DNA of 64,000 nucleotides from Halopiger aswanensis. Its GTDB lineage: Archaea; Halobacteriota; Halobacteria; Halobacteriales; Natrialbaceae. The translations under genes were made by a program, and so were the position numbers. The notes below the pieces were generated by a model, which was given only the letters and a program-made list of their open reading frames with translations, was not told the origin of the DNA and did no database searches. Numbering within the stretch: position 1 is the first letter of the stretch; each line of letters opens with the position of its first letter. Where the stretch lies: contig NZ_RAPO01000002.1 in NCBI RefSeq assembly GCF_003610195.1, positions 744,001-808,000 on the forward strand, in the 5' to 3' direction. Shown in pieces: positions 1-64,000 of the stretch.

Positions 1-458
1 TCCTCGAAACCGAGGGCGGCGACCCGCTCGAGGCCCGGCGCGTGATCGCGGCCTCGTGGTCCGACAGCGAGTACCTCGTCCCCCTCGACGTGGGCCGGAT
101 GCAACGGGGTAGCAAACACTTCGTCTCGGTCGACGAGGCCGGACGGACGGCGGTCGACGGCGTCTACGCGGCGGGCCGACTCGCCGACGAGCCCCACCAG
201 GCCATCGTCGCGGCCGGCCACGGCGCGAAGGTCGGTCTCGCCGTCATCCACGATTCGGACGCCAACTTCTACCACGACTGGGTCGTCCCGGAGGGGTACT
301 TCACCGGCCGCGGTCGCGACGTGCCGCCGGGCTGCGAGGAAATCGACGACGAGGAACGGCGAGAACGCGACGAGCAGGCGCGGCAACGACTGCTCGAGGC
401 GTTCGAGGAACCGCTCGACGAGGAGCCGACGATGCATCCGAGCGTCGCCCAGGACTGA
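1..458 (+). CDS. FAD/NAD(P)-dependent oxidoreductase, thioredoxin-reductase-like (3' part only)
   Basis: Only the C-terminal ~151 residues lie in the window; the reading frame is open from base 3, so the gene starts to the left. The segment GVYAAGRLADEP followed by HQAIVAAGHGAKVG is the typical C-terminal FAD-contacting stretch of two-dinucleotide-binding-domain flavoproteins, where the active-centre region ends in an 'AGD/AGR' turn and a glycine-rich helix. After it comes a charged tail rich in Glu and Arg with no family match I know. It precedes an IucA/IucC synthetase by 158 bp on the same strand, so a role in siderophore assembly or iron release is possible. That is inference only: the substrate cannot be read from this fragment. 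Confidence 0.7.
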   Translation, partial: LETEGGDPLEARRVIAASWSDSEYLVPLDVGRMQRGSKHFVSVDEAGRTAVDGVYAAGRLADEPHQAIVAAGHGAKVGLAVIHDSDANFYHDWVVPEGYFTGRGRDVPPGCEEIDDEERRERDEQARQRLLEAFEEPLDEEPTMHPSVAQD

Positions 459-616
459 GGACGCAGCGCTCGCGACCGTGATTCGGCCGGTTCTCAGGGA
501 TTAGCAGTCAATTCAGGCACCGGCCTCGCGTCGACGCCGTCCGGTTGCGGTCCCACGCGCTGACGGACACCCCCACGAGTTAACACGGCGCACGTTGGAG
601 GGGACCGACAGTTCCC

Positions 617-2752
617 ATGTCCGGGACGTCTCGCGGGAGTCGCGACGCCGACTCCCTCCGGACGGCCGCGGAGCGGGCCGCCCTCGGCGCGGCGACCCGC
701 TACGCTCGCGTCTGCGACCTCTCGAGTCCGGCCGAAGCCGCGTACCTCGAGGCGCTCCCCGCGGCGCGCCGCGAGATCCTCCACCGCTTCGTCCGGGGCG
801 TGATTCGCGGCGAGCCGGCCGGCCTGTCCGCCGCGGTCGTCTCGCCCGAGCCGTCCGCCGTCCCGGACGAGCCGACGCCGCTGGACGCTCTCGAGCGGGC
901 GCACCTGCAGTCGGTCGCCGAGTCGCCGTCGGAGTCGGCGCGTCGGCGCCTCGCGCTCGTCGCGTTTCCGGGATCCGAGAGCGCGCTGATCGTCCCGGTC
1001 GCGGCGAGACACGGGTACGATCGGCTCCGCTTCGCCGGTCCGGTTCGGCGGTGGTCGAGGAGTGACGACCGCGGCGGGACCGCGGGATCGAGCGACGGCG
1101 ACTCCGCCCTCGAGCGCCTCTCGCACCCGGTCGATCTCGTCCCGCTACTCGAGTGCGAGGGCGCGTTCAGGGACGCCGAACAGGCCGAACGGATCCGGGC
1201 CGAGGTGGCCGAGAGCGTTGCGAACCTCGCGCTCGCGCGACTCGCGGCGGCCGTCCACGAGCGCCGTGCGGCGGGTCGATCGGACGCTTCCGGGCCCCTC
1301 GAGGCGATTCCGAGCGCGATTCCGGCCGCCACCGACGCCGCCGCGTTCGAGCGGCTCGTCACCGACGGCCACCCGTTCCACCCGAGCGGGAAGATCCGAC
1401 GCGGGATGACCGCCGGAGAGGGGCTCGCGTACGCGCCCGAGTTCAGCGACCGGATCGACCTCCGGTTCGTCGCCGTCGCCCGGAAGTACGCCCTCGAGAC
1501 GCGTGCGAGCGAATCGGACGACCGGCTGACCGAGCGGCTGTTCGGGACCTTCGACGGCCTCAGGGGCGCGCTCGAGCGCGCCGTCCCCGCGGAGCGGTCC
1601 CCCGACGCGTACGCCGTCGTTCCCGTTCACCCGCTGCAGTACCACCGGACGATCCCGGACCGCTACGCCGATCGGCGGGCCGACGGTCGAGTCGTGCCGA
1701 TCGGCGACTACGCCCGGCCGGTAACGCCGCAACTCAACCTTCGGACGGTGGTGCCCCACGAAAACGGGAGCGAGCGATCCGCGGGCGACGACGGCGCCCG
1801 TCCGCACCTCAAACTCGCGATCCCCGTCCAGACGACGAACGTCGTCCGAACGCTGTCGCCCCACGCCGTCTCGAACGGGCCGCAGGTGACCGCCGTCGCG
1901 CGAACGATCGCCCGGCGGGAATCGCTCGAGACCCTCGGACTGCTCGCCGAACCCGCGGCGGCGTGCTACTACCCGCCGAACGGCCCTCACCCGAGCGGCG
2001 AGGGGTACGACGACGCCCGCCACCTCTCCGGGCTGCTCCGGTCGCCGCCCGCCGGCCATCCGCTCGTTCCGGCCGACGGCACGCCGGTCGTCGCCTCGAG
2101 CCTCGTCGCCGACGCGCCGACGACGGGACGGCCGCTCGTCCGCGACCTGATCGAGCAGTACGGATCGGCGACCGGGGTCGCGTCGACCGAAGACGCGGCG
2201 CTCTCGTTCCTCGAGCGGTACGTCGCAGTCGTCGTCCCCGAACAGCTTCGCCTGCTGTGCGCGTACGGCGTCGCCCTCGAGAGCCACCTCCAGAACAGTC
2301 TCGTCGTCTTCGACGGGGACGCACGGCCGACGGCGACGCTGGTGCGGGACCTCGGCGGGATTCGGGTGCATCGGGGTCGGCTCGCCGAGCGGGGCCTCTC
2401 GATCGATCCGTACCCGGACTCGGATCTGGACGCCGACGGCGAGGCGGCGCTCCACCGGAAGCTGTACTACGCGCTCTTCCAGAACCACCTCGCGGAGCTC
2501 GTCGCGACGATCGCTCACGCCCTCCCGGTCGACGAACGGGACTGCTGGGCCCTGATTCGCGAGGAGTGCGAGCGCGCGTTCGCGCGGCTCCGTGACGATC
2601 CGGCCGTTCCGAACGCGCGGGTTCGACGCGACGAGCGCGCGCTCGTCGCCGATCCCGCGACGCACAAGGCCCTGACCGCGATGCGACTGCGGGGGAAGCG
2701 CCACGAGTACGTCACCAGCGAGGTCTCGAACCCGCTGGCTCGAGACGGCTGA
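617..2752 (+). CDS. IucA/IucC family siderophore synthetase
   Basis: 711 residues, somewhat longer than the ~580-620 usual for NRPS-independent siderophore (NIS) synthetases. These enzymes adenylate a citrate or similar carboxylate and couple it to an amine or hydroxamate. Family signatures are visible in order: HPFHPSGKIRRGM (about residue 252), VPVHPLQYHRTIP (about 336), the nucleotide-binding stretch KLAIPVQTTNVVRT with SNGPQVT (about 398-425), and SLVVFDGDARPTATLVRD with GGIRV (about 560-585). The C-terminal part is the FhuF-like palm region. The first ~230 residues are a poorly conserved N-terminal region. Presumably cytosolic. Whether it is type A, B or C, and its partners, cannot be decided because the cluster continues left of the window. 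No obvious iron-responsive operator was recognised in the 158-bp upstream gap. Confidence 0.9.
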   Translation: MSGTSRGSRDADSLRTAAERAALGAATRYARVCDLSSPAEAAYLEALPAARREILHRFVRGVIRGEPAGLSAAVVSPEPSAVPDEPTPLDALERAHLQSVAESPSESARRRLALVAFPGSESALIVPVAARHGYDRLRFAGPVRRWSRSDDRGGTAGSSDGDSALERLSHPVDLVPLLECEGAFRDAEQAERIRAEVAESVANLALARLAAAVHERRAAGRSDASGPLEAIPSAIPAATDAAAFERLVTDGHPFHPSGKIRRGMTAGEGLAYAPEFSDRIDLRFVAVARKYALETRASESDDRLTERLFGTFDGLRGALERAVPAERSPDAYAVVPVHPLQYHRTIPDRYADRRADGRVVPIGDYARPVTPQLNLRTVVPHENGSERSAGDDGARPHLKLAIPVQTTNVVRTLSPHAVSNGPQVTAVARTIARRESLETLGLLAEPAAACYYPPNGPHPSGEGYDDARHLSGLLRSPPAGHPLVPADGTPVVASSLVADAPTTGRPLVRDLIEQYGSATGVASTEDAALSFLERYVAVVVPEQLRLLCAYGVALESHLQNSLVVFDGDARPTATLVRDLGGIRVHRGRLAERGLSIDPYPDSDLDADGEAALHRKLYYALFQNHLAELVATIAHALPVDERDCWALIREECERAFARLRDDPAVPNARVRRDERALVADPATHKALTAMRLRGKRHEYVTSEVSNPLARDG

Positions 2753-2857
2753 CGCCGGATCGGTTTCCGAGCGGTGGCGCCCGTCGAGTCGTCCGGTCGT
2801 CGGATCGTTCCGCTCGCGACCGGAATATACACGGCGAGCCCGCCCGTTTCCGCCAGT

Positions 2858-3139
2858 ATGACGAAGACCGTCGGCGACCTGCGCAACGAGATTCGACGGG
2901 CCGTCGGAAGGTTCGAGCGTCCCGAATCGACCGCGTTCACGAAGGAGTCGCTCGCCGCTATCTGCGACGCCGTCGGGTACGATATCGATACGAGCGATCT
3001 CCCGTCGAAATCGCGGATGCGCGCCGGAGTTCTGTGGACCGTCGGCGTCCTCGAGGACGACGATCCCGGCGAAGCCGAGCGGCCCTTCCGGAAGTCCGAA
3101 CTCGAGGCGATCGCGGCCGAACTCGGCGACGACGCCTAG
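2858..3139 (+). CDS. small conserved haloarchaeal protein, unknown function
   Basis: 93 residues starting at the ATG at 2858. Upstream in-frame codons back to 2774 look non-coding, and a TATA-like stretch (GGAATATAC, 2822-2830) sits about 30 nt before this ATG, which suits a leaderless transcript. The protein is soluble, has no cysteines, and is probably mainly helical. It contains DLRNEIRRAVGR near the N-terminus and a C-terminal FRKSELEAIAAELGDD helix. I do not recognise the family. It lies between the siderophore synthetase and coaBC on the same strand, with gaps of about 105 and 92 bp, so co-transcription with either is uncertain. Confidence 0.65.
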   Translation: MTKTVGDLRNEIRRAVGRFERPESTAFTKESLAAICDAVGYDIDTSDLPSKSRMRAGVLWTVGVLEDDDPGEAERPFRKSELEAIAAELGDDA

Positions 3140-3231
3140 CGTACCCGGGCACGAAGACGCGGTCTCGCGACGCCGATAGTACCGACGGTGGCTCGCTACC
3201 CTTAACACACCGCCGTGAGAACATCGTGCAC

Positions 3232-4407
3232 ATGCTCGAGGGAGTCAACGTCGCGCTCGGGGTGACGGGGTCGATCGCGGCCGTCAAGACGGTCGAACTG
3301 GCCCACGAGTTGCGACGGCAGGGTGCCGACGTGCGGGGCGTGATGACCGACAGCGCACGGGGGATCGTCCACCCCTGGTCCGTCGAGTTCGCGACCGACA
3401 ACGACGTCGTCACGGAGATCACGGGTCGCGTCGAGCACGTCGACCTCTGCGGTTCGAACGGCTGGGCCGACGTCTTTCTGATCGCGCCCGCGACCGCCAA
3501 CACCGTCGGCAAGATCGCCGGCGCCGTCGACGATACGCCGGTCACGACCTGCGCGACGACCGCGCTCGGCGCGGGGACACCGGTCGTCATCGCGCCCGCG
3601 ATGCACGAGCCGATGTACGACCACCCCGGCGTCCTCGAGGCCATCGATACCGTCGCCGAGTGGGGCGTCGACTTCGTGGACCCGCGCGTCGAGGAAGGGA
3701 AAGCCAAGATCGCCACCGAGGAGGCGATCGTCTGTGATGTTGCGCGCGCGGCCGGGAGTCGTCCGCTCGAGGGCGAGCACGTCGTCGTCACCGCGGGGGC
3801 AACCAGCGAGTCGATCGATCCCGTCCGCGTAATCACGAATCGGTCGTCGGGGAAGATGGGCCGCGCCGTCGCGAAGGCCTGCTACGCCCGAGGCGCCGAC
3901 GTCACGCTCGTGCAGGACGGGGACGACGTCCCATACGCCGACGTCCGGGTAGTCGAGAGCGCCGCCGAGATGCTCGCGGCGACGCGGGAAGCCTGCGCGG
4001 ACGCCGACGCGCTGGTTTCGGCGGCCGCGATCGGCGACTACACCGTCGACACCAGCGACGAGAAGATCCGTTCCGGACAGGACGACCTGACGCTCGAACT
4101 CGAGCCGACGCCGAAACTCATCGACGAGATCCGCGCGGCCCATCCGGACCTGCCGATCGTCGGCTTCAAGACCGAAACGTCGGGCGACGAGACGGCGATG
4201 GTCGAGCAGGCGCGCGAGACCTTAGAGCGGGCCGACCTCGCGTTCGTCGTCGCGAACGACGCGAGCGTCATGGGCTCGGACCGGACCCGGGCGCTGCTGG
4301 TTCACGAGGGCGATGTCGCCCGCTACGAGGGGACGAAAGCCGGGCTCGGCGGCGAGATCGGCGCCTCGATCGCGGCGGTGCTGGGACGCGATCCGGGCGG
4401 CGGGTGA
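3232..4407 (+). CDS. coaBC: bifunctional phosphopantothenoylcysteine decarboxylase / phosphopantothenate-cysteine ligase
   Basis: 391 residues, usual length for CoaBC. It makes 4'-phosphopantetheine in two steps: CTP-dependent coupling of cysteine to phosphopantothenate (CoaB, C-terminal half) and FMN-dependent decarboxylation (CoaC, N-terminal half). The CoaC flavin fold begins with GVTGSIAAVKTVELAHELR; APATANTVGKIA and APAMHEPM are the flavin- and substrate-binding motifs. CoaB begins near residue 182 with VVVTAGATSESIDPVR and continues with ITNRSSGKMG and the GFKTET segment. The ATG at 3232 starts the conserved domain; codons upstream to 3034 are arginine-rich shadow sequence. It connects to mfnA (41640-42725), whose likely archaeal product beta-alanine is a CoA precursor. 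Confidence 0.93.
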   Translation: MLEGVNVALGVTGSIAAVKTVELAHELRRQGADVRGVMTDSARGIVHPWSVEFATDNDVVTEITGRVEHVDLCGSNGWADVFLIAPATANTVGKIAGAVDDTPVTTCATTALGAGTPVVIAPAMHEPMYDHPGVLEAIDTVAEWGVDFVDPRVEEGKAKIATEEAIVCDVARAAGSRPLEGEHVVVTAGATSESIDPVRVITNRSSGKMGRAVAKACYARGADVTLVQDGDDVPYADVRVVESAAEMLAATREACADADALVSAAAIGDYTVDTSDEKIRSGQDDLTLELEPTPKLIDEIRAAHPDLPIVGFKTETSGDETAMVEQARETLERADLAFVVANDASVMGSDRTRALLVHEGDVARYEGTKAGLGGEIGASIAAVLGRDPGGG

Positions 4408-4459
4408 ACCGGTACCGACGCCCCGCTGTCGAGCGCCGAACGACCCCGGGGCAGGAGAA

Positions 4460-4481
4460 TTATATAGGTGGCGTTCCACCT
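4460..4481 (+). promoter_or_regulatory. TATA box with adjoining inverted repeat (possible operator)
   Basis: A strong archaeal TATA box (TTATATA, 4460-4466) is immediately followed by the inverted repeat AGGTGG-CGTT-CCACCT (4466-4481; perfect 6-bp arms, 4-bp loop). The expected transcription start is around 4488-4492, so a protein on the repeat would block the preinitiation complex. The gene downstream is itself a winged-helix protein, so autoregulation is plausible but unproven. Confidence 0.5.
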
Positions 4482-4541
4482 GCGAATTAATGGGGTGGAC
4501 GACGGTGCTGTGGGGTCGGGAACCATCGGTAGAGGTGATTT

Positions 4542-5177
4542 GTGGTGGGACAGAACCAACGGACCGACGCACTCGAGATCGAGACTGAAGCCGACACAGA
4601 GCCGGAAACTGAGACTGAGACCGAGTCCCCGACGCTGTCGAAGGGCGAAATCTTCGAGCTCCTCCGGAACCAGCGGCGGCGCTACGTCCTCCACTTCCTG
4701 AAACAGGACGGCCGCCCCGTCGAACTCGGCGACCTCGCCCAGCAGGTCGCCGCCTGGGAGTACGAGACGACGCCCGATCGGGTCACGCCGGAGCAACGAA
4801 AGCGCGTGTATACGACGCTCCAGCAGACCCATCTCCCGAAGATGGACAAAGCCGATATCCTCACGTTCGATTCGGATCGGGGCGTCATCGAATCGACCGA
4901 CCGGACCCGGGACATCAGCGTCTACCTCGAGATCGTCCCCGGCCACGAGTTCGCGTGGCGGGAACTGTACCTCTCGTTGGGCGCGATCAGTTGCGCGCTG
5001 GTCGCCGCACTCTGGCTCGAGATCTACCCGCTGACGGTGCTGTCGGGACTGACGTGGGCCGGCGTGATCGCCGTGACAGTAACGGTAACCGCGATCGCAC
5101 AGATCTACTACGAGCGAAACATGCGACTCGGCGCGAGCGAGCAGCCGCCGGAACTCAGTTACCGAGCTGACGACTGA
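4542..5177 (+). CDS. membrane-anchored winged-helix protein (DUF7344-type)
   Basis: 211 residues from GTG 4542, or 210 from GTG 4545, which is better spaced from the Shine-Dalgarno-like GAGGTGAT at 4532-4539. After an acidic Glu/Thr-rich leader (residues 8-30) comes a winged-helix domain of the type common in haloarchaea: [18 protein letters not shown], then a helix with LAQQVAAWE and the recognition region [19 protein letters not shown]. Two hydrophobic segments near the C-terminus (about 140-160 and 166-186) predict membrane anchoring. Such proteins are presumed transcription regulators, but no target is known to me. The promoter carries an inverted repeat that may be its own operator. The gene stands alone between coaBC and hpt. 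Confidence 0.8.
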
Positions 5178-5337
5178 CTGTGCCGTTGGCCCGATAGGCG
5201 GCCACACTCGTCGTCAGCAGGTCGGATCCGAACCGAAACCGCGACGGAACCCGGCTTCGCGTCGCGTGTCGAGCGTTCGCATTCGACGCGTTCCGACGGA
5301 TCGTCAACTTTTACTCCGCTACCGACCGACCGACGAC

Positions 5338-5907
5338 ATGGATCAACTCAAACAGTCGCTCCTCGAGGCGCCGATCATCGAGAAGAACGGCTATCACTAC
5401 TTCGTTCACCCGATCAGCGACGGCGTCCCGAAGCTCGATCCGACGCTCCTGCGGGAGATCGTCATCCGAATCATCCGAAAGGCCGAACTCGAGAACGTCG
5501 ACCGGATCGTCACGCCCGCGGCGATGGGGATTCACATCTCGACGGCCGTCTCCCTGATGACCGACATCCCGCTGACCGTGATCCGGAAGCGACAGTACGG
5601 CCTCGCGGACGAGGTCGCGATCTCCCAGCAGACCGGTTACTCGGAGAACGAGATGTACATCAACGACGTGCGCGAGGGCGAGCGCGTGCTCGTGCTCGAC
5701 GACGTGCTCTCGACCGGCGGCACGCTCGCGGCGGTGCTGGACGCGCTCGACGAGATCGGCGCCGAGGTCATCGACACGGTCGCAGTCATCAAGAAGGTCG
5801 GCGGCGAGAACAAGGTCGACGACGCCGGCTACGACGTGAAGACGCTGATCAACGTCGACGTCGTCGACGGCGAGGTCGTGATCGTCGACGAATCGGGCGA
5901 CGACTGA
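5338..5907 (+). CDS. hpt: hypoxanthine/guanine phosphoribosyltransferase (archaeal type)
   Basis: 189 residues. Purine-salvage enzyme that transfers a base to PRPP to give IMP or GMP. The PRPP-binding motif is [13 protein letters not shown] (about residues 121-133), preceded by a flexible-loop region with VIRKRQYGL. The N-terminal [22 protein letters not shown] is typical of the archaeal HGPRTase-like family. It is also annotated as adenine phosphoribosyltransferase in some genomes, so base specificity is not certain. The ATG at 5338 is chosen because codons upstream are non-conserved and a TATA-like CTTTTACT lies at about 5309-5316, 26 nt before it, consistent with a leaderless message. Monocistronic by spacing. 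Confidence 0.9.
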
Positions 5908-6162
5908 TCGGACCCGGTCGATTCAATCGCGGCGAGCGACGGCATCGGACCGGCTACAGTGGTCGACTCCGACGACGGAACCCGGCCAGATTGTGAGCAA
6001 TAGGGATCGGGGTAGTCAGCCCGTCGTATGCGGGGCGCCGGGCCATCCACGCCGAGAAGACGTCGTTTGGAACGACCGGAATAAATAGCACAGTTACACG
6101 TCCATATCAGAATAAACTACTTATTCGTTTTCCGAAATTGTGATGGGATCAACGCTCGTGAT
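5908..6162. other. non-coding upstream region of the peptide transporter operon
   Basis: No gene is seen. The part from about 6076 is markedly AT-rich, with a TATA-like AATAAATAG at 6080-6088 that could be an additional promoter. The main promoter and palindrome follow at 6163-6188. Confidence 0.5.
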
Positions 6163-6188
6163 CTTAACGGCTGACGTTAAGTTTATAT
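6163..6188 (+). promoter_or_regulatory. palindrome plus TATA box before the peptide-transport operon
   Basis: CTTAACG (6163-6169) and CGTTAAG (6175-6181) form a perfect 7-bp inverted repeat with a 5-bp spacer. It abuts the TATA box TTTATAT (6182-6188). The ATG at 6213 is about 28 nt after the TATA centre, so the transcript is probably leaderless. The palindrome occupies the BRE and upstream position, suiting a regulator of the whole transporter operon. The regulator is not identified. Confidence 0.6.
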
Positions 6189-6212
6189 CGTAGGTTTGAC
6201 TAAGGCATTGCT

Positions 6213-8090
6213 ATGTCCGATAGTTCGAATCGGAAGGGTGCTGGAAAATCGCGACGTCAAATGCTCGCTCTCCTGGGTGGGAGCGCAACGGCCGGACTCG
6301 CCGGCTGTTCGGCCCTCCTCGAAGGCGACGGGAACGGCGACGGAAACGGAAACGGCAACTCCAGCGGTAATGGTAACGGCAACGGTGGCGGCAACGACTA
6401 CGAAGTCAGCGAACACGCTGACAAGGCGCAGGCCGCCTGGGAGACCGTCCAAGAGAACGCGGGCCCCGACGGCGAGGAAGCTCGCACGCAGGCCTACGTC
6501 GAGATCGAAGAGGCCGTTCGGGACGACATGGTCATGCTCCCGCTGTATCACAGCAAGGGCGAAATGTTCTGGTACGACCGCGTCGACGTCCCGCGGGTGG
6601 GTGCGCTGGGTCCCCACCAGCAGACGCACAACGAGACGCAGATCGAAGGCGATACGGAACTGAATCTGGTCACCTCTTCCTTCGACGAGCTGGACCCGAT
6701 CATGTCGACCGACACGGCGTCCAGCGAGGTCATCAACCAGATGTACGAGACCCTCGTTCACTACCCGAACGGGGTCAACGAGATCGAAAACAAGCTCGTC
6801 GAGTCGTTCGAGACTTCCGAGGACGGGCTCACCTGGACGTTCACGCTCAAGGAAGACGTGACGTTCCACGGCGGCGAGGATCTGACGGCCGACGACGTCG
6901 TCTACTCGTTCCGTCGTCTCGCGGAATCCGAGTACAGCGAACGCTCGAACTTCCTCGTGGACACGCCGCTCGGTCTCGGCCTCGAGCACGAGGAAACCGA
7001 GGACGGCGGCATCGCCCCCGACTCCATCGGCGTCGAAGCGGTCGACGACCGAACGGTCGAACTGTCCCTTACCACGCCGCAGCCGGCGGCACTGGACATT
7101 CTCACCTACACCGCGTTCGCGGTCGTCCCCGAAGGAATCGTCGGCGACATCGAGGGCTACGACGGCGAGGTCGACCACAACGAGTTCGCGACGGGGATGG
7201 CCAACGGGACCGGTCCCTTCCAGTTCGACGAGTTCAACCCCGGCGAGGAGATGCGCGTCGTCCGCTTCGACGACTACCACGGCAGCACCGCGAACCTCGA
7301 GTCGATCCACTGGGAGATCAACGAGGACCCCGAATCCATCTTCACCTACATCATGGAGGGGAACGCGGACATCTTCCGCGACAGTCAGGTTCCGACCCCG
7401 CAGTACGACCCGAGCCTGATCGACGCCGAGGAAGACGACATGGGCCGAGAGGTCGGTACGTACGGCCCGCTCGAGAACGACGAAACCGTCAACTACCTCG
7501 GGGTCCCCGAACTGGGCACGTACTACTTCGCCTTCAACGTCAGCAACGTTCCGCGCCCCGTCCGACAGGCTATCGCGTACGTGACGGACCACCAGGAGTT
7601 CCTCGAGGACGTCCTCAAGCAACGCGGATTCGAAGCGTTCAGCTTCACGCCGCCGCGCATGTGGCCGACCGGTCAGGACGGCTACGATCAGTGGGTCGAC
7701 GAGTGGCAGTACGGCGTCAACGAAACCGACATCGAGAGCGCCCAGCAGGTCCTCGAAGAGGCCGGCTTCACCGCGGACGATCCGTTCGAGCTGACGGCCT
7801 CGACCTACGAATCCGGCCCCGAATACGCCGAGATGGCCGAGATCATCCGCCAGAAGCTCGCCGACCTCGGCGTCGACATCCAGAACCAGTCGACGCAGTT
7901 CTCGACGCTGCAGGACCGCGGCGAGGACGGCGACCTCGAAATGTACTCGCTCGGCTGGATCTGGAGCTGGCCGGACCCGGCGTACGGTCACTTCGGCTTC
8001 GAGCCGAAGAACACCGACACGTCCCGCATGCCGAACGAGGCGACCGGCTACTACCTCGACTGGCAGGTTAATCTGGACGAGGAGGCATAA
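6213..8090 (+). CDS. ABC transporter substrate-binding lipoprotein, family 5 (peptide/nickel type), apparently circularly permuted
   Basis: 625 residues. The Tat signal (SRRQMLALL, arginines 14-15) ends in the lipobox LAGC with Cys32, so it is a membrane-anchored extracytoplasmic lipoprotein. A Gly/Asn linker follows (38-61). Residues 65-135 (ARTQAYVEIEEAVRDD, VMLPLYHSKGEMFWYD) look like the segment that normally ends this family. The normal N-terminal start of the fold (ELNLVTSSFDELDPIMST) appears only at about residue 149. The chain then stops at YLDWQVNLDEEA, just where that C-terminal segment would be expected. WTFTLKEDVTFHGG and ADDVVYSFRR confirm the family. It is the first gene of a five-gene operon. 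The ligand is likely a peptide, but nickel or a sugar cannot be excluded. Confidence 0.9.
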   Translation: MSDSSNRKGAGKSRRQMLALLGGSATAGLAGCSALLEGDGNGDGNGNGNSSGNGNGNGGGNDYEVSEHADKAQAAWETVQENAGPDGEEARTQAYVEIEEAVRDDMVMLPLYHSKGEMFWYDRVDVPRVGALGPHQQTHNETQIEGDTELNLVTSSFDELDPIMSTDTASSEVINQMYETLVHYPNGVNEIENKLVESFETSEDGLTWTFTLKEDVTFHGGEDLTADDVVYSFRRLAESEYSERSNFLVDTPLGLGLEHEETEDGGIAPDSIGVEAVDDRTVELSLTTPQPAALDILTYTAFAVVPEGIVGDIEGYDGEVDHNEFATGMANGTGPFQFDEFNPGEEMRVVRFDDYHGSTANLESIHWEINEDPESIFTYIMEGNADIFRDSQVPTPQYDPSLIDAEEDDMGREVGTYGPLENDETVNYLGVPELGTYYFAFNVSNVPRPVRQAIAYVTDHQEFLEDVLKQRGFEAFSFTPPRMWPTGQDGYDQWVDEWQYGVNETDIESAQQVLEEAGFTADDPFELTASTYESGPEYAEMAEIIRQKLADLGVDIQNQSTQFSTLQDRGEDGDLEMYSLGWIWSWPDPAYGHFGFEPKNTDTSRMPNEATGYYLDWQVNLDEEA

Positions 8091-8170
8091 CGAGGCGTAC
8101 CGAGGCCTAACAAGGCCTAACAGCGGATCGATTCCCGGTCGCAATTTCTCTTCTTCGGAAGGTGAAAACG

Positions 8171-8180
8171 CAATATTTAC
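8171..8180 (+). promoter_or_regulatory. possible internal promoter before the permease genes
   Basis: CAATATTTAC resembles a haloarchaeal TATA box and lies in the 169-bp gap between the binding-protein gene and the first permease, about 80 nt before the permease ATG. It could uncouple the expression of the abundant binding protein from that of the membrane and ATPase subunits. Just after the binding-protein stop, short imperfect repeats (CGAGGC.., AAGGCCTAA, 8091-8120) were noted. Confidence 0.3.
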
Positions 8181-8259
8181 GTGCGGATAGTAAAGTCAAC
8201 CATTGTGTACGTATGCAAGTTAGCTCGCAGAATACCCACCGAATCATAGTACAGAACCC

Positions 8260-9327
8260 ATGAGTCGGTGGCGATACTTTATCAAGCGGCTCCTGTTATC
8301 GATCCCGGTCCTCTTTCTAGTGCTTACGTTCGTCTTTGCACTGCTCCGGATGGGACCGGTCGATCCCGTCGCTGCGCGGCTGGGTCCGGAAGCGTCCGGC
8401 GCCGAGGCCCAACGGATGCGCGAGCGACTCGGATTGAACGATCCCCTCTGGGAACAGTACCTCGACTTCGTCACGGACTTCCTGACGCTCGATCTGGGAC
8501 AGTCCTGGGTCATCTACGGGGACTGGGAAGTAACGTCCATTCTCGCGTTCGCGGCCCCGCCGACCCTCTGGCTCGGCTTTTGGGCGATCCTGCTCCCGCT
8601 GTTCATCGGCATCCCGCTTGGCTTCTACGCCGGGCTGAATCCGAACAGCCGGAGCGATTATCTGGCCTCCGTCGGCGGGATCCTCTGGCAGGCGATGCCC
8701 AACTTCTGGTTGAGTATCATCCTGCTGGCGCTCCTGCGCCAGACGATGGACGGCGGCTGGTTCGGCTTCGACTGGTACACGTTCGGTCCGGAGCTCGGTA
8801 GCATCACGGGAACGCCCGATCTGGCGTTCTTCTCGGTCAACTGGGTCGATCTCGGCGCGGCGGCGGTCCCGCTCGTGACCGGCATCGACTGGGGGGCGCT
8901 CGCGACCGATATCAAGTTCATCCTCCCGCCGGCGCTGGTCCTCGGCTCCGCCTCGATGGCAGCCGAACTCCGCATCGGCCGTACGGCCATCCTCGAGACG
9001 ATCAACTCGAACTACGTCGAGACGGCCAAGGCGAAGGGGCTGACGAACCGCGTCATCGTCTGGAAACACGTCTTCAGGAACGCACTGATCCCGCTGGTGC
9101 CGGTCATTACCAACGAGGCGACGCTGTTGATCGGCGGCTCCGTCATCGTCGAATCGATCTTCAACATCAACGGCCTCGGCAGGATCTTCTTCCTCGCATC
9201 GGTACAGGGTGACCTGCCGCTGGCGGGCGCGCTGTTGTTCATCTTCACGTTGATCATCATCTTCCTGAACGTCCTGCAGGACTTCCTGTACACGATCATC
9301 GATCCACGAGTGGGGTACGAACGATGA
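8260..9327 (+). CDS. ABC transporter permease, DppB/OppB type
   Basis: 355 residues, slightly longer than bacterial DppB (~340). An N-terminal membrane segment (about 10-30) is followed by MGPVDPVAARLG and the helix RLGLNDPLWEQYLDF that is typical of DppB-type permeases. Five further membrane segments follow. The EAA loop, which contacts the ATPases, is read near residues 245-262 (ETAKAKGLTNRVIVWKHVF). The last segment ends in DFLYTIIDPRVGYER, the family's usual C-terminus. The gene overlaps the next permease by 4 bp (ATGA), indicating translational coupling. It forms the channel with the DppC-type subunit. Confidence 0.93.
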   Translation: MSRWRYFIKRLLLSIPVLFLVLTFVFALLRMGPVDPVAARLGPEASGAEAQRMRERLGLNDPLWEQYLDFVTDFLTLDLGQSWVIYGDWEVTSILAFAAPPTLWLGFWAILLPLFIGIPLGFYAGLNPNSRSDYLASVGGILWQAMPNFWLSIILLALLRQTMDGGWFGFDWYTFGPELGSITGTPDLAFFSVNWVDLGAAAVPLVTGIDWGALATDIKFILPPALVLGSASMAAELRIGRTAILETINSNYVETAKAKGLTNRVIVWKHVFRNALIPLVPVITNEATLLIGGSVIVESIFNINGLGRIFFLASVQGDLPLAGALLFIFTLIIIFLNVLQDFLYTIIDPRVGYER

Positions 9328-11063
9328 GTACACTGGATTCAGCTACCACGACCGAACCGGAGCCCGACGACACGGTGCTCCGTGAACGCATCGACGCGAA
9401 CCCGCGGCCGGCGCTCGGCTGGCTGGCCGGGTTCGCCGTACTGATCGCCCTCGAGTTCGGCCGGTACATGAGTTGGACCTACAGCCTGATCGACGCGATC
9501 AAGTACGTGATCGACCTGGTCCGGCTGCTACCGGACTGGATCGGCGGCTCCATCGGCGCAGCGACGACGCCGATCGTCGGCTACTTCGTCTCCGACGGCG
9601 TCTCGCTGCTCATCCTGTTTGGCGTCGCCGTGGTCCTCACGAACGTCCTTCCCTGGCAGGTGACCGGCCGATTCGATCCCGACCTGCCAGAGCGAACGCT
9701 GCTCTATCTCGAGCGCGTCGTCCTGACCGTCGTCCTTGCAGTCCTCGTCGTGCTAATGGCGTTTACACCGGTCGGCGGGATGGTCAACGGTGCGATCGAC
9801 GGCGTGTTCAACGCGCTTTCCTCGATTCCGACGCTGACCAGCCGTGAGGTCATTCCGAATCAGGGGTATCAGACGCCGGACGGCGGCTGGGAGGGCACGT
9901 TCCTCGGCCTCTCGCCGGCCGTCGCGTGGGGTATTCGCGTGCTCCTGGTCTACGGCTACGCGCTCGCCATGTTAGCCTGGCTCTGGAAGGGCTACAACGT
10001 CTTCCGCGAGAACTACCGACAGGCGGACTGGACCCCGCGCGACGACACGCTGAACCGATTCAGCAACCACCTCTGGGGGATATTCGGCTTCGTCGTCGTG
10101 TTCCTGTTTATCGTGACGGCGCTGTGGGCGCCGGCCGTCAGTACGGTTACGGCGGAACAGAACATCTACACGCCCTACGCGTACGAGATACAGTACCTCG
10201 ACGACAGCGGCGACGTCAGTACGATCACGCCCGGACAGGCGAATCTCAACAGCGTCTCGGACGGGCAGAACAATATCGGACTGTTGAGTTACGACGACTA
10301 CGGCCGCTGGGCACCGCTCGGAACGACGCCGAGCGGACAGAACATGTTGACACACATCGCCTACGGCGCACAGACGTCGCTCGTGATCGGCTTACTCTCG
10401 ATCGGGCTCGGCGGGCTAATCGCCGTGGTCATGTCGCTGCTGACCGCCTACTACAAGGGACTCGTCGACGTGCTGACGGTGATCACCAGCGACACGATCA
10501 TCTCGATTCCGGCGTTCCTGCTGGTCATGATGCTCTCCGTGATCTTCCAAGACGGGGGGCACCCGATCGCGGAACCGCTCGACGGCGGGATCCTCCTCGG
10601 CCTGATCTTCGCGTTCGCCTACTGGCCGGGGATGTGGCGGACGATCCGCGGCCCGTCGTTACAGGTCGTCGAAGAGGAGTGGGTCGACGCTGCACGCAGT
10701 TACGGGCAGTCGCCCGCGAACACAATGCGTAAACACATGGCCCCGTATATTGCGGGCTATATCATGATCTACGGCTCTCTGCTGCTCGGCGGTATCATCA
10801 TCTCTACGGCGGCGCTGTCGTTCCTCGGACTAGGTATCGAAGCGCCGACGCCCGAATGGGGGCGGCTCATCAGCGACGGTCGGGCGTACCTCTCGACGGC
10901 CTCGTGGCACGTCGCGACCATCCCCGGCCTGATGATCGTCCTCGTCGTAACCGCGTTCAACGCGCTCGGTGACGGCCTCCGCGACGCAATCGACCCCGAA
11001 GCCGATACCGGCGGTGACGGCGCCGACGATGCCGGTGCCGCGGCTGCCGGAGGTGGTGGATAA
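9324..11063 (+). CDS. ABC transporter permease, DppC/OppC type, with large N-terminal membrane extension
   Basis: 579 residues against ~300 for bacterial DppC. The C-terminal ~240 residues are a normal permease domain: LTHIAYGAQTSLVIG, several membrane helices, the EAA loop WVDAARSYGQSPANTMRKH, and the C-terminal LRDAIDPEA. In front are roughly 240 extra residues with about four or five hydrophobic segments (about 30-48, 70-110, 130-160, 195-220), and then the family's usual first helix near 245-270. An extracytoplasmic loop with YTPYAYEIQYLDDSG precedes the permease core. The tail is Gly/Ala/Asp-rich. The gene overlaps both neighbours (4 bp, then one base), so it is in the operon. The role of the extension is unknown. 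Confidence 0.88.
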   Translation: MSTLDSATTTEPEPDDTVLRERIDANPRPALGWLAGFAVLIALEFGRYMSWTYSLIDAIKYVIDLVRLLPDWIGGSIGAATTPIVGYFVSDGVSLLILFGVAVVLTNVLPWQVTGRFDPDLPERTLLYLERVVLTVVLAVLVVLMAFTPVGGMVNGAIDGVFNALSSIPTLTSREVIPNQGYQTPDGGWEGTFLGLSPAVAWGIRVLLVYGYALAMLAWLWKGYNVFRENYRQADWTPRDDTLNRFSNHLWGIFGFVVVFLFIVTALWAPAVSTVTAEQNIYTPYAYEIQYLDDSGDVSTITPGQANLNSVSDGQNNIGLLSYDDYGRWAPLGTTPSGQNMLTHIAYGAQTSLVIGLLSIGLGGLIAVVMSLLTAYYKGLVDVLTVITSDTIISIPAFLLVMMLSVIFQDGGHPIAEPLDGGILLGLIFAFAYWPGMWRTIRGPSLQVVEEEWVDAARSYGQSPANTMRKHMAPYIAGYIMIYGSLLLGGIIISTAALSFLGLGIEAPTPEWGRLISDGRAYLSTASWHVATIPGLMIVLVVTAFNALGDGLRDAIDPEADTGGDGADDAGAAAAGGGG

Positions 11064-12418
11064 TGTCGCTGGAAACAACTCCCGATGAGACGGCTGCCGA
11101 GACCGAGCCGATCATCGAGGTCCGCAATCTCCAGACGGCCTTCTTCACCGACAAGGAGACCATCCGTGCCGTCGACAACGTCTCGTTCGACATCCGCCCC
11201 GGCGAAACCGTCGGGATCGTCGGCGAGAGCGGTTCGGGGAAGAGCGTCACCGCCCGATCGATCATGGGTCTCGTCGACTCACCCGGCCGAGTCCTCGAGG
11301 GCAGTAGTATTCGCTTTAGCCACCTCGAGACGGTCCAGGAGTACGCCGAGCGGTTCCCCGACCGAACGGTCGATCTCGAGTCACTGAGCGCCCAGTACGA
11401 TCCCGTCGACCTGTTCGGTCGGCGCGGCGTCGACGTGACGCCGGCCGACCTCGGATACGAGAGGGCCGCCGACGTTCCGCTGGCGGATTTCGTCGCCGCC
11501 GGCTACGGCGACGAGGTCGGCGTGGATTCGGACGCCTGCGTGTTCGTTACCGAGGGCTCGGCCGACTCGCCGAGCGATATCAGGGACGGCTTCGTCGAAC
11601 TCACCCGTCTCAGCGGCGAGTCCCAACGGCTCATGCGCGGCGGCCGGATCGCGATGGTCTTTCAGGATCCGCTGACGAGCCTCAACCCCGTCTACACGGT
11701 CGGCAACCAGATCAAGGAAGCGCTCCGACTGCATCAGGGGCTGCGCGGCGAGGAAGCGACCCAGGAAGCGATCCAACTGCTCGAGGACGTCGGGATCCCC
11801 GACGCCCGGCGGCGGGTCGACGAGTATCCCCACCAGTTCTCCGGCGGGATGCGCCAGCGGGCCGTCATCGCGATGGCACTGGCCTGCGAGCCGGAAGTGC
11901 TGATCTGCGACGAGCCGACGACCGCCCTCGACGTGACGATTCAGGCCCAGATTCTCGACCTGCTCACGGAAATCCAGGACGAGCGCGATCTCGCGATGAT
12001 GTTCATCACTCACGACATGGGCGTCATCGCGGAGATCAGCGACCGCGTCAACGTCATGTACGCCGGCGAGGTCGTCGAGCGAGCCGACGTTGAAGACCTG
12101 TTCGCGAACCCGAAACACCCCTACACGCAGGGGCTGTTGCAGTCGATTCCGGGACAACAGGACGGCGATCGCCTCCAGACCATCGAAGGGAACGTCCCGA
12201 CGCCGAACGAACCTGCGACCTACTGTCGGTTCGCGCCGCGGTGTCCCAAGGCCTTCGGCGAGTGTGAGGCGGTCCATCCCGAGCACGTCCCGGTTGACGA
12301 CGATGCACCCGACCACACCGCAGCCTGTCTGCTCTACCCTGAACAGCAATCGAAGACGGCAGCGGTCGCCGAACACCGACGGCGAAACGAGAACCGATCC
12401 GGAGGGAGCTCCGAATGA
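11063..12418 (+). CDS. ABC transporter ATPase, DppD/OppD type, with ~95-residue insertion
   Basis: 451 residues (family ~330). The Walker A GESGSGKS is at 54-61, the Q-loop Gln at 201 ([12 protein letters not shown]), the signature SGGMRQR at 260-266, the Walker B with CDEPTTALD at 282-290, and the switch His in FITHDMG near 317. The C-terminal oligopeptide-type cysteine motif is complete (Cys388, 394, 401, 422). Between Walker A and the Q-loop, residues about 86-180 are an insertion ([27 protein letters not shown]) that is not part of the bacterial family. It lies in the ABC-beta region, on the face that would meet the other subunits. Cytoplasmic; pairs with the next gene product. It overlaps that gene by 4 bp. 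Confidence 0.92.
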
Positions 12419-13758
12419 GCCAGCAAGCTATCCAACCAGACGCCGACGTACCGTCCGGAAACGACGACGCGATGATCGAGGTCCGGGACCTGAAAACCTA
12501 CTACGACAACGGTGGTCTCTTCGGCGGGACGCCAGTCAAGGCCGTCGACGGCGTCAGCTTCGACATCCGTCGCGGCGAGACGCTCGGCCTCGTCGGCGAA
12601 TCCGGCTGTGGAAAGACGACGCTCGGTCGAACGCTCCTCCAGCTCGAGGAGGCGACCGACGGCACCGTCGCGTTCGACGGCGTCGACATCACGGAACTCG
12701 ACGGCGACGAGCTTCACGAGTGGCGCCGCAACGCCCAGATGGTGTTCCAGGATCCTCACTCGAGTCTCAACGACCGGATGACGGTCGGCGAGATCGTCCG
12801 CGAACCGCTTGACGTTCACGAGTGGGAGACGCCGCGTGAACGACGCCAGCGGGTCAAGGAACTGCTCGCGACGGTCGGCCTCCAGCGCGAACACTACTAC
12901 CGCTACCCTCACCAGTTCTCCGGGGGGCAGCGCCAGCGGATCAGCATCGCCCGCACGCTGGCGCTCGAGCCGGATTTCGTCGTCCTCGACGAGCCGGTCT
13001 CGGCGCTGGACGTCTCGGTGCAGGCCGAGATCATCAACCTGCTCGAAGATCTTCAGGAGGAGTTCGGGCTGACGTACCTGTTTATCGCCCACGACCTCTC
13101 GGTCGTCCGGCACATCTGCGATCGGGTCGCGGTGATGTACCTCGGAAACATCATGGAGATCGGACCGACGGAGGAACTGTTCGCGAACCCGTCGAATCCG
13201 TACACCCACTCGCTGCTGTCGGCGATTCCCGAACCCGACCCGACGAGCACTCGAGAGCGAATTACCCTCCACGGGACGCCGCCGAACCCCCGCTATCCGC
13301 CGTCGGGCTGTCCGTTCAGCACGCGCTGTCCGGCCCGCATTCGTCCCGAAGAGTACCGCGACCTCGACGACGAACTGTGGACCCGGCTGAACACGCTCCG
13401 CAGCACGCTCCACGAGCGCCAGCGCGCGGATCGCTCGGTCCGCGAGCGCCTCCGCGCCGCAATGGGACGGAGCACCCGGTTCGGCACGGTCGACGAAATC
13501 TACGACGAACTGTTCGGCGACGTCGAGGTCCCGTCGAAGGTCCAGTCCGTTCTGGACGAGATCGCAACCCACGTGCGTAACTACGACGAGGACGAAGCCC
13601 TCGCCGTGTTCCACGAGGAGTTCGGCAGCGTCTGCGAGGCACAGACCCCGTCGTACCACCAGCCATCCAGTGATAGCGAGCGCAAGAGCCTCTGTCACCG
13701 CCACGACGACGAGGACTACCGCTCGCCCGACGACGTCCTCGATCAGCGCCACCGGTGA
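12415..13758 (+). CDS. ABC transporter ATPase, DppF/OppF type, with insertion in the C-terminal cysteine motif
   Basis: 447 residues (family ~330). The Walker A GESGCGKT is at 61-68, the Q-loop in [13 protein letters not shown] near 112, the signature SGGQRQR at 169-175, and the Walker [12 protein letters not shown] at 189-199, with FIAHDLS following. The C-terminal domain should hold four closely spaced cysteines. Here GCPFSTRCP gives Cys299 and Cys305, then about 100 extra residues intervene (a basic helical stretch with [20 protein letters not shown]), and the second half returns with Cys407 and Cys427. It starts with an ATGA overlap of the preceding ATPase. Last gene of the transporter; the next gene begins 3 bp later. 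Confidence 0.92.
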
Positions 13759-13760
13759 CG

Positions 13761-14249
13761 ATGTCATCGCTCGAGCGCGTGCAGTTCCGACGCCGACTCC
13801 GTGTCTGGGCGGACGCGCTCACGTATGCGTTCGCGCTCACGGCAATCGTCGGCGCCGGCTGTTTCGCCCTCGGGTTCGCGACCGGCGGCGGCGCCGTCCG
13901 CGCCAAAGAGTTGCTCTTCGTCGTCGGCTGGCTTCTCCTCGCGTACGCAACGGTCCGACTGTGGCCGTCCTCTCCGGCGGAGGTCGACTCGGGCTCCAGT
14001 TCTCGTTTCGGGCCCGGATCAGGTCCTGACACCAGATCCGCGACCGCCTCTCGTTCGCACGGCGGCGCGGTCGGAGACCGGCTCCCGTCGACGCGCTTTC
14101 AGACGTTCGTGCAGTCGCTGCCGCCCGTCCGCTGGATCCAGCCGCCGGCCCCCGAGCACCGGCTGACGCCGCCGGGAAAGGTACTCGTCGGTAGCCTCCT
14201 GATTTTGCTGCTGTCGTTCCTGCTCGAGACCGTCTTCGGGATCGCCTGA
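13761..14249 (+). CDS. conserved haloarchaeal membrane protein, unknown function
   Basis: 162 residues from ATG 13761, which begins 2 bp after the stop of the ATPase gene; a GTG at 13755 is less likely because it overlaps that stop. It has two membrane segments near the N-terminus (about 19-40 and 49-66), a polar Ser/Gly/Arg-rich middle, the conserved-looking FQTFVQSLPPVRWIQPP, and a final membrane segment ending at the C-terminus (about 140-160). Its position right behind the transporter operon suggests co-transcription, but nothing in the protein resembles a transporter subunit. I do not recognise a function. Confidence 0.75.
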   Translation: MSSLERVQFRRRLRVWADALTYAFALTAIVGAGCFALGFATGGGAVRAKELLFVVGWLLLAYATVRLWPSSPAEVDSGSSSRFGPGSGPDTRSATASRSHGGAVGDRLPSTRFQTFVQSLPPVRWIQPPAPEHRLTPPGKVLVGSLLILLLSFLLETVFGIA

Positions 14250-14351
14250 TCCGGGTGGCACCCGGGAGGCGGTTTCGTCGGCGCCGACGCAGTCACCGAC
14301 GGTCGCAGCGCTCCGAAACTTGTTAACCGCTGCTCTCCCAGACCGTAGACT

Positions 14352-14876
14352 ATGCCCCACGACAGCCCCGCCGATCCGCGAGATCGACGACAGCACGATC
14401 CGGAGGGCGTACAGAGCGAAGCCTGGAAGCAAACTCTCGAGGACATGGAAGCGATCGCCGAGGAGCGCCGCGACGACGGCTGGGACGTCGTCACCATCAT
14501 GGCCGCCCACACCGACACCGTGAGCCGCGACATGGGCGAGGAGGATACGTTCGGCCTCTTCCACGTCGTCCCCAACAACTACGCGGAGAAGTTCACCGAC
14601 GCCTACGACAGCGACGAGTACACCGAGTATCTGGCCTACGGCACCATGATCGACGGCTTCATGTTCGTCGTGACGGAGCTCATCGATCCGGACGACGACC
14701 GCTCGATCCTGATCGCCAGCCGGTACGACATGACCTTCGCCGACGGCATGGTCACGTCCGCGGAGGACGAGGGCGTCCTCTACACCCACGTCAGAACGAT
14801 CGACGGGACGATCCTCGGGACGTTCGAACACGAGGAGTACGAGCCGCTGATCTCACCGCCACACGCCAATACGTAG
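14352..14876 (+). CDS. conserved haloarchaeal protein, unknown function
   Basis: 174 residues, soluble and strongly acidic. The conserved core appears to be AWKQTLEDMEAIAEERRDDG, VVTIMAAHTDTVSRDMG and DTFGLFHVVPNNYAEKF. A TATA-like TTGTTAACC at about 14320-14328 lies 26 nt before the ATG, suggesting its own leaderless transcript. This alpha/beta protein has no catalytic motif I can name. A perfect hairpin lies 55 bp after the stop codon. Confidence 0.75.
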   Translation: MPHDSPADPRDRRQHDPEGVQSEAWKQTLEDMEAIAEERRDDGWDVVTIMAAHTDTVSRDMGEEDTFGLFHVVPNNYAEKFTDAYDSDEYTEYLAYGTMIDGFMFVVTELIDPDDDRSILIASRYDMTFADGMVTSAEDEGVLYTHVRTIDGTILGTFEHEEYEPLISPPHANT

Positions 14877-14930
14877 TCGCGCGCGAGCGCACGCGCTTGG
14901 TTTAATTGCCGACTATGGTCTCTGCATGCT

Positions 14931-14959
14931 CGAGCATCACTGCATTCGAGTGATGCTCG
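14931..14959. repeat. perfect 11-bp inverted repeat (hairpin)
   Basis: CGAGCATCACT (14931-14941) and AGTGATGCTCG (14949-14959) pair perfectly around a 7-nt loop. There is no T-run after it on the + strand. A TATA-like TTTAATT at 14901-14907 lies about 28 nt upstream, so the hairpin could be the start of a short transcript as well as a terminator of the preceding gene. The left arm is also inside the self-palindrome ATGCTCGAGCAT (14926-14937). Confidence 0.5.
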
Positions 14960-15154
14960 CCGGTCTCTGATACGGTACACAGTTCTCGAGGTCCCCGTCG
15001 GCCGTGGAGTCACGACGACGTGGGTGTGAAAATTGGCTCGCACCGATACTATTCGATGTTCGTCACTGAATTTGTGAAACCCGGGTCTACTTAGCTATGT
15101 TCGCCGCTCACGACGCTCGTCGCTTTGCTCCTCGGTATTGTTCGCGTTGAAAAG

Positions 15155-15229
15155 TAGCGGGAGGTAGATTTGAACTACCGATCTGCGGGTTATGAGCCCG
15201 CCGGAATCTCCTGGCTATCCCATCCCGCT
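15155..15229 (-). tRNA. initiator tRNA-Met (anticodon CAT)
   Basis: On the minus strand the acceptor AGCGGGA (from 15229) pairs with TCCCGCT, followed by discriminator A at 15155. The D-arm (GGGATAGCCAGGAGATTCC), anticodon arm (GCGGGCTCATAACCCGC) and T-arm (GGTAGTTCAAATCTACC) all fold. The anticodon is CAT. Three consecutive G-C pairs next to the anticodon loop mark it as the initiator rather than the elongator. The CCA is not encoded, and a short T-run (CTTTT) follows the 3' end and may terminate transcription. No intron is present. Confidence 0.95.
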
Positions 15230-15295
15230 ACTTCTTCGTAACCGGGTGAATTAGTTAAGGGTTGTGATTCGGGTGCCGTATGGGGGTTTCTACCG

Positions 15296-15742
15296 TTAGT
15301 CCCGGTGGACGCGCCACGTGTAAAGACTCTCACAGGTGTAGTTGACGAAGAAGCCGACGGCCAGTCCGATCGCGTTCGCCGCGAGATACCAGACGCCGAA
15401 CCAGCGAACCAGTCCCGCGAGCACGCCTAAGGTCACGAGGAAGCCGGCGAACCGAACCGCGTTCGAGCGGAGAAATCGCTTGCCGATCGCTCGAGGCCCC
15501 ATCCCGCCGTAGTTCGCGAAGGTCCACCACTCGTTGATGACGAAGATGACGACAATCGAGAGTTCCCACGAGAGGACCTTCGCCGGGCTGGGGCCGAGCG
15601 GTGTCAGTTCGACCAGCAGAAAGAGAGTGAGGATATCGACGGCAGCGCCGACGAACCCGACGCCTGCGAACAGGCTGAATCGGGCGGTCGACAGCAACGC
15701 CCGGAGTCGCATCCGACACGCCTCGAGTACCGAATCAAGCAT
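15296..15742 (-). CDS. GtrA family membrane protein
   Basis: 148 residues from the ATG at 15742; longer upstream extensions look non-coding. It has four membrane segments (about 17-38, 45-65, 88-108, 113-133). Family signatures are FAGVGFVGAAVDILTLFL at the first segment, FVINEWWTFAN between the second and third, and the C-terminal FFVNYTCESLYTWRVHRD. GtrA-like proteins are thought to help flip or present polyprenyl-phosphate-linked sugars for glycan modification. No glycosyltransferase lies next to it here. The 293-bp region upstream (15743-16035) contains no gene that I can support. Confidence 0.88.
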   Translation of the reverse strand: MLDSVLEACRMRLRALLSTARFSLFAGVGFVGAAVDILTLFLLVELTPLGPSPAKVLSWELSIVVIFVINEWWTFANYGGMGPRAIGKRFLRSNAVRFAGFLVTLGVLAGLVRWFGVWYLAANAIGLAVGFFVNYTCESLYTWRVHRD

Positions 15743-16035
15743 CGGTTTGCTCCTGCGAGAGTGGACGTAACGGCGTCGACGATGGTGAATGTGATGCCTG
15801 AAACCTGAGTCGAAAAGCGCGGGAGAGAGGTAGACGGAGACGAGAACCGCGACGGTCCCATCCACCGCTGTGTGGCCGCGTCTCGGGGCCACCTGCCAAG
15901 AACTCGAACCCCACTGCGCGGCGCATTCGTGTCTGACCGAGCGTGGACCGGGACGGGGCAAAAGCGTACTGGAAGCGGACGCCGGCGACGGGTCGGAAAC
16001 GGAGACGGATCGCGCGGGTAGCGGTCACGTCGTAA

Positions 16036-16302
16036 CTACAGCGCGAGATCGCCCTTCGCGCGCACGACGTCAACGTCTTCGGCGTCGACGCGGTCGACGT
16101 CGAGGAAGTGGGGAACGAAGTTGCGCTTCTCGTAGTCCTCGTACTCGGATTGGTCGCCGACGGTACACCAGAGCTGGACCTTGTCCGGCCCGTGCCACTC
16201 GCCGTTGCGGTTGATGCCGAAACAGACCACTTCCTCCCCGTCGTACTCGACGATGGCCCCTTTTCGAATCCCCGGGTCCCCGTGGATGATGAGCTGCTTC
16301 AT
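16036..16302 (-). CDS. HAH_0734-type small haloarchaeal protein
   Basis: 88 residues. Compact, probably beta-rich protein: MKQLIIHGDPGIRKGAIVEY, then VVCFGINRNGEWHGPD and LWCTVGDQSEYEDYEKRNF. It matches a small haloarchaeal family that usually sits divergently upstream of the rpl44e operon, as it does here; the two starts are 162 bp apart. The function is unknown to me. Conserved neighbourhood with ribosomal genes hints at a housekeeping role, which is inference. Confidence 0.75.
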   Translation of the reverse strand: MKQLIIHGDPGIRKGAIVEYDGEEVVCFGINRNGEWHGPDKVQLWCTVGDQSEYEDYEKRNFVPHFLDVDRVDAEDVDVVRAKGDLAL

Positions 16303-16420
16303 ACGGCAGCGTTCGCAGGAAAGACGATTAAACGCTTCGAACACGGCTACCGGCTGAGCATTGTCGTTCGACAGCCGGGGCTGCGAACACATCCCGATCC
16401 CGCCGAGGGCGAACCAAACG

Positions 16421-16430
16421 GGTTTTAAAC
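16421..16430 (+). promoter_or_regulatory. TATA box of the rpl44e operon
   Basis: GGTTTTAAAC has a TATA-like core (TTTTAAA) with transcription expected to start near 16450. That leaves about 15 nt of leader containing a GTGAGAT Shine-Dalgarno-like stretch before the ATG at 16465. Confidence 0.55.
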
Positions 16431-16464
16431 AGCCATGTCTTAGCCCACAGCAAGTGAGATAACC

Positions 16465-16746
16465 ATGCAGATGCCACGCCGATTCAATACGTACTGCCCG
16501 CACTGTAACGAACACCACGAGCACGAAGTCGAGAAGGCCCGCTCCGGCCGTTCCTCCGGCATGAAGTGGGACGCTCGCCGAACCAAGCGCAACTCCTCGA
16601 GCATCGGTAACTCCGGTCGCTTCTCGAAGGTTCCGGCCGGCGAGAAGCCGACCAAGAAGACCGACCTCAAGTACCGCTGCAGCGAGTGTGGCAAGGCCCA
16701 CCTCCGCGAGGGATGGCGCGCCGGCCGACTCGAGTTCCAGGAGTGA
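16465..16746 (+). CDS. rpl44e: 50S ribosomal protein L44e
   Basis: 93 residues, normal for archaeal L44e. Zinc-ribbon cysteines are visible: CPHC near residues 11-14 and CSEC near 71-74, with [12 protein letters not shown] between. Basic protein of the large subunit near the E site. It is the first gene of the archaeal operon rpl44e-rps27e-aIF2alpha-nop10; the next gene starts 5 bp after its stop. An ATG two codons further in ([12 protein letters not shown]) is an alternative start. Confidence 0.95.
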
Positions 16747-16751
16747 TTACT

Positions 16752-16925
16752 ATGGCAGGAAGCTTCTACCAGGTACGATGCAGTGACTGCGAGAACGAAC
16801 AGACCGTCTTCGGCAAGGCCTCCACGGAGGTCGCCTGCGCAGTCTGTGGGACGACGCTGGCGCGACCGACCGGCGGCAAAGCCGAGATCGAACACGAGAT
16901 CATCGAGACCGTCGAGTCACGATGA
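16752..16925 (+). CDS. rps27e: 30S ribosomal protein S27e
   Basis: 57 residues, typical. The C4 zinc ribbon is [13 protein letters not shown] plus [17 protein letters not shown] (Cys10, Cys13, Cys29, Cys32). Small-subunit protein. It sits 5 bp after rpl44e and overlaps the aIF2alpha start by 4 bp (ATGA), so all three are translated from one message. Confidence 0.95.
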
Positions 16926-17722
16926 AGTTCAGCGGCTGGCCCGACACCGGCGAACTCGTCGTCGGGAAGATCGACGAGATCGAGGACTTCGGGGTCTTCG
17001 TCGATCTCGAGGAGTACGAGGACAAGCGCGGCCTGATCCACATCTCCGAGGTCGCCTCGGGGTGGATCAAGAACGTCCGCGACCACGTCCGCGAGGGCCA
17101 GATCGTCGTCTGTAAGGTGTTAGACGTCGACGAGGAGTCCCAGCAGATCGACCTCTCGCTGAAAGACGTCAACGATCACCAGCGCTCCGAGAAGATCCAG
17201 CAGTGGAAAAACGAGCAGAAGGCCGACAACTGGATGGAACTCGCGCTCGGTGAGGACGCCGACGACGAGACCTACACCGCGATCGCGAACGAACTGATCG
17301 GGGCCCACGGGAGCCTCTACAACGGCTTCAAGCAGGCCGCGATCCACGGCGACGAGGCCCTCGAGAATACCGACCTCTCGGCCGACGAACTCGATGCGAT
17401 CGTCGAGACCGCCCGCGAGAATGTCTCGGTGCCGTACGTCAACGTCACCGGCTACGTCGACCTCGAGAACCCCTCGCCCAGCGGCGTCGACGGCATCCGC
17501 GAGGCGCTCGAGGCAGCCGAAGGCAACGGCGAGGTCCCCGACGAGGTCGACCTCGACGTGAGCTACGTCGGCGCACCCGAGTACCGGATCGAGGTGCAGG
17601 CGCCCAACTACAAGACCGCGGAATCGCAGCTCGAGGAGAGCGCCCAGCGCGCGATCGCCGCCATCGAAGCCCACAACGGCTCGGGCGAGTACCACCGCGA
17701 GCGCCGCACCGACGACGAATAA
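16922..17722 (+). CDS. eif2a: translation initiation factor aIF2 subunit alpha
   Basis: 266 residues, usual length. The N-terminal S1 (OB-fold) RNA-binding domain spans about 10-85 ([35 protein letters not shown]). A helical middle domain follows ([15 protein letters not shown]), then the C-terminal alpha/beta domain that binds the gamma subunit (from ~175). With aIF2 beta and gamma it delivers initiator Met-tRNA to the small subunit; that tRNA is encoded at 15155-15229. It overlaps rps27e by 4 bp, and nop10 starts 16 bp after its stop. Confidence 0.95.
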
Positions 17723-17738
17723 CGACTACCGACGACCC

Positions 17739-17918
17739 ATGAAATCCGACATCCGGGTGTGTTCGGCGTGGCGCGAGCGACACGACCGCCCGGTGTATAC
17801 CCTTTCTACCGAATGTCCCGAGTGCGGTGCCGACGCCGAAAACAGCGCGCCGGCGCCGTTCGACCCCGAAGACCCCTACGGCGAGTACCGACGGTCTCTT
17901 AAGCGTCGCAATCGCTGA
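17739..17918 (+). CDS. nop10: H/ACA ribonucleoprotein component Nop10
   Basis: 59 residues, just right for archaeal Nop10. It begins MKSDIRVCSAWRERH, continues VYTLSTECPECG, and ends in the helical DPEDPYGEYRRSLKRR motif that contacts Cbf5. Part of the box H/ACA pseudouridylation complex. The zinc ribbon has only three of the usual four cysteines (Cys8, 27, 30); the second, usually before YTL, is absent. It is positioned between aIF2alpha and the PAC2 gene, which starts 7 bp after its stop, as in many archaea. Confidence 0.92.
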   Translation: MKSDIRVCSAWRERHDRPVYTLSTECPECGADAENSAPAPFDPEDPYGEYRRSLKRRNR

Positions 17919-17925
17919 TTCGGGT

Positions 17926-18696
17926 ATGGACGAACTCGAGATCGACGCAGTCGACGACGTCGAACTGGACGACCCCGTCCTCGTCGAGGGGCTGCCGGGC
18001 GTCGGCCACGTCGGAAAGCTCGCGGTCGACCACCTGCTCGAGGAACTCGAAGGCGAGAGTACCCTCGTGCGCCGGGTCTATTCCCAGGAGTTCCCGCCGC
18101 AGGTGAGCGTCGAAGACGGCGTCGCCGAGTTGACCTGTGCCGAGATCTACGCGGTCTCAGTGGCTGACGGGCGTGATCTGCTCTTACTGACCGGCGATCA
18201 CCAGGCCCAGACCAACGCGGGTCACTACGTGCTGACCAGCGCCTTCCTCGACATCGCCGAGGAGTTCGGCGCCAGCGAGGCGTACGCGCTGGGCGGCGTC
18301 CCGACGGGCGAACTCATCGAGGAGTACGCCGTCGTCGGTGCCGTCAACGACGAGTCGCTGCGCGAGGCCCTCGAGGACGCCGGCGTCGAGTTCCGCGAGG
18401 ACGAGCCCGCGGGCGGGATCATCGGCGTCTCCGGACTCCTGCTCGGACTCGGCGAACGCCGCGGGTTCGAAGCGAGTTGCCTGATGGGCGAGACCAGCGG
18501 CTACCTCGTCGACCCCAAGAGCGCCCGCGCGGTGCTCGAGGTGCTCGAGGACCTGCTCGGGTTCGAACTCGACTACGAGACGCTGGACGAACGGGCCGAC
18601 GAGATGGAGGAAGTCATGGGCAAGATCCAGGAAATGGAACAGCAACAGCAACAACAGCAGATGCCGACCGACGACGATCTGCGGTACATCGGGTAA
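17926..18696 (+). CDS. PAC2 family protein (proteasome assembly chaperone homologue)
   Basis: 256 residues from ATG 17926. The PAC2/PbaB-type fold begins with LDDPVLVEGLPGVGHVGKLA, then FPPQVSVEDGVAELTCAEIYA, LLLTGDHQAQTNAGHY and the conserved ALGGVPTGE. A second conserved stretch is GGIIGVSGLLLGLGERRGFEASCLMGET. Members assist 20S proteasome assembly or act as ATP-independent chaperones. The C-terminus has a run of seven glutamines before MPTDDDLRYIG; the final hydrophobic-Tyr-x-x type tail resembles proteasome-binding tails, which is inference. Last gene of the rpl44e operon. Confidence 0.9.
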   Translation: MDELEIDAVDDVELDDPVLVEGLPGVGHVGKLAVDHLLEELEGESTLVRRVYSQEFPPQVSVEDGVAELTCAEIYAVSVADGRDLLLLTGDHQAQTNAGHYVLTSAFLDIAEEFGASEAYALGGVPTGELIEEYAVVGAVNDESLREALEDAGVEFREDEPAGGIIGVSGLLLGLGERRGFEASCLMGETSGYLVDPKSARAVLEVLEDLLGFELDYETLDERADEMEEVMGKIQEMEQQQQQQQMPTDDDLRYIG

Positions 18697-18812
18697 TCGC
18701 CGCTCATCTCGCCGGCGGCAAGCGGGTGACGGACTGGCTCGCCATCGGCATCCAAGAACAGTCGTCTCGGCTTTTCGCGCAGTTCAGTTCGATCCGTAGT
18801 CGTTCGTCCCGT

Positions 18813-19592
18813 CTACCCCTCGAGAACCTCGTACGAGACGTCGGCGTCCCGCAGCGCGTCCGTAACGCGGCCGACGGCGTGGGTGGTCGCGACGACGGTC
18901 ACCTCGAGGCCGTGTTCCGCGGCGTCGGCGGCGACCTCGCCGACGGCGAACGTGACGGCCGGTTCGATGTCGGCCTGCCGGCACGCGACGATGGCTTCGA
19001 TGCCGGTGGCGACGACCTGATCCGCGTCCGCGCAGGCTTCGCTGACGGTCTCGTCCGCGATCGCGCGGCTGCCCCCGGTCCGAACGCTGGGGACCTGCAG
19101 GACCGTCACGGAGCCGGGCTCGAGATCCATGACCCCCTCGAAGCTCGTGACGCCGACGTCGGTGCCGGCCTCGGCATCGGTGGTCGCGATCCCGGTTGCA
19201 GGCCCCTCGCTCCCGGGTTCGGCGTGGAGCAGCCCGTCCTCTACGAACAGCGAGACGGTTTCGCCCTCCTCGATCTCCTCAGTGGCGATGTAGGCGTCCT
19301 CGCTCATCGCGCCGAGGACGTCGCCCGTGACGTGGTCCGCGAACCGACGGACGTCGTCGGCGGCGCGGAAGAGCCAGTCGACGCCCTCTCTGGTAACGCG
19401 GTAGCGCGACCGCCCTTCCTTCTCCACGAGGCCGTCGTCGACGAGTTCGCGGATGTACTCGCTGACGGCCTGACTCGTCACGCCGACTTCCTCGGCGATC
19501 TCACCCTGGCTAACCGCGGGCTGGCGCTCGGCGATCTGGACGAGGATCCGAAACCGCGTCGCGGCCCGCTTGTTGTCGAGGACGTCGACCAT
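18813..19592 (-). CDS. MarR-like winged-helix regulator with C-terminal haloarchaeal domain
   Basis: 259 residues. The N-terminal winged helix is at about 1-75 (FRILVQIAERQPAVSQGEIAEE then VTSQAVSEYIRELVDDG, wing at KEGRSRYRVTREG). The rest (about 90-259) is an unrecognised domain containing VSLFVEDGLLHAEPG, VGVTSFEGVMDLEPG, VTVLQVP and a C-terminal Rossmann-like part (VVATGIEAIVACRQA, VTVVATTHAVGRV). That organisation suggests binding of a small molecule or metabolite by the C-terminal domain; no ligand is evident. It is divergent from the lipid reductase gene, with 303 bp between the starts, so it might regulate it. Confidence 0.82.
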   Translation of the reverse strand: MVDVLDNKRAATRFRILVQIAERQPAVSQGEIAEEVGVTSQAVSEYIRELVDDGLVEKEGRSRYRVTREGVDWLFRAADDVRRFADHVTGDVLGAMSEDAYIATEEIEEGETVSLFVEDGLLHAEPGSEGPATGIATTDAEAGTDVGVTSFEGVMDLEPGSVTVLQVPSVRTGGSRAIADETVSEACADADQVVATGIEAIVACRQADIEPAVTFAVGEVAADAAEHGLEVTVVATTHAVGRVTDALRDADVSYEVLEG

Positions 19593-19895
19593 ATCGGGTC
19601 TTTTCGCGAGCGCGCCAAAAAGATACGCGGTCCCGACGAGTGACCGCGGACCGATAGGCCGGTTCCGTCGCCGCGATCACGCGTCCGATCCGGCGGTTGA
19701 ACGGTCTCCTCGAGCGCGGATTCCCGGCCATCACCCCGCCAACACAGAAGTAGCTCCGGTCCGTCAGTTACCAATAGTAAACCCGAGAAACCGGCCTCGA
19801 AACCGGATTCTGACCGGGCATCACGGACATATAAGAAATATGGTACGGAAGGACAACTGGACAAACTCATTAGGATCCGAGCAAATCACGATTAC
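19593..19895. promoter_or_regulatory. divergent intergenic region with lipid-reductase promoter
   Basis: Holds the promoters of the MarR-like gene (minus) and the reductase (plus). The clearest element is the TATA box CATATAAG at 19829-19836, giving an expected start near 19858 and a leader of about 35 nt before ATG 19896. No gene is supported here; open frames in the region lack conserved features. Confidence 0.5.
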
Positions 19896-21149
19896 ATGAA
19901 CGATCGCTACGACGTGGTGATTGCCGGCGCCGGTCCCGCAGGAGCGCAGTGTGCGCGGGATCTCGCCGCGAGGGACTACGACGTCGTCGTCCTCGAGACC
20001 GAATCCGAGGACGAGTTCCCACGCCAGAGCAACAAGTCGACGGCCGGGACCTTCCCGTCGATGATGGCCTCCTTCGGGATTCCGGACGACGTCGTGATGC
20101 AGTACACCGACAGCGTGGTGCTGGAATCACCCCACGAGTACTACGCCTCCGAACAGCCCGGCGCCGTCCTCGAGTTCGCGGACTTCAAGCGCTACCTCGT
20201 CGAGGACGGCCGCGAGAAGGGTGCCGAGTACCGATTCGACTCGCGAGCCACCGCGCCGATCATGGAGAACGGCGAGATCGTCGGCGTCACCTACAACGGC
20301 GACGAGGAAGTTTACGGCGAGATCGTCATCGACGCGACCGGTCCCGCTGCGCCGATCTCGAAGAAACTCGGCGTCAGCAACTTAGAGCGGAAGAACCACG
20401 CGATCGGCATCGAGTACGAACTCGAGGGGATCGACGTTAACCGTCCCGGCTTCGCGGATCTCCGCGACGCGATGATGCTGCGGCTGGACCACGACATCGC
20501 GCCCGGCGGCTACTCGTGGATCTTCCACACCGGCGGCGACACCGCCAAGGTCGGCCTCTGTTACATCCAGAACGAGCGCTACCAGCAGTACGGCGAGGAC
20601 AGCAAGAGCATCGACGACTACCTCCAGCACTGGCTCGACACCGACCCGCGCTTTGCCGACGCCGAGCGCATCGAAGGGAAGCAACACCGCGGCTCGGCCC
20701 ACATCCAGATGCCCGGCAAGATGCACACCGACCGGTTCATGGCCATCGGCGACACCGTGCCGACGGTCGACCCCCTCTGGGGCGAGGGGATCAACAAGTG
20801 CATGCAGTCGGGTCGGATGGCCGCCGCCTCGGCCGATAGCTGTCTCAAGCACGGGAACCTCGAGCCGACCGCCGAGAACCTCGAGGTGTACGAGACGCTG
20901 TGGCACCGCGAGGTCGCGCCGAACATGCAAAAGCGGCTGTGGATGACCCGGCTGCTCTACCTCGCCGACAACGAGCGGTACGACCAGTTCATGCGGGATC
21001 TCAATCGGTTCGACGAGGACACGCTGGCGCAGGCGAACAAGGGTAACGTCTTCGCGATCGCGAAACTGCTCAACCTCGGCGACCTGCCGCTGCTGGCCCA
21101 GCTCGGCACGGAGTATCTGGATTTCGACTCGCTCAATCCGCTGCGGTAG
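19896..21149 (+). CDS. geranylgeranyl reductase family protein (digeranylgeranylglycerophospholipid reductase type)
   Basis: 417 residues. FAD-dependent enzyme of the group that saturates the isoprenoid chains of archaeal membrane lipids. The dinucleotide-binding motif is VVIAGAGPAGAQCARDLA (residues 7-24) with the acidic end of strand beta-2 at VVLETES. FPRQSNKSTAG follows, then the family's GGYSWIFHTGGDTAKVGL (about 205-222) and the second FAD motif FMAIGDTVPTVDPLWGEGI (about 283-301). The C-terminus is helical (QKRLWMTRLLYLADN). Other family members reduce geranylgeranyl diphosphate or menaquinone side chains, so the exact substrate is uncertain. Monocistronic. Confidence 0.88.
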   Translation: MNDRYDVVIAGAGPAGAQCARDLAARDYDVVVLETESEDEFPRQSNKSTAGTFPSMMASFGIPDDVVMQYTDSVVLESPHEYYASEQPGAVLEFADFKRYLVEDGREKGAEYRFDSRATAPIMENGEIVGVTYNGDEEVYGEIVIDATGPAAPISKKLGVSNLERKNHAIGIEYELEGIDVNRPGFADLRDAMMLRLDHDIAPGGYSWIFHTGGDTAKVGLCYIQNERYQQYGEDSKSIDDYLQHWLDTDPRFADAERIEGKQHRGSAHIQMPGKMHTDRFMAIGDTVPTVDPLWGEGINKCMQSGRMAAASADSCLKHGNLEPTAENLEVYETLWHREVAPNMQKRLWMTRLLYLADNERYDQFMRDLNRFDEDTLAQANKGNVFAIAKLLNLGDLPLLAQLGTEYLDFDSLNPLR

Positions 21150-21178
21150 CCGTCTCGGTCGCGTCCACCGACCGATTC

Positions 21179-21209
21179 GATCGCTGACTGATCGCTGACC
21201 GATCGCTGG
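21179..21209. repeat. short tandem repeat, 11-bp period
   Basis: GATCGCTGACT, GATCGCTGACC and GATCGCTGG follow one another, 30 bp after the reductase stop. Probably a slippage product; no function is evident. Confidence 0.6.
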
Positions 21210-21359
21210 TTCTCGTGCATCGGTGTTTTCAGGTGGCTTATGGTACAGCGAGCCTCGAGCGGCGCAGCAACTGAGTAGCGCGACTAAGGGTCGGGAATAC
21301 GATCGCGAGACCGAACACGTTGGGACCAGACGTTTCCCCCTCGAGCACCTGGCACTGCT

Positions 21360-22613
21360 ATGACGATCCAAACCGACGTCCTCGTCGTCGGCGGCGGGGC
21401 GACGGGTGCGGGAACGGCACGCGACCTCGCGCTACGGGGACTCGACGTTACGCTCGTCGATCGCGGCGGCCTCTCGGCGGGCACCTCGAGTCGCTCGCAC
21501 GGGCTCTGTCACAGCGGCGCGCGGTACGCCGAGAGCGATCCGGCCGGTGCGGAGGAATGCATCCAAGAACGCGAGGTTCTGGGTGAAATCGCCGGCGCGT
21601 GCGTCCGCGACACCGGCGGGCTGTTCGTTCAACTCGAGGGCGACGATCCGGACTACTTCGCGGCGAAACGCGACGCCTGCGAGGAGGTCGGGATTCCGAC
21701 GAGGGAACTCGAGGGCGACGACGCCCGGGCCGAGGTGCCGGCTCTCTCGCCAAACGTGGAGCGGGCGCTATCGGTTCCCGACGCCGTGATCTATCCCTCG
21801 CGGCTCGTCGCCGCGAACGCCGCGGACGCCCGCGAGCACGGCGCGCGTATCTTCACGCACGCGCCCGTAGAGGAGATGCACCTCGAGGGCGACCGGATCG
21901 CCACGGCGACCCTCGGCGGGCGGGTCGACGATACCGTCGAGGCGGATTTCGTCGTCAACGCCGCCGGCGCGTGGGCGGGCCGCGTCGCCGCCATGGCGGA
22001 CGTCGACGTCGAGATGCAACCCAACCGCGGCGTCATGGTCTCGGTTCGAGACGACGCCCTCGAGCCCGCGACGATGCCGGTGCTCAACCGCTGTCGCGAG
22101 CCCACGGACGGGGATATCGTCGTCCCCCACGAGGACGAGGTCGTGCTCGGAACGACGAGCGTCGACGTGGACGACCCTGACGAGTACGAGACGGCCGACT
22201 GGGAACTCGAGCGAGTCCGCGAGGAGTGCGGGCGGATGCTCCCGCCGGTCGCGAACGCTGCGGACGTTCGCACGTGGTGGGGCGTCCGTCCGCTCTACGC
22301 GCCCGACGAGGCGACCCGCGAGTCGCGGGGCATCTCGCGGGGCTTTTTCCTGCTCGACCACGGCGCGGACGACGTCGCGAACATGACCTCGATCGTCGGC
22401 GGGAAACTGACGACCTACCGAGCGATGGCCGAGGCGACGGCCGATCTGGTCTGCGAACGGCTGGGCGTCGACGACCCCTGTGTGACGGCCGACCGTCGCC
22501 TTCCGGGTGCGGACGACCCGGACCGACTCGACGCGTTCGTCGCCGAATTCGACGCCGGTGGCCCGTCGGACGCGGACGTCGTTTCGACCGGCGACGATAT
22601 CGATCGGTCGTAA
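21360..22613 (+). CDS. GlpA-like FAD-dependent glycerol-3-phosphate dehydrogenase (short form)
   Basis: 417 residues. The FAD motif is VLVVGGGATGAGTARDLALR (about 8-27), followed by the GlpA-type GTSSRSHGLCHSGARYA and AEECIQEREVLGEIAG. The C-terminal FAD-binding region is at TSIVGGKLTTYRAMAEA (about 344-360). Bacterial GlpA (~540 residues) and the haloarchaeal GpdA subunits I know are longer because of a C-terminal 2Fe-2S-type domain; that domain is missing here. No glpB, glpC or glycerol kinase gene is near. It may be a stand-alone dehydrogenase or oxidase of glycerol-3-phosphate or a related hydroxy acid. Neighbours give no clue. Confidence 0.82.
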   Translation: MTIQTDVLVVGGGATGAGTARDLALRGLDVTLVDRGGLSAGTSSRSHGLCHSGARYAESDPAGAEECIQEREVLGEIAGACVRDTGGLFVQLEGDDPDYFAAKRDACEEVGIPTRELEGDDARAEVPALSPNVERALSVPDAVIYPSRLVAANAADAREHGARIFTHAPVEEMHLEGDRIATATLGGRVDDTVEADFVVNAAGAWAGRVAAMADVDVEMQPNRGVMVSVRDDALEPATMPVLNRCREPTDGDIVVPHEDEVVLGTTSVDVDDPDEYETADWELERVREECGRMLPPVANAADVRTWWGVRPLYAPDEATRESRGISRGFFLLDHGADDVANMTSIVGGKLTTYRAMAEATADLVCERLGVDDPCVTADRRLPGADDPDRLDAFVAEFDAGGPSDADVVSTGDDIDRS

Positions 22614-22712
22614 AGCGGCCGCCACGCCGTGCTCCGTGATCGCGGCTGCTTCCGAAGGATGGCAACCGCTTCGCACGAGCGGGGGACGGCAAAACTACGG
22701 CTCGAGACTCGA

Positions 22713-23009
22713 TTACGGGCGAACCGTCACGACCCCGTCACTCCGGACGGTTACGTCTAACTCCCGATAGGGGAACGAGACTGTACACTCGCCGTCCCGG
22801 CTCGAGGACTGGTCACCCCGCAGCAACGCGTCCAGCGCGTCCGGGTCGACGACCTCGTACAGCGGTTCGAGGTCGGACAGCTCCGAGCCGGTGACGAGCT
22901 GGACGAGGCTGGCGACGGCGACGGTCGGCGCCGTCGTCTCGAAGTCGTACCGCGCCCGGCAGGCGTTCTGCTCTAACTCGAGCTCGGCGAACTCGAGGAC
23001 GTCACTCAT
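22713..23009 (-). CDS. HalOD1 (halobacterial output domain 1) protein
   Basis: 98 residues, single domain: TVAVASLVQLVTGSELSDL, then LYEVVDPDALDALLRG, and a beta-hairpin end VSFPYRELDVTVRSDGVVTV. HalOD1 occurs alone or as the output part of haloarchaeal signalling proteins; its molecular role is not established. The gene overlaps the 3' end of the Lrp gene by 8 bp, so both are on one transcript driven from the Lrp promoter, suggesting functional linkage. Confidence 0.85.
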   Translation of the reverse strand: MSDVLEFAELELEQNACRARYDFETTAPTVAVASLVQLVTGSELSDLEPLYEVVDPDALDALLRGDQSSSRDGECTVSFPYRELDVTVRSDGVVTVRP

Positions 23010-23481
23010 CCTCGCCCTCCTCGACCAGTTCCCGGCCGAAGTGGTCGAACGGTTGGATGTGCGTGCTCTTGAGAATCTTCGAGTTCACGACGTCGATCCC
23101 GAGCGCCGTGAGTTCGTCGGAGATGCGCGCGATATCGTCGGTGTCGGTGCCGACGGCCTCGATCTGGATATTTTCGGTGCCGTCTAGTACTTCTCGGATC
23201 GTCACGATGCCACTGACGTCGCGTGCCCGTTCCGCGAGTTCCTCGCGTTGGGCGTTCGGCGCGGTACAGGTAAACAGGACGTGCAGTTGCAACCCGGCCG
23301 TATCGTAGTCGATATCGGGATGGTACCCTCGAATGACGCCCGCCTCCTCGAGTTCCTCGATCCGGTTGCGGACCGTGCTTGCGGAAACGCCGATCTCGTC
23401 GGCCATCTCCTGCGTCGTAATGCGACGCGCATCCCGTTGAAGTAGATAGAGGACGGCTCTGTTAGTTGCATCTAGCTCCAT
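23002..23481 (-). CDS. Lrp/AsnC family transcription regulator
   Basis: 159 residues from ATG 23481. The N-terminal helix-turn-helix is LDATNRAVLYLLQRDARR, ITTQEMADEIGVSASTVRNR and IEELEEAGVIRGYHPDIDY (residues 3-60). The C-terminal RAM-like ligand/oligomer domain runs from about 65 (LHVLFTCTAPNAQREELAER, VSGIVTIREVLDGTENI). Regulators of this type control amino-acid and nitrogen metabolism. Three copies of TTGCTAA, two forming a palindrome, occur in the upstream gap, suggesting autoregulation. Co-transcribed with the HalOD1 gene. Confidence 0.92.
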   Translation of the reverse strand: MELDATNRAVLYLLQRDARRITTQEMADEIGVSASTVRNRIEELEEAGVIRGYHPDIDYDTAGLQLHVLFTCTAPNAQREELAERARDVSGIVTIREVLDGTENIQIEAVGTDTDDIARISDELTALGIDVVNSKILKSTHIQPFDHFGRELVEEGEDE

Positions 23482-23543
23482 TCTCCCACTATCGCAGTGG
23501 GGCCGCACCCATTTTATTATTTTGTGTAACAGCCCGAAATAAT

Positions 23544-23602
23544 TTGCTAATTTAGCAACAATCGGCCCAAACTAATGTTTTATTCGGTCCGGGAGTTGCT
23601 AA
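23544..23602 (-). promoter_or_regulatory. putative Lrp operator: TTGCTAA palindrome plus third half-site
   Basis: TTGCTAA (23544-23550) and TTAGCAA (23552-23558) are perfect inverted repeats with a 1-bp spacer. A third TTGCTAA is at 23596-23602. They lie in an AT-rich segment 60-120 bp upstream of the Lrp start, before a TATA-like AATAATAAAA on the minus strand (about 23512-23521). The form and position suit an Lrp-type dimer or octamer site; identity is inferred. Confidence 0.55.
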
Positions 23603-23674
23603 AGTAATAATCGAACACAGTTACTAGGAAACGGACGAAGCGCGACACTCGCACCACTGGAGTCGGGGCGCGGG

Positions 23675-24415
23675 TCAGACCGTTTCGGGGAGCCAGCCGC
23701 CGTCGACCTCGACGTTTTCCCCGCTGATGTACTGGCTGTCCGGATCGAGGAAGAAGTACAGCGGCTGAATCAGGTCCTCGAAGTCCGCGGGGCGACCCCG
23801 CGGGAGGTCGTCGGGAAACTCGTCGGAGTTTTCGACCACGTACGGCGAGATGGCGTTGACCGTCACCCCGTCGTCGTGCGTGTCGGCCGCGAGCATCCGC
23901 GTGAACATCAGTACGCCCGCCTTCGCGACGAAGTACGGGAAGTTCTTCGGACTCACCAGCCCCTTCTCGCTCGAGGCGTAGCCGATGTTGACGATCCGGC
24001 CGTAGTCGCGCTCACGCATGGATGGCAGCGCACGCTTCGAGCAGAGGTAGGTCCCGTTGAGGTTCGTCTCGAGTACGCGATTCCAGGTAGCAAAGTCGAG
24101 GTCGGCCCAGTGTGCGGGCGCGAAGTCGCCGACGTTGTTCACGAGTACGTCGACGCCGCCGAACTCGGCCTCGACGGCCGCGAACAGGCCGTCGACGCTC
24201 TCGGGGTCGGTAACGTCCCCCTGGACCGTCATCGCGTCGCCGGCACCGCGCTCGAGCGCCTCCTCGGCGACCTCGCGCGCCGCGTCCGCGCTCGTGTGGT
24301 AGTGCACGACGACGTCGGCGCCGCAGTCGGCCGTCGCGAGCAGGAGTTCGCGGCCGACGCCTTTCGCGCTGCCGGTCACGAGGACCGTTCGACTCGAGAG
24401 ATCGGGTCCGTCCAT
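23675..24415 (-). CDS. short-chain dehydrogenase/reductase
   Basis: 246 residues from ATG 24415. Classical SDR: the cofactor motif TGSAKGVGREL is at about 14-24, NNVGDFAPAHW (about 92) corresponds to the NNAG motif, and the catalytic Tyr-x3-Lys is in FPYFVAKAG. The C-terminus QYISGENVEVDGGW is typical. The usual catalytic serine region reads VNIGYASSEKG, so Ser assignment is uncertain. Resembles 3-oxoacyl-ACP or sugar-alcohol dehydrogenases, but the substrate cannot be told. It is divergent from a UspA gene whose start is 133 bp away. Confidence 0.88.
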   Translation of the reverse strand: MDGPDLSSRTVLVTGSAKGVGRELLLATADCGADVVVHYHTSADAAREVAEEALERGAGDAMTVQGDVTDPESVDGLFAAVEAEFGGVDVLVNNVGDFAPAHWADLDFATWNRVLETNLNGTYLCSKRALPSMRERDYGRIVNIGYASSEKGLVSPKNFPYFVAKAGVLMFTRMLAADTHDDGVTVNAISPYVVENSDEFPDDLPRGRPADFEDLIQPLYFFLDPDSQYISGENVEVDGGWLPETV

Positions 24416-24548
24416 ATCCCAGTCTCGACGACGGGGCGGAAAAAACGTTTGAACTGCGACACGACGGAGCGAGACGGCCCCCGATACCGCCACTCACGGC
24501 TCGAACCGTCGGATGGATTTACATCGGTGGAGTGAGATAGTCGCCGAT

Positions 24549-25007
24549 ATGACGCTGGAAACTGTACTACTGGCAGTCGGACCGGGAGATTCCGAACGAA
24601 TCGACGAGCTCGCCGAAGCCGTCGTCGAAGTAGCGGCGCCGGCCGACGCGACCGTCGTCCTGGCGCACGTCTTCACCGACGGCGAATACGACGAGGTCCT
24701 CGACCGCCTCGAGTTCGATCGTAGCGTCGACGAGATCGAACCCGACGAGGTCGCGATGCGCCACTCCACGATCCGCGAACTGCAGTCGGCGCTCGACGAG
24801 TACGACGTTCAGTACGAGGTCCGCGGCGCCGTCGGCGACCACGGGCCGACGATCGTCGACCTCGCCGGCGACGTCGACGCCGACCGCGTCATCGTCGGCG
24901 GTCGCCGCCGCTCGCCGACCGGCAAGGCGGTGTTCGGCTCGACGGCCCAGGAAGTGCTGCTCTCGTCGCCGTGTCCGGCGACGTTCGTCCGCAGCAGCGA
25001 GGAGTAA
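24549..25007 (+). CDS. universal stress protein (UspA family)
   Basis: 152 residues from ATG 24549; a TATA-like GATTTACAT near 24515-24523 lies about 30 nt upstream. One Usp domain: ETVLLAVGPGDSERIDELAE, then TVVLAHVFTDGEYDE, the middle RELQSALDEYDVQYEVRG, and the C-terminal GGRRRSPTGKAVFGS followed by TAQEVLLSSPCPATFV. The nucleotide-binding loop is recognisable but the first glycine spacing differs from G-x2-G-x9-G, so ATP binding is not certain. Usp proteins modulate stress responses or chaperone partners. Monocistronic. Confidence 0.88.
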   Translation: MTLETVLLAVGPGDSERIDELAEAVVEVAAPADATVVLAHVFTDGEYDEVLDRLEFDRSVDEIEPDEVAMRHSTIRELQSALDEYDVQYEVRGAVGDHGPTIVDLAGDVDADRVIVGGRRRSPTGKAVFGSTAQEVLLSSPCPATFVRSSEE

Positions 25008-25106
25008 CGCCGTCGTGAACGGTCGATCGTGATCGGGTGACCGTCCCCGTCGACCGCTCGCTTTCTTCCTGATACCGACGCTGACGACCCACAACGCGAG
25101 TCGCGA

Positions 25107-25490
25107 CTATTCGTCCAGCTTCGCGTAAATCTCGACCTCGTAGCCGTCCGGATCCTCGACGAAGGCCGCGCGGGCGTCGACCGCGTCGACCGTCATCGGT
25201 CCGCGGAGCACCTCGCAGCCGGTCCGCTCGGTGAGTCGCTCGAGCGTCGCCTCAAGGTCGTCGACGAGAATCGCGAGGTGGACAATGCCGGACGGATCGA
25301 TCGCCTCGTCGCTGTCGGGATCGTGTGCGAACTGGATCGACGTCTCGAGTTCGTCGCCGGTGACGTAGTAGTTGTGAATCCCGTCGTCGGTGCGGAACTC
25401 CTGGTGGAAGTCCAGTCCCAGCCCGTCCTCGTAGAACGCCTTGGTCGCTTCCAGATCCGAAACGCGAACTGCAGTGTGATCGACTTCCAT
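25107..25490 (-). CDS. VOC family protein (glyoxalase I-like)
   Basis: 127 residues, one glyoxalase/bleomycin-resistance fold built of two beta-alpha-beta3 modules: VDHTAVRVSDLEATKAFYED and, in the second half, VHLAILVDDLEATLERL with AAFVEDPDGYEVEIYAKLDE. Candidate metal ligands are the His in VDHTAV, a Glu in the ETSIQF strand, the His in VHLAI and the Glu in YEVEI, matching lactoylglutathione-lyase-like proteins. Haloarchaea lack glutathione, so another thiol adduct or an unrelated substrate is likely. Start at 25490; longer starts add non-conserved residues. Confidence 0.85.
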   Translation of the reverse strand: MEVDHTAVRVSDLEATKAFYEDGLGLDFHQEFRTDDGIHNYYVTGDELETSIQFAHDPDSDEAIDPSGIVHLAILVDDLEATLERLTERTGCEVLRGPMTVDAVDARAAFVEDPDGYEVEIYAKLDE

Positions 25491-25677
25491 ACCCGTCGCG
25501 TCGCACGCGGTCCGCATAAAGGTACAGTCACGGACCGGCGCTCGAGGCGGCGTTCGCGGTCCAGCGCTCGAGGCAGACCGGCTCCGGACGCAGTCCGTCC
25601 GGACGCGCTCGAGCGGGCTCGAACCGGCGTCGCTTCCGTGTGTACTTAAACGTCCCTGATATCGTGGTACGAACCCT

Positions 25678-25851
25678 ATGCGGGTTGCTCCCCTAGATAG
25701 AATCGTGATGAGCCCCTACAGATTCAGGTGCCCGGACTGCGCGCAGCGTATCGAACTCGAGGAACCGGGGCGCGAAGCCGCGGTCGAAAGCGGCTGTCCG
25801 TTCTGCGGGACCGCGGTCGGGACCGAGGACTTCGCCGTGACCGCGCCCTAG
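25678..25851 (+). CDS. small zinc-ribbon protein
   Basis: 57 residues from ATG 25678, or 47 from ATG 25708 (MSPYRFRCPDC), which fits similar small proteins better. Two CxxC pairs (FRCPDCAQRIEL and CPFCGTAVG) make a probable zinc ribbon; the rest is acidic. Stop TAG at 25849-25851. Haloarchaea have many such tiny zinc-finger proteins, some of which affect biofilm or motility; no function is assigned to this one. It is 65 bp before the next UspA gene. Confidence 0.6.
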   Translation: MRVAPLDRIVMSPYRFRCPDCAQRIELEEPGREAAVESGCPFCGTAVGTEDFAVTAP

Positions 25852-25916
25852 TACGGCGTCCCTACCGTTCGGAGCGGACTCGAGCCTATTTACGTCGCCG
25901 TTCCTAACGTCGTACT

Positions 25917-26546
25917 ATGTACCGGAACGTCCTCATTCCGACGGACGGGAGCGACGGCACGCGACGGTCTATCGAACACGGACTGGCGATCGCGGACCGC
26001 TTCGGCGCGACCGTCCACGCCCTCTCGGTCGTCCCGGAGGGGCCGCTCGGCACGTTCGAGGCCAACGAGGCAACGCCCGCCGCACACCGAGCCGTCGAGC
26101 GCGTCGAACTCGAGGCCGACGCGGCGGGCGTCGACGTCGTGACGGCGGTCGAACAGGGCGTCCCCCACGAGGAGATCCTCGACTACGTCGACGAGCACGA
26201 CATCGACGCGATCGTCATGGGCACGCAGGGACGGACCGGCCTCGACCGCGTGCTGATGGGCAGCGTCACCGAGCGGATCGTCCGGATGGCCGACGTGCCG
26301 GTCGTGACCGTCCGGCTGAATCAGGAGCTGCGGATCGAGGACGCGGACGAAGCCGAGCGGATCGCGCGCGACGCGCTCGAGGGCGACGGCTACGATAGCG
26401 ATGCGCGGCTCACGGAGGAGCCCCATCGGACCAGCGCGTCCTGGATCGTCCCGTTCGAAACTGACGGTGAGCGCGTTCACGTCCACGTCGATGCTGTGAC
26501 CCGCGAGACGCGCGTTGCGAGCCCGAATCGGAACCGAAGCCGGTAA
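25917..26546 (+). CDS. universal stress protein with C-terminal extension
   Basis: 209 residues. The Usp domain covers about 1-142: YRNVLIPTDGSDGTRRSIEH, VHALSVVPEGPLG and the complete ATP-binding loop GTQGRTGLDRVLMGSVTE with RIVRMADVPVVTVR, matching G-x2-G-x9-G-S/T. An additional ~65-residue tail (DADEAERIARDALEGDGY, then a beta-like region with TASWIV-type content) is a haloarchaeal addition. A TATA-like TATTTACG at 25887-25894 is 26 nt before the ATG, so the message is probably leaderless. Confidence 0.9.
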   Translation: MYRNVLIPTDGSDGTRRSIEHGLAIADRFGATVHALSVVPEGPLGTFEANEATPAAHRAVERVELEADAAGVDVVTAVEQGVPHEEILDYVDEHDIDAIVMGTQGRTGLDRVLMGSVTERIVRMADVPVVTVRLNQELRIEDADEAERIARDALEGDGYDSDARLTEEPHRTSASWIVPFETDGERVHVHVDAVTRETRVASPNRNRSR

Positions 26547-26617
26547 GCGAATTTCGAACCCGTCGCTCGCGTCGACGGCGATCGACTCCATCGCGTTCGC
26601 GTTGCTCTCCGCCATAC

Positions 26618-27211
26618 ATGTTCGGGAAGAGCTACTGGGCGGAGCGGGCGTTACTCTCGTTTATGAACCCGTTCTCGAGCGCCCAGCCGGCAGACGAGGG
26701 CTTCGACGACCTGTCCGAGTTCGTCCCCGAACACCTCCCCGATCCGGGGTCGTTCCTCGAGGCCCACGACGTGCTCACCGACGACGAACACGTCGCGTTC
26801 CACGAACTGACCCGCGAGTTGTTCGAGGAGCGCGGCGTCTACGACGCCACCTTCGGCTACAACCTCGCGAAGCTCAACCTCGACGTGCGCCACCCCGAGG
26901 CGGGCTTCCGGTACGCGGTCGACGCCGACGACCCGACCGTGCTCCGGGCCGAGTTCACGCCGACGACGGAGTTCTGCCCGCAAGCCGAGGCGCTGGTTAC
27001 TGGCTCGTTCCGCGCGTGGAACGGCCTCGGCGACCGCCACGAGTACGACCTCGTGCGCGTGCGCGTCCACCCCTCGCACCACCAGGCCGACCCGCTCAAC
27101 GAGTCGCTCGAGGCCCTCGAGGCGGAGTTCCGCGAAACGGGCGAGGTTCCGGATCCCGAAGCGAGCGGGAACGAGGACGCCGACGAACAGCAACGGACGT
27201 CGCCGTTCTAA
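26618..27211 (+). CDS. conserved haloarchaeal protein, unknown function
   Basis: 197 residues from ATG 26618; ATG 26663 (MNPFSSAQ) is an equally possible start giving 182. A helical N-terminal part (FLEAHDVLTDDEHVAFHEL) is followed by a beta-rich region with RAEFTPTTEFCPQAEALV and DLVRVRVHPSHHQADPLN, which carries one Cys and three His and might bind a metal; this is a guess. The tail is acidic. I do not recognise the family. Position between a UspA gene and a convergent oxidoreductase tells nothing about its job. Confidence 0.7.
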   Translation: MFGKSYWAERALLSFMNPFSSAQPADEGFDDLSEFVPEHLPDPGSFLEAHDVLTDDEHVAFHELTRELFEERGVYDATFGYNLAKLNLDVRHPEAGFRYAVDADDPTVLRAEFTPTTEFCPQAEALVTGSFRAWNGLGDRHEYDLVRVRVHPSHHQADPLNESLEALEAEFRETGEVPDPEASGNEDADEQQRTSPF

Positions 27212-27323
27212 CGGCCCGCTCGAGGCGGGCGTCCTCACGAACGGCGAGGGTCACGCCGTCGAATCGCAATTGAACGATCCGCAGAAGAATCGGTCGGCGG
27301 GCAGAGCGACGCCGTCGGCTACC

Positions 27324-28448
27324 TCACTCGAGGGAGACCCACTCGCCGCGCTCGTCGCTGTCCTCGATTGCCGCGAGCACGCGCTGGGCCGCCAGCCCGT
27401 CCTCGAAGCTCGGGTGGAACTCGCCGCCCTCGTCCACGGCCGAGAGGAACTCGTAGTTCTCGTGGACGAAGGTGTGCTCCCAGCCGATGACGTGGCCCGG
27501 CGGCCACCAGTGGTCGACGTAGGGGTCGTCCTCGTCGGTCACGAGAACGGTCTCGTAGCCGCGATCGTCCTCCCGAAGCAGTTCGAGTTCGTTCAGCCGC
27601 TCGAGGGAGAACTTCAGGCTGCCCTTCGAGCCGTGGATCTCGATCGTGTGGTCGTTCTTGTGCCCCGTGGCGTTGCGGGTGGCCTCCAGGGTCCCCATCG
27701 CGCCGTTTTCGAACTCGAGTTGCGCGGAATAGGCGTCGTCGACGGTGACCGGTCGGGTCTCGTCGCCGCCTTCGACGGGCCGCTCGTCGACGAACGTCCG
27801 TAAGTGGCCGCTGAGTCGGTCGATGTCGCCCGCGAGGTCGTCGTCCCCGACGAGGAACCGAATCAGGTCGACCGTGTGCGCGCCCAGGTCGCCCAGCGCG
27901 CCGGAACCGGCCATCTCCTCGTCGTTGCGCCACGACCACGGCGCCTCGGGGTCGACCAGCCAGTCCTGCAGATAGCGGCCGCGGACGTGGCGGATCTCGC
28001 CCAGTTCGCCGTCCTCGAGCAGGCCCTTCGCGTACTGGATCGCGGGGACGAACCGGTAGTTAAAGGCACAGCCCGCGGGCACGTCGTCGCCGGCGTCGCG
28101 GGCAGCCTCGGCCATCTCCTCGGCCTCCTCGAGCGTCGGCGCGAGGGGCTTCTCGCAGAAGACCGGCGTGCCGGCCTCGAGGGCGGCGATCGAGGGCTCG
28201 GGGTGGACGAAGTTCGGGCCGAGATTGTAGAAGACGTCGACCTCGTCGACCACGTCCTCCCAGTCGGTCGCGGTCGAGTCGAAGCCGAGTCGGTCCGCCG
28301 CGTCGGTCAGCGCCGCCTCGTCGCGGCCGACGAGCACGCTGCGTTCGATGTCGGGCGCGTCCGGGAAGAACATCGGCAGCCGCGCCATCGCGTTTGCGTG
28401 TGCCTTGCCCATGAACCGGTAGCCGAGAACGCCGACTTGAAGCGTCAT
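27324..28448 (-). CDS. Gfo/Idh/MocA family NAD(P)-dependent oxidoreductase
   Basis: 374 residues from ATG 28448. The N-terminal Rossmann domain (1-~125) has VGVLGYRFMGKAHANAM and the conserved CEKPLAPTLEEAEEMA, where the Lys is catalytic in the family. The C-terminal alpha/beta domain contains RFVPAIQYAKGLLEDGELG, the usual LGDLGAHTVDLIRFL with the His of the active site, and GSKGSLKFSLERL. Substrates are generally sugars or inositols. It is divergent from cetZ and has no sugar-operon neighbours, so the substrate is unknown. Confidence 0.9.
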   Translation of the reverse strand: MTLQVGVLGYRFMGKAHANAMARLPMFFPDAPDIERSVLVGRDEAALTDAADRLGFDSTATDWEDVVDEVDVFYNLGPNFVHPEPSIAALEAGTPVFCEKPLAPTLEEAEEMAEAARDAGDDVPAGCAFNYRFVPAIQYAKGLLEDGELGEIRHVRGRYLQDWLVDPEAPWSWRNDEEMAGSGALGDLGAHTVDLIRFLVGDDDLAGDIDRLSGHLRTFVDERPVEGGDETRPVTVDDAYSAQLEFENGAMGTLEATRNATGHKNDHTIEIHGSKGSLKFSLERLNELELLREDDRGYETVLVTDEDDPYVDHWWPPGHVIGWEHTFVHENYEFLSAVDEGGEFHPSFEDGLAAQRVLAAIEDSDERGEWVSLE

Positions 28449-28651
28449 AGGGACATGTTCACAATAGATAGAGTTAGAACTTTCCGTCGCGGTTAACAGA
28501 GTCCGCACCGGGTCGGGACTGTCACGGCCGACGGGACGACGAAGCATCGAGACAGCTAGGCGACGAGGCGGTGAAACGAAACGCGGTTCGGTAATAACGA
28601 AGCGGTTAATTCATCGGAACGTTCAACAGGGATCCCTTCGATACGGGTGCT

Positions 28652-29731
28652 ATGAAGGTAGCCCTGATCGGAGTCGGTCAGGCCGGTGGGAAGGTCACCG
28701 AACGGCTCGCCCGGTTCGACGCGGACATGGGTTTCGAGGCCGTTCAAGGTGCACTGGCCGTCAACTCCGCGAAACCCGACCTCCAGTCCCTCGAGTTCGT
28801 CGACACGCAACTGATCGGTGCCGACCGCGTCAACGGCCACGGCGTCGGCGGCGACAACGAACTCGGCACCGAGATCATGCAGTCGGACATCCAGCAGGTG
28901 CTGAACGGGCTTGACGGCCGCGTCACTTCGCGAGCCGACGCCATCTTCGTCGTCGCCGGCCTCGGCGGCGGCACGGGCAGCGGCGGTGCGCCCGTGCTGG
29001 TTCACAACCTCCAGCAGATCTACGACATCCCCGTCTACGCGCTCGGAATTCTGCCCGGCCAGAACGAAGGCTCGCTCTACCAGGCCAACGCCGGTCGCTC
29101 GCTGAAGACGATCGCGCGGGAAGCCGACGCAACCCTGCTGATCGACAACGACTCCTGGCACGAGCAGGGCGAGAGCGTCGAAGGCGCGTTCGACCGGATC
29201 AACGACAAGATCGCCCAGCGGGTCGGCCTGCTCTTTGCCTCCGGCGAGGCCGTCGAGGGCGTCGGGGAGAGCGTCGTCGACTCGAGCGAGGTCATCAACA
29301 CGCTCCGCGCGGGCGGCATCGCCACACTGGGTTACGCCAGCGAGGTTGCAAGCGAGGACAGCGCCGACAATATCCGCACCGTCATGACCGTCGCGAGACA
29401 GGCGCTGCTGACCGGGACGAGCCTGCCGAACGCGACGACGGCCGACTCCGCGTTGCTGGTCATCGCCGGCAAACCCGAGGCGATCCCGCGCAAGGGCGTC
29501 GAGAAGGCCCGGAGTTGGCTCGAGGACGAAACCGGCAGCATGCAGGTCCGGGGCGGGGACTTCCCGCTCGAGAGCGATCGCCTCGGTGCACTCGTCCTGC
29601 TCGGCGGAGCCGAACGATCCGAGCGACTCGAGCGGTTCATGGAACGGGCTCGCGAGGCGAAGGAAGCCGAGGAACGGGACACCGATCCCGCCGAAGAGCT
29701 CACCGACGAGCGCCTCGAGAACCTCTTCTGA
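28652..29731 (+). CDS. CetZ-family tubulin/FtsZ-like GTPase
   Basis: 359 residues. The N-terminal VALIGVGQAGGKVTERLARF, AVNSAKPDLQSLEF and DRVNGHGVGGDNELG are typical of CetZ. The tubulin signature GGGTGSG appears in VVAGLGGGTGSGGAPVLV (about residues 108-125) and binds GTP phosphates. The central helix and C-terminal domain follow; the tail is charged (ERMEREAR-like, EERDTDPAEELTDE). CetZ proteins polymerise at the membrane and control haloarchaeal cell shape and motility rather than division. Slightly shorter than CetZ1 (~395), so possibly a paralogue. A TATA-like GTTAATTC lies at about 28606. A hairpin terminator follows at 29814. Confidence 0.93.
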   Translation: MKVALIGVGQAGGKVTERLARFDADMGFEAVQGALAVNSAKPDLQSLEFVDTQLIGADRVNGHGVGGDNELGTEIMQSDIQQVLNGLDGRVTSRADAIFVVAGLGGGTGSGGAPVLVHNLQQIYDIPVYALGILPGQNEGSLYQANAGRSLKTIAREADATLLIDNDSWHEQGESVEGAFDRINDKIAQRVGLLFASGEAVEGVGESVVDSSEVINTLRAGGIATLGYASEVASEDSADNIRTVMTVARQALLTGTSLPNATTADSALLVIAGKPEAIPRKGVEKARSWLEDETGSMQVRGGDFPLESDRLGALVLLGGAERSERLERFMERAREAKEAEERDTDPAEELTDERLENLF

Positions 29732-29813
29732 CGGTTCTCGACGGGTAGGGACTTTCCGGTACTCTACATTGGAACAGCGCCAGCGCCAGCTCACACGACA
29801 GCGACGCGTTCGC

Positions 29814-29845
29814 CGAGCCGTCCCGTGACGACGGCTCGTTGTTTA
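29814..29845 (+). terminator. hairpin with T-rich tail after cetZ
   Basis: CGAGCCGTC (29814-29822) and GACGGCTCG (29830-29838) form a perfect 9-bp stem with a 7-nt loop, followed by TTGTTTA. It is 83 bp after the cetZ stop and would suit termination. The T-rich tail also overlaps a TATA-like TTTATAT (29842-29848). Confidence 0.55.
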
Positions 29846-30153
29846 TATGCAGCTCCCCCACCGTGAGACCGGATAACAGCCCCGGACAGCCCCCTGCTAA
29901 CGGTTTTCACGGGTTTGTGGACCGGTACATTTAAATTACAGGCGCCAGTAGCTACGGGTACCAGAACGCCACCGGGGCGCGTATCGCTCGACGATCGATG
30001 ACAGGAAATCTTATTCACCGAGGTTTCGCAGATCGTGAGCGGTCGCTTTGTACGGGCGGCCGCGACGACGCCGACGCTCACTATTCGAGCGACGGCGCCG
30101 TCGCGATCGGCCGTCGCTCCGGTGCGGGTATGGCACAGAGGTTTGACTAACAT
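29846..30153 (+). other. long leader/intergenic region before the coiled-coil gene
   Basis: Two TATA-like elements: TTTATAT at 29842-29848 and ATTTAAAT at 29929-29936, predicting starts near 29872 and 29962. Either would leave a leader of about 190-280 nt. A 50-codon open frame (ATG 29998 to TAA 30150) ends just before the ATG at 30154, but has no recognisable features, so I do not call it a gene. Confidence 0.4.
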
Positions 30154-31035
30154 ATGGTAGACGAATCGAAAAACATCGAACTGACAGAGGACGACCTCGA
30201 AAACAAATCGAAAGGCGAGCTCATCAAGATGGCCGGTCAGCTGCGAGACCGGCGCAACGAGCTCAACCAGATGGCCTCCGAGCGCGCATCCAAGCGCGAC
30301 GACCTGAACGCGAAGACGCGCGAGAAGGTCGACGAGGCCCAGGAGCACCGCGAGAAGCGCGACGAGCTCAACGAACAGGTCCAGGAACACAAGGAAAAGC
30401 GCAACGAGCTCAACGCCGAAGCCAACGAGCTCTTCGACCGCGTCGAGGAGCTCAAGTCGGACATGGAGCTCGACGAGGGCAAGGACCTCGAGGAGCTCGA
30501 GGAAGAGATCGAGCAACTCGAGTTCAAGCAACAGACCGAGGTCCTCTCGAGCGAGGAAGAGCAGGAACTCATCGAGAAGATCGAGTCCAAGCGCGAGGAG
30601 TACGAAGAGCGCAAGCAGAAACTCGACCAGAACGAGGACTTAGAGGAGCTCGTCGAGGAAGCTGAAGAGGTGCGCTCGGAAGCCTCCCAGCACCACCAGA
30701 AGGTCACGGAGCTCGCGGACAAGGCCCAGGAACATCACAACCAGATGATCGAGGCCTACCGCGAAGCCGACGAGATCCGTGACGAGGCCGACGAAATGCA
30801 CGAGAAGTTCGTCGAGGCCCAGGAGGCCGCCGACCAGCACCACGAGGACTTCGTCCGCGTCCAGAAGCGCCTGCGCGAACTGGACAAGAAGGAAGAAGAA
30901 GAGCGCAAGTCCGAGCGCGACAAGAAGCAGGAAGAGGCCAAGGAAGAGGCCGAGGAGATCTATCAGAAGTTCAAGGAAGGCGAGACCCTCGACACCGAGG
31001 ACCTGATGAAGCTCCAGAAGACCGGCCTGCTCTAG
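30154..31035 (+). CDS. long coiled-coil protein (archaeal COG1340-like)
   Basis: 293 residues, almost entirely charged heptad-type sequence rich in Glu, Lys, Gln and Arg. There are three coiled-coil stretches: about 20-110 (RNELNQMASERASKRDDL, KRDELNEQVQEHKEKRNEL), 110-170 (EELEEEIEQLEFKQQTEVL) and 175-275 (EAEEVRSEASQHHQ, RKSERDKKQEEAKEEAEE). The short C-terminal FKEGETLDTEDLMKLQKTGLL is conserved in this archaeal family. No membrane segment or enzyme motif. The function is unknown; members are often abundant soluble proteins. It has a long, possibly regulated leader. Confidence 0.88.
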   Translation: MVDESKNIELTEDDLENKSKGELIKMAGQLRDRRNELNQMASERASKRDDLNAKTREKVDEAQEHREKRDELNEQVQEHKEKRNELNAEANELFDRVEELKSDMELDEGKDLEELEEEIEQLEFKQQTEVLSSEEEQELIEKIESKREEYEERKQKLDQNEDLEELVEEAEEVRSEASQHHQKVTELADKAQEHHNQMIEAYREADEIRDEADEMHEKFVEAQEAADQHHEDFVRVQKRLRELDKKEEEERKSERDKKQEEAKEEAEEIYQKFKEGETLDTEDLMKLQKTGLL

Positions 31036-31365
31036 AGGTCCGTCAGTTCGATTCGTCCCACGGTCGCGGCTGCGTTGCTCCGATTTTCGGCGGGAGCGCG
31101 TCGTTCGTCCGATCTCGAGTCATTACGCTCGAGTGTGGACTGACGCGCCGTCGATGCACCACGCGAACCGGACACGGGACGGAAGCGGGCGACGCGTAGC
31201 GGAACCGATTTCTAGCCGGCGCAATCGTGTTCTCGAGAGCGTCAGTCACAGAACTCAACCTGACGACGGGAACAGTTCCTCGAGCGGCCTTGTTGTCCGT
31301 GACGGTAACGGTTAACAGGTCGGCACCCACAGCATCGGGCATGCACCGAGGTGTTCGCGAGAGCG
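31036..31365 (+). other. intergenic region before sppA
   Basis: No gene is supported. A TATA-like GGTAACGGTTAAC at about 31304-31316 is the likely sppA promoter, 50 nt before ATG 31366. Repeated CTCGAG sites occur (31114, 31128, 31232, 31279) but these are common throughout the window. Confidence 0.35.
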
Positions 31366-32361
31366 ATGGTTAGTACGGAGGGACTCGGACGACTCGCGAT
31401 CGTACTGCTCGCCGTCGCGGCGTTCGCCGCGATCGGCGTCGCACTGTTCGTCGTCTATCCGACGTCGCTAACGGATCTGTTCGGCGTGCTCGTCGCGCTC
31501 GCCGTCGTCGGCGTCGGCGTCAGAGTCGGCGGGAACATCGCGTCGTCGCTGTTTCCCGGCTACAACGTTGCCGAGGTCGCCGTCGAAGGACCGATCACCC
31601 GCGACGGCGGCGGCAGCTCGTTCCCGCCGAGTCCGCGGGGGACCACCGCCGACGAGGTCGTCGAGCAGATAGAGCGCGCGGACGACGACGGCAGCGTCGG
31701 CGCGCTCCTCCTCAAGTTGAACACGCCCGGCGGCGAGGTCGTCCCGAGCGACGACATCCGCCTCGCCGCGGAGCGGTTCGACGGCCCGACGATCGCCTAC
31801 GCGACCGACACCTGCGCCAGCGGCGGCTACTGGATCGCCAGCGGCTGCGACGAACTGTGGGCCCGCGAGGGGTCGATCGTCGGCTCGATCGGCGTCATCG
31901 GCTCGCGGGTCAACGCCAGCGACCTCGCCGAGAAGGTCGGGCTCTCCTACGAGCGGTTCGCCGCCGGCGAGTACAAGGACGCCGGCACCCCGCTGAAGGA
32001 ACTCGAGGACGACGAGCGCGAGTACCTGCAGGGGATCATCGACGACTACTACGAGACGTTCGTCGAGCGGGTCAGCGACGGGCGCGACCTCGAGGAGGAG
32101 TTCGTCCGCGACACGGAAGCGCGGATCTACCTCGGCGACACCGCCCACGAACTCGGGCTGGTCGACGAACTCGGCACCCGCCGGGAGATCGAGGACGAAC
32201 TGGCCGACCGGCTCGCGGTCGAAGACGTGACCGTCGAGGAGTTCGAACCCGAGCGACCGCTGATGGCTCGCGTCGGCGCCGGCGCCCAGCAGTGTGCGTA
32301 CGCCCTCGGGGCCGGAATCGCCGGCCTCGCGGACGAGCGGGAGTTCCGCCTGCGGACCTGA
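31366..32361 (+). CDS. sppA: signal peptide peptidase SppA
   Basis: 331 residues from ATG 31366 (GTG 31351 would add five). Two N-terminal membrane segments (about 9-30 and 38-57), then the S49 serine-protease domain outside the membrane: VGALLLKLNTPGGEVVPSDD, the nucleophile Ser152 in DTCASGGYWIASG, SIVGSIGVIGSRVN, and the general-base Lys204 in FAAGEYKDAGTPLKEL. The Ser-Lys dyad matches the archaeal single-domain SppA. It degrades cleaved signal peptides in the membrane. The next gene has its own promoter 89 bp downstream. Confidence 0.92.
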   Translation: MVSTEGLGRLAIVLLAVAAFAAIGVALFVVYPTSLTDLFGVLVALAVVGVGVRVGGNIASSLFPGYNVAEVAVEGPITRDGGGSSFPPSPRGTTADEVVEQIERADDDGSVGALLLKLNTPGGEVVPSDDIRLAAERFDGPTIAYATDTCASGGYWIASGCDELWAREGSIVGSIGVIGSRVNASDLAEKVGLSYERFAAGEYKDAGTPLKELEDDEREYLQGIIDDYYETFVERVSDGRDLEEEFVRDTEARIYLGDTAHELGLVDELGTRREIEDELADRLAVEDVTVEEFEPERPLMARVGAGAQQCAYALGAGIAGLADEREFRLRT

Positions 32362-32480
32362 TCGGACCGAGTCTGCTCGCGTTCTCTCGAGTCCGATCGC
32401 CGTTACCGTCCACGATTACGCGCGGCGAATCCGTCGTCCGAGTGAGTGGTTTTATCGTCACACGGGAAGGAACGACTACC

Positions 32481-33839
32481 GTGACAACGCTGGTCGTCTG
32501 CCTCGACCGGACCGACGACGTCGGTCGCCGGACCGGACTCCAGTCGCCGATCGTCGGCTGGGAGGCGGTTCGCGCGCTCGTAACCGATATCGGGCTCGCG
32601 GATCCCGAAGACTCGGGAGTCAATACGCTGCTCGAGACGCTGCGGGTCGCCCAGGACCTCCGCGACGACGACGAGGAAGCCGTCGTCGCGGTCGTCTCGG
32701 GGGACCGCGAGTCGATGGTCTCGGCCGATCGGGCGGTCGCTCGGCAACTCGACGGCCTCATCGCGGAGTACGACCCCGATTCGGCGATCGTCGTCCTCGA
32801 CAGCGCGGAGGACGAGCGGCTGGTCCCGATCGTCGAGAGCCGCGTGCAGGTCGATTCTGTCGATCGCGTCGTCGTCCGCCAGGCGCGGGACATCGAGTCG
32901 ACCTACTACCTCATGAAGCAGTTTTTGGCGGACGAGGAGCTCCGACAGACGGTGCTCGTCCCGCTTGGGCTGACGCTGCTGGTCTTCCCGTTCCTCGCGA
33001 TGCGGATCGGCGCCGCGGAGGGAGCGGCCGCGATTACGACCGTGATCGGGCTGTTCCTGCTCTACAAGGGGTTCAACGTCGACGAGATCGTGACCGGTCT
33101 CGCCCATCAGATCCGGGAGTCGCTGTACTCCGGTCAGGTGTCGGTCGTCACCTACGTCGTCGCCGCCGGCCTGACCTTCGTCGGACTGTTCGTCGGCGCG
33201 CTCGGCGTCTCGAGTCTCGGCGAGACGCAGGGGGTGGTCGTTCCGGCGGTGCGGTTCGCTTACGACAGCATTCCGTGGCTTGCGGTCGCCGCGCTGACCG
33301 CCAGCGCCGGCCGGCTGCTCGACGAGGTGATCGGCGAGGAGCCGATCCGTAGCTCCTTCCTCAACCTCCCCTTCATCGTCGTCGCCGTCGGGCTCGTAAT
33401 CAGGGGCTTCGCCGCGTACTTCCTGCAGCAACAGGGCGTAATCGGAGCGGTCGGCATTCCGGCGATCGAACTCGGCGTCCTCACGATCGAGCAGTTCAGG
33501 CTCGAGGCCGGCCAGCGACTCGCGCTGTACGTCGTGACTGCCATCGTCGTGAGCCTCGTCGGCGCCCGCGTCGCCTCCTACTTCGGCGGGGCGGAAGACG
33601 GCGGCGAGCCGGCGGTTCCTAACGGCGGAACCGGGACTGGGACCGAACCGGACTCGGAAGTCACCGACGGCGGGCCGTCGCCAGCCCCGGTACCGACGCC
33701 GGCACCCGATGCGATCCCCGATGGCGAAGACGACCACGAGACCGAGCACGAGCCGCACTCGGACACCGAGACGGATGCTGATAGCGGGGCCGACACAGAC
33801 TCGGAGACGGACGGCAACGCAGATACGTCAGATACGTAG
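32481..33839 (+). CDS. DUF373 family archaeal membrane protein
   Basis: 452 residues from GTG 32481, which lies about 28 nt after the TATA-like TTTTATCG (32449-32456), so probably leaderless; frames further upstream read into sppA and are not used. The N-terminal soluble domain (about 1-150) begins VTTLVVCLDRTDDVGRRTG and includes VVAVVSGDRESMVSADRAV and VVVRQARDIESTYYLMKQF. It is followed by about seven to eight membrane segments (from ~158 to ~375). The C-terminal ~75 residues are a low-complexity acidic Thr/Asp/Glu tail. The family is widespread in archaea and of unknown function. Confidence 0.88.
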   Translation: MTTLVVCLDRTDDVGRRTGLQSPIVGWEAVRALVTDIGLADPEDSGVNTLLETLRVAQDLRDDDEEAVVAVVSGDRESMVSADRAVARQLDGLIAEYDPDSAIVVLDSAEDERLVPIVESRVQVDSVDRVVVRQARDIESTYYLMKQFLADEELRQTVLVPLGLTLLVFPFLAMRIGAAEGAAAITTVIGLFLLYKGFNVDEIVTGLAHQIRESLYSGQVSVVTYVVAAGLTFVGLFVGALGVSSLGETQGVVVPAVRFAYDSIPWLAVAALTASAGRLLDEVIGEEPIRSSFLNLPFIVVAVGLVIRGFAAYFLQQQGVIGAVGIPAIELGVLTIEQFRLEAGQRLALYVVTAIVVSLVGARVASYFGGAEDGGEPAVPNGGTGTGTEPDSEVTDGGPSPAPVPTPAPDAIPDGEDDHETEHEPHSDTETDADSGADTDSETDGNADTSDT

Positions 33840-33911
33840 CGTCGGTCACGGACGTCCGATCGGCCTCAGCGAACTCGTCACTCATTTACACTCCTGTCGC
33901 AAGTATCGACT

Positions 33912-34649
33912 ATGAGCGACGCAGACGGCGCGTGGGTCGGCCTCTTCTCCGGTGGGAAAGACTCCTCGTGGGCAGTGTACCGCGCCCTCGAGGAAGGGCT
34001 CGACGTCCGACGACTCGTCACCGTCCACCCCTCGGACGACTCGTACATGTATCACGTCCCCGCAACGGATCTCGCCTCGCTGGCCGCCGAGAGCATCGGC
34101 ATCGAGCTGGTCGACGTCGATCCGGGCGACCTCGAGGCCGAGACGGTCGCCGACTCGAGCGCCCAGGGCGACGACGAACTCGAGCCGTTGGAGGCTGCAC
34201 TCGAGGAGGTCGACGACGACCTCCGGACAGCGGGCAGGGGCGGCATCGCGGGCGTCACGGCCGGTGCCGTCGAAAGCGAGTACCAGACGAACCGAATCCA
34301 GGCGATGTGCGACCGCCTCGGCTGTGACCTCTTTGCCCCCCTGTGGCAGGAGGACCCGCGAGAACTCGCCGACGCGATGCTCGAGGCCGGGTTCGAAATC
34401 AAGATCATCCAAGTCGCAGCACACGGGTTAGACGAGTCATGGCTTGGCCGAATCCTCGACGAAGCCGCGCTCGCCGACCTCGAGGCCCTCAACGAGGAGT
34501 ACGGCGTCCATATCCTCGGCGAGGGCGGCGAGTTCGAGACACTGGTGGTCGACGGCCCGCACATGGATCGGCGGATCGACCTCGAGTACGAGCGCGAGTG
34601 GGACGGGACCCGCGGGCGACTACGGATCACCGAAGCTACTCTAACATAG
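33912..34649 (+). CDS. dph6: diphthine-ammonia ligase (Dph6)
   Basis: 245 residues. ATP pyrophosphatase of the PP-loop type: WVGLFSGGKDSSWAVYRALE carries the SGGKDS nucleotide motif near residue 13. The conserved ATDLASLAAESIGIEL, GAVESEYQTNRIQAMCDRLG and FAPLWQEDPRELADAM follow, and the C-terminal VHILGEGGEFETLVVDGP with MDRRIDLEYE is the family end. It amidates diphthine on elongation factor 2. A TATA-like ATTTACAC (about 33884-33891) lies 25 nt before the ATG. A diverged copy of the last 37 codons follows downstream (see 34764-34877). Confidence 0.92.
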   Translation: MSDADGAWVGLFSGGKDSSWAVYRALEEGLDVRRLVTVHPSDDSYMYHVPATDLASLAAESIGIELVDVDPGDLEAETVADSSAQGDDELEPLEAALEEVDDDLRTAGRGGIAGVTAGAVESEYQTNRIQAMCDRLGCDLFAPLWQEDPRELADAMLEAGFEIKIIQVAAHGLDESWLGRILDEAALADLEALNEEYGVHILGEGGEFETLVVDGPHMDRRIDLEYEREWDGTRGRLRITEATLT

Positions 34650-34991
34650 CGTACTGAACCGCGAGTGAACGGCGTGAACGAGCGGCGTTTTTTGGTCCAG
34701 ATTTTTGCACCGAGTGGTTCGCTCGCGAGACGAGCGAACCCCGAGGTGGAAAAAGGTGGTTCTGAGACACTGGTGGTCGACGGCCCGCACATGGATCGGC
34801 GGATCGATCTCGAGTACGAGCGCGACTGGGACGGAACGCGCGGGCGGTTACGGATCACGGACGCGAAACTGGAATAGGAAGTTACCGTCCTGCGAGCGAG
34901 CAAGGCTAGCGAGCGGCGCTTTTTCGCCCGTATTTTTGCGCCAATTGGGTGGGCCGTCCGCCCGCTATCCGAGGCGGAGAAGCTGGGGAGG
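34536..34991 (+). repeat. tandem duplication of the dph6 3' end and its downstream flank (period ~228 bp)
   Basis: Unit 1 (34536-34763) covers the last 38 codons of dph6 including the stop, and 114 bp beyond. Unit 2 (34764-34991) repeats it: the stop codons are exactly 228 bp apart. The first 14 codons are identical, then differences accumulate and are mostly synonymous. The flank is also repeated, with GAGCGGCG, a T-run and ATTTTTGC shared at 34680-34715 and 34911-34945. Confidence 0.85.
34764..34877 (+). pseudogene. dph6 3'-end fragment (duplicate)
   Basis: Encodes ETLVVDGPHMDRRIDLEYER and on to the stop at 34875-34877, equivalent to the last 37 residues of dph6. It has no PP-loop and no plausible start of its own (an in-frame ATG at 34665 would add unrelated residues). 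The two copies differ by eight synonymous and four non-synonymous codons, so this looks like the tail of another allele of dph6 left by recombination rather than a recent slippage copy. Confidence 0.8.
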
Positions 34992-35046
34992 CGTTTCAAT
35001 TGACGGCCGAACCTCTTTGCGCGTCACCGGTGACGCCGTGAGTGTG

Positions 35047-35523
35047 ATGATGGAACGCCAACGCGACCTCTTCGCCCGCACGCTGCAGGAACTCTACCAC
35101 ATCGAGCAAGAACTCGAGGAACTCCAGTCCGGTCTAGCTGAGGCTGCGACCGACGAAGACTTAGAGGAGTTCTACATGGCCCACAGCGAGCGGACCACCG
35201 AACAGCTCGGCCGGCTCGAGCCGCTGTTCGACGCCACAGAGATCGAGATCGAACCCGGCGTCGCCGACAACGCGGCGTTGGAGGGGCTCCGAACCGAGCG
35301 CGAGGAACTGGTACAGGATACGCAGGACCCCGTCGTCGGAGACCTCGTCGAGGCCGAACTGGGCCGGGCGATCGAACGGCTCGAGATCACGAAACTCGAG
35401 ACGCTGCTCGAACTCGCCGATCGGATGGAACTCCCCGACGAGATCGTCGACCCGCTCGAGCAGACCAAGGCGGAAGCGGAGAACGGTCTCGAGGAACTCG
35501 AGGAGTTGACGGCGGCGGCCTAA
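35047..35523 (+). CDS. DUF892 (YciE-like) ferritin-fold protein
   Basis: 158 residues from ATG 35047, with GGTGAC at 35029-35034 as a possible Shine-Dalgarno; GTG 35038 is an alternative. All-helical: DLFARTLQELYHIEQELEEL, then FYMAHSERTTEQLGRLEPLF, VVGDLVEAELGRAIERLEI and the last helix DPLEQTKAEAENGLEEL. The family forms a four-helix bundle related to ferritins, with metal-site Glu/His residues (such as the Glu in YHIEQE and the His in AHSERT). Stress-related, exact role unknown. It follows the dph6 repeat. Confidence 0.85.
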   Translation: MMERQRDLFARTLQELYHIEQELEELQSGLAEAATDEDLEEFYMAHSERTTEQLGRLEPLFDATEIEIEPGVADNAALEGLRTEREELVQDTQDPVVGDLVEAELGRAIERLEITKLETLLELADRMELPDEIVDPLEQTKAEAENGLEELEELTAAA

Positions 35524-35585
35524 GCCGACGGTCGCGATCGAACGGAAAGACCGAACTCTCAATCGAGAGTTGCAGTTGAACCGCG

Positions 35586-36017
35586 TTACAGCGGCAGGGA
35601 GGCGAGTCGGGCAATCACGAGGAGCATCGCAAGTGCGCCGATGACGACGAACACGACGTTCTCGAGTTCCGGATCGCCGGGTTCGACCGGCGTCGAGTTG
35701 GGCTCCGGTTCGTAGGATTCGTCCTCGTTAGCGGCCGCTCCGGCACCGGTATCGGTACTGCCATCGGCTTCGTCCCGGTCGCGGGAGAGATCGATCGGGA
35801 TTCGGTCGTCCGGTTCCGACTCGGGGCCCGGTTCGCTTCCGTCCTCGTCCTCGAGACTCGCATCCGCATCCGTATCGCCGTCGGCGCCGGAGTCAGAGTC
35901 GGACCGGCCGCTACTGTCGGTGCCCCACGTGTCTGTATCGTCCCACGCACTCGAGCGGTCCCACTGGGCGTCGTCGCCTCCGGACGCGTCGCGATCGCCG
36001 GAGTCATCGTCAGCCAT
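35586..36017 (-). CDS. acidic tail-anchored membrane protein
   Basis: 143 residues from ATG 36017. The first ~115 residues are disordered-looking and extremely acidic (Asp, Glu, Ser, Gly; for example DSGADGDTDADASLEDEDG). One membrane segment lies at the extreme C-terminus (VVFVVIGALAMLLVIARLA, about 121-139), so it is probably tail-anchored with the acidic part in the cytoplasm. It resembles a haloarchaeal family of unknown function. Located 93 bp downstream of pyk on the same strand, so it may be co-transcribed. Confidence 0.75.
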   Translation of the reverse strand: MADDDSGDRDASGGDDAQWDRSSAWDDTDTWGTDSSGRSDSDSGADGDTDADASLEDEDGSEPGPESEPDDRIPIDLSRDRDEADGSTDTGAGAAANEDESYEPEPNSTPVEPGDPELENVVFVVIGALAMLLVIARLASLPL

Positions 36018-36110
36018 ACGCCTGGGTAGGGGAGCCCCCGTCAAAAAGCCGCGGTCACGGGAAGTGGCGTGGCGGCCGCGTCCCCACCTCGCCGCCGCGA
36101 GTCGACGTGA

Positions 36111-37886
36111 CTACTCGAGCGGATCGGCTCGTTCTTGGGCGGCTCGATCGCCGATGTCGCCGCCGTAGACGACGCCGCGTTCGGCGTCGATCGTCACGGT
36201 CTGGCCCTCGGCCTCCTCGGAGACGTCCGCGCCGCTGATCATCGGGAGATCCATCTCGCGAGCGACGAGCGACGGGTAGCCGGTCATCCCGCGCTGGGCG
36301 TCGATGATGCCGGCGATCTTCTCGAGGTCGCCCTCGAACTCCTCGTCGAAGTCCGACGGGACGGCGACGATCGCGCCGTCGGGGACGTCCGAGAGGTCGC
36401 CGTCGGTCAGGTGGACGAGCGGCCCCGTGGCGCGGCCCTCGACGACGACGCGGCCCGTCGTCAGCGCCTCCGCGGCGACGTGGACCTTCAGCATGTTCGT
36501 CGTGTTCGCGCCCTCGAGTTCGGTCATCATGCCACAGAGGACGACGACGGTGTCGCCGCTCTCGGCGACGCCGGCCGAGAGCGCCGCCTGCACGGCTTTC
36601 TCGACGACGGCGCCGGCACCCTGATCGGAGACGCGGGCGTACAGCGGCGTCACGCCCCACGAGAGCGCGAGTCGGCGCCGGACCTCGTGGCTCGGCGTCG
36701 AGGCGACGACCGGGACGCCCGGACGGTACTTCGCGGTCTTCAGGGCCGTGTAGCCGGATTCGGTCGCGGCCACGACCGCATCCGCGCCGATGTCGCGTGC
36801 GAGGAAGCGCGCGGAGCGGGCCAGCGCATCGGTTCGGGCCTCGCCGGCGGCGGGCACGCGCTGCTCTAAGAGTTCGGCGTACTCGCCGGAGGCTTCGACC
36901 TCGCGGATGATGCTGTCCATTGCATCGACGACCTCGGCGGGGTGATCGCCGACGGCCGTCTCGGCCGAGAGCATCACGGCGTCGGTGCCGTCGAGGACGG
37001 CGTTGGCCACGTCCGAGGCTTCCGCGCGGGTGGGCCGTCGGGCGTGGACCATCGAATCGAGCATCTCCGTGGCCGTGATGACCGGGAGGCCGGCCTCGCG
37101 ACACTGCCGGATGATCCGCTTTTGAATCATCGGGACGTCCTCCATGGGACACTCGACGCCTAAGTCGCCCCGGGCGACCATGATCCCGTAGGAGGCTTCC
37201 ATGATCTCGTCTAGGTTCTCGACCGCGCCGGCGCGCTCGATCTTCGAGATGATCGGAATCTCGGCGTCGAACTCCTCGAGGACCTCGCTGACCTCGTAGA
37301 CGTCCTCGGCGTCCCGGACGAAACTCGCCGCGACGAAGTCGACCTCCTTCTCGGCGGCCAGTTCGAGGTCGCGGCGGTCCTTCTCGGTGACGACGTCCAG
37401 ATCGAGGTCGACGCCGGGGACGTTGACGCCCTTGCGGCCGGCCAGTTCGCCGCCGGTGTCCACGCGGGCTCGGATCGCGTCGCCGTCGCGTCCGATGACG
37501 GTCGTCTCGATGAGGCCGTCGTCGAGCAGGATGCGGTCGCCCTCTTCGACCTCGTCGATCGGCAGGGAGAGGCCGACGCGGTCGGACGACGCCTCGTCAC
37601 CTTCGACGAACTCGATCTCCGAGCCCGTCTCGAGGGGGACGGTTTCGCCCTCCGGAAGGGGTGCGGTTCGGATCTCGGGGCCCTGCGTGTCGAGCATGAC
37701 GGCGACCGGCTCGTCGCGTTCCTCGTCGACGTCGCGGACGCGGTCGACGAGTTCGGCGCGGTCTTCGGGGCTGCCGTGGCTGGCGTTCAGCCGGGCGACG
37801 GACATGCCGGCGTCGGCCAGCTCGCGGATGGTCCGGCGGTCGCTCGAGGCCGGACCGAGGGTACAGACGATCTTCGCGTTTCTCAT
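36111..37886 (-). CDS. pyk: pyruvate kinase
   Basis: 591 residues from ATG 37886 (MRNAKIVCTLGPASSDRR). It converts PEP and ADP to pyruvate and ATP. Motifs: VARLNASHGSPEDRAEL, MLDTQGPEIRT, the catalytic-lysine region IPIISKIERAGAVENLDEI, the Mg-binding GIMVARGDLGVECPMEDV and TRAEASDVANAVLDGTDAVM. After the regulatory domain an additional C-terminal ~110 residues form a PEP-utilising-type swivel domain (PLVHLTDGDLSDVPDGAI), as in Bacillus-type pyruvate kinases. Here the phosphohistidine position reads GMTGYPSLVARE, with Tyr537 in place of His. A TrmB-like palindrome lies upstream. Confidence 0.95.
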   Translation of the reverse strand: MRNAKIVCTLGPASSDRRTIRELADAGMSVARLNASHGSPEDRAELVDRVRDVDEERDEPVAVMLDTQGPEIRTAPLPEGETVPLETGSEIEFVEGDEASSDRVGLSLPIDEVEEGDRILLDDGLIETTVIGRDGDAIRARVDTGGELAGRKGVNVPGVDLDLDVVTEKDRRDLELAAEKEVDFVAASFVRDAEDVYEVSEVLEEFDAEIPIISKIERAGAVENLDEIMEASYGIMVARGDLGVECPMEDVPMIQKRIIRQCREAGLPVITATEMLDSMVHARRPTRAEASDVANAVLDGTDAVMLSAETAVGDHPAEVVDAMDSIIREVEASGEYAELLEQRVPAAGEARTDALARSARFLARDIGADAVVAATESGYTALKTAKYRPGVPVVASTPSHEVRRRLALSWGVTPLYARVSDQGAGAVVEKAVQAALSAGVAESGDTVVVLCGMMTELEGANTTNMLKVHVAAEALTTGRVVVEGRATGPLVHLTDGDLSDVPDGAIVAVPSDFDEEFEGDLEKIAGIIDAQRGMTGYPSLVAREMDLPMISGADVSEEAEGQTVTIDAERGVVYGGDIGDRAAQERADPLE

Positions 37887-37932
37887 GGCCTGAACTAGCG
37901 GGGGCACGGCCAAAAAGCCACGTGCTTTGACT

Positions 37933-37948
37933 TACTCGGATCCGAGTT
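37933..37948 (-). promoter_or_regulatory. TrmB-like operator upstream of pyk
   Basis: TACT (37933-37936), 7-bp spacer, GAGTT (37944-37948); the core ACTCGGATCCGAGT is a perfect 14-bp palindrome. It lies 47-62 bp upstream of the pyk ATG, before a weak TATA-like CTTTTTGG. The haloarchaeal TrmB consensus known to me is TACT-N7/8-GAGTA, so this differs in one end base. The same ACTC-N6-GAGT core occurs before ppsA. Confidence 0.55.
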
Positions 37949-38009
37949 CGAGTTCCTGCCGTCCTGTGCCACGACAATCGTTTTCCGCGGGACCGGCATC
38001 GCTGCACGT

Positions 38010-38297
38010 GTGCCAACCTACGTCTCCCTCATCGACGTCGAGGACCGCACCGTCCAGAACGCGCAGGATCTCGCGTCAATCTGGGGCGAGATCAAGACGG
38101 AACTCGAGGAACACGACGCCGAACTCGTCGATTCGTACGCCGCGCTCGGCGGCCACGACTTTCTCGTCATCTTCGAGGCGGACGACCGCGAGGGCGGGTT
38201 CAAGTCGGCGCTGACGTTCCGCCGGCACGGGCTGCGGGGCCAGACGATGGAACTCGTCCACACCGACGATTTCTCGCAGTTGGTCGACGAAATCTAA
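38010..38297 (+). CDS. GYD domain protein
   Basis: 95 residues starting at GTG 38010. Small ferredoxin-like alpha/beta protein: YVSLIDVEDRTVQNAQDLAS, then HDAELVDSYAALGGHDFLVI and MELVHTDDFSQLVDEI. The GYD family is named for a short motif equivalent to the GGHDFLVI region here. The function is unknown; some members may bind small ligands. Divergent from pyk, starts 124 bp apart, and convergent with metG. Confidence 0.82.
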   Translation: MPTYVSLIDVEDRTVQNAQDLASIWGEIKTELEEHDAELVDSYAALGGHDFLVIFEADDREGGFKSALTFRRHGLRGQTMELVHTDDFSQLVDEI

Positions 38298-38398
38298 CCC
38301 GGCGAGGCGTCTCACCGGATCGTCGGTAGTCGAGGCAAGTCTCGAGTCGTCGAAAACGGAAATTCGTGGGCTGTTCGATGGCCGTTGCTCGGGTCGGC

Positions 38399-40513
38399 TT
38401 ATCGAATCTTCTCGCCGACTTCAGCGTCGCCGTGAGTCGTCAGCAGGTCGGCCTCCTCGCCGGCCGCGAGGATCATGCCGTTGGACTCGACGCCGAACAG
38501 TTCGGCTTTTTCCATGTTCGCCAGCAGCACGCACTTCTCGCCGGGCAGTTCGTCGAGGTCGTGGAGTTGCTTGATGCCCGCGACGATCTGTCGGGTCTCG
38601 AAACCGATGTCGACCTCGAGGCGCGCGAGGTCGTCCGCGCCCTCGATGCCCTCGGCGGCCTCGATGCGGCCCACGCGGATGTCCAGTTCCTGGAAGTCGT
38701 CGAAGCTGATGCGCTCGTCTGCGAGCGGCTCGAGGTCGTCTGCGTCTGCCATGTCACCGGATTCGTCCGCGGCGGTGTCGTCGCTTTCGGTTTCTTCGTT
38801 CTCGTCCTCGTCCCCGTCTTCAGCCTCGGCGACGCGCTCCGCGAGCTTCTCGTTGAGTTCCGCGACGCGGTCGTCCTCGATCTTCTCGAAGAGTTCGCCG
38901 GGTTCCTCGAAGTTCCGCGGCGGGGCCTCGAGCGCGTCCTCGAGGAGGGCGTCGCTCACGTCGCCGTCCTCGCCGAGCTGTTCCCAGAGATTCTGGGCCT
39001 TGTCGGGTGCGATCGGCTCTAAGAGGACGCCGACGGCCTTGGCGATCTGGACGCAGTCGCGGATGACCTGCGCGGCTTCCCCGGGCTCCTCGTCGGTGAG
39101 CTTCCAGGGCTCGTTGCGCTGGATGTACTCGTTGCCGAACTGGGCGAGTTCGACGGCGGCCTGGCCGATGCCGCGGAGGTCGTAGTCGTTGACGGCTGCG
39201 CGAGTGGCGGCGATGGCGTCCTGGATGCGCTCGTGGACCTCCTCGGAGACGTCTGCCTCCGGGGTACCCTCGTAGTTTCGGTAGGCAAAGAGCAGCGAGC
39301 GGTACCAGAAGTTGCCCACCGTGCCCACGAGTTCGCCGTTGACCTTCTCCTGGAAGGCGTCCCAGGAGAAGTCGACGTCCTGCTGGAGGCCGCCGGTCGT
39401 CGTCAGGTAGTACCGCAGCAGGTCGGGGTGGAACCCTTCCTCGAGGTACTCCTTGGCCCAGATCGCACGATTTCGGCTCGTCGAGAGGCCCTTGCCGTTG
39501 ATTGTGATGAAGCCGGTCGCGGCGATGCCGCGGGGCTTGTTGTAGCCGGCGCCCTCGAGCATCGCGGGCCAGAAGATGGTGTGGTGCTGGATGATGTCGC
39601 GGCCGATGATGTGGACGATTTCGCCGTCGTCCGTCCAGACCTGCTCCCAGTCGTACTCGTCGGTGCCGACGCGCTCGGAGTACTGTTTCGTCGAGGCGAC
39701 GTACTCGATCGGGGCGTCGACCCAGACGTAGAGGACGAGATCGCTCTCGTCTTCGTCCTCGGCGGTCGGGTAGTCGATCCCCCAGTCCATGTCGCGGGTG
39801 ATACACCAGTCCTGCAGCCCGTCTTCGATCCACTGCCGGGGCTGGTTGCGGGCGTTCGAGGTTCCCTCGAGGCCGTCTAAGAACTCGGTGAGGAAGTCCG
39901 CGAACTCGGAGACCTCGAAGAACTTGTGGGTGCGCTCACGGTACTCCGCCGGGTTGCCGGTGATCGTACTCGTCGGATCCTCGACTTCGCCCGGTTCGAG
40001 GTGGCGCTGGCAGCCCTCGTCGCACTCGTCGCCGCGGGCCTTCTCGCCGCAGTAGGGGCAGGTGCCCTCGACGTAGCGGTCGGGGAGGTACTGGTCGGCG
40101 TCGGGGTCGTAGGCGACCTGAATCTCCTTTTCGTAGATGTAGCCCTCTTCGTCGAGCGTGCGGACGATCTCCTGAGTGAGTTCGGTGTTCGTCTCGTCGT
40201 GGGTGTGGCCGTAGTTGTCGAACTCGACGTTGAACTTCGGGAACGTTTCGGCGTACTGCTCGTGCCACTCTAAGGCGAAGTCCTCGGGATCGACGCCCTC
40301 CTGCTCGGCGTTGACGGCGACCGGCGTGCCGTGCATGTCCGAACCGCAGACGTAGGCTGTCTCCTGGCCGAGTGTCTGGAGCGCGCGGTTGAACGCGTCT
40401 GCGCCGATGTACCCCCGCAGGTGACCGATGTGGAGGTCCCCGTTCGCGTAGGGGAGCCCGCAGGTCACGACGGCGGGATTGTCCGTCGGAAAGTCGTCGT
40501 TGTGCGTGCTCAT
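38399..40513 (-). CDS. metG: methionyl-tRNA synthetase
   Basis: 704 residues. Class I synthetase charging tRNA-Met. The HIGH motif is HIGHLRGYIGADAF (about 28-41); the connective domain has the zinc knuckle CPYCGEKARGDECDEGC; the KMSKS equivalent is KGLSTSRN. The anticodon-binding helical domain follows (about 400-550), then an acidic linker (EDGDEDENEETESDD), and a C-terminal EMAP/Trbp111-type tRNA-binding domain from about 590 (FQELDIRVGRIEAAEG, ETRQIVAGIKQL, NMEKAELFGVESNGMILAA). The start at 40513 is about 27 nt after a TATA-like TTTTACG that sits inside a palindrome. Confidence 0.96.
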   Translation of the reverse strand: MSTHNDDFPTDNPAVVTCGLPYANGDLHIGHLRGYIGADAFNRALQTLGQETAYVCGSDMHGTPVAVNAEQEGVDPEDFALEWHEQYAETFPKFNVEFDNYGHTHDETNTELTQEIVRTLDEEGYIYEKEIQVAYDPDADQYLPDRYVEGTCPYCGEKARGDECDEGCQRHLEPGEVEDPTSTITGNPAEYRERTHKFFEVSEFADFLTEFLDGLEGTSNARNQPRQWIEDGLQDWCITRDMDWGIDYPTAEDEDESDLVLYVWVDAPIEYVASTKQYSERVGTDEYDWEQVWTDDGEIVHIIGRDIIQHHTIFWPAMLEGAGYNKPRGIAATGFITINGKGLSTSRNRAIWAKEYLEEGFHPDLLRYYLTTTGGLQQDVDFSWDAFQEKVNGELVGTVGNFWYRSLLFAYRNYEGTPEADVSEEVHERIQDAIAATRAAVNDYDLRGIGQAAVELAQFGNEYIQRNEPWKLTDEEPGEAAQVIRDCVQIAKAVGVLLEPIAPDKAQNLWEQLGEDGDVSDALLEDALEAPPRNFEEPGELFEKIEDDRVAELNEKLAERVAEAEDGDEDENEETESDDTAADESGDMADADDLEPLADERISFDDFQELDIRVGRIEAAEGIEGADDLARLEVDIGFETRQIVAGIKQLHDLDELPGEKCVLLANMEKAELFGVESNGMILAAGEEADLLTTHGDAEVGEKIR

Positions 40514-40530
40514 ATACGTGTGCTGTCGGT

Positions 40531-40549
40531 GGCGGGCGTAAAACCCGCC
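40531..40549 (-). promoter_or_regulatory. palindrome enclosing the metG TATA element
   Basis: GGCGGG (40531-40536) and CCCGCC (40544-40549) pair around CGTAAAA; read on the minus strand the loop contains TTTTACG, at the right distance (about 24-30 nt) before the metG ATG for a TATA box. A regulator binding both arms would cover the box. GC-rich palindromes can occur by chance here. Confidence 0.35.
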
Positions 40550-40849
40550 GGTTTCGATCGCGGATCGGTTGGTTCGGTATCGGCCGAAGGGGGTCGAACG
40601 CTACGCGTCGCTGCTGTCTCGAATCGTTCGCGTCCGGGTTTCGACGCCGCGAACAAGACCGTCTGACCGGTCGCGTCGCGGCGCGTTCCCCGGTGACGGC
40701 GCCGTCGCTACATGTACGTGTGCATACCGCGGGGCACGCGAACGCGAGAATCGACGACGGCGACGGCGCGCGTCGACATACTCACGCTCGGCTACTCGTT
40801 CCGACGGGATAACTGTTGACGGTCGCCCGCCGAGCGCGCCCTCGAGGCG
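40550..40849. other. non-coding region between metG and a small membrane-protein gene
   Basis: I see no supported gene. Open frames on the + strand here are arginine-rich shadow sequence. ACATGTACGTGTGCAT (40710-40725) contains the palindrome ACATGT. Nothing else stands out. Confidence 0.4.
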
Positions 40850-41185
40850 TCACCCGTCTCGAGCGGTCGACTCGACGCGCCAGACGTCCCGCAGATAGCC
40901 GGACCGGCCGCCGATCAGGAGGAAGGCGCCGACGAGCCCGAATCCGAGGAAGGCCGTCATCGAGACCGCGCCGCCGATGCCGAAGACGAGCGTCCCCGCC
41001 GCGCCGACCCAGGCGAGCCACCCCAGCGCCTCCCAGACTCGGCCCGCGTACAGCCGCCAGACCGACAGCGAGAGCAGGAAGCCCGCCAAACAAGCCCCGA
41101 CGAGGAGCCGCTCGAGGTCGAACAGCAGCGCCGACGCTGCGAACAGCGCGAAGCCGACGAGCGCGGCCGCATCGATCCGATCCAT
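40850..41185 (-). CDS. small four-helix membrane protein, unknown function
   Basis: 111 residues from ATG 41185. Four hydrophobic segments (about 7-22, 25-46, 52-71, 73-92) with short polar loops; C-terminal YLRDVWRVESTARDG is presumably cytoplasmic. No motif I recognise. A longer start at 41236 would add a non-conserved 17 residues. It is divergent from the next membrane-protein gene (120 bp between starts). Confidence 0.7.
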   Translation of the reverse strand: MDRIDAAALVGFALFAASALLFDLERLLVGACLAGFLLSLSVWRLYAGRVWEALGWLAWVGAAGTLVFGIGGAVSMTAFLGFGLVGAFLLIGGRSGYLRDVWRVESTARDG

Positions 41186-41305
41186 CGTCGTACGGGGCTC
41201 GAGCGGCGAGTACGAAATAGGTGACGAGGCTCGCATCGCCGTGAGTTGAGCCGCTCGAGATCGGTCGCCCTCTCATTAAGTACGATCACGAAACATATCG
41301 AGTGA

Positions 41306-41614
41306 ATGCTCGACTGGATCGGCGCCCCGTCGAATCTCGCGCGTCCGGTGGTAATCGGAACTGGACTGCTGCAACTCGTCGTACTCAAATCGTATTATCG
41401 CCCGCAACGAGGGTGGCGGTACATCGTCACAGCCATTTTCTGCTGGCTCGGGTTCGAACTCGTCCTCGCTACTGAGGCCGGATCGGTCGTACCCGCTCCG
41501 TCGCGTCTCCGGTTGTCGCTCGCAGCGCTCCTGCTGATCGGGTTCCTGTTCTGCTACGTCGTCGAATTCGTCGCCATCGGGCTCGAGCCCGTACGGAACG
41601 GACAAAACGGGTGA
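41306..41614 (+). CDS. small membrane protein, unknown function
   Basis: 102 residues. Three likely membrane segments: VVIGTGLLQLVVLKSYY (about 15-31), WRYIVTAIFCWLGFELVLA (37-55) and LSLAALLLIGFLFCYVVEF (70-88). No enzymatic motif. The sequence ATTAAGTACGATC (about 41275-41287) upstream may hold the promoter. It converges with mfnA, whose stop is 26 bp away. Confidence 0.65.
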   Translation: MLDWIGAPSNLARPVVIGTGLLQLVVLKSYYRPQRGWRYIVTAIFCWLGFELVLATEAGSVVPAPSRLRLSLAALLLIGFLFCYVVEFVAIGLEPVRNGQNG

Positions 41615-41639
41615 GTTGCGACGGAACCTGGGTTGCCCG

Positions 41640-42725
41640 TCAGTCGTCGCAGGCGACCGGCACGCTCGCGCGCACCTCGAGCCGGTCCAGATCGCTGATG
41701 AAGGAAGCGAGCATCTCGCGGGTGACGTGGGGCATACAGACGATCCGGAGTTCGTCCGTCGCGGTCCGGGAGATCCGCCACCCCTTCGCGCGGAGGGCGT
41801 CGAACGTCGATCGCGGCACGTCGGCCGCGACCAGCGGCAGCGTCGGATCGACGACGTCGTAGCCCCGCTTCTCTAAGGCGTCGGCGAGCCACTCGGCGTT
41901 GTTCTGTGAGCGGACGTACTGGCTCCGATAGCCGCTGGGCCACAACTCCTCCATCGCGGCGACGGCGCTCGCGACGCCGGCGCCCGACCGAGTCCCGGTC
42001 AGGGTCGCCTGCGAGGTCGACTCGAGGTAGGGCGTGTCGACGGCGAGTTCGTCCAGCAGCGCGGAGTCGCGGACGAGCAGTCCGCCCGCGGGCACTGCGG
42101 CCTGGCCCATCTTGTGCGGATCGATCGCCATCGTATCCACGGGTGCGTGGGAGAAGTTCCACTCGTAGTCCGTGAAGGGGAGGACGAAGCCGCCCCAAGC
42201 GGCGTCGACGTGGAGCATCGCGCCAACCGACTGGGCGATCTCGCCGAGTTCCGGGATCGGGTCGACGCGGCCGTACTCGGTCGAGCCCGCGACGCCGATC
42301 ACCGCCGCGGTGTCGTCGTCGACGGCGGCCCGGACCGCCTCGAGGTCGGCCCGGTAGCGGTCGTCGGTGGGGACGACCCGCAGGTCGACGCCCAGCAGGT
42401 CCGCGGCCTTCCGGAAGCTGAAGTGGGCCGACTCGGGCATGACGACGTTCGGGCGCGCCGCGTCGGCGCGCTCGCGGGCGATCCGGACCGCCTGGATGTT
42501 GGCCTCGGTCCCGCCGCTGGCGATGTAGCCTGACGGATCGTCGAGGCCGGCGATCTCGCCGAGCACGGCGATCGCCTCGTCCTCGAGCGCCGAGACGGTC
42601 GGGTAGGTGCCGGGGTCGCCGGGATTCGTCGCGAGAAACCGTTCGGCCGCCTCGCGCGCTACCGGGTGGGGCTCGGTACACATCGAGGAGAGCACCCGGT
42701 CGAACGCCTGCGGCTCGGTCTGCAT
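41640..42725 (-). CDS. mfnA: L-tyrosine/L-aspartate decarboxylase (MfnA family)
   Basis: 361 residues from ATG 42725. PLP-dependent group II decarboxylase: [20 protein letters not shown], the PLP ring-stacking His in [34 protein letters not shown] and the Schiff-base lysine in [16 protein letters not shown] (about residue 215). In methanogens MfnA makes tyramine for methanofuran. Haloarchaea lack methanofuran, and archaeal homologues decarboxylate aspartate to beta-alanine for pantothenate, so I favour that role and a link to coaBC in this window. The C-terminal [19 protein letters not shown] is typical. TATA-like ATAAACG lies upstream on the minus strand. Confidence 0.92.
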
Positions 42726-42943
42726 ATCACGTATGTGGACGGTCGATCGTTTATGCGTTGCGTTTATCCGCTCGTTCGGACACTCACGGTGGCCGTTTCC
42801 GGGCGTTCCAGCACCACTGGTGCCGATATCCCTTCGATCATCGCGTCGTGCGGTCGATCGCCGACCCCCGAGTACCGGTTTCACTCGCAGCGGTGGTCTC
42901 CAAGTGAGAATATTGATACCGGATCGATAAAAACCACCGAGCG

Positions 42944-44236
42944 ATGCAATTCGTCCCGTCGCGGTTGCTCGAGCACGGCGGCACCGCGTGCGGCGTCGCC
43001 GTCCTGTTCGTGCTCGGACTCCTCCAGGGAACCGAAATACAAACACTCACGCTCGATCTGCTCGTCGTGAGCGTCAGATTCGTCGTCCTCGAGGCGCTGT
43101 CGGCGATGGCCGTCTTTACGTTCTTCGTCGGCCTCACCGGCCTGCTGTTGATCCGCGAGGTCTGGCAGTCCCGCGAGCCCCTCGAGACCGTCACGGACGG
43201 CCCGCGGCTGACGGCGATCGTCCCCGTCTATCGCGACCACGCGGTGATGGACGTCAGCGTCGAGAGCCTCGTCGAAAGCGCCTACGAGAACCTCGAGATC
43301 GTCATCGTCGCCGAACCGAACGACGAGGCGACCCTCGAACGGGCGCGCGAACTGGCGGCCGAGTACGACCCCGTCGAGGTGCTGGTCAACGGCGAGCCGG
43401 GGTCGAAGGCCGGCGCGATCAACTACGCGGTCCGCGAGCGCGATACCGACCGCTTCGCGGTCTTCGACGCCGACGAGTGGATCGCGCCCGAGTTCCTGCC
43501 GACGGCGATGGGCCAGTTGCTCGAGGGCGTAGACGTCTTCCAGGGCCGGCGGGTACCGCGGCCGACCGGGCCGGTCGAGACGGTCGCCTACTGCGAGCGG
43601 ATCGTCTTCCACGCCAGCTACAAGATGGTCGAGTTGTGCGGCTTCACGAACTGCCGCAGTTCCTCGACCGCCTTTACCCGCGAGGCGCTCGAGCGGGTCG
43701 GCGGCTACGACGACATGCTCACCGAGGACCTGGACTTCGCCCACGCTTGCTACCGCGAGGGGCTCGAGGTTCGCCAGGCCCGCAACTGCACGAACACGAT
43801 GGAAGCGCCCCACACGCTGCGGGATCTCTGGGGCCAGCGCAAGCGCTGGCGCGTCGGCCAGATCGAAGTCCTGCACGCGACGCTCGTCGATCTACTGCGC
43901 GGGCAGGCCGGCCGGCGCGGGCTCATCTCGGTCGGGCGCATGTGCTCGAGTCTCTTCGGCAGCCTCGTCACGCTCGTGCTCGTCTCGAAGCTCCTCCTGT
44001 TGCTCGTGCTGGACGTCGAATCGGCGTTTCTCGTGCCGGCCGCGGTCCTGATCGCGACGATCGGAGTGGTCGCCTGGCGCGACGCCCGCGACGACCGCAT
44101 CGACGACCTCGGCTGGAGCCTGCTGTTCGCGCCGCTGCTGTACCCCGCGTTCGGCGTCTTGACGCTCAGGTCGCTGCTCGAGTACTGTCTGAGCTGGGAC
44201 GGTAGCTGGTACCGGGTCGAGAAGACGGGCACGTAA
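42944..44236 (+). CDS. family 2 glycosyltransferase, membrane-bound
   Basis: 430 residues. Two N-terminal membrane segments (about 13-31 and 37-68), a GT-A catalytic domain (86-~310) and three C-terminal membrane segments (about 325-425). Catalytic motifs are in place: [20 protein letters not shown], the DxD-type FAVFDADEW, the TED base region in [13 protein letters not shown] and QRKRW (the QxxRW motif), as in processive polysaccharide synthases. The sugar donor and acceptor are not evident, and no other polysaccharide gene is adjacent. It starts 218 bp from the divergent mfnA. Confidence 0.88.
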
Positions 44237-44330
44237 TCGACGGCGGATCGACGGCCGTTCGTCGCGCCGATTCGGCCCGAAACGAATTCGACGACGATAG
44301 TTCGGCGTGACGATACGGTGAACGCAGCGG

Positions 44331-45182
44331 CTACGGTGGCGCGGCCCGGAACCGGAGTTCGACACCGTCCGGGTCGGTGACGGCGAATCCGTTCGCCGTT
44401 TCGGCGATCTCCGTTTTTCGATCCGGGATTCGCTCTCGAACCGCGTCGAGGCGTTCCGAGCCCGGGACGACCACTTCGAACCAGGCGAGCCCCTGTCCCT
44501 CGGCCGGGTCCGTCCGCCCGTTCCACGTGTTCGCCCCGACGTGATGGTGATAGCCGCCGGCCGCCACGAACAGCGCGCCGGGGACGTCCGCCCGCACGTC
44601 GAATCCGAGCGTCTCCGCGTAGAAGTCCTCGAACGCCTCGAGCGAGGACACCTCGAGGTGGACGTGACCGACGTCGGTTCCCGACGGCGCGCTCGCGTCG
44701 CCCGTCGCGGCGGCTTCGATGCCGGCGAAATCCAGCGGATCGGTCGCCATCCGGACGCGACCGTCGTCGGTCGTCGGCCACTCCGCTCGCGGCCGGTCCC
44801 GGTAGATCTCGACGCCGTTCCCCGCCGGATCGGACAGGTAGAGCGCTTCGCTCACCAGGTGGTCCGCAGCGCCGTCGAGCCGCCAGCGATTCCGTATCCG
44901 CGCCAGCGCGTCGCCGAGTGCGGCGCGCGATGGCACCCTGAACGCGTTGTGGTAGAGACCCGTCTCCGCCCGCCGGCGTTCGGGTGCGTTTTCGTCGCGC
45001 TCGAGGACGAGCAGCGGCGTTTCGTCGACGCCGAGGACGGCCGTCGTCTCGGCGCGCCGCAGGACGGAGAGTCCGACGACGTCTCGATAGAATTCGACGA
45101 GGTTATCGAGAGCCGAGGCGCGAAGCGCGGTTCGTCCGAGGTGCGTTCCGTCCGGGAGCGCGGTCGTATTTGCTGTGTTCAT
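44331..45182 (-). CDS. two-domain VOC protein (catechol 2,3-dioxygenase-like)
   Basis: 283 residues with two VOC domains: about 14-125 (GRTALRASALDNLVEFYRDV, LYLSDPAGNGVEIYRDRP) and about 165-280 (VGHVHLEVSSLEAFEDFYAE, FAVTDPDGVELRFRAAPP). The second domain has the metal-site pattern His-x(n)-His-x(n)-Glu (the His in VGHVHL, the His in the GGYHHHVGANTWNG strand, and the Glu in GVELRF) of CatE-type extradiol dioxygenases. Dioxygenase activity is a family-based inference; the substrate is unknown. Stands alone between the glycosyltransferase and ppsA. Confidence 0.87.
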   Translation of the reverse strand: MNTANTTALPDGTHLGRTALRASALDNLVEFYRDVVGLSVLRRAETTAVLGVDETPLLVLERDENAPERRRAETGLYHNAFRVPSRAALGDALARIRNRWRLDGAADHLVSEALYLSDPAGNGVEIYRDRPRAEWPTTDDGRVRMATDPLDFAGIEAAATGDASAPSGTDVGHVHLEVSSLEAFEDFYAETLGFDVRADVPGALFVAAGGYHHHVGANTWNGRTDPAEGQGLAWFEVVVPGSERLDAVRERIPDRKTEIAETANGFAVTDPDGVELRFRAAPP

Positions 45183-45368
45183 GCGGTAATCCTGTGTGCA
45201 GAGCGGCAGGCCGCGGCGCCTCGCCGACCGTCGCCCCCGCTCCGCCCGCTCACACCGACCGATAGGACCTCCGTGCTGTTGAGTGACTCGGCCGCAGGCG
45301 ACCGACTCGAGCGGTCGACAAAAATGAGCGCCGAATCGTCGGCAGTTCGCCTGAAAATCCGGGCTCGC

Positions 45369-47735
45369 TCAGCGCACCGACTCGAGCAGCAGTTTCTGCT
45401 CGACCCGCTTTACTTCGTGCTGGACGTCGCGGACGGCGTCGATGTTCGCCGAGATGGAGCTGACGCCCTCGTTGACGAGGAACTGGACCATTTCGGGCTT
45501 CGACCCGGCCTGGCCGCAGATGCTCGTGGCGACGTCGTGCTCGCGGCAGGTCTCGATCACGTCGCCGATCAGCCGCAGCACGGAGGGGTGGAGTTCGTCG
45601 AACCGGTCGGCCACGTTCTCGTTGTTGCGGTCGACCGCGAGCGTGTACTGCGTGAGGTCGTTCGTCCCGAACGAGGCGAAATCGATCCCCGTCTGAGCCA
45701 TCTCCTCGACGGCCAGCGCGGAGGCGGGCGTCTCGATCATTACGCCCCACTTGCGCTTGTCCGGATCGATGCCGGCCTCCTGCATCAGTTGCTTGACCCG
45801 GTAGACGTCCTCCGCGTCGTTGACCAGCGGGAACATCATCTCGACGTTGTCGTAGCCCATCTCGTAGAGCCGGCGGAACGCCTCGAGTTCGTGGGCGAAG
45901 ACGTCCGGTCGGTCGAGCGACCGGCGGATGCCGCGGTAGCCCAGCATCGGATTGTGCTCCTTCGGCTCGTCCTCGCCGCCCTCGAGTTGGCGGAACTCGT
46001 CGGTCGGGGCGTCCAGGGTTCGGGTCCGGACGGGACGGGGGTAGAACTCGTCGGCAACGTGGCGGATGCCCTGGACGAGTTCCTGCACGTAGGCGTCCTC
46101 GCCGTTCTCCTCGATGAACTTCGCCGGCGTCTGGTTCAGCGAGAGGATCATGTGCTCCATCCGCAGCAGGCCGACGCCGTCGGCGCCGGTCGCGGCCGCG
46201 CGCTCCGCGGCTTCGGGGATGGAGACGTTGACCTTCACCTCGGTCGCGGTCATCGGCTTGACCGGCGACTGCGGACGGACCTCCTCGACGGGTTCTGTCT
46301 CCTCCTCGGGTTCGACGCTCTTCCCCTCGAGGACCTGCCCCTTGTCGCCGTCGAGCGTGACGACCTGGCCGTCCTCTAAGACCGAGGTGGCGTTCGTCGT
46401 GCCGACGACGGCGGGAACGCCGAGTTCGCGCGAGACGATGGCGGCGTGGCTGGTCATGCCGCCCTCGTCGGTGATGATCCCCGAGGCGCGTTTCATCGCC
46501 GGCACCATGTCGGGCATCGTCATCTCGGTGACGATGATGTCGCCCTCCTTGACCTTGTCCAGGTCGTCGAGTTTCGTTACGATCCGCGCGGCGCCGCTGA
46601 CGGTGCCCGGACTCGAGCCGAGGCCGTCGACGACGACCTCGCCGGCCTCTGTACTGTCGGCGCTCCCGGCGCTGCCGGAATCGACCGTCTGGACGCCGCC
46701 GCTGCCGTCGGTGACGCCCTTCGATTTTGCGGCGTCGACGGTGTCCTCGATCGGATCCGCCGCGTCGCCGCTGCTGTCGTCGATCGTGGTGATCGGCCGC
46801 GACTGAAGCATGTAGACGTCCCCCTCGACGATCGCCCACTCGACGTCCTGGGGTTCGTCGTAGTGGTCCTCGACGCGCTCGCCGAGATCGACGAGCGCAT
46901 CGATTTCCTCGTCGCTGATGACGCGTTCGGTCTGTTTCTCGTCGGGGACCGGCCGTTCGACGGTCTCGCCGGTCTCCTCGTCCTTGACGTGCATTACCTT
47001 CTTCTCGGCGACGGTGACGTCGATCGAGCGATCGTCGCGCGTCACGGCGTAGTTGTCCGGCGAGACGGCGCCGGAGACGACCGCTTCGCCCAGCCCCCAC
47101 GCGGCCTCGATGATCATCGTCCGATCGCCCGTCGAGGGGTGGCTGGTGAACATGACGCCCGACTTCTCGGCGTCGACCATCTGCTGGACGACCACGGCGA
47201 TGTTCACGGCGGAGTGGTCGAACCCCTGCTCCTGACGGTAGTAGATCGCCCGCTGCGTGAAGAGGGAGGCCCAACACTCCCGGACGCGGTCGAGCAGGTC
47301 TTCCTCGGTGACGTTGAGGAAGGTCTCCTGCTGCCCCGCGAAGGAGGCGTCGGGCAGGTCTTCGGCGGTCGCCGACGAGCGGACGGCGACGAACGCCTCC
47401 CCGTCGCCGACCTCCCGATACGAGGCGAGAATCTCCTCGCGGAGGTCGTCGGGGAACCGCGTCTCGAGGATGAGTTCCTGGGCGCGGTCGGCGGCCTCGG
47501 CGAGGGCGCTCGAGTCGTCGACGTCGACGTCGACGGCCTCGAACAGTTCCTCGTCGATGCCCGCTTCCTCGATGAACGAGCGGTAGGTCCCCGCCGTGAC
47601 GACGAAGCCCGGCGGGACGGGGAGCCCCGCACCCGTGAGTTCCCCGAGAGAAGCACCTTTGCCGCCGACCCGCTCGAGATCGCCGGCGTTGATCTCGTCC
47701 AGCCAGAGTACAGCCATCTGTATCTCCGTGGTCAT
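45369..47735 (-). CDS. ppsA: phosphoenolpyruvate synthase (pyruvate, water dikinase)
   Basis: 788 residues from ATG 47735 (ATG 47717, MAVLWLDEIN, also possible). It makes PEP from pyruvate and ATP for gluconeogenesis. The ATP-grasp domain has GGKGASLGELTGAGLPVPPG, the ATP-binding VAVRSSATAEDLPDASFAGQ and MFTSHPSTGDRTMIIEA. The phosphohistidine swivel domain has His430 in GGMTSHAAIVSRELG. The C-terminal PEP/pyruvate barrel has GIRRSLDRPDVFAHELEA, DFASFGTNDLTQYTLAVDRN and the active-site Cys in TSICGQAGSKPEMVQFL. A Ser/Gly/Asp-rich linker (about 325-375) precedes the swivel domain; no intein. TrmB-like site upstream, as at pyk. Confidence 0.96.
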   Translation of the reverse strand: MTTEIQMAVLWLDEINAGDLERVGGKGASLGELTGAGLPVPPGFVVTAGTYRSFIEEAGIDEELFEAVDVDVDDSSALAEAADRAQELILETRFPDDLREEILASYREVGDGEAFVAVRSSATAEDLPDASFAGQQETFLNVTEEDLLDRVRECWASLFTQRAIYYRQEQGFDHSAVNIAVVVQQMVDAEKSGVMFTSHPSTGDRTMIIEAAWGLGEAVVSGAVSPDNYAVTRDDRSIDVTVAEKKVMHVKDEETGETVERPVPDEKQTERVISDEEIDALVDLGERVEDHYDEPQDVEWAIVEGDVYMLQSRPITTIDDSSGDAADPIEDTVDAAKSKGVTDGSGGVQTVDSGSAGSADSTEAGEVVVDGLGSSPGTVSGAARIVTKLDDLDKVKEGDIIVTEMTMPDMVPAMKRASGIITDEGGMTSHAAIVSRELGVPAVVGTTNATSVLEDGQVVTLDGDKGQVLEGKSVEPEEETEPVEEVRPQSPVKPMTATEVKVNVSIPEAAERAAATGADGVGLLRMEHMILSLNQTPAKFIEENGEDAYVQELVQGIRHVADEFYPRPVRTRTLDAPTDEFRQLEGGEDEPKEHNPMLGYRGIRRSLDRPDVFAHELEAFRRLYEMGYDNVEMMFPLVNDAEDVYRVKQLMQEAGIDPDKRKWGVMIETPASALAVEEMAQTGIDFASFGTNDLTQYTLAVDRNNENVADRFDELHPSVLRLIGDVIETCREHDVATSICGQAGSKPEMVQFLVNEGVSSISANIDAVRDVQHEVKRVEQKLLLESVR

Positions 47736-47765
47736 CGGAACAGCTAATGAAGGTTGCGAACGATC

Positions 47766-47792
47766 GTTATGGATAACAACTCGTAATCGAGT
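47766..47792 (-). promoter_or_regulatory. TrmB-like palindrome and promoter of ppsA
   Basis: ACTCGTAATCGAGT (47779-47792) is the ACTC-N6-GAGT core also found before pyk, 44-57 bp upstream of the ppsA ATG. Next to it, nearer the gene, is the palindrome GTTATGGATAAC (47766-47777), which on the minus strand includes a TATA-like stretch at about the right distance. The order operator then TATA would suit an activator. Confidence 0.5.
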
Positions 47793-47893
47793 GAACCGAC
47801 GCCGCAGCCCGGCCAGTACTGCCGGTTTCGATAGCTGATGTAAGTAATGTATCAGTATGAATAGTCGGGCTGAACTCGGTTAACAAGCGGTCG

Positions 47894-48799
47894 TCAGGCC
47901 TCGAGGATGTCGTCTTCCTCGATGTCGGGAACGGTAATCGTTCCGTCCAGCGCGGTCACGCCGCGGCCGCCGACGCGAACGCCGTCCTCGAGGCGGACCC
48001 GGACCAGCCCCGGCCGATCGACGTAGTGGCCCTGCTCGAGGCGCAGTTCCTCGGGGAAGTCGTCGTCGAACGCGCCGAAGCGGTCGAGGTAGGCGGCGAC
48101 CGCACCGCTCGCGGTTCCCGTAACCGGATCCTCGGGGACGCCCGCGCCGGGCGCGAACATCCGCCCGTGTAGCGTCGAGTCGCGGCCGAGCGCGTCGAAC
48201 GTAAAGAGATAGACGCCGGTCGCGTCGACCGACTCGGCGAGTTCCTCGACCGCGTGCATGTCCGGGTCGGCGTCACCGAGATCCGAGAGGTAGGTGATCG
48301 GGACGATGAGGAAGGGGAGACCGGTCGAAGAGACTGCCAGCGGGATATCGTCGCTAGCCCCCTCGAGCGCCGCCTGACTGACTCCCAGCGCGTCGGCGAC
48401 CCGGTCGTACCCGACGTCGACCTCGCGGATCTGCGGGTCGTCTTGGGTCATCCAGACCGTGCCGTCCGCGTCGACCTCGATCTCGAGGACGCCGACGTTG
48501 GTCTCGAGGGTCGTCGTCCCCGGCTCGAGGCCTTCGTCGTGGAGGTGGGCGAAAGAGCCGATGGTCGCGTGGCCGCAGAGGTCGACCTCCTGCGTGGGGG
48601 TGAAGTAGCGCACGCGACGGTCGGCCTCGGGGTCGTCGCTCGAGCGCAGGAAGGCCGTCTCGCTGACGGCCATCTCGGCGGCGATCGACTGCATCTGTTC
48701 GTCGGTGAGCCCGTCCGCGTCCGGCACGACGCCGGCGGGGTTGCCGGAAAGCGGTTCGTCGGTGAAGGCGTCGACCTGCACGATTCGCGTCGTCTCCAT
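47894..48799 (-). CDS. PhzF family protein (isomerase/epimerase-like)
   Basis: 301 residues from ATG 48799, normal for the family. Diaminopimelate-epimerase-like fold: IVQVDAFTDEPLSGNPAGVV, the catalytic glutamate in MAVSETAFLRSS, RYFTPTQEVDLCGHATIGS and, in the second half, MFAPGAGVPEDPVTGTASGA with YLDRFGAF, and GHYVDRPGLVRV. PhzF in phenazine synthesis isomerises a dihydro-hydroxyanthranilate; most homologues, including archaeal ones, have unknown substrates. No phenazine genes are present. Confidence 0.88.
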   Translation of the reverse strand: METTRIVQVDAFTDEPLSGNPAGVVPDADGLTDEQMQSIAAEMAVSETAFLRSSDDPEADRRVRYFTPTQEVDLCGHATIGSFAHLHDEGLEPGTTTLETNVGVLEIEVDADGTVWMTQDDPQIREVDVGYDRVADALGVSQAALEGASDDIPLAVSSTGLPFLIVPITYLSDLGDADPDMHAVEELAESVDATGVYLFTFDALGRDSTLHGRMFAPGAGVPEDPVTGTASGAVAAYLDRFGAFDDDFPEELRLEQGHYVDRPGLVRVRLEDGVRVGGRGVTALDGTITVPDIEEDDILEA

Positions 48800-48879
48800 A
48801 CGGCATCGGTCGGCCGAGCACGGTATGAATCCTCGGTCCTCGAGTTCTCGCGCGCTGCTGTCGCACCGTACCGCGCCCG

Positions 48880-49170
48880 TCAGTCCTTCGCGCTCACCAC
48901 CTCGAGCGCGTCGCCGTCGTCGGTTACGCGGACGTACAACAGTACGCGGTTCGGGTCGGGGTCGGTCACGTCCTCGAGTTCGGGCGCACAGCCCATCATG
49001 CCGATCTCGTTGAAGCCGCAGGCGTCGCAGACCGCCGCGTCGGCGATCGGTTCGTAGCCGTCCTTGTCCTCGTCCTCGCGTTCGACGGCCGGCAGGTAGC
49101 CCGCGTCCTCGATCGGCTCGCCGCACTCCGAGCAGGACAGCGTCGGCGTCGAGAGCAGTTCCGTGGCCAT
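48880..49170 (-). CDS. small double-CxxC zinc-ribbon protein
   Basis: 96 residues from ATG 49170. Two CxxC pairs (LSCSECGEPIED at about 13-16 and VCDACGFNEIGMMG at about 48-51) should bind one zinc. The C-terminal part is a beta-strand region (NRVLLYVRVTDDGDALEVV). Function unknown. Same strand as thiC and PhzF, 56 bp from the thiC stop, 80 bp before the PhzF start. Confidence 0.75.
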   Translation of the reverse strand: MATELLSTPTLSCSECGEPIEDAGYLPAVEREDEDKDGYEPIADAAVCDACGFNEIGMMGCAPELEDVTDPDPNRVLLYVRVTDDGDALEVVSAKD

Positions 49171-49226
49171 ACTCCCACTCACTGCCCGCAACGCCAAAGA
49201 ACTGGGTGAACGAAGCGCCGGAGCCG

Positions 49227-50660
<1,434 letters not shown>

Positions 50661-50683
50661 CGATAACTAGGTTGTATTATCCG

Positions 50684-50691
50684 ATTATAAA
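50684..50691 (-). promoter_or_regulatory. TATA box of thiC
   Basis: On the minus strand TTTATAAT, centred about 28 nt before the start codon: a leaderless promoter. The stretch CGGATAATACAACCTAGTTATCG between TATA and ATG could hold a repressor site, but has no clear symmetry. The rest of the 292-bp gap (50692-50952) shows no gene. Confidence 0.65.
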
Positions 50692-50952
50692 TAGTTGTCC
50701 CGTTGTGACGACGGGCTCGTGTCGGGTCAGTCCGTCCCGAGGAGGGGTGACCGACGCAGCGGCTTCACGGCAGCCGTGGAGTGGTCGCTTCGAATCTCGG
50801 CGGCGAATCCAAACCACGATTCCGAGACGGAGTGTCGGTTCGCGTAGCCGTCACGCGCCCGACCGGACGAACCACACCGTGACGAGAATTCCTGCGACAG
50901 AATGCTGTGAAACCGCCGGGACAGTTACCGTCGGCGACGTGCTCGGTCGTCC

Positions 50953-51600
50953 TTACTCCCGGCGTCGCCGTTCGACGGCCCGCAGCCGCTCGATTCGCGC
51001 CTCGGTCGTCGGATGCGTCGCCGGTCGCCACGCGAGTGCCCGGCGGACACTCGTCGTCACTGGATCGACGATTCGATCCGAAAGCCACGTTTTGACGCGT
51101 TCTCCGGCCCGATCCACGTACCCGGGCTCGTCGCTCGAGGAATCTTCCTCGACGGTCTCGACCGCGAACTGATCGACGAACCACCGATCGAACCAGTGTT
51201 GCTCGTCGTCCTCATCCGCGCCGTCTTCCCGGTCGAACGGCAGCCGTCGGGGGACGATCCCGAGCGTCGCGCTCGCGTCCAGTCGAGCGTCCCGCTCCGG
51301 GCGTTCGTCCTCGAGTTCCTCGGGATCGAGTCCGCCGACGATCGTGCGCGAACCGTATCGCGCCTGCAGGACGACGAGTGCGACGGCGCCGAAGAGCACC
51401 GTCCCGACGGCGAGCGGAACGTCGAGTTCGACCGGGACCGATCGCCCGCTCGCAGAAAGGGCGCGGCGTCCGCACCAGACGAGCGCGGAGAGCACGAGCC
51501 CGTTGACGAGCACCACCAGCGCGAGCGCACCGGCGATGCGAACCTGCAGCCGTCTATCCGGTGCGAGCGTCACGGTACGAAATCGGATCGGAACTGTCAA
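50953..51600 (-). pseudogene. HtpX-like M48 protease remnant lacking the catalytic domain
   Basis: 215 residues, uninterrupted reading frame. The N-terminus has two membrane segments (about 20-44 and 62-82) followed by ARYGSRTIVGGLDPEELEDE, which resembles the region before the protease domain of HtpX-type proteins. The C-terminal ATHPTTEARIERLRAVERR matches the conserved end of that family (THPxTExRIxRL). The part between is only ~95 acidic residues, and no HExxH zinc motif occurs in any frame here. It is therefore either a remnant after an internal deletion or an inactive shortened paralogue. Confidence 0.6.
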
Positions 51601-51633
51601 CAGCGTTTCGGGAACACGGCGCGTCTCGGCGCG

Positions 51634-52980
51634 CTACTCGAGCGTCGCGATCGGTCCGCCGCGAACCCGGATCGTCACCGACTCGGTCGCGTCGTCGGGA
51701 ACCGAAACCGGCAGCGTCGTCGCCGCGCGATCCTCGTCCGCGCCGATCGGTACCGTCGTCCGTTCCTCGGCGATCTCGAGCCAGTACTCGCCCGGCGCGC
51801 CGGCGACCGTCGCGGTAGCGTCGACGGTCGCGCCCGGCCGTAATTCGCCGTCGAAGTGGAGGGCCTCGAGCGTCAGCTCGGGGGTCTCGAGGTCGACCGA
51901 GACGGTGCGGTCCAGCGTCGTCACGGAGACGGGGACGCCGTCTTCGTCCTCGTTCGGACCCTCCCGGTCGCCCTCGTCACCGGTTCCGTCCGACCCCGAT
52001 CCCGGCTCCGCGGTCAAAATCTCGACGCCCAGTTCCGCCTCGACGTTCGCGATCCGGTTACAGATCGTCTGTCGGGCCGACCCAGCAAAGAGGAGGCCGA
52101 CGAGGGTGCCGTCCTCGAGGAAGACCGGCGAGCCGCTGTCGCCGGGTTCGGACATCGGGCCGGCGACGAGTTGCTCGCGGAGCGTCACGACGCCCTGCTC
52201 GCCGAAATCGACGCGGACGCTCGCACCGGTCGCCTCGATCGGGGCGCTCGAGACGCCCGTCGTGCGACCGGTCTTCGTTACCGTCTCGCCGCGGAGGTCG
52301 GCGTAGTTCTCGCGGCGGACGCCGGTCGGCCACGCGTCCTCGAGTTCGTAGTAGGTCGCCGACTCTCGCTCGGGATCGGCCGAGCGGGCCGCGACGTCGA
52401 CGCGGACGCCGTCCTCGACGGGGACGTAGCCGACGAGATCGCCGACCCGATCGTCGCCGTCGCCGCCGTCCTCCGGCGACGGCTGGAGAACGGCCTCGCC
52501 GAGGTCGGCCGCGTTCGAGCGGGCGTAGACGTGATTGTTCGAGAGCCGAACGAGGTCGCCGGCCGCGACGTCGTCGCGCCAGACCGCACCGTCGTCGTCG
52601 GAGGCTACATCTGGGTCCTCGACCCGCGCCGGATACGGCCCGCCGGTGCCGGCCGTCGAGTTCGCGTTGATCTCGCTGACGCCGGCGGGGACGGGCCGGT
52701 GGCGGTCGGTCCGCCCGGGGGCGGCTTCGGGGACCGGCTCGAGGACCGAGAGGGCGTCGAACCCCTCGCGTTCCTCGTCGTAGCCGGAGTCGACGACCTC
52801 GACGTCCACGTCGTCGCCGGCGTCCGCGATGCGCTTCTCGACGTCGTCCTTCTCGGCCAGGCAGTCCTTCGGCCGTTTCCGAGAGACGAACACCGTGACG
52901 CGGTTGGCCTCGTCGTCGTAGTCGACGCCGATCACGTTCTCGCACTCGAGGAGGTACTCGTAGTCCTGCGTGGAGGGCAT
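51634..52980 (-). CDS. trypsin-like serine protease, cytosolic (Nal1-like)
   Basis: 448 residues from ATG 52980; no signal peptide or membrane segment. The N-terminal ~70 residues form a small alpha/beta domain (ECENVIGVDYDDEANRVTVF). The chymotrypsin-fold domain spans about 95-325 with candidate catalytic residues His150 (LSNNHVYAR), Asp195 (GVRVDVAARS) and Ser282 in SEPGDSGSPVF. KTGRTTGVSSAPIEATGA (about 236-253) resembles Nal1/nucleoporin-type members. A charged linker (325-355) leads to a beta-sandwich-like C-terminal domain (LRPGATVDATATVAGAPGEY). An intracellular trypsin-like protease is unusual for haloarchaea, which normally export theirs by Tat. Confidence 0.78.
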   Translation of the reverse strand: MPSTQDYEYLLECENVIGVDYDDEANRVTVFVSRKRPKDCLAEKDDVEKRIADAGDDVDVEVVDSGYDEEREGFDALSVLEPVPEAAPGRTDRHRPVPAGVSEINANSTAGTGGPYPARVEDPDVASDDDGAVWRDDVAAGDLVRLSNNHVYARSNAADLGEAVLQPSPEDGGDGDDRVGDLVGYVPVEDGVRVDVAARSADPERESATYYELEDAWPTGVRRENYADLRGETVTKTGRTTGVSSAPIEATGASVRVDFGEQGVVTLREQLVAGPMSEPGDSGSPVFLEDGTLVGLLFAGSARQTICNRIANVEAELGVEILTAEPGSGSDGTGDEGDREGPNEDEDGVPVSVTTLDRTVSVDLETPELTLEALHFDGELRPGATVDATATVAGAPGEYWLEIAEERTTVPIGADEDRAATTLPVSVPDDATESVTIRVRGGPIATLE

Positions 52981-53113
52981 CGCTACCGAAACCGTTCGTG
53001 TTTCCAACGGATATATCTAGGTGCTATTATATGGGGTGCGAGGCACGATCGACGGACTGTATTCAGCCCACTTATGAGGATGCCGCCCGGTCACTCGAGT
53101 AGGTGGCCACCAG

Positions 53114-53809
53114 ATGTCCGACTTACCGGACGATTTCGACTGTACGATCACGAACTGGGAGTACATTTACAGCCTCTGTCGCGACGTCAGCGACGACGTC
53201 CGGCGCGACGAGTTCGAACCGGACGTCATCGTCGCGCTGGCCCGGGGCGGCTGGTTCGCCGGCCGATGTCTCTGCGACTTCCTCGGACTGGACGACCTGA
53301 CGAGCCTGAAGATGGAACACTACGTCGGCACCGCCCAGAAATCTGGCGAGCCCACGGTTCGGTACCCGATGCCAGAGGGCAGCGTCGAGGACAAGGACGT
53401 CCTCATCATCGACGACATCGCCGACACCGGCGGCTCGATCAAGCGCGCCTACGAGTACGTCGACGACCGCGGCGCCGGCGAGGTCCGCACCGCGACCCTG
53501 CAGTTGCTCCAGACCAGCGAGTTCGAACCCGACTACGTCGGCGAGCAACTCGAGGACTGGACCTGGATCGTCTACCCCTGGAACTTCATCGAGGACATGA
53601 TCGACCTTATCTCGGGCGTTATGGACCAGGCCGACCAGGAGTCGTTCACGCAGGAGGACATCCGACACTACCTCGCGGAGTTCCACGGCGTCGACCGCAT
53701 CGAGATGGAAATCGCCCAGCCGAATCGGATTCCGGAGGTGCTCTCGGAGATGGAGCGCCGCGATGTCATCGAGGGGAGCGGCCCCGGCGAGTGGAAACTG
53801 GCCGAGTGA
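53114..53809 (+). CDS. phosphoribosyltransferase domain protein
   Basis: 231 residues. Type I PRT fold with the PRPP loop VLIIDDIADTGGSIKRA (about 96-112) and an upstream FEPDVIVALARGGWFAGRCL PPi loop. After the PRT domain a C-terminal part (about 150-231) has WTWIVYPWNFIEDMIDL and a helix-turn-helix-like end (QPNRIPEVLSEMERRDVIEG). Similar archaeal proteins are annotated as xanthine/guanine PRTases; the substrate is not certain. The 43-bp gap to the convergent ATPase gene contains nothing. Confidence 0.85.
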   Translation: MSDLPDDFDCTITNWEYIYSLCRDVSDDVRRDEFEPDVIVALARGGWFAGRCLCDFLGLDDLTSLKMEHYVGTAQKSGEPTVRYPMPEGSVEDKDVLIIDDIADTGGSIKRAYEYVDDRGAGEVRTATLQLLQTSEFEPDYVGEQLEDWTWIVYPWNFIEDMIDLISGVMDQADQESFTQEDIRHYLAEFHGVDRIEMEIAQPNRIPEVLSEMERRDVIEGSGPGEWKLAE

Positions 53810-53851
53810 GGGACCGAGCGGCGTCGCTCGTTCTGACGCCGATTTCGCCGG

Positions 53852-56398
53852 CTACGAATCGTTGAGCAACGGCCACGACACGTTCGCCCCGATACAGAGC
53901 GCGCCGACAGCGACGGCAGCGGTCGCGAACAGCGGATTCAGCAGGCCGGCCGCGGCGACCGGAATCGCGATCGCGTTGTAGACCAGCGCCAGCGCGAGGT
54001 TCCGCCTGACGCGCCGCCGCGCCGCCGCCGCCAGCCGGAAGGCCCGCTCGACCGCGGACAGGTCGTCCTCGACGATCGCGAGGTCCGACGCGTCCGAGGC
54101 CAGCGCGGTGCCGCTCCCGAGCGAGATGCCCAGATCGGCCTCGGCCAGCGCCGGCGCGTCGTTGGTCCCGTCGCCGACCATCGCGACGCGTCCCTCACGC
54201 TCGAGGCGCCGGACCGCTTCGGTCTTCCCTTCGGGCGGGACACCGGCGAACACGCGGTCGACGGCGTCGTGGCCGCTGAAGAACGCTGTCGCCGCCCGCT
54301 CGTCGCCGGTCAGGACGACGACCTCGATGCCGTTCTCGTGGAGGCCCGTCACGGTCTCCGCCCAGTCGCCTCTGGGTTCGTCGCCGACCACGACGTGCCC
54401 GGCAGCGCGGCCGTTCCGGCCGACGACGATCGGCAGGTGGCCCGCCTCCCGGGCGTCGGCGAGTCGAGTCTCGAGATCGTCCTCGAGTTCCCACCCGCGC
54501 TCCCGAAAGAGGTCGGGGTGGCCGACGAGGATCGAATCGGTGTCGATACGGCCGGAGACGCCGGTGGCGTGGTTCTCGAAGTCACGGACCTCGAGGCTCG
54601 ATCCGCCGTCGGGACGGACCGCCTCGTCACCGTCGGTAGCGGATTCGCCGGTGTCACCGAACGCCCCTGCGATCGCCGTCGCCGCCGGATGGGACGCGCG
54701 TCGCTCGAGCGCCGCCGCGGCCGCTAGGAGGCCGTCTGGCGCGTCGGCCTCGAGAACGGTCATCTCGCCGGTCGTGAGCGTCCCGGTTTTGTCGAAGACG
54801 ACGACGTCGACGTCGCGGAGCCGCTCGAAGACGGTCTCGTCGAAGACGACGATGCCGTGGGCCATCGCGTCTCGGATGTTGGCGGCGACGGAGGCCGGCG
54901 TAGCGAGGCCGAGGGCCCACGGACTCGCGACCATGATCGTTAGAAGGACGGCCAGCGCGGCGGTCACGGGGTCGCCGATCCGGACGTACTGCACGGCGCC
55001 GACGACGACCGCAGCGCCGAGGACCAGCGGTGCGATCCGCACTGCGAGCGCGTCCGCGCGGCGCTGCACGCCGTGGGCGGCGCTTTGGAGGTTCCAGACG
55101 ACTTCCGTCAGCTGCTCGATGCTGCTTTCCGTCGCCGGGCCGACGTCGACGACCGCGGCGCCGTCGGTGACGACCGAACCGCCGATCACCTCGTCGCCCG
55201 ACTCCTTCGCGACCGGGAGCGACTCGCCGGTGACGACCGCCTCGTCGACCGTACATGTGCCGTCGACCAGCACCCCGTCGACGGGCACGCGCTCGCCTTC
55301 CCGGACGAGCACGCGGTCGTCCGGCTCGAGGTCCTCGACCGGAACGTCGGTCGTTCCGCCGTCGGACTCGAGCACGCGAGCCGTATCGACCTGCGAGACG
55401 GTGAGGTCGGTGAGCCGCTCGGTTGCTTGGCGCTTGATCGTCGCCTCGGCGAAGATTGCGCCCATGACGAGGGCGGCGACGACGATCGTCAGGTCGTAGT
55501 AGAGGTCGGTTCGGCCGAGGAAGAAGGAGGCAGTCCCGTAGACGTACGCGCTGACGATCGTGAGCGCGGCGAGCAGTTGCGTGTTCGGCCGGCGCAGTTT
55601 CAGGCTGACGTACGCGCCGCGCAACACCGGAAGTCCGGTCAGGTAGAGGACGACGCCGGTGACGATGGAAAACAGCGGCAGGAAGAGGAGATTGTCGAAG
55701 CCCGTAAAGGCGGTATCGTAGTAGCGCAGCGGCCCCCAGTCGGAGTAGGCCGCGAGGAACATCGGGTAGAACACCGCGGCGTAGGGCACCAACAGGAACG
55801 AGCCGAAGACGATGCCGGCGATGTACTGGATCTCGAGGAAGTCGTCGCTACGGCGCTTTCGCAGGCCCGACATCTCCCGCGCGCGGCGGGTGGCGCCCGC
55901 CTCGTCGTCGGCCGTCGCCTCCTCGCGGAGGTAGGCCGTGTAGCCGACCGTACTCAGCGCGTCGCGCAGGTCGGCCTTCGAGATGCGCTCGGGATCGTAG
56001 TCGACCCTGACGGTCTCGGTAACGTAACTCGCCGCGGCGTCGGCGACCCCGTCGCGCTGCTCGGCGACCGACTCGAGGAACGACTCGCACGTCGCGGAGT
56101 GCATCCCGTCGACGCGGAAGAAGGTACGTTCGCAGTCGTCTTCGTTTTCGAGCGCCTCGCTCTCGTCGCCGCGTTGGTCGTCGCTGCGGACTGCGTCGCC
56201 GGTATCGGCCGCTGCGGGCGCCTCGAGCGCCACGTCGATCTCGCGACAGCCGCTCGAGCAGTAGGCGTCGCCGTCCGTCGCTGCGCTCGCGTCCACCTCG
56301 TCGGCGTCCGGGTCGGCAGTAACGACCGTTGCCGGAAGCGGACGCTCGCACAGTGCACACCGCGACTCGTCGGCTCGCGCGTCCGATGACGATGCCAC
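53852..56398 (-). CDS. P1B-type heavy-metal ATPase with N-terminal cysteine domain and SPW in place of CPC
   Basis: 848 residues. Order: N-terminal CxxC-type metal domain (Cys14, 17, 47, 51), acidic linker, one HMA domain (about 92-160) whose usual CxxC is reduced to GMHSATCE (one Cys, residue 104), eight membrane segments, actuator loop VVTGESLPVAKES, phosphorylation site VFDKTGTLTTGE, nucleotide-domain HP motif (RRASHPAATAIAG) and hinge GDGTNDAPALAEA. The transmembrane metal site, CPC in copper pumps, reads MVASPWALGLATP (Ser492-Pro493-Trp494). The N-terminal arrangement recalls CcoI/FixI pumps, which supply copper to oxidases. The substrate metal is therefore open. Confidence 0.9.
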   Translation of the reverse strand: MASSSDARADESRCALCERPLPATVVTADPDADEVDASAATDGDAYCSSGCREIDVALEAPAAADTGDAVRSDDQRGDESEALENEDDCERTFFRVDGMHSATCESFLESVAEQRDGVADAAASYVTETVRVDYDPERISKADLRDALSTVGYTAYLREEATADDEAGATRRAREMSGLRKRRSDDFLEIQYIAGIVFGSFLLVPYAAVFYPMFLAAYSDWGPLRYYDTAFTGFDNLLFLPLFSIVTGVVLYLTGLPVLRGAYVSLKLRRPNTQLLAALTIVSAYVYGTASFFLGRTDLYYDLTIVVAALVMGAIFAEATIKRQATERLTDLTVSQVDTARVLESDGGTTDVPVEDLEPDDRVLVREGERVPVDGVLVDGTCTVDEAVVTGESLPVAKESGDEVIGGSVVTDGAAVVDVGPATESSIEQLTEVVWNLQSAAHGVQRRADALAVRIAPLVLGAAVVVGAVQYVRIGDPVTAALAVLLTIMVASPWALGLATPASVAANIRDAMAHGIVVFDETVFERLRDVDVVVFDKTGTLTTGEMTVLEADAPDGLLAAAAALERRASHPAATAIAGAFGDTGESATDGDEAVRPDGGSSLEVRDFENHATGVSGRIDTDSILVGHPDLFRERGWELEDDLETRLADAREAGHLPIVVGRNGRAAGHVVVGDEPRGDWAETVTGLHENGIEVVVLTGDERAATAFFSGHDAVDRVFAGVPPEGKTEAVRRLEREGRVAMVGDGTNDAPALAEADLGISLGSGTALASDASDLAIVEDDLSAVERAFRLAAAARRRVRRNLALALVYNAIAIPVAAAGLLNPLFATAAVAVGALCIGANVSWPLLNDS

Positions 56399-56485
56399 AC
56401 CGGACGTGCGCGCTCGAGGACAATAACGGTGGTCGGAACCCGTTGCTTGGCGTGACGGTACAGTCCGCTGGCAGCGCGAGTGCGC

Positions 56486-57952
56486 TCACTCGGCGACGGG
56501 TTCGCCGTCAGCGTCGGTCGGCTCCGGCGCCTCGGCTTCCGAGTCGGGATCGGCCCTCCCCTCGTCGACGATCGCCTCCTTCCACGTCCCGCGGGTAAAC
56601 CACGCGACGGCTGCGGTCGCGCCCGCGACGTCGCCGAGGACGACCGCCGTCCAGATGCCGGTCGTCCCCCAGCCGGCGACGAAGATCAAGTAGTAGGCGA
56701 GCGGGATACGGACGATCCAGAGGCCGAAGACGGCGAATGCCAGCGCCGTCTTCGTGTTTCCGGCGCCGCGGAACGCCCCCTGAATGACCTGCAGAACGCC
56801 CATGAAGACGAACATGAACGCGGCGAACCGGAGGTACGTCGAACCGTACGCGATCGTCGCTGCGCGTCCTTCCTCCTCGGCCGTGACGAACACCGAGACG
56901 AACGGCTCCGGAAAGAGGAAGGCGAACAGCCCGGCGACGGCCATGATCGCCGCGACGACGCCGGCGCCGAGCCAGGTCGCCCGCTCCGCGCGGTCCGGTC
57001 GGTCAGCCCCGAGGTTCTGCCCAACGATCGAGTCTATCGCCTGTCCCATCCCCATCGCGGGGAGGAACGCCAACGAGATCAGCCGGTTGCCAAGCCCGTA
57101 GGCCGCGACGACCGGCGGCGGGAACGTGACGACCATCGCCGTCATCCCCGTCAGCGCCAGCGCCGTCATCGACTGCTCGAGCGACGTCGGCACGCCCAGT
57201 CGGATGATCTCGCGGACGTACTCCAGGCGCGGCCGGAGGTGGTCGGCTCGAATGTCCGGCCCGACGTCGGTGTAGTACAGCAGGTAGAACCCGATCGCCG
57301 TCGCGATCGCTCTCGAGAAGGCGGTCGCCAGCGCGGCGCCGGCCATCTCGAGGCGCGGCAGCGGGCCGACGCCGAAGATCAGCAGCGGGTCGATGACGAC
57401 GTTGATCAGGACGCTGACGAACATCACGCGCATCGGCGCGCGGGTGTTGCCGTAGCCCCGCATGAGCGAGACGAACACGAAGAAGCCGAAAACGAACGGC
57501 AGCCCGAGGAAGAAGATCCGCAGGTACTCCGCGGCCAGCGGGATGATCGCCGCCTGCGTGTCGGCGTCCGCGGGCAGGACCGAGAGCATCGGCTCGGTGG
57601 CGACGTAGCCTACGATACCGAGGCCGATCGCGACCAGCGAGACGAACGAGATCGTCTGTCCGGCGATCAGGCCACCCTCACCGCTCTCGGCGCCGGTGTG
57701 CTGGGCGACCAGGATCGCGCCGGCGGTCGTGAAGCCGCCGCCGACGGCGATCAGCAGGAAGAGCAGCGGAAAGGCGAGGCTGATCGCGCCGACGGCGTCG
57801 GGCGACAGCGCGCCGAGCCAGAAGGTGTCGCCGACGTTGTACGCGACCTGCAGCAACTGAATGACGACCAGCGGCCACGCCAACTCGAACATCGGTCGGA
57901 CGAGAGAGCCCTCGGTCAGCTTCCCCTCGTCCGCTACTCCACCGGACGACAT
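56486..57952 (-). CDS. MATE family efflux transporter
   Basis: 488 residues, twelve predicted membrane segments. The N-terminal half begins LVRPMFELAWPLVVIQLLQV, contains DTFWLGALSPDAVGAISLAF and ends near residue 215. The second half starts with IIRLGVPTSLEQSMTALAL and includes AYGLGNRLISLAFLPAMGMG and SIVGQNLGADRPDRAE, which mirrors the AQHTGAESGEG of the first half. The C-terminal 40 residues are an acidic cytoplasmic tail. Exports cationic compounds in exchange for Na+ or H+; the substrate is unknown. Stop lies 87 bp before the P-type ATPase start on the same strand. Confidence 0.92.
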   Translation of the reverse strand: MSSGGVADEGKLTEGSLVRPMFELAWPLVVIQLLQVAYNVGDTFWLGALSPDAVGAISLAFPLLFLLIAVGGGFTTAGAILVAQHTGAESGEGGLIAGQTISFVSLVAIGLGIVGYVATEPMLSVLPADADTQAAIIPLAAEYLRIFFLGLPFVFGFFVFVSLMRGYGNTRAPMRVMFVSVLINVVIDPLLIFGVGPLPRLEMAGAALATAFSRAIATAIGFYLLYYTDVGPDIRADHLRPRLEYVREIIRLGVPTSLEQSMTALALTGMTAMVVTFPPPVVAAYGLGNRLISLAFLPAMGMGQAIDSIVGQNLGADRPDRAERATWLGAGVVAAIMAVAGLFAFLFPEPFVSVFVTAEEEGRAATIAYGSTYLRFAAFMFVFMGVLQVIQGAFRGAGNTKTALAFAVFGLWIVRIPLAYYLIFVAGWGTTGIWTAVVLGDVAGATAAVAWFTRGTWKEAIVDEGRADPDSEAEAPEPTDADGEPVAE

Positions 57953-58096
57953 ACCCGTATCCTCTCGAGCCGGCTACTTGACGGCTCGTGAGATGTGATA
58001 TCGATACGCAATAATCAGGAAGGAAACGGTAACCGCGGCTCGAGAGCGACGATCGAATCGGCCGATATTTGAATCCCGGTCGACCCACTACCAAGC

Positions 58097-58957
58097 ATGA
58101 CGATCGGAGTCATCGGCGGCAGCGGTATCTACGAAGCACTGCCCCTCGAGAACACCCGCAAGGAGGAGGTATCGACGCCCTACGGCGAACCCAGCGACGC
58201 GGTGACGCTCGGCGAACTCGCCGGGAAAGAGGTCGCCTTCCTGCCGCGCCACGGCGAGGACCACCAGCACGCGCCGACCGACGCCTCGTACCGAGCGAAC
58301 ATCTACGCGCTCAAGTCCGTCGGCGTCGACCGCGTCATCGCGACGAACGCGGTCGGCAGTCTCCGGGAGGATCTGCCGCCGCGCACGCTGGTCGTCCCCG
58401 ACCAGATCTTCGACCGCACCAAGCACCGCTCGCCGTCGTTCTTCGGCGACGGGATGGTCGTCCACATGGGCTTCGCCGACCCCTACTGTCCCGCGATGGT
58501 CGATCACCTCTCGAGCGCCGCGGCCGAGGCGACCGACGACGACACGAAGACCGAGGAGGGCGGCACCTACGTCTGCATCGAAGGGCCCCAGTACTCCACC
58601 CGCGCGGAAAGCGAGTTCTACCGCGATCAGGGCTGGGATATCGTCGGCATGACCGCGATTCCGGAAGCGAAACTCGCGCGCGAGGCCGAACTGAGCTACG
58701 CGACCGTCGCCGGCGTCACCGACTACGACGTGTGGAAGGCAGACAACGAGGTCACGCTCGAGGAAGTCCTGGCGAACGCCGAAGCGAATCAGGACGCGAT
58801 CAACGAGGTCGTCGAGCACGCCATCCGAACGATGCCCGAGGACTTCGAGAGTTCGGCCTGGAATGCTCTCGAGGGAACGATCAACACGCCGACGGAAGCG
58901 ATCCCCGAGGAGACGCGCGAGCGCATCGACCTGCTGGCCGGCCAGTACCTCGACTGA
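58097..58957 (+). CDS. mtnP: S-methyl-5'-thioadenosine phosphorylase
   Basis: 286 residues, standard length. It cleaves methylthioadenosine with phosphate to adenine and methylthioribose-1-phosphate (methionine salvage). Motifs: IGVIGGSGIYEALPLENTRK, the phosphate-site FLPRHGEDHQHAPTDASYRA, IATNAVGSLREDLPPRTLVV, CIEGPQYSTRAESEFYRDQG and MTAIPEAKLAREAELSYATV. Archaeal members can also accept other purine nucleosides. TATA-like GATATTTGAA (58064-58073) lies about 28 nt before the ATG, so leaderless. Convergent with the chemoreceptor gene. Confidence 0.93.
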   Translation: MTIGVIGGSGIYEALPLENTRKEEVSTPYGEPSDAVTLGELAGKEVAFLPRHGEDHQHAPTDASYRANIYALKSVGVDRVIATNAVGSLREDLPPRTLVVPDQIFDRTKHRSPSFFGDGMVVHMGFADPYCPAMVDHLSSAAAEATDDDTKTEEGGTYVCIEGPQYSTRAESEFYRDQGWDIVGMTAIPEAKLAREAELSYATVAGVTDYDVWKADNEVTLEEVLANAEANQDAINEVVEHAIRTMPEDFESSAWNALEGTINTPTEAIPEETRERIDLLAGQYLD

Positions 58958-58990
58958 TCGGCCGGCCCGGATCTTCAAAAACGAGCGCGT

Positions 58991-60310
58991 TCAGTCGAGG
59001 ACATCCTCGATATCCCGCTCGAGGGCTTTGATACTCGCCTCGATGTTTTCGACCATTGCGGTCTGTTGTTCGGTCGCCGCGGCGACGTCCTGTACCGACT
59101 CCGCGACGGCGTCGCCGCGTTCGGCGACCGAATCGACCATCGTCGCGATCTCCTCCGCGCTCGCGGCCTGCTGGTCGGTCGCGGTGGCGATCTCGGCGAT
59201 CCCCTGATCGGTGTCCTCGATCGCGGAGAGGATCTCCCGCTGGTTCTCGACGACCGTCTCGATGTCGGCGACGACGCCGCCGATCTCCTCGTTCGTCGCC
59301 TCCACGCTGTCGACCGTCTCGAGCGTGGTTTCGCGAACCTCCTGCACGATTCGTTCGATCTCGTCGGCGCGCTCCTTCGACTGCTCCGCAAGGCTCTTGA
59401 TCTCGTTCGCGACGACGGCGAATCCGTCGCTCGAGGCGTCGCTGTGGGCGGCTTCGATGTTCGCGTTGAGCGCCAGGAGGTTCGTCTGATCGGCGATGTC
59501 GTTGATGACCTCGACGATCTCGTCGATCTCGTCGATCCGTTCGGCTAACTGCGTCGCGTCCGCGGCGACCTCGTCCGCCTCCGCGGCGACGTCGTCCATC
59601 GTTTCGAGCGTGTCCTGGGCCGTGTCGACCGACTCCTCGGAGAGGGTCCGCGCCTGTTCGCTCTGGCCGCTGACCTCCTCCGCGCTGGACGCGATCTCCT
59701 CGACGGTCGCGCTGAACGTCGACACTTCGTCTTGTACGTCTCCGAGGCTCTCGGACTGATCCGCTGCGAGGTCGCTGATCTCCTGGGAGTTCTCGGCGAC
59801 GTCAGACGTCGACTCGCGGAGTTCGTCGACAGCGCCTTCGACCTCGTCGCTCATTTGCTCCTGGAGGTTCTGTATCCGCTCCTGTTGTTCGATGAGAGTC
59901 GTGACCCGCATCAGAATTTCGACGGCGCCGACGACATCGCCGTCCGGTGTCGTGATCGGCACACCGAGCGCTCGAGCGTGCGCCATCTCGCCGTCGGCTG
60001 TTTCCGCGGACCGGACCTGCTCCTCGCGGATGACCCGGCCGGTGCGGAGGACCTCCTCGGCGAGCGTTTCGTCCTGCCCTTCGGTCCCGAAAACGTCGTA
60101 CGCGTGCTGGCCGACGACCTGCTCGGACGGGTAGCCCGTGAGACCCTCCGCGCCGGCGTTCCAGTCCGTGATGTATCCGCCGTCGTCGACGATGAACGCG
60201 GGTTCGGGGAACGTCTCGACGAGGGAGGTAAAGGCGTGGCGCCAGAACGAAGCGCTGTCTGCGTCCGTTTCCGGTTCGATATCGTGCACCGGGCGTGTTT
60301 CGGTCGCCAT
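58991..60310 (-). CDS. soluble methyl-accepting chemotaxis protein with PAS domain
   Basis: 439 residues, no membrane segment, so a cytoplasmic receptor. One PAS domain (about 28-145): FPEPAFIVDDGGYITDWNAG, GLTGYPSEQVVGQHAYDVFG, ITTPDGDVVGAVEILM. A coiled-coil signalling domain follows (from ~150), with the highly conserved hairpin tip ADQTNLLALNANIEAAHS (about residues 270-290), where CheA and CheW dock; Glu pairs along the helices are methylation candidates. It senses an intracellular cue, perhaps redox or a ligand bound by PAS; none can be named. No che gene is adjacent. The 207-bp gap upstream shows nothing further. Confidence 0.92.
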   Translation of the reverse strand: MATETRPVHDIEPETDADSASFWRHAFTSLVETFPEPAFIVDDGGYITDWNAGAEGLTGYPSEQVVGQHAYDVFGTEGQDETLAEEVLRTGRVIREEQVRSAETADGEMAHARALGVPITTPDGDVVGAVEILMRVTTLIEQQERIQNLQEQMSDEVEGAVDELRESTSDVAENSQEISDLAADQSESLGDVQDEVSTFSATVEEIASSAEEVSGQSEQARTLSEESVDTAQDTLETMDDVAAEADEVAADATQLAERIDEIDEIVEVINDIADQTNLLALNANIEAAHSDASSDGFAVVANEIKSLAEQSKERADEIERIVQEVRETTLETVDSVEATNEEIGGVVADIETVVENQREILSAIEDTDQGIAEIATATDQQAASAEEIATMVDSVAERGDAVAESVQDVAAATEQQTAMVENIEASIKALERDIEDVLD

Positions 60311-60517
60311 TGGTTTCTGCTGAAGACACTCCCCCCGTCCCCCTTATAGACGATGGCGGAATAGATTCGGTGATACCCAGCGGAAATCGGCTCTCGTTTC
60401 AAATCGCTGTACGGTAACCACGCACCTTGCGGGACGCCGGACGCGAGGACCCTATCCGAAACGAACGCGACACGCCACTCGGAGCGGCAGCGTCTTTGCA
60501 GCGACGAAAATCCGTCG

Positions 60518-61612
60518 TCAGTCCGCGACCGCTTCGTCCGGCTCCGCGCCGACCGTCACCCGCTGAATCCAGAGATCGCCGAACAGTTCGTCCTGCTCGA
60601 GTTCGATCCGGCCGCGGTGGGCCAGAAAGAGCAGTGCGAGGTAGGTCATCACGCGCGAGCCGCCGACCTCGTCGATTTCGGCGTACAGCACCTCGGCGCG
60701 GCCCTGCTCGTAGTGCTCCTCGAGCGCCGCGTCGACGTCGTCGATGACGGTCTCGATGTCCTCCTCGTGGGTCGTGTGGGTGACGTCGTCGCTGGTCGGT
60801 TCGTCGTCGACGCGGAACTGGTCCTCCGAATGGTAGCTCAGTTCCTGGACGCCGCGGTCGTAGCCCCGCGGCGAGTCGCTGGTATCGTAGCTTCGCGATT
60901 CCTTCCACCAGCTATCGCGCTCGGCGCTGCGCAGCTCTCGGACCAGTTCGTCCAGCGTCTCCGGCTTCCCGCGGGCGTGCTTGCGCTCGAGGCGCCGTTC
61001 CATCTCGTTCTCGAGGTTCTCGACGGGGTCGAAGCCGGGCGGGTGGCTGCCGTCGTCGTCGCCACCTTCGGCGCCGTCCATCGGCCCCTCGTCCGCGAAG
61101 GGGGCTTCCCACGGCGGGAGTTCCTCCTCCTCGGGTTCGTCGGGGGCGAACAGTTCGTCGCTTTTCATCCGCAGGAGGACGCTCGCGTAGAACAGCGCCC
61201 GTCCCGACGTCCGGAGGTCGGCGTCCTCGATCGCCTCGAGGAACTTGTCGGTGACCCGGACGACGTCGATGTCCCAGGGGTCGATCTCGCCGTTCTCGGC
61301 GAGTTGCACGAGGAGTTCGACGGGTTCGACTTCGTCCTCGTCCGTCTCGTCGTCCTCGTCGGTAGCGGGTATCGCGTCGACGTCCGGAGAGTCGTCCGAC
61401 TCCCGTTCAGCGTCCGATTCCGAGAACTCGAGGACCGTCTCGTCTGCGCCGTCGGAGCTCGAGTCGTCCGAGCCGGGTCGCTCGCGGTCTTCGTGGCCGG
61501 CGATATTCAGCGGGATGTCGTCCCCGCCGTCGGTACGAACCTCCCGGTAGAACTCGTCGTGAGCCGGAATATCGCCCTCGTCCTGCTCCCTGGGGTCGGC
61601 GTCGCTAGTCAT
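60518..61612 (-). CDS. scpA: segregation and condensation protein A
   Basis: 364 residues. Kleisin that bridges the two heads of SMC. An acidic, low-complexity N-terminus (1-~95) is followed by the N-terminal kleisin core VEPVELLVQLAENGEIDPWD, VRVTDKFLEAIEDADLRTSG and RALFYASVLLRMKSDELFAP (about 97-155). The middle ~170 residues are acidic and poorly conserved, and the C-terminal winged helix (about 295-350: VMTYLALLFLAHRGRIELEQ, QDELFGDLWIQRV) binds the other SMC head. It overlaps the smc stop by 8 bp, so they form one unit. No scpB lies adjacent in this window. Confidence 0.92.
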   Translation of the reverse strand: MTSDADPREQDEGDIPAHDEFYREVRTDGGDDIPLNIAGHEDRERPGSDDSSSDGADETVLEFSESDAERESDDSPDVDAIPATDEDDETDEDEVEPVELLVQLAENGEIDPWDIDVVRVTDKFLEAIEDADLRTSGRALFYASVLLRMKSDELFAPDEPEEEELPPWEAPFADEGPMDGAEGGDDDGSHPPGFDPVENLENEMERRLERKHARGKPETLDELVRELRSAERDSWWKESRSYDTSDSPRGYDRGVQELSYHSEDQFRVDDEPTSDDVTHTTHEEDIETVIDDVDAALEEHYEQGRAEVLYAEIDEVGGSRVMTYLALLFLAHRGRIELEQDELFGDLWIQRVTVGAEPDEAVAD

Positions 61613-64000
61613 CGGCCGGAACCTCCTCGCCCTCGCTGCTCAGGTCGATCCCGGTCACCGCGCTCACGTTGTCCTGCTGCATCGTGACGCCGATCGCCCG
61701 CTGGGAGCGATCGAGCATCGCCGAGCGGTGCGAGACGACGACGAACTGGGCCTGATCGGCCAGTTCCTCGACCATCTCGCCGATCCGTTCGGCGTTGACG
61801 GCGTCGAGGAAGGCGTCGACCTCGTCCAGGGCGTAGAACGGGGCCGGGTTGTGCCGCTGAATCGCGAAAATAAAGGCCAGCGCGGTCAGGGACTTCTCCC
61901 CGCCGGACATCGCGTCCAGACGCTGAATCGGCTTGTCGCCCGGCTGGGCCTTCATCGTCAGCCCGCCGTCGAAGGGATCGTCCTCGTTCTCGAGGTGCAG
62001 CGTGCCTGTTCCTTCGGAGAGCTTCTCGAAGATCTCCGTGAAGTGCGCGGAGATCGCCTCGTAGGCCTCCATGAACGTCTCCTTCTTGCGGGTCTCGTAC
62101 TGCTCGATCCGGTCGCGGATGCCCTCGGCCTCCTCGACGAGCGTCGCCTTCGCGTCCTCGAGTTCCTCGAGATCCTCGCGGACCTCGTCGTACTCGTCGA
62201 TCGCGAGCATGTTGACCGGCTCCATGGCCTCCATGTCGGCCTCGAGGAGGTCGATCATCTCGAGGACGGTGTCGTGATCGGGGACGTCCTCGGGGTCGTA
62301 GTCGCCGACCTCCGACTCGAGACCCTCGATCTCCCACTCGAGGTCCTGGACGCGCTCGCGCTTGCTCTCGAGTTTGCTCTCGACGGCGTTGACGCGATCC
62401 TGCTGCTGGTCGCGTTTCGTCCGCGCGTCCTCGAGGTCCTCGCGGAGCTCGTTGCGGTCTTCCTTGAGCTCGGCGAGTTCCTCCTCGAGTTCCTCGACGG
62501 CTTCGCGCTTGTCCTCGAGTTCGGCTTCCTTCTCCTCGATCGTCGCCTCGCACTCCTCGATGCGGTCCTCGTGTTCGGCCTTCTTGTTCTGGGCCGCCTC
62601 GATGTCGTCGTGGAGGTCTTCGATCGCGTCCTCGGCGTACTCCTTCTCGAGTTCGAGCTCGTTGAGCTTGCCGTCGATCTCGTCGATCTGGGCCTCGCGC
62701 TCGTCGATCTCGCCCTCGAGTTCCTCGATCTGCTCGGTGAGTTCCGGAATCTTCGAGTCCTCGAGTTCGGCCTCGAGTTCGTCGATGTCCGACTGGATCT
62801 CCTCGATCTCGGCGGTCTTCTCGTCGATCTCGCCGGCAATCTCGTTCATCCGCTCGTCGACCGACTCCCGCTCCTCGCGCAGGTCCTCGAGTTCGCTCTC
62901 GAGCGTCTCGATCTCGCTCTCGATGGACTCGCGTTTCTCCTCGAGGCTCTCGATCTCGCTCTCGATCGAGCGCACCTCGTCGGCGGCGTCGGTCTTGCGG
63001 TCGCGGGCGTCGTCGAGTCGCTCCTCGACGCCCCGCAGGTCCTCGCGCAGCGACTCGCGCTCCTCCTGCAGGTCGGTGATCTGCTTGGCGACGCGCTCGA
63101 GTTGGCCCTCGCCGCCGCCGGTGAACGAATAGCGGGAACCGCTGCCGGAGCCGCCGGTCATCGCGCCGCTCTTCTCGACCAAGTCGCCGTCGAGGGTAAC
63201 CATCCGGTAGTCGCCCATGTACGAGCGGGCGGTCTCGATGTCCTCGACGACGAGCGTGTCGCCGAGCACGTAGGAGAAGACGCCGGCGTACTGGTCGTCG
63301 AAGTCGACGAGGTTGTACGCGAAGTCGACGACGCCCGGGTCGCTGGGGGCGTTGGGCAGTCGGCGCTGGCTCATGTCGGTCAGCGGCAGGAAGGTCGCAC
63401 GGCCCGCGTTGCGGGACTTGAGGTGCTCGATACACTGCTGGCCGACGACGTCGTCGTCGACGACCACGTTCGCGAGCCGGCCGCCCGCGGCGGTTTCACA
63501 GGCCACGGCGTACTCCCCCGGCACGTTCCCGAGCTGGGCGACCGCGCCGTGGACGCCGTCGATCCCCGAGTTGAGGATCGTCGTCACCGCGCGGCCGAAG
63601 GAGGAGTCGCCGCTCTCGCCGGCGTTGGCCTCGAGTTCGGCGTACTCCTGCTGTTTCGCCTGGATCTTATCGTCCAGTTCGTCGATGTCGGACTGGATGC
63701 GTCGCTTCTCGTCTTTCAGGTCGTCGACGACGCCCGCGATGTTCGCGCGGTTCTTCTTCGCCTTCTCCAGTTCGCGCTCTAAGTCGCTCTTGCGGCCCTC
63801 GAGTTCCGGAATCTCCTCGCGTCGGTCCTCGATCGTCTGCTCCTTCTCGCTGATCTCGTTCGAGCGCCGCCGGGCCTCGTCGAGCAGGCGGTCCTGCTCG
63901 CGCTGGAGGTCGTTCTTCTCGGTCTTGGCGTCCTCGAGTTCCTCCTTGCGCTCGGCGAGATCGGCCTTCAGTTCGTCGAACTCGGTGTCGACGGCTTCGA
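61605..64000 (-). CDS. smc: chromosome segregation protein SMC (C-terminal two-thirds; 5' end outside window)
   Basis: The minus-strand frame stays open to base 64000, so about 798 C-terminal residues are present and the N-terminal head lies to the right of the window. From the right edge: part of the first coiled coil, the hinge domain (GIDGVHGAVAQLGNVPGEYA, NVVVDDDVVGQQCIEHLKS, FAYNLVDFDDQYAGVFSYVL), then the returning ~400-residue coiled coil of Glu/Leu/Lys heptads. The C-terminal head has the ABC signature LDAMSGGEKSLTALAFIFAI and Walker B FYALDEVDAFLDAVN. It acts with ScpA in chromosome organisation. A methionine at 63587 is internal, not the start. Confidence 0.95.
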   Translation of the reverse strand, partial: EAVDTEFDELKADLAERKEELEDAKTEKNDLQREQDRLLDEARRRSNEISEKEQTIEDRREEIPELEGRKSDLERELEKAKKNRANIAGVVDDLKDEKRRIQSDIDELDDKIQAKQQEYAELEANAGESGDSSFGRAVTTILNSGIDGVHGAVAQLGNVPGEYAVACETAAGGRLANVVVDDDVVGQQCIEHLKSRNAGRATFLPLTDMSQRRLPNAPSDPGVVDFAYNLVDFDDQYAGVFSYVLGDTLVVEDIETARSYMGDYRMVTLDGDLVEKSGAMTGGSGSGSRYSFTGGGEGQLERVAKQITDLQEERESLREDLRGVEERLDDARDRKTDAADEVRSIESEIESLEEKRESIESEIETLESELEDLREERESVDERMNEIAGEIDEKTAEIEEIQSDIDELEAELEDSKIPELTEQIEELEGEIDEREAQIDEIDGKLNELELEKEYAEDAIEDLHDDIEAAQNKKAEHEDRIEECEATIEEKEAELEDKREAVEELEEELAELKEDRNELREDLEDARTKRDQQQDRVNAVESKLESKRERVQDLEWEIEGLESEVGDYDPEDVPDHDTVLEMIDLLEADMEAMEPVNMLAIDEYDEVREDLEELEDAKATLVEEAEGIRDRIEQYETRKKETFMEAYEAISAHFTEIFEKLSEGTGTLHLENEDDPFDGGLTMKAQPGDKPIQRLDAMSGGEKSLTALAFIFAIQRHNPAPFYALDEVDAFLDAVNAERIGEMVEELADQAQFVVVSHRSAMLDRSQRAIGVTMQQDNVSAVTGIDLSSEGEEVPADD

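Follow-up and report, generated by a model that had tools for sequence, protein, structure and literature searches.

A circularly permuted family-5 substrate-binding lipoprotein at the head of a haloarchaeal Dpp operon, and the probable recurrence of permutation among its archaeal relatives

The binding-protein gene and its operon

The window, a 64,000-nucleotide stretch of the Halopiger aswanensis genome, contains a gene for a family-5 substrate-binding lipoprotein, whose parts are listed in Table 1 together with the genes that follow it. The protein carries an RR...LAGC motif, a Tat lipobox identified by motif scan. The Pfam model SBP_bac_5 (PF00496) aligned with residues 190-591 over profile positions 1-355 of 368 (E 5e-72), and the core domain scored 243.6 bits against a curated cut-off of 32.4. 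The NCBIfam model Opp4A aligned with the body of the protein at residues 140-589 (model 29-467 of 556). Only family-5 models from Pfam and NCBIfam aligned to the body, and the protein falls outside the type I/cluster B sugar-binding fold of cluster Bc.

The gene heads an intact DppBCDF operon. In other words, an exported lipoprotein adjoins a full set of DppBCDF-type transporter genes, with PF00528 found twice and ABC_tran together with oligo_HPY found twice. The operon and homology argue that the window protein serves a Dpp-type importer as its binding protein. A phosphoribosyltransferase gene lies directly 5' of the operon (window 5266-5907) and occupies the matching place in three of the named CP-A loci examined (L095, L096, and L097). 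Genes for a DUF7344 protein (4542-5177) and a DUF7555 protein (13755-14249) flank the region, and a siderophore synthetase gene of the IucA/IucC-FhuF type is located at 617-2752.

Table 1. Parts of the binding-protein gene and the operon downstream (window positions)
Feature	Position	Strand	Basis
Family-5 substrate-binding lipoprotein gene, circularly permuted type CP-A, 625 aa	6213..8090	+	
Tat-type lipoprotein signal, residues 1-32 (RRQMLALLGGSATAGLAGC)	6213..6308	+	sequence, motif scan
Linker rich in Gly/Asn, residues 33-65	6309..6407	+	sequence
Moved segment, residues 66-145, homologous to C-terminus of canonical sisters	6408..6647	+	HMM, alignment
Joint of old C-terminus and old N-terminus, residues 143-149	6639..6659	+	
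Body from old mature N-terminus, residues 147-619	6651..8069	+	Pfam and HMMs
New C-terminus, residues 620-625 and stop; C-terminal helices follow here in canonical sisters	8070..8090	+	
DppB-type permease	8260..9327	+	PF00528
DppC-type permease, N-terminal extension	9324..11063	+	PF00528
DppD-type ATPase	11063..12418	+	PF00005 and oligo_HPY
DppF-type ATPase	12415..13758	+	PF00005 and oligo_HPY

Evidence for a circular permutation

A sequence-only reading of the window had placed motifs of the family C-terminus right behind the Tat lipoprotein signal and the Gly/Asn linker; the open reading frame, the lipobox, the linker, and the quoted motifs were all found as it described them. One HMM was trained on the C-terminal 84 residues of 21 sisters in canonical order and on no permuted protein. 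It matched the window protein at residues 66-145 only (96.7 bits, E 4.2e-30), as expected from the claim that the N-terminal piece is the family C-terminus. An HMM of the canonical mature N-terminus matched at residues 147-265 (E 2.4e-48). Likewise, a profile made from the last quarter of various canonical family-5 proteins was divided in the window protein: model positions 75-157 matched its N-terminal end (E 1e-16) and model positions 2-85 its C-terminal end (E 2e-18). Protein positions in this comparison refer to an open frame 3 residues longer than the window protein. A doubled canonical profile gave a single unbroken match across the joint (790 bits, model 469-1020), compared with 682 + 90 bits when the same comparison was made as two inverted pieces.

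At the residue level, ADKAQAAWETVQENAGP...MLPLYHSKGEMFWYDRVDVPRVGALG of the window protein aligned with SQKAQEAWETVVDNPEP...MPLYHQVMEQFYYDHVDAAPFGAMG of a canonical sister (L043), in which it is placed after GYYLDW. The stop of the window protein comes 7 residues past GYYLDWQ, so that the protein does end where the moved segment would be expected. A second, complete C-terminal segment at the protein end, which the sequence-only reading had named as evidence against a permutation, was looked for and not found there. Every segment of the canonical protein is present exactly once, in rotated order and with the old termini joined. Instead of the canonical N-to-C order, the C-terminal segment stands at 66-145 and the body at 147-619, and this rotated order makes the protein a permuted variant of family 5 rather than a standard member. 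With the segment and body homologies in inverted order and a doubled profile that passes the joint, these sequence comparisons confirm the proposal of a circular permutant of a family-5 binding protein.

Could residues 60-140 be an unrelated or duplicated extra N-terminal domain in a protein that is merely truncated at its C-terminus? The piece of ~80 residues, searched alone, drew no match in Pfam or in a PDB phmmer search, a result that might suit an extra domain and that is uninformative rather than negative. Against NCBIfam Opp4A, the isolated piece gave a weak match at the C-terminus of the model (494-547 of 556, E 0.08). The permutation was seen securely because orthologues and sisters were compared; the isolated piece gave little. 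The canonical C-terminal HMM matches exactly this piece, once; 27 other orthologues conserve it, with the same complement at the end; and the doubled profile runs through without a break. These tests refute an extra domain combined with truncation, which we regard as extremely improbable.

Structure prediction was less informative than the sequence tests. AlphaFold2 was run twice with 18 homologues, for the full-length and the mature protein, and gave weak models (mean pLDDT 57 and 56, pTM 0.55 and 0.50) that are uninformative at the termini. A Foldseek search with the weak model returned MppA, DppE, OppA, NikA, and DppA among its nearest neighbors (E about 1e-17, probability 1.00), with TM-scores of only 0.30-0.43 by query length for models of pLDDT 57/56. 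In the first model the cut falls between a strand and a helix, in a region of low confidence. The bridge from the old C-terminus to the old N-terminus measures 0-8 residues in CP-A orthologues, with one exception of about 25 residues in an independent CP-A protein (L124). This short bridge and general knowledge of the fold indirectly suggest that the old termini lie close in space.

Distribution and maintenance of the CP-A order

In 125 genomes surveyed from the family of the window genome, the matches fell cleanly into two sets. Proteins of the first set aligned with the window protein over its full length. In the second set, the match was limited to about 140-619 at no more than 59% identity, and the missing piece was located at the C-terminus. 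The comparison involved 28 permuted orthologues and 22 canonical sisters, and the permuted ones were without the C-terminal segment at their end. In the class as a whole, a joint-spanning profile (A3) gave full matches across the joint in at least ~73 of 391 genomes among the matches listed, a number that was counted by hand and takes in CP-A, CP-B, and CP-D proteins. These matches were distributed over families f1, f2, f3, f4, f7, f9, and f10. Named CP-A carriers include Natronococcus jeotgali, Natrinema thermotolerans, Natrinema mahii, Natronorubrum sulfidifaciens, and Halopiger goleimassiliensis, and further carriers are Natronoglomus, Natronosalvus, several Halovenus, and several Halorubrum. 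The suggestion that other haloarchaeal binding proteins share this order proved sound, with 27 further orthologues in the family survey in addition to the named carriers. By homology, CP-A is present in several families of haloarchaea. As judged from the comparison with sisters, it is a derived state inside a mixed family, because sisters at the same operon retain the canonical order.

The order SBP-DppB-C-D-F was common to 14 of the 14 loci compared, ten of them permuted (L209, L095-L109) and four canonical (L208, L210, L211, and L212). Gene order is therefore kept behind both versions, which indicates that the permutation took place within an orthologous operon. For the moved segment the dN/dS ratio was about 0.14-0.34, and for the body it was 0.09-0.34. 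Such low values indicate that both parts are maintained; in other words, substitution ratios show CP-A to be under purifying selection.

Two parts of the gene swapped by faulty assembly or by a sequencing artefact would also yield a rotated order, and nothing beyond the oddity itself speaks for such a swap. Many genomes sequenced independently of one another, and named records as well, repeat the order, and the reading frame is intact and under purifying selection. An artefact is refuted by this recurrence and is rated even less probable than an extra domain; the rotated order is a feature of the lineage, as had been surmised.

Two CP-A proteins have unusual additions. One (L041, genome G120) bears at its new C-terminus another Gly/Asn/Thr-rich repeat (NETGGNETGG...), which resembles the linker behind the lipobox. 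The other (L120, G248:C1:2519626-2524171) is a 975-aa frame in which a protein-kinase-like N-terminal half and a membrane- or signal-like stretch precede a CP-A binding protein. It resembles a receptor kinase whose sensor is a binding protein, the kinase being assigned by eye only.

Other cut points

Cut points were placed on a canonical profile of 552 columns. The window protein, of type CP-A, is cut at about column 469. The cut is at about 345 in CP-B (L121, L125-L128, L133, L134, and L164) and at about 116 in CP-D (L148 and L169). CP-C is cut at about 373; L005 and L007 of the window genome are of this type, as are L158, L163, L172-L178, L181, L182, and L186, and the type extends over several distant subfamilies. 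Profile alignment thus shows archaeal family-5 proteins permuted at no fewer than four cut points, with CP-B, CP-C, and CP-D found besides CP-A in haloarchaea. Separate support came from Pfam positions, as 287-359 lie upstream of 2-286 in one frame in the window genome, and this inversion recurs in other genomes. The window genome encodes 13 family-5 proteins, of which the window protein (L003), L005, and L007 have a permuted order.

The haloarchaeal permuted types, CP-B, CP-C, and CP-D included, keep the signal peptide or Tat lipobox at the N-terminus. A CP-C protein of genome G573 (L191) has a C-terminal membrane anchor (PGFGVIAVIAGVMAATYLLRRRR) in place of a lipobox. Tat export, which handles folded proteins, was considered as what permits permutation; this idea is weakened by two permuted proteins (L192 and L193) that have no twin-arginine motif.

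Independent origins and possible reversals

For tree building, permuted sequences were first rotated in silico to the canonical order. The CP-A orthologues formed one clade (support 100/99), and a canonical protein, L048, fell inside it. In a broader tree, canonical L048 and L119 were nested and L137 was basal. Holding the CP-A rows together without L048 and L119 was rejected on the full length (AU p 0.002 and 0.016) and only marginally so on the body alone (p 0.056). One gain of CP-A followed by reversals in L048/L119 is the better reading of these trees, not a proof, and it is graded only as likely because the body-alone test was marginal. A single origin for all CP-A proteins including L124 was rejected (p 2e-10), so that, on the tree, L124 is a separate CP-A event. 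CP-B formed a clade of its own, and canonical sisters stand between CP-A and CP-B/CP-D. Outside the haloarchaea, in family f15, the CP-C proteins L192 and L193 were nested among canonical copies at about 80% identity (SH-aLRT 100). The resolved branches of these trees show that at least four independent origins are required: the main CP-A clade, L124, CP-B, and the CP-C proteins of f15. Haloarchaeal CP-C and CP-D are probably further independent origins, the deep branches being weak. The trees also suggest two reversals to the canonical order, which are less certain than the origins.

A different history would have one ancient permutation or fused duplicate behind all archaeal permuted family-5 proteins, with the cut point shifting later. 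The poor resolution of the deep branches leaves room for it, and many CP-C proteins in distant subfamilies share one cut point. However, the separate position of L124, the nesting of L192 and L193 in a canonical clade, and the canonical sisters that separate CP-A from CP-B and CP-D all argue against it, as do several cases in which canonical copies are firmly nested between permuted types. We consider a single ancient origin unlikely. Recurrent and possibly reversible permutation, with at least four cut points, at least 4-6 independent origins, two returns to the canonical order, and a signal peptide retained throughout, is the probable history.

How did the permutations arise?

Recent permutation was found in one f15 genus, in which permuted proteins (L201, L202, and L204) differ from canonical ones (L203, L205, and L206) by two swapped blocks. 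The blocks share 83-86% protein identity and 77-80% DNA identity, and copies ~85% identical within one genus point to a recent event. The f15 joint retains SEEQKDTITIGV, which resembles the VEEKAITIGV linker of a canonical copy. Such a linker-like remnant would be expected if two copies fused and were then trimmed. A search around the recently permuted f15 genes for remnants of a tandem duplicate, or for an intermediate, found none. The f15 binding-protein gene runs divergently from DppBCDF in the permuted lineage (L201) but in the same direction as the permease in canonical L207; a local rearrangement therefore also separates the two forms.

The ~80 residues that close the family-5 fold have been shifted to a place behind the signal-peptide linker and ahead of the old mature N-terminus, with the old termini bridged by few residues, as the alignments show. 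The change most likely began with a duplication within or of the gene, followed by in-frame fusion and the trimming of both ends behind the retained signal peptide. Given the operon and homology, the protein most likely folds like DppA/OppA; outside the cell it would capture peptides or similar solutes, which it would pass to the DppBCDF transporter. What the permutation alters is the point of the chain that is anchored to the membrane; the make-up of the protein is unchanged. Similar changes have been repeated in archaeal family-5 proteins at differing cut points, independently in several cases. Taken as a whole, a permuted Dpp/Opp-type lipoprotein that captures peptides or other solutes and arose by duplication, fusion, and trimming is very probably the correct explanation.

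Is the permutation adaptive? A moved anchor might relieve strain on the binding cleft of a tethered protein or improve its docking to the permease. Permutation recurs in cell-surface lipoproteins of cells that have no outer membrane, and a like idea was raised for TpMglB-2, which is also a tethered permutant (PMC4990184). However, the same operon has a permuted orthologue in some species and a canonical one in related species, which neutral change fits too, and reversals would speak against a lasting benefit. An adaptive role is tentative, and somewhat doubtful, on this evidence.

Significance and comparison with known systems

Reports of natural circular permutations usually concern single, old events. 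In the present case, several permutations of different ages are seen in one widespread transporter component. The DNA of recent permuted and unpermuted pairs can be aligned and both forms serve the same operon, so direct tests are possible of how permutations arise and whether the position of the tether matters for ABC import. If the reading of recurrent, reversible permutation is true, the family provides a natural experiment in chain topology and in tethering to the membrane. There is also a warning for annotation: Pfam's middle-only model conceals the rotation, which also escapes C-terminal family models. Permuted scaffolds already tried out by nature are a useful basis for peptide biosensors.

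Searches of the open-licence full-text literature turned up no description of permuted binding proteins, whether of family 5 or from haloarchaea, and none of the 60 PDB matches listed for the joint profile (0/60) spans the joint. The window protein resembles DppA, OppA, and NikA (family 5, cluster C, PF00496) in its SBP_bac_5 domain, its Dpp-type operon, and its Foldseek neighbors, but their canonical order ends with the segment that stands first in the window protein. The canonical haloarchaeal sisters L043 and L044 have a body that is 58-59% identical and the same segment, and the L043 locus (L210) has the same DppBCDF operon; unlike in the window protein, their segment is C-terminal. Among the literature found, the nearest precedent is TpMglB-2 (Tp0684) of Treponema pallidum, a permuted glucose-binding lipoprotein termed 'cluster Bc', whose authors suggested a connection between permutation and membrane tethering (PMC4990184). 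Both are permuted, membrane-tethered ABC binding proteins with a conserved lineage of permuted homologues. However, TpMglB-2 belongs to a different class (type I/cluster B, binding sugars) and represents one topology, whereas archaeal family 5 combines several cut points with independent origins and possible reversals.

Follow-up and report, generated by a model that had tools for sequence, protein, structure and literature searches.

The classes of P1B-type pumps are told apart by the residues at the metal site in their membrane part, and members are found in which these residues have been replaced. Such a case lies in a 64,000-nucleotide stretch of the Halopiger aswanensis genome (contig NZ_RAPO01000002.1, positions 744,001 to 808,000), which is referred to below, as a whole, as the window. 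A sequence-only reading of this DNA had noticed an ATPase with Ser-Pro-Trp in the membrane site, and had proposed an active pump with changed selectivity, or else a cofactor or non-metal role.

A P1B-type ATPase with Ser-Pro-Trp in its membrane site

Coordinates and motifs of the gene are collected in Table 1. As the sequence-only reading had it, the membrane site holds no cysteine, the HMA domain has lost one of its two cysteines, and all ATPase motifs (DKTGT, TGES, HP, GDGTNDAP) are present. The N-terminal domain, which was described as intact, is so only in part: C14xxC17 and C47/C51 remain, but a CC doublet has become YCS, Ser48 standing for the fifth N-terminal cysteine of the CPC-bearing paralogues. 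This domain resembles PF12156, which three of four tested CPC paralogues match weakly, below cutoff. It is followed by the HMA domain and by eight predicted membrane helices with the A, P and N domains.

Table 1. Features of the ATPase gene and of its upstream neighbour (window coordinates; residue numbers are those of the window protein unless stated)
Feature	Position	Strand	Basis or remark
xPW P1B-type ATPase gene, 848 aa, GTG start	53852..56398	-	uninterrupted frame
N-terminal CxxC...CxxxC domain (C14, C17, C47, C51)	56246..56359	-
HMA domain, GMHSATC, Cys101 replaced by Ser, Cys104 kept	55940..56119	-	PF00403, 43.3 bits, and alignment
Thr273, position of the Cu+ entry Met (M158 of AfCopA)	55580..55582	-	AfCopA alignment
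Cys382, actuator domain	55253..55255	-	65/65 xPW vs 1/47 CPC
TGES phosphatase motif	55220..55231	-	TGES 62, TGEN 2, TGEA 1 of 65 xPW
Ser492-Pro493-Trp494, M4	54917..54925	-	codons AGT CCG TGG (54925-54917); Trp in 65/65
DKTGT phosphorylation motif	54779..54793	-	65/65 xPW
HP motif, nucleotide domain	54686..54691	-	65/65 xPW
GDGTND motif	54158..54175	-	65/65 xPW; window protein reads GDGTNDAP
Leu803, M5; Trp in every CPC paralogue	53990..53992	-	Trp in 47/47 CPC, 0/65 xPW
Tyr807-Asn808, M5, kept	53975..53980	-	65/65 xPW
M6 stretch, MxxSS replaced by VxxGA	53900..53914	-	MxxSS in 0/65 xPW, 47/47 CPC
MATE efflux transporter, directly upstream of the ATPase, 87 bp gap	56486..57952	-	TIGR00797, 235.8 bits

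Profile models place the protein in the P1B family, but below the threshold for copper pumps. The window protein passed TIGR01525, the heavy-metal P-type model (406.3 bits, cutoff 346.25), and failed TIGR01511, the Cu-ATPase model (356.5 bits, cutoff 397). Four tested proteins with Trp in M4, the window protein included, all fell below this second cutoff (331-373 bits), and four tested CPC paralogues passed it (426-440 bits). An AlphaFold2 model of the window protein (pLDDT 83.8, from 62 sequences) has the P1B fold, matching 4umv with a Z score of 27.6 and 3rfu with 26.6 (rmsd 6.8, 622 residues aligned), and keeps the break of helix M4 at residues 492-495, which is the site of SPW. The marks of the P1B family are thus found (TIGR01525, the DKTGT, HP, TGE and GDGxND motifs, the fold with a broken M4). 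Those of P1B-1 are reduced to YN in M5, CPC, MxxSS, the entry Met and a TIGR01511 match being absent, and SPC in M4, the mark of P1B-4, is replaced by SPW. With respect to the N-terminal sites of the CopA2/FixI/CcoI type, the window protein has four of five cysteines in the first domain and one of two in HMA.

The Trp is the invariant of a haloarchaeal clade

Scanning of public genomes gave 80 loci, every one from haloarchaea, and addition of loci from further genomes and annotated plasmids gave 112 distinct proteins for alignment. The maximum likelihood tree of these 112 rows (quick mode, midpoint root for drawing) left out sequences below 480 bits, L081, which is the window itself, L086, which is contained in L084, the contig-end fragments L063, L070 and L073, and exact duplicates (119 reduced to 112). 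All 65 Trp-bearing proteins fell into one clade, with an SH-aLRT support of 100: 50 read SPW, 8 CPW, 4 TPW and 3 APW, hence the name xPW used here. The remaining 47 proteins are CPC, and none has Trp at the position of Trp494. Some branches within the xPW clade exceed one change per site, and yet the Trp is kept throughout. Since it is found in 65/65 proteins with a varied first residue, the invariant is Pro-Trp preceded by a small residue. Conservation of SPW among homologues, which was to be checked, therefore takes a wider form: the signature is xPW, accompanied by loss of the M6 MxxSS and of the entry Met, and SPW is its commonest version. None of the 65 orthologues has CPC or SPC, a finding that would have pointed to a point mutation or a sequence error, as Cys stands at the second CPC-Cys position in 0/65. 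A protein from another genome of the window's genus (L093), 92% identical to the window protein, is also SPW; together with the 65-member clade, it rules out a sequencing error or a recent mutation. Twelve extra sequences, high-scoring but mostly missed by the DNA pattern, or divergent, comprised 11 xPW proteins and one member of the CPC group (L139).

The spread of the family was surveyed with a pattern joining PW to DKTGT. It was found in 125/391 haloarchaeal genomes and 35/86 genera, and, by our own count of the survey rows, in 79/101 genomes of the window's family; these figures are a lower bound, at least nine more xPW carriers of that family having been missed. In a sample of the phylum, 19 genomes out of 294 were positive, all of them from the window's class, which contributed 53, and none of the 241 sampled genomes outside that class had the pattern. 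Some genomes (G036, G130) carry two or three xPW genes, with three pattern matches on two contigs in G036. By their sequences, xPW proteins form a family of haloarchaeal paralogues nested among CopA2/FixI-like, CPC-type pumps.

The residues of the Cu+ route are lost together

The Cu+ residues of AfCopA, as given in the available part of PMC9433437, are the entry M158 with C380 and C382, the acidic E205 and D336, Y682 and N683, and M711, S714 and S715 (the MxxSS residues). Their equivalents were deduced from an alignment with the AfCopA chain (numbering offset 14) and with the CPC paralogues. At the entry, M158 is replaced by Thr in 60, Ala in 3 and Ser in 2 of the 65 xPW proteins, never by Met, which is present in 45/47 CPC proteins. 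The C380 equivalent is Ser492, with no Cys at this place in 57/65, and that of C382 is Trp494 in all 65, where CPC proteins have Cys in 47/47. The M711 equivalent, Val829 in the window protein, is Met in 0/65, and what is left of the serine pair is an isolated Ser, at S714 in 17 proteins and at S715 in 6. Outside the membrane, the first HMA cysteine (Cys101) is gone in 61/65, and N-terminal Cys48, present in 47/47 CPC proteins, has become Ser in 59/65; the other N-terminal cysteines are mostly retained, the CxxC being lost in some members. A general loss of cysteines in haloarchaea is ruled out, as the CPC paralogues of these organisms keep the same residues in 47/47. Four CPW proteins retain both HMA cysteines, which counts against the non-copper reading proposed below. 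We conclude, at the level of sequence, that the Cu+ permeation route has been lost in concert (entry Met, second CPC Cys, M5 Trp and MxxSS).

Other residues are kept. The Y682 and N683 equivalents are present in 65/65, that of E205 in 64/65 and that of D336 in 55/65; in the numbering of the window protein, Asp302 is found in 65/65 and Glu318 in 64/65, and Asp449 is replaced by Asn, Glu or Tyr in 10/65. A further xPW protein (L141), outside the 65-row set, has FN where all other xPW proteins seen have the M5 YN. Residues that have become invariant in the family are Cys382 of the actuator domain and, within helix MA, Tyr192, Phe198 and Phe201. No new conserved charged membrane residue has been gained relative to CPC proteins, so that a new binding site is not visible, which counts against a new substrate.

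Could the kept residues serve a metal? Pumping of another metal through the O and N ligands Asp302, Glu318, Asp449, Tyr807 and Asn808 would account for their conservation in xPW, but Asp449 varies in the ten proteins mentioned, and the CPC paralogues conserve all five residues equally, which does not speak for a new selectivity. We hold this explanation to be quite improbable. Persistence of Cu+ or Ag+ export, with the ion capped through a cation-pi contact with the Trp and surrounded by O and N ligands, is somewhat easier to defend and still unlikely. CusF is a known case of Cu(I) capped by Trp, and this precedent, the retention of Tyr807, Asn808 and most acidic residues, and the copper islands around some xPW members (see below) all go in its direction. 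Opposed to it are the want of a conserved Met or Cys ligand to complete the site, the absence of any gained charged or His residue, and the presence in the same genome of three like CPC paralogues and a CopA. In addition, Ala substitutions in the CPC, YN or MxxSS residues of AfCopA impair Cu+ binding, according to the available part of PMC9433437.

An intact catalytic engine and purifying selection

The DKTGT, HP, TGD, GDGTND and TGE motifs are each found in 65/65 xPW proteins, in which 109 positions are invariant. Two xPW proteins outside the 65-row set (L136 and L137) read TGDS rather than TGES, the catalytic Glu being replaced by Asp. Ratios of dN/dS, computed after Nei and Gojobori with our own script, were 0.16 between the window gene and its nearest relative, L093; 14 xPW pairs gave 0.11-0.39, and 5 CPC pairs gave 0.10-0.26. 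Values well below 1, like those of the CPC pairs, indicate purifying selection and not decay. That xPW is a decaying pseudo-pump, as erosion of the N-terminal cysteines in several lineages, TGDS in L136/L137 and TGEN or TGEA in three others might suggest, is thus very improbable: the frames are open, the other catalytic motifs are complete, and the gene is retained in the 125 haloarchaeal genomes counted above.

Genomic surroundings

Downstream of the window ATPase lies a convergent phosphoribosyltransferase gene, with ThiC, MTAP-like and ScpA genes further away. Between ThiC and the phosphoribosyltransferase, a protein with a trypsin-like peptidase domain, below the Pfam cutoff, is encoded at 51634-53007. 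No copper genes were found near the window ATPase. Neighbours of the other loci were called with our own codon-usage script, 5 loci without an ATPase call being left out of the lists. No single conserved partner gene of xPW emerged from these neighbour lists, and the genes at -1 and +1 vary by lineage (MATE, MFS, Ycf48/BNR-like, GNAT, RimK-like, ATP-grasp, sulfatase). The sulfatase, found at 13 loci and absent from the window, looks like synteny within Natrialbaceae, and a link with it was rejected. A MATE gene adjoins 6/48 loci of the window's clade (window counted) and an MFS transporter gene 17/48, always on the same strand; neither is present at 25/48, many loci having merely 1-1.5 kb of flank. 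Beside CPC paralogues, no MATE or MFS gene was found (0/47 loci). This adjacency may be family-level synteny.

A search for copper and oxidase genes took in 71 of the 80 loci, 31 of them xPW and 40 CPC. Where each flank was 5 kb or longer, such genes were found near 8/23 xPW and 17/27 CPC loci, in a survey that favours near relatives of three xPW islands (L122, L123 and L126), from which its copper reference proteins were taken. In the xPW island of Haloarcula marismortui pNG600 are CopB-like and CopA-like ATPases, HMA proteins, plastocyanin, a multicopper oxidase and CtaA. On Halorubrum salinarum pHAR02, coxB and the gene for oxidase subunit I adjoin the xPW gene, and the island of Natronorubrum daqingense encodes SCO, TlpA, CcdA and a 4Fe-4S protein. 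A haem-copper oxidase context, raised in the sequence-only reading, is therefore seen at some loci of side branches of the family and absent from the window's own clade, where 0/11 loci with such flanks had copper or oxidase genes. Islands of this kind in other xPW branches and at many CPC loci make a copper ancestry of xPW most likely; the branch to which the window protein belongs no longer lies in copper surroundings. A TauE/SafE-family gene stands directly beside six CPC paralogues (L033, L035, L038, L049, L055 and L129); no such gene turned up around those xPW genes that were inspected.

These data bear on a further explanation, in which xPW would be a non-transporting accessory ATPase of the copper and haem-copper-oxidase pathway, either a Cu+ sensor through its N-terminal sites or a partner of a CPC pump, with the phosphorylation cycle as a switch. 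The three islands, the 8/23 loci and the mostly kept N-terminal cysteines are in keeping with such a role. Less easily explained by it are the window's clade, with its 0/11 loci, the loss of HMA Cys101 in 61/65 proteins, and that of the N-terminal CxxC in some members. We consider it possible, though doubtful.

A Cu+ route probably abandoned, possibly for another substrate

Replacement of the copper-binding residues with an intact ATP engine suggests that xPW probably moves something other than copper. We propose that it is a catalytically competent ATPase in which the P1B-1 Cu+ route has been abandoned, most probably in favour of another substrate that is not thiophilic, and give this proposal about an even chance. 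What has been lost coincides with Cu+ ligands reported for AfCopA in the available part of PMC9433437, which supports an abandoned Cu+ route. Moreover, CPC and the N-M-S site are described as conserved and required for Cu transport and export in the available part of PMC8475189, which makes Cu+ transport by the known route unlikely for xPW. The co-directional MATE and MFS genes beside loci of the window's clade also count in favour of the proposal; the copper islands, found in other xPW branches, count against a non-copper reading.

The enzyme would run through the ordinary P-type cycle, E1-E1P-E2P-E2. The M4 kink would present an aromatic and hydroxyl pocket (Trp494, Tyr807, Asn808, Ser492) without a thiol trap, and a pocket of this kind would suit a substrate that is not thiophilic (a cation, hard or organic, or else an amphiphile), bound near the kink without need of thiol ligands. 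Transport would probably be outward. As for the active pump of changed selectivity proposed at the outset, its catalytic integrity and the loss of metal thiols stand, and a change of selectivity is likely from the sequences.

More speculatively, a P1B lineage may have gone off metals altogether, as an ATP-driven exporter whose aromatic Trp/Tyr/Asn pocket would take up an amphiphile or organic cation, the P1B counterpart of P5B polyamine and P4 lipid pumps. This idea, for which we would claim a minor chance, draws on analogy; the lineage has been seen so far in haloarchaea only, with MATE or MFS genes beside about half of the main-clade loci. P4 and P5 ATPases are P-type pumps with non-metal substrates (PMC10654040, in its available part) but belong to other families, xPW matching P1B models and having an HMA domain and the P1B fold.

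Relation to known pumps

The closest counterparts are the haloarchaeal CPC paralogues, three of which (L082, L083 and L084) are encoded in the window's genome along with a CopA and a CPH pump. They share with the window protein its layout, its catalytic motifs and 41-47% identity; unlike xPW, they have CPC, MxxSS and the M5 Trp in 47/47 and the entry Met in 45/47, those tested pass TIGR01511, and they often stand beside TauE/SafE or plastocyanin genes. The same genome encodes a P-type ATPase (L087, G000:C2:294820-296400, a 634-aa frame) with CPG in M4 (GCPGALVIGPP), which likewise deviates from the usual motifs of the metal site. P1B-1 pumps of the CopA2/FixI/CcoI type also have two N-terminal metal sites ahead of the core, which the window protein keeps in part. 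CcoI delivers Cu to an oxidase, and oxidase genes stand close to some xPW genes, but xPW has neither CPC nor the N-M-S site. The likeness to AfCopA and LpCopA extends to the fold and to the E205, D336, Y682 and N683 equivalents, those of M158, C380 (except in CPW proteins), C382, M711 and the S714/S715 pair being lost. With P1B-4 pumps (SPC), the window motif shares Ser-Pro at its first two positions, but the third is Trp and not Cys, and in the tree it is CPC proteins that stand closest.

In the open-licence literature searched, no mention of SPW, CPW, TPW or APW in a P-type ATPase was found, nor any description of the xPW family by title or abstract start. P1B-7 is given as 'substrate unknown' in the available part of PMC7558416; xPW may overlap with that class, and is not claimed as a new numbered P1B class.

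The labels 'cation' or 'heavy metal translocating P-type ATPase' carried by xPW genes in public records are unsupported, which calls for caution with automatic annotation. The family is stable and widespread, and has kept its engine and deleted its metal site in genomes that hold intact paralogues. It thus offers a test case, set up by nature, for asking which residues determine selectivity and if a metal pump can be redirected to a different substrate.
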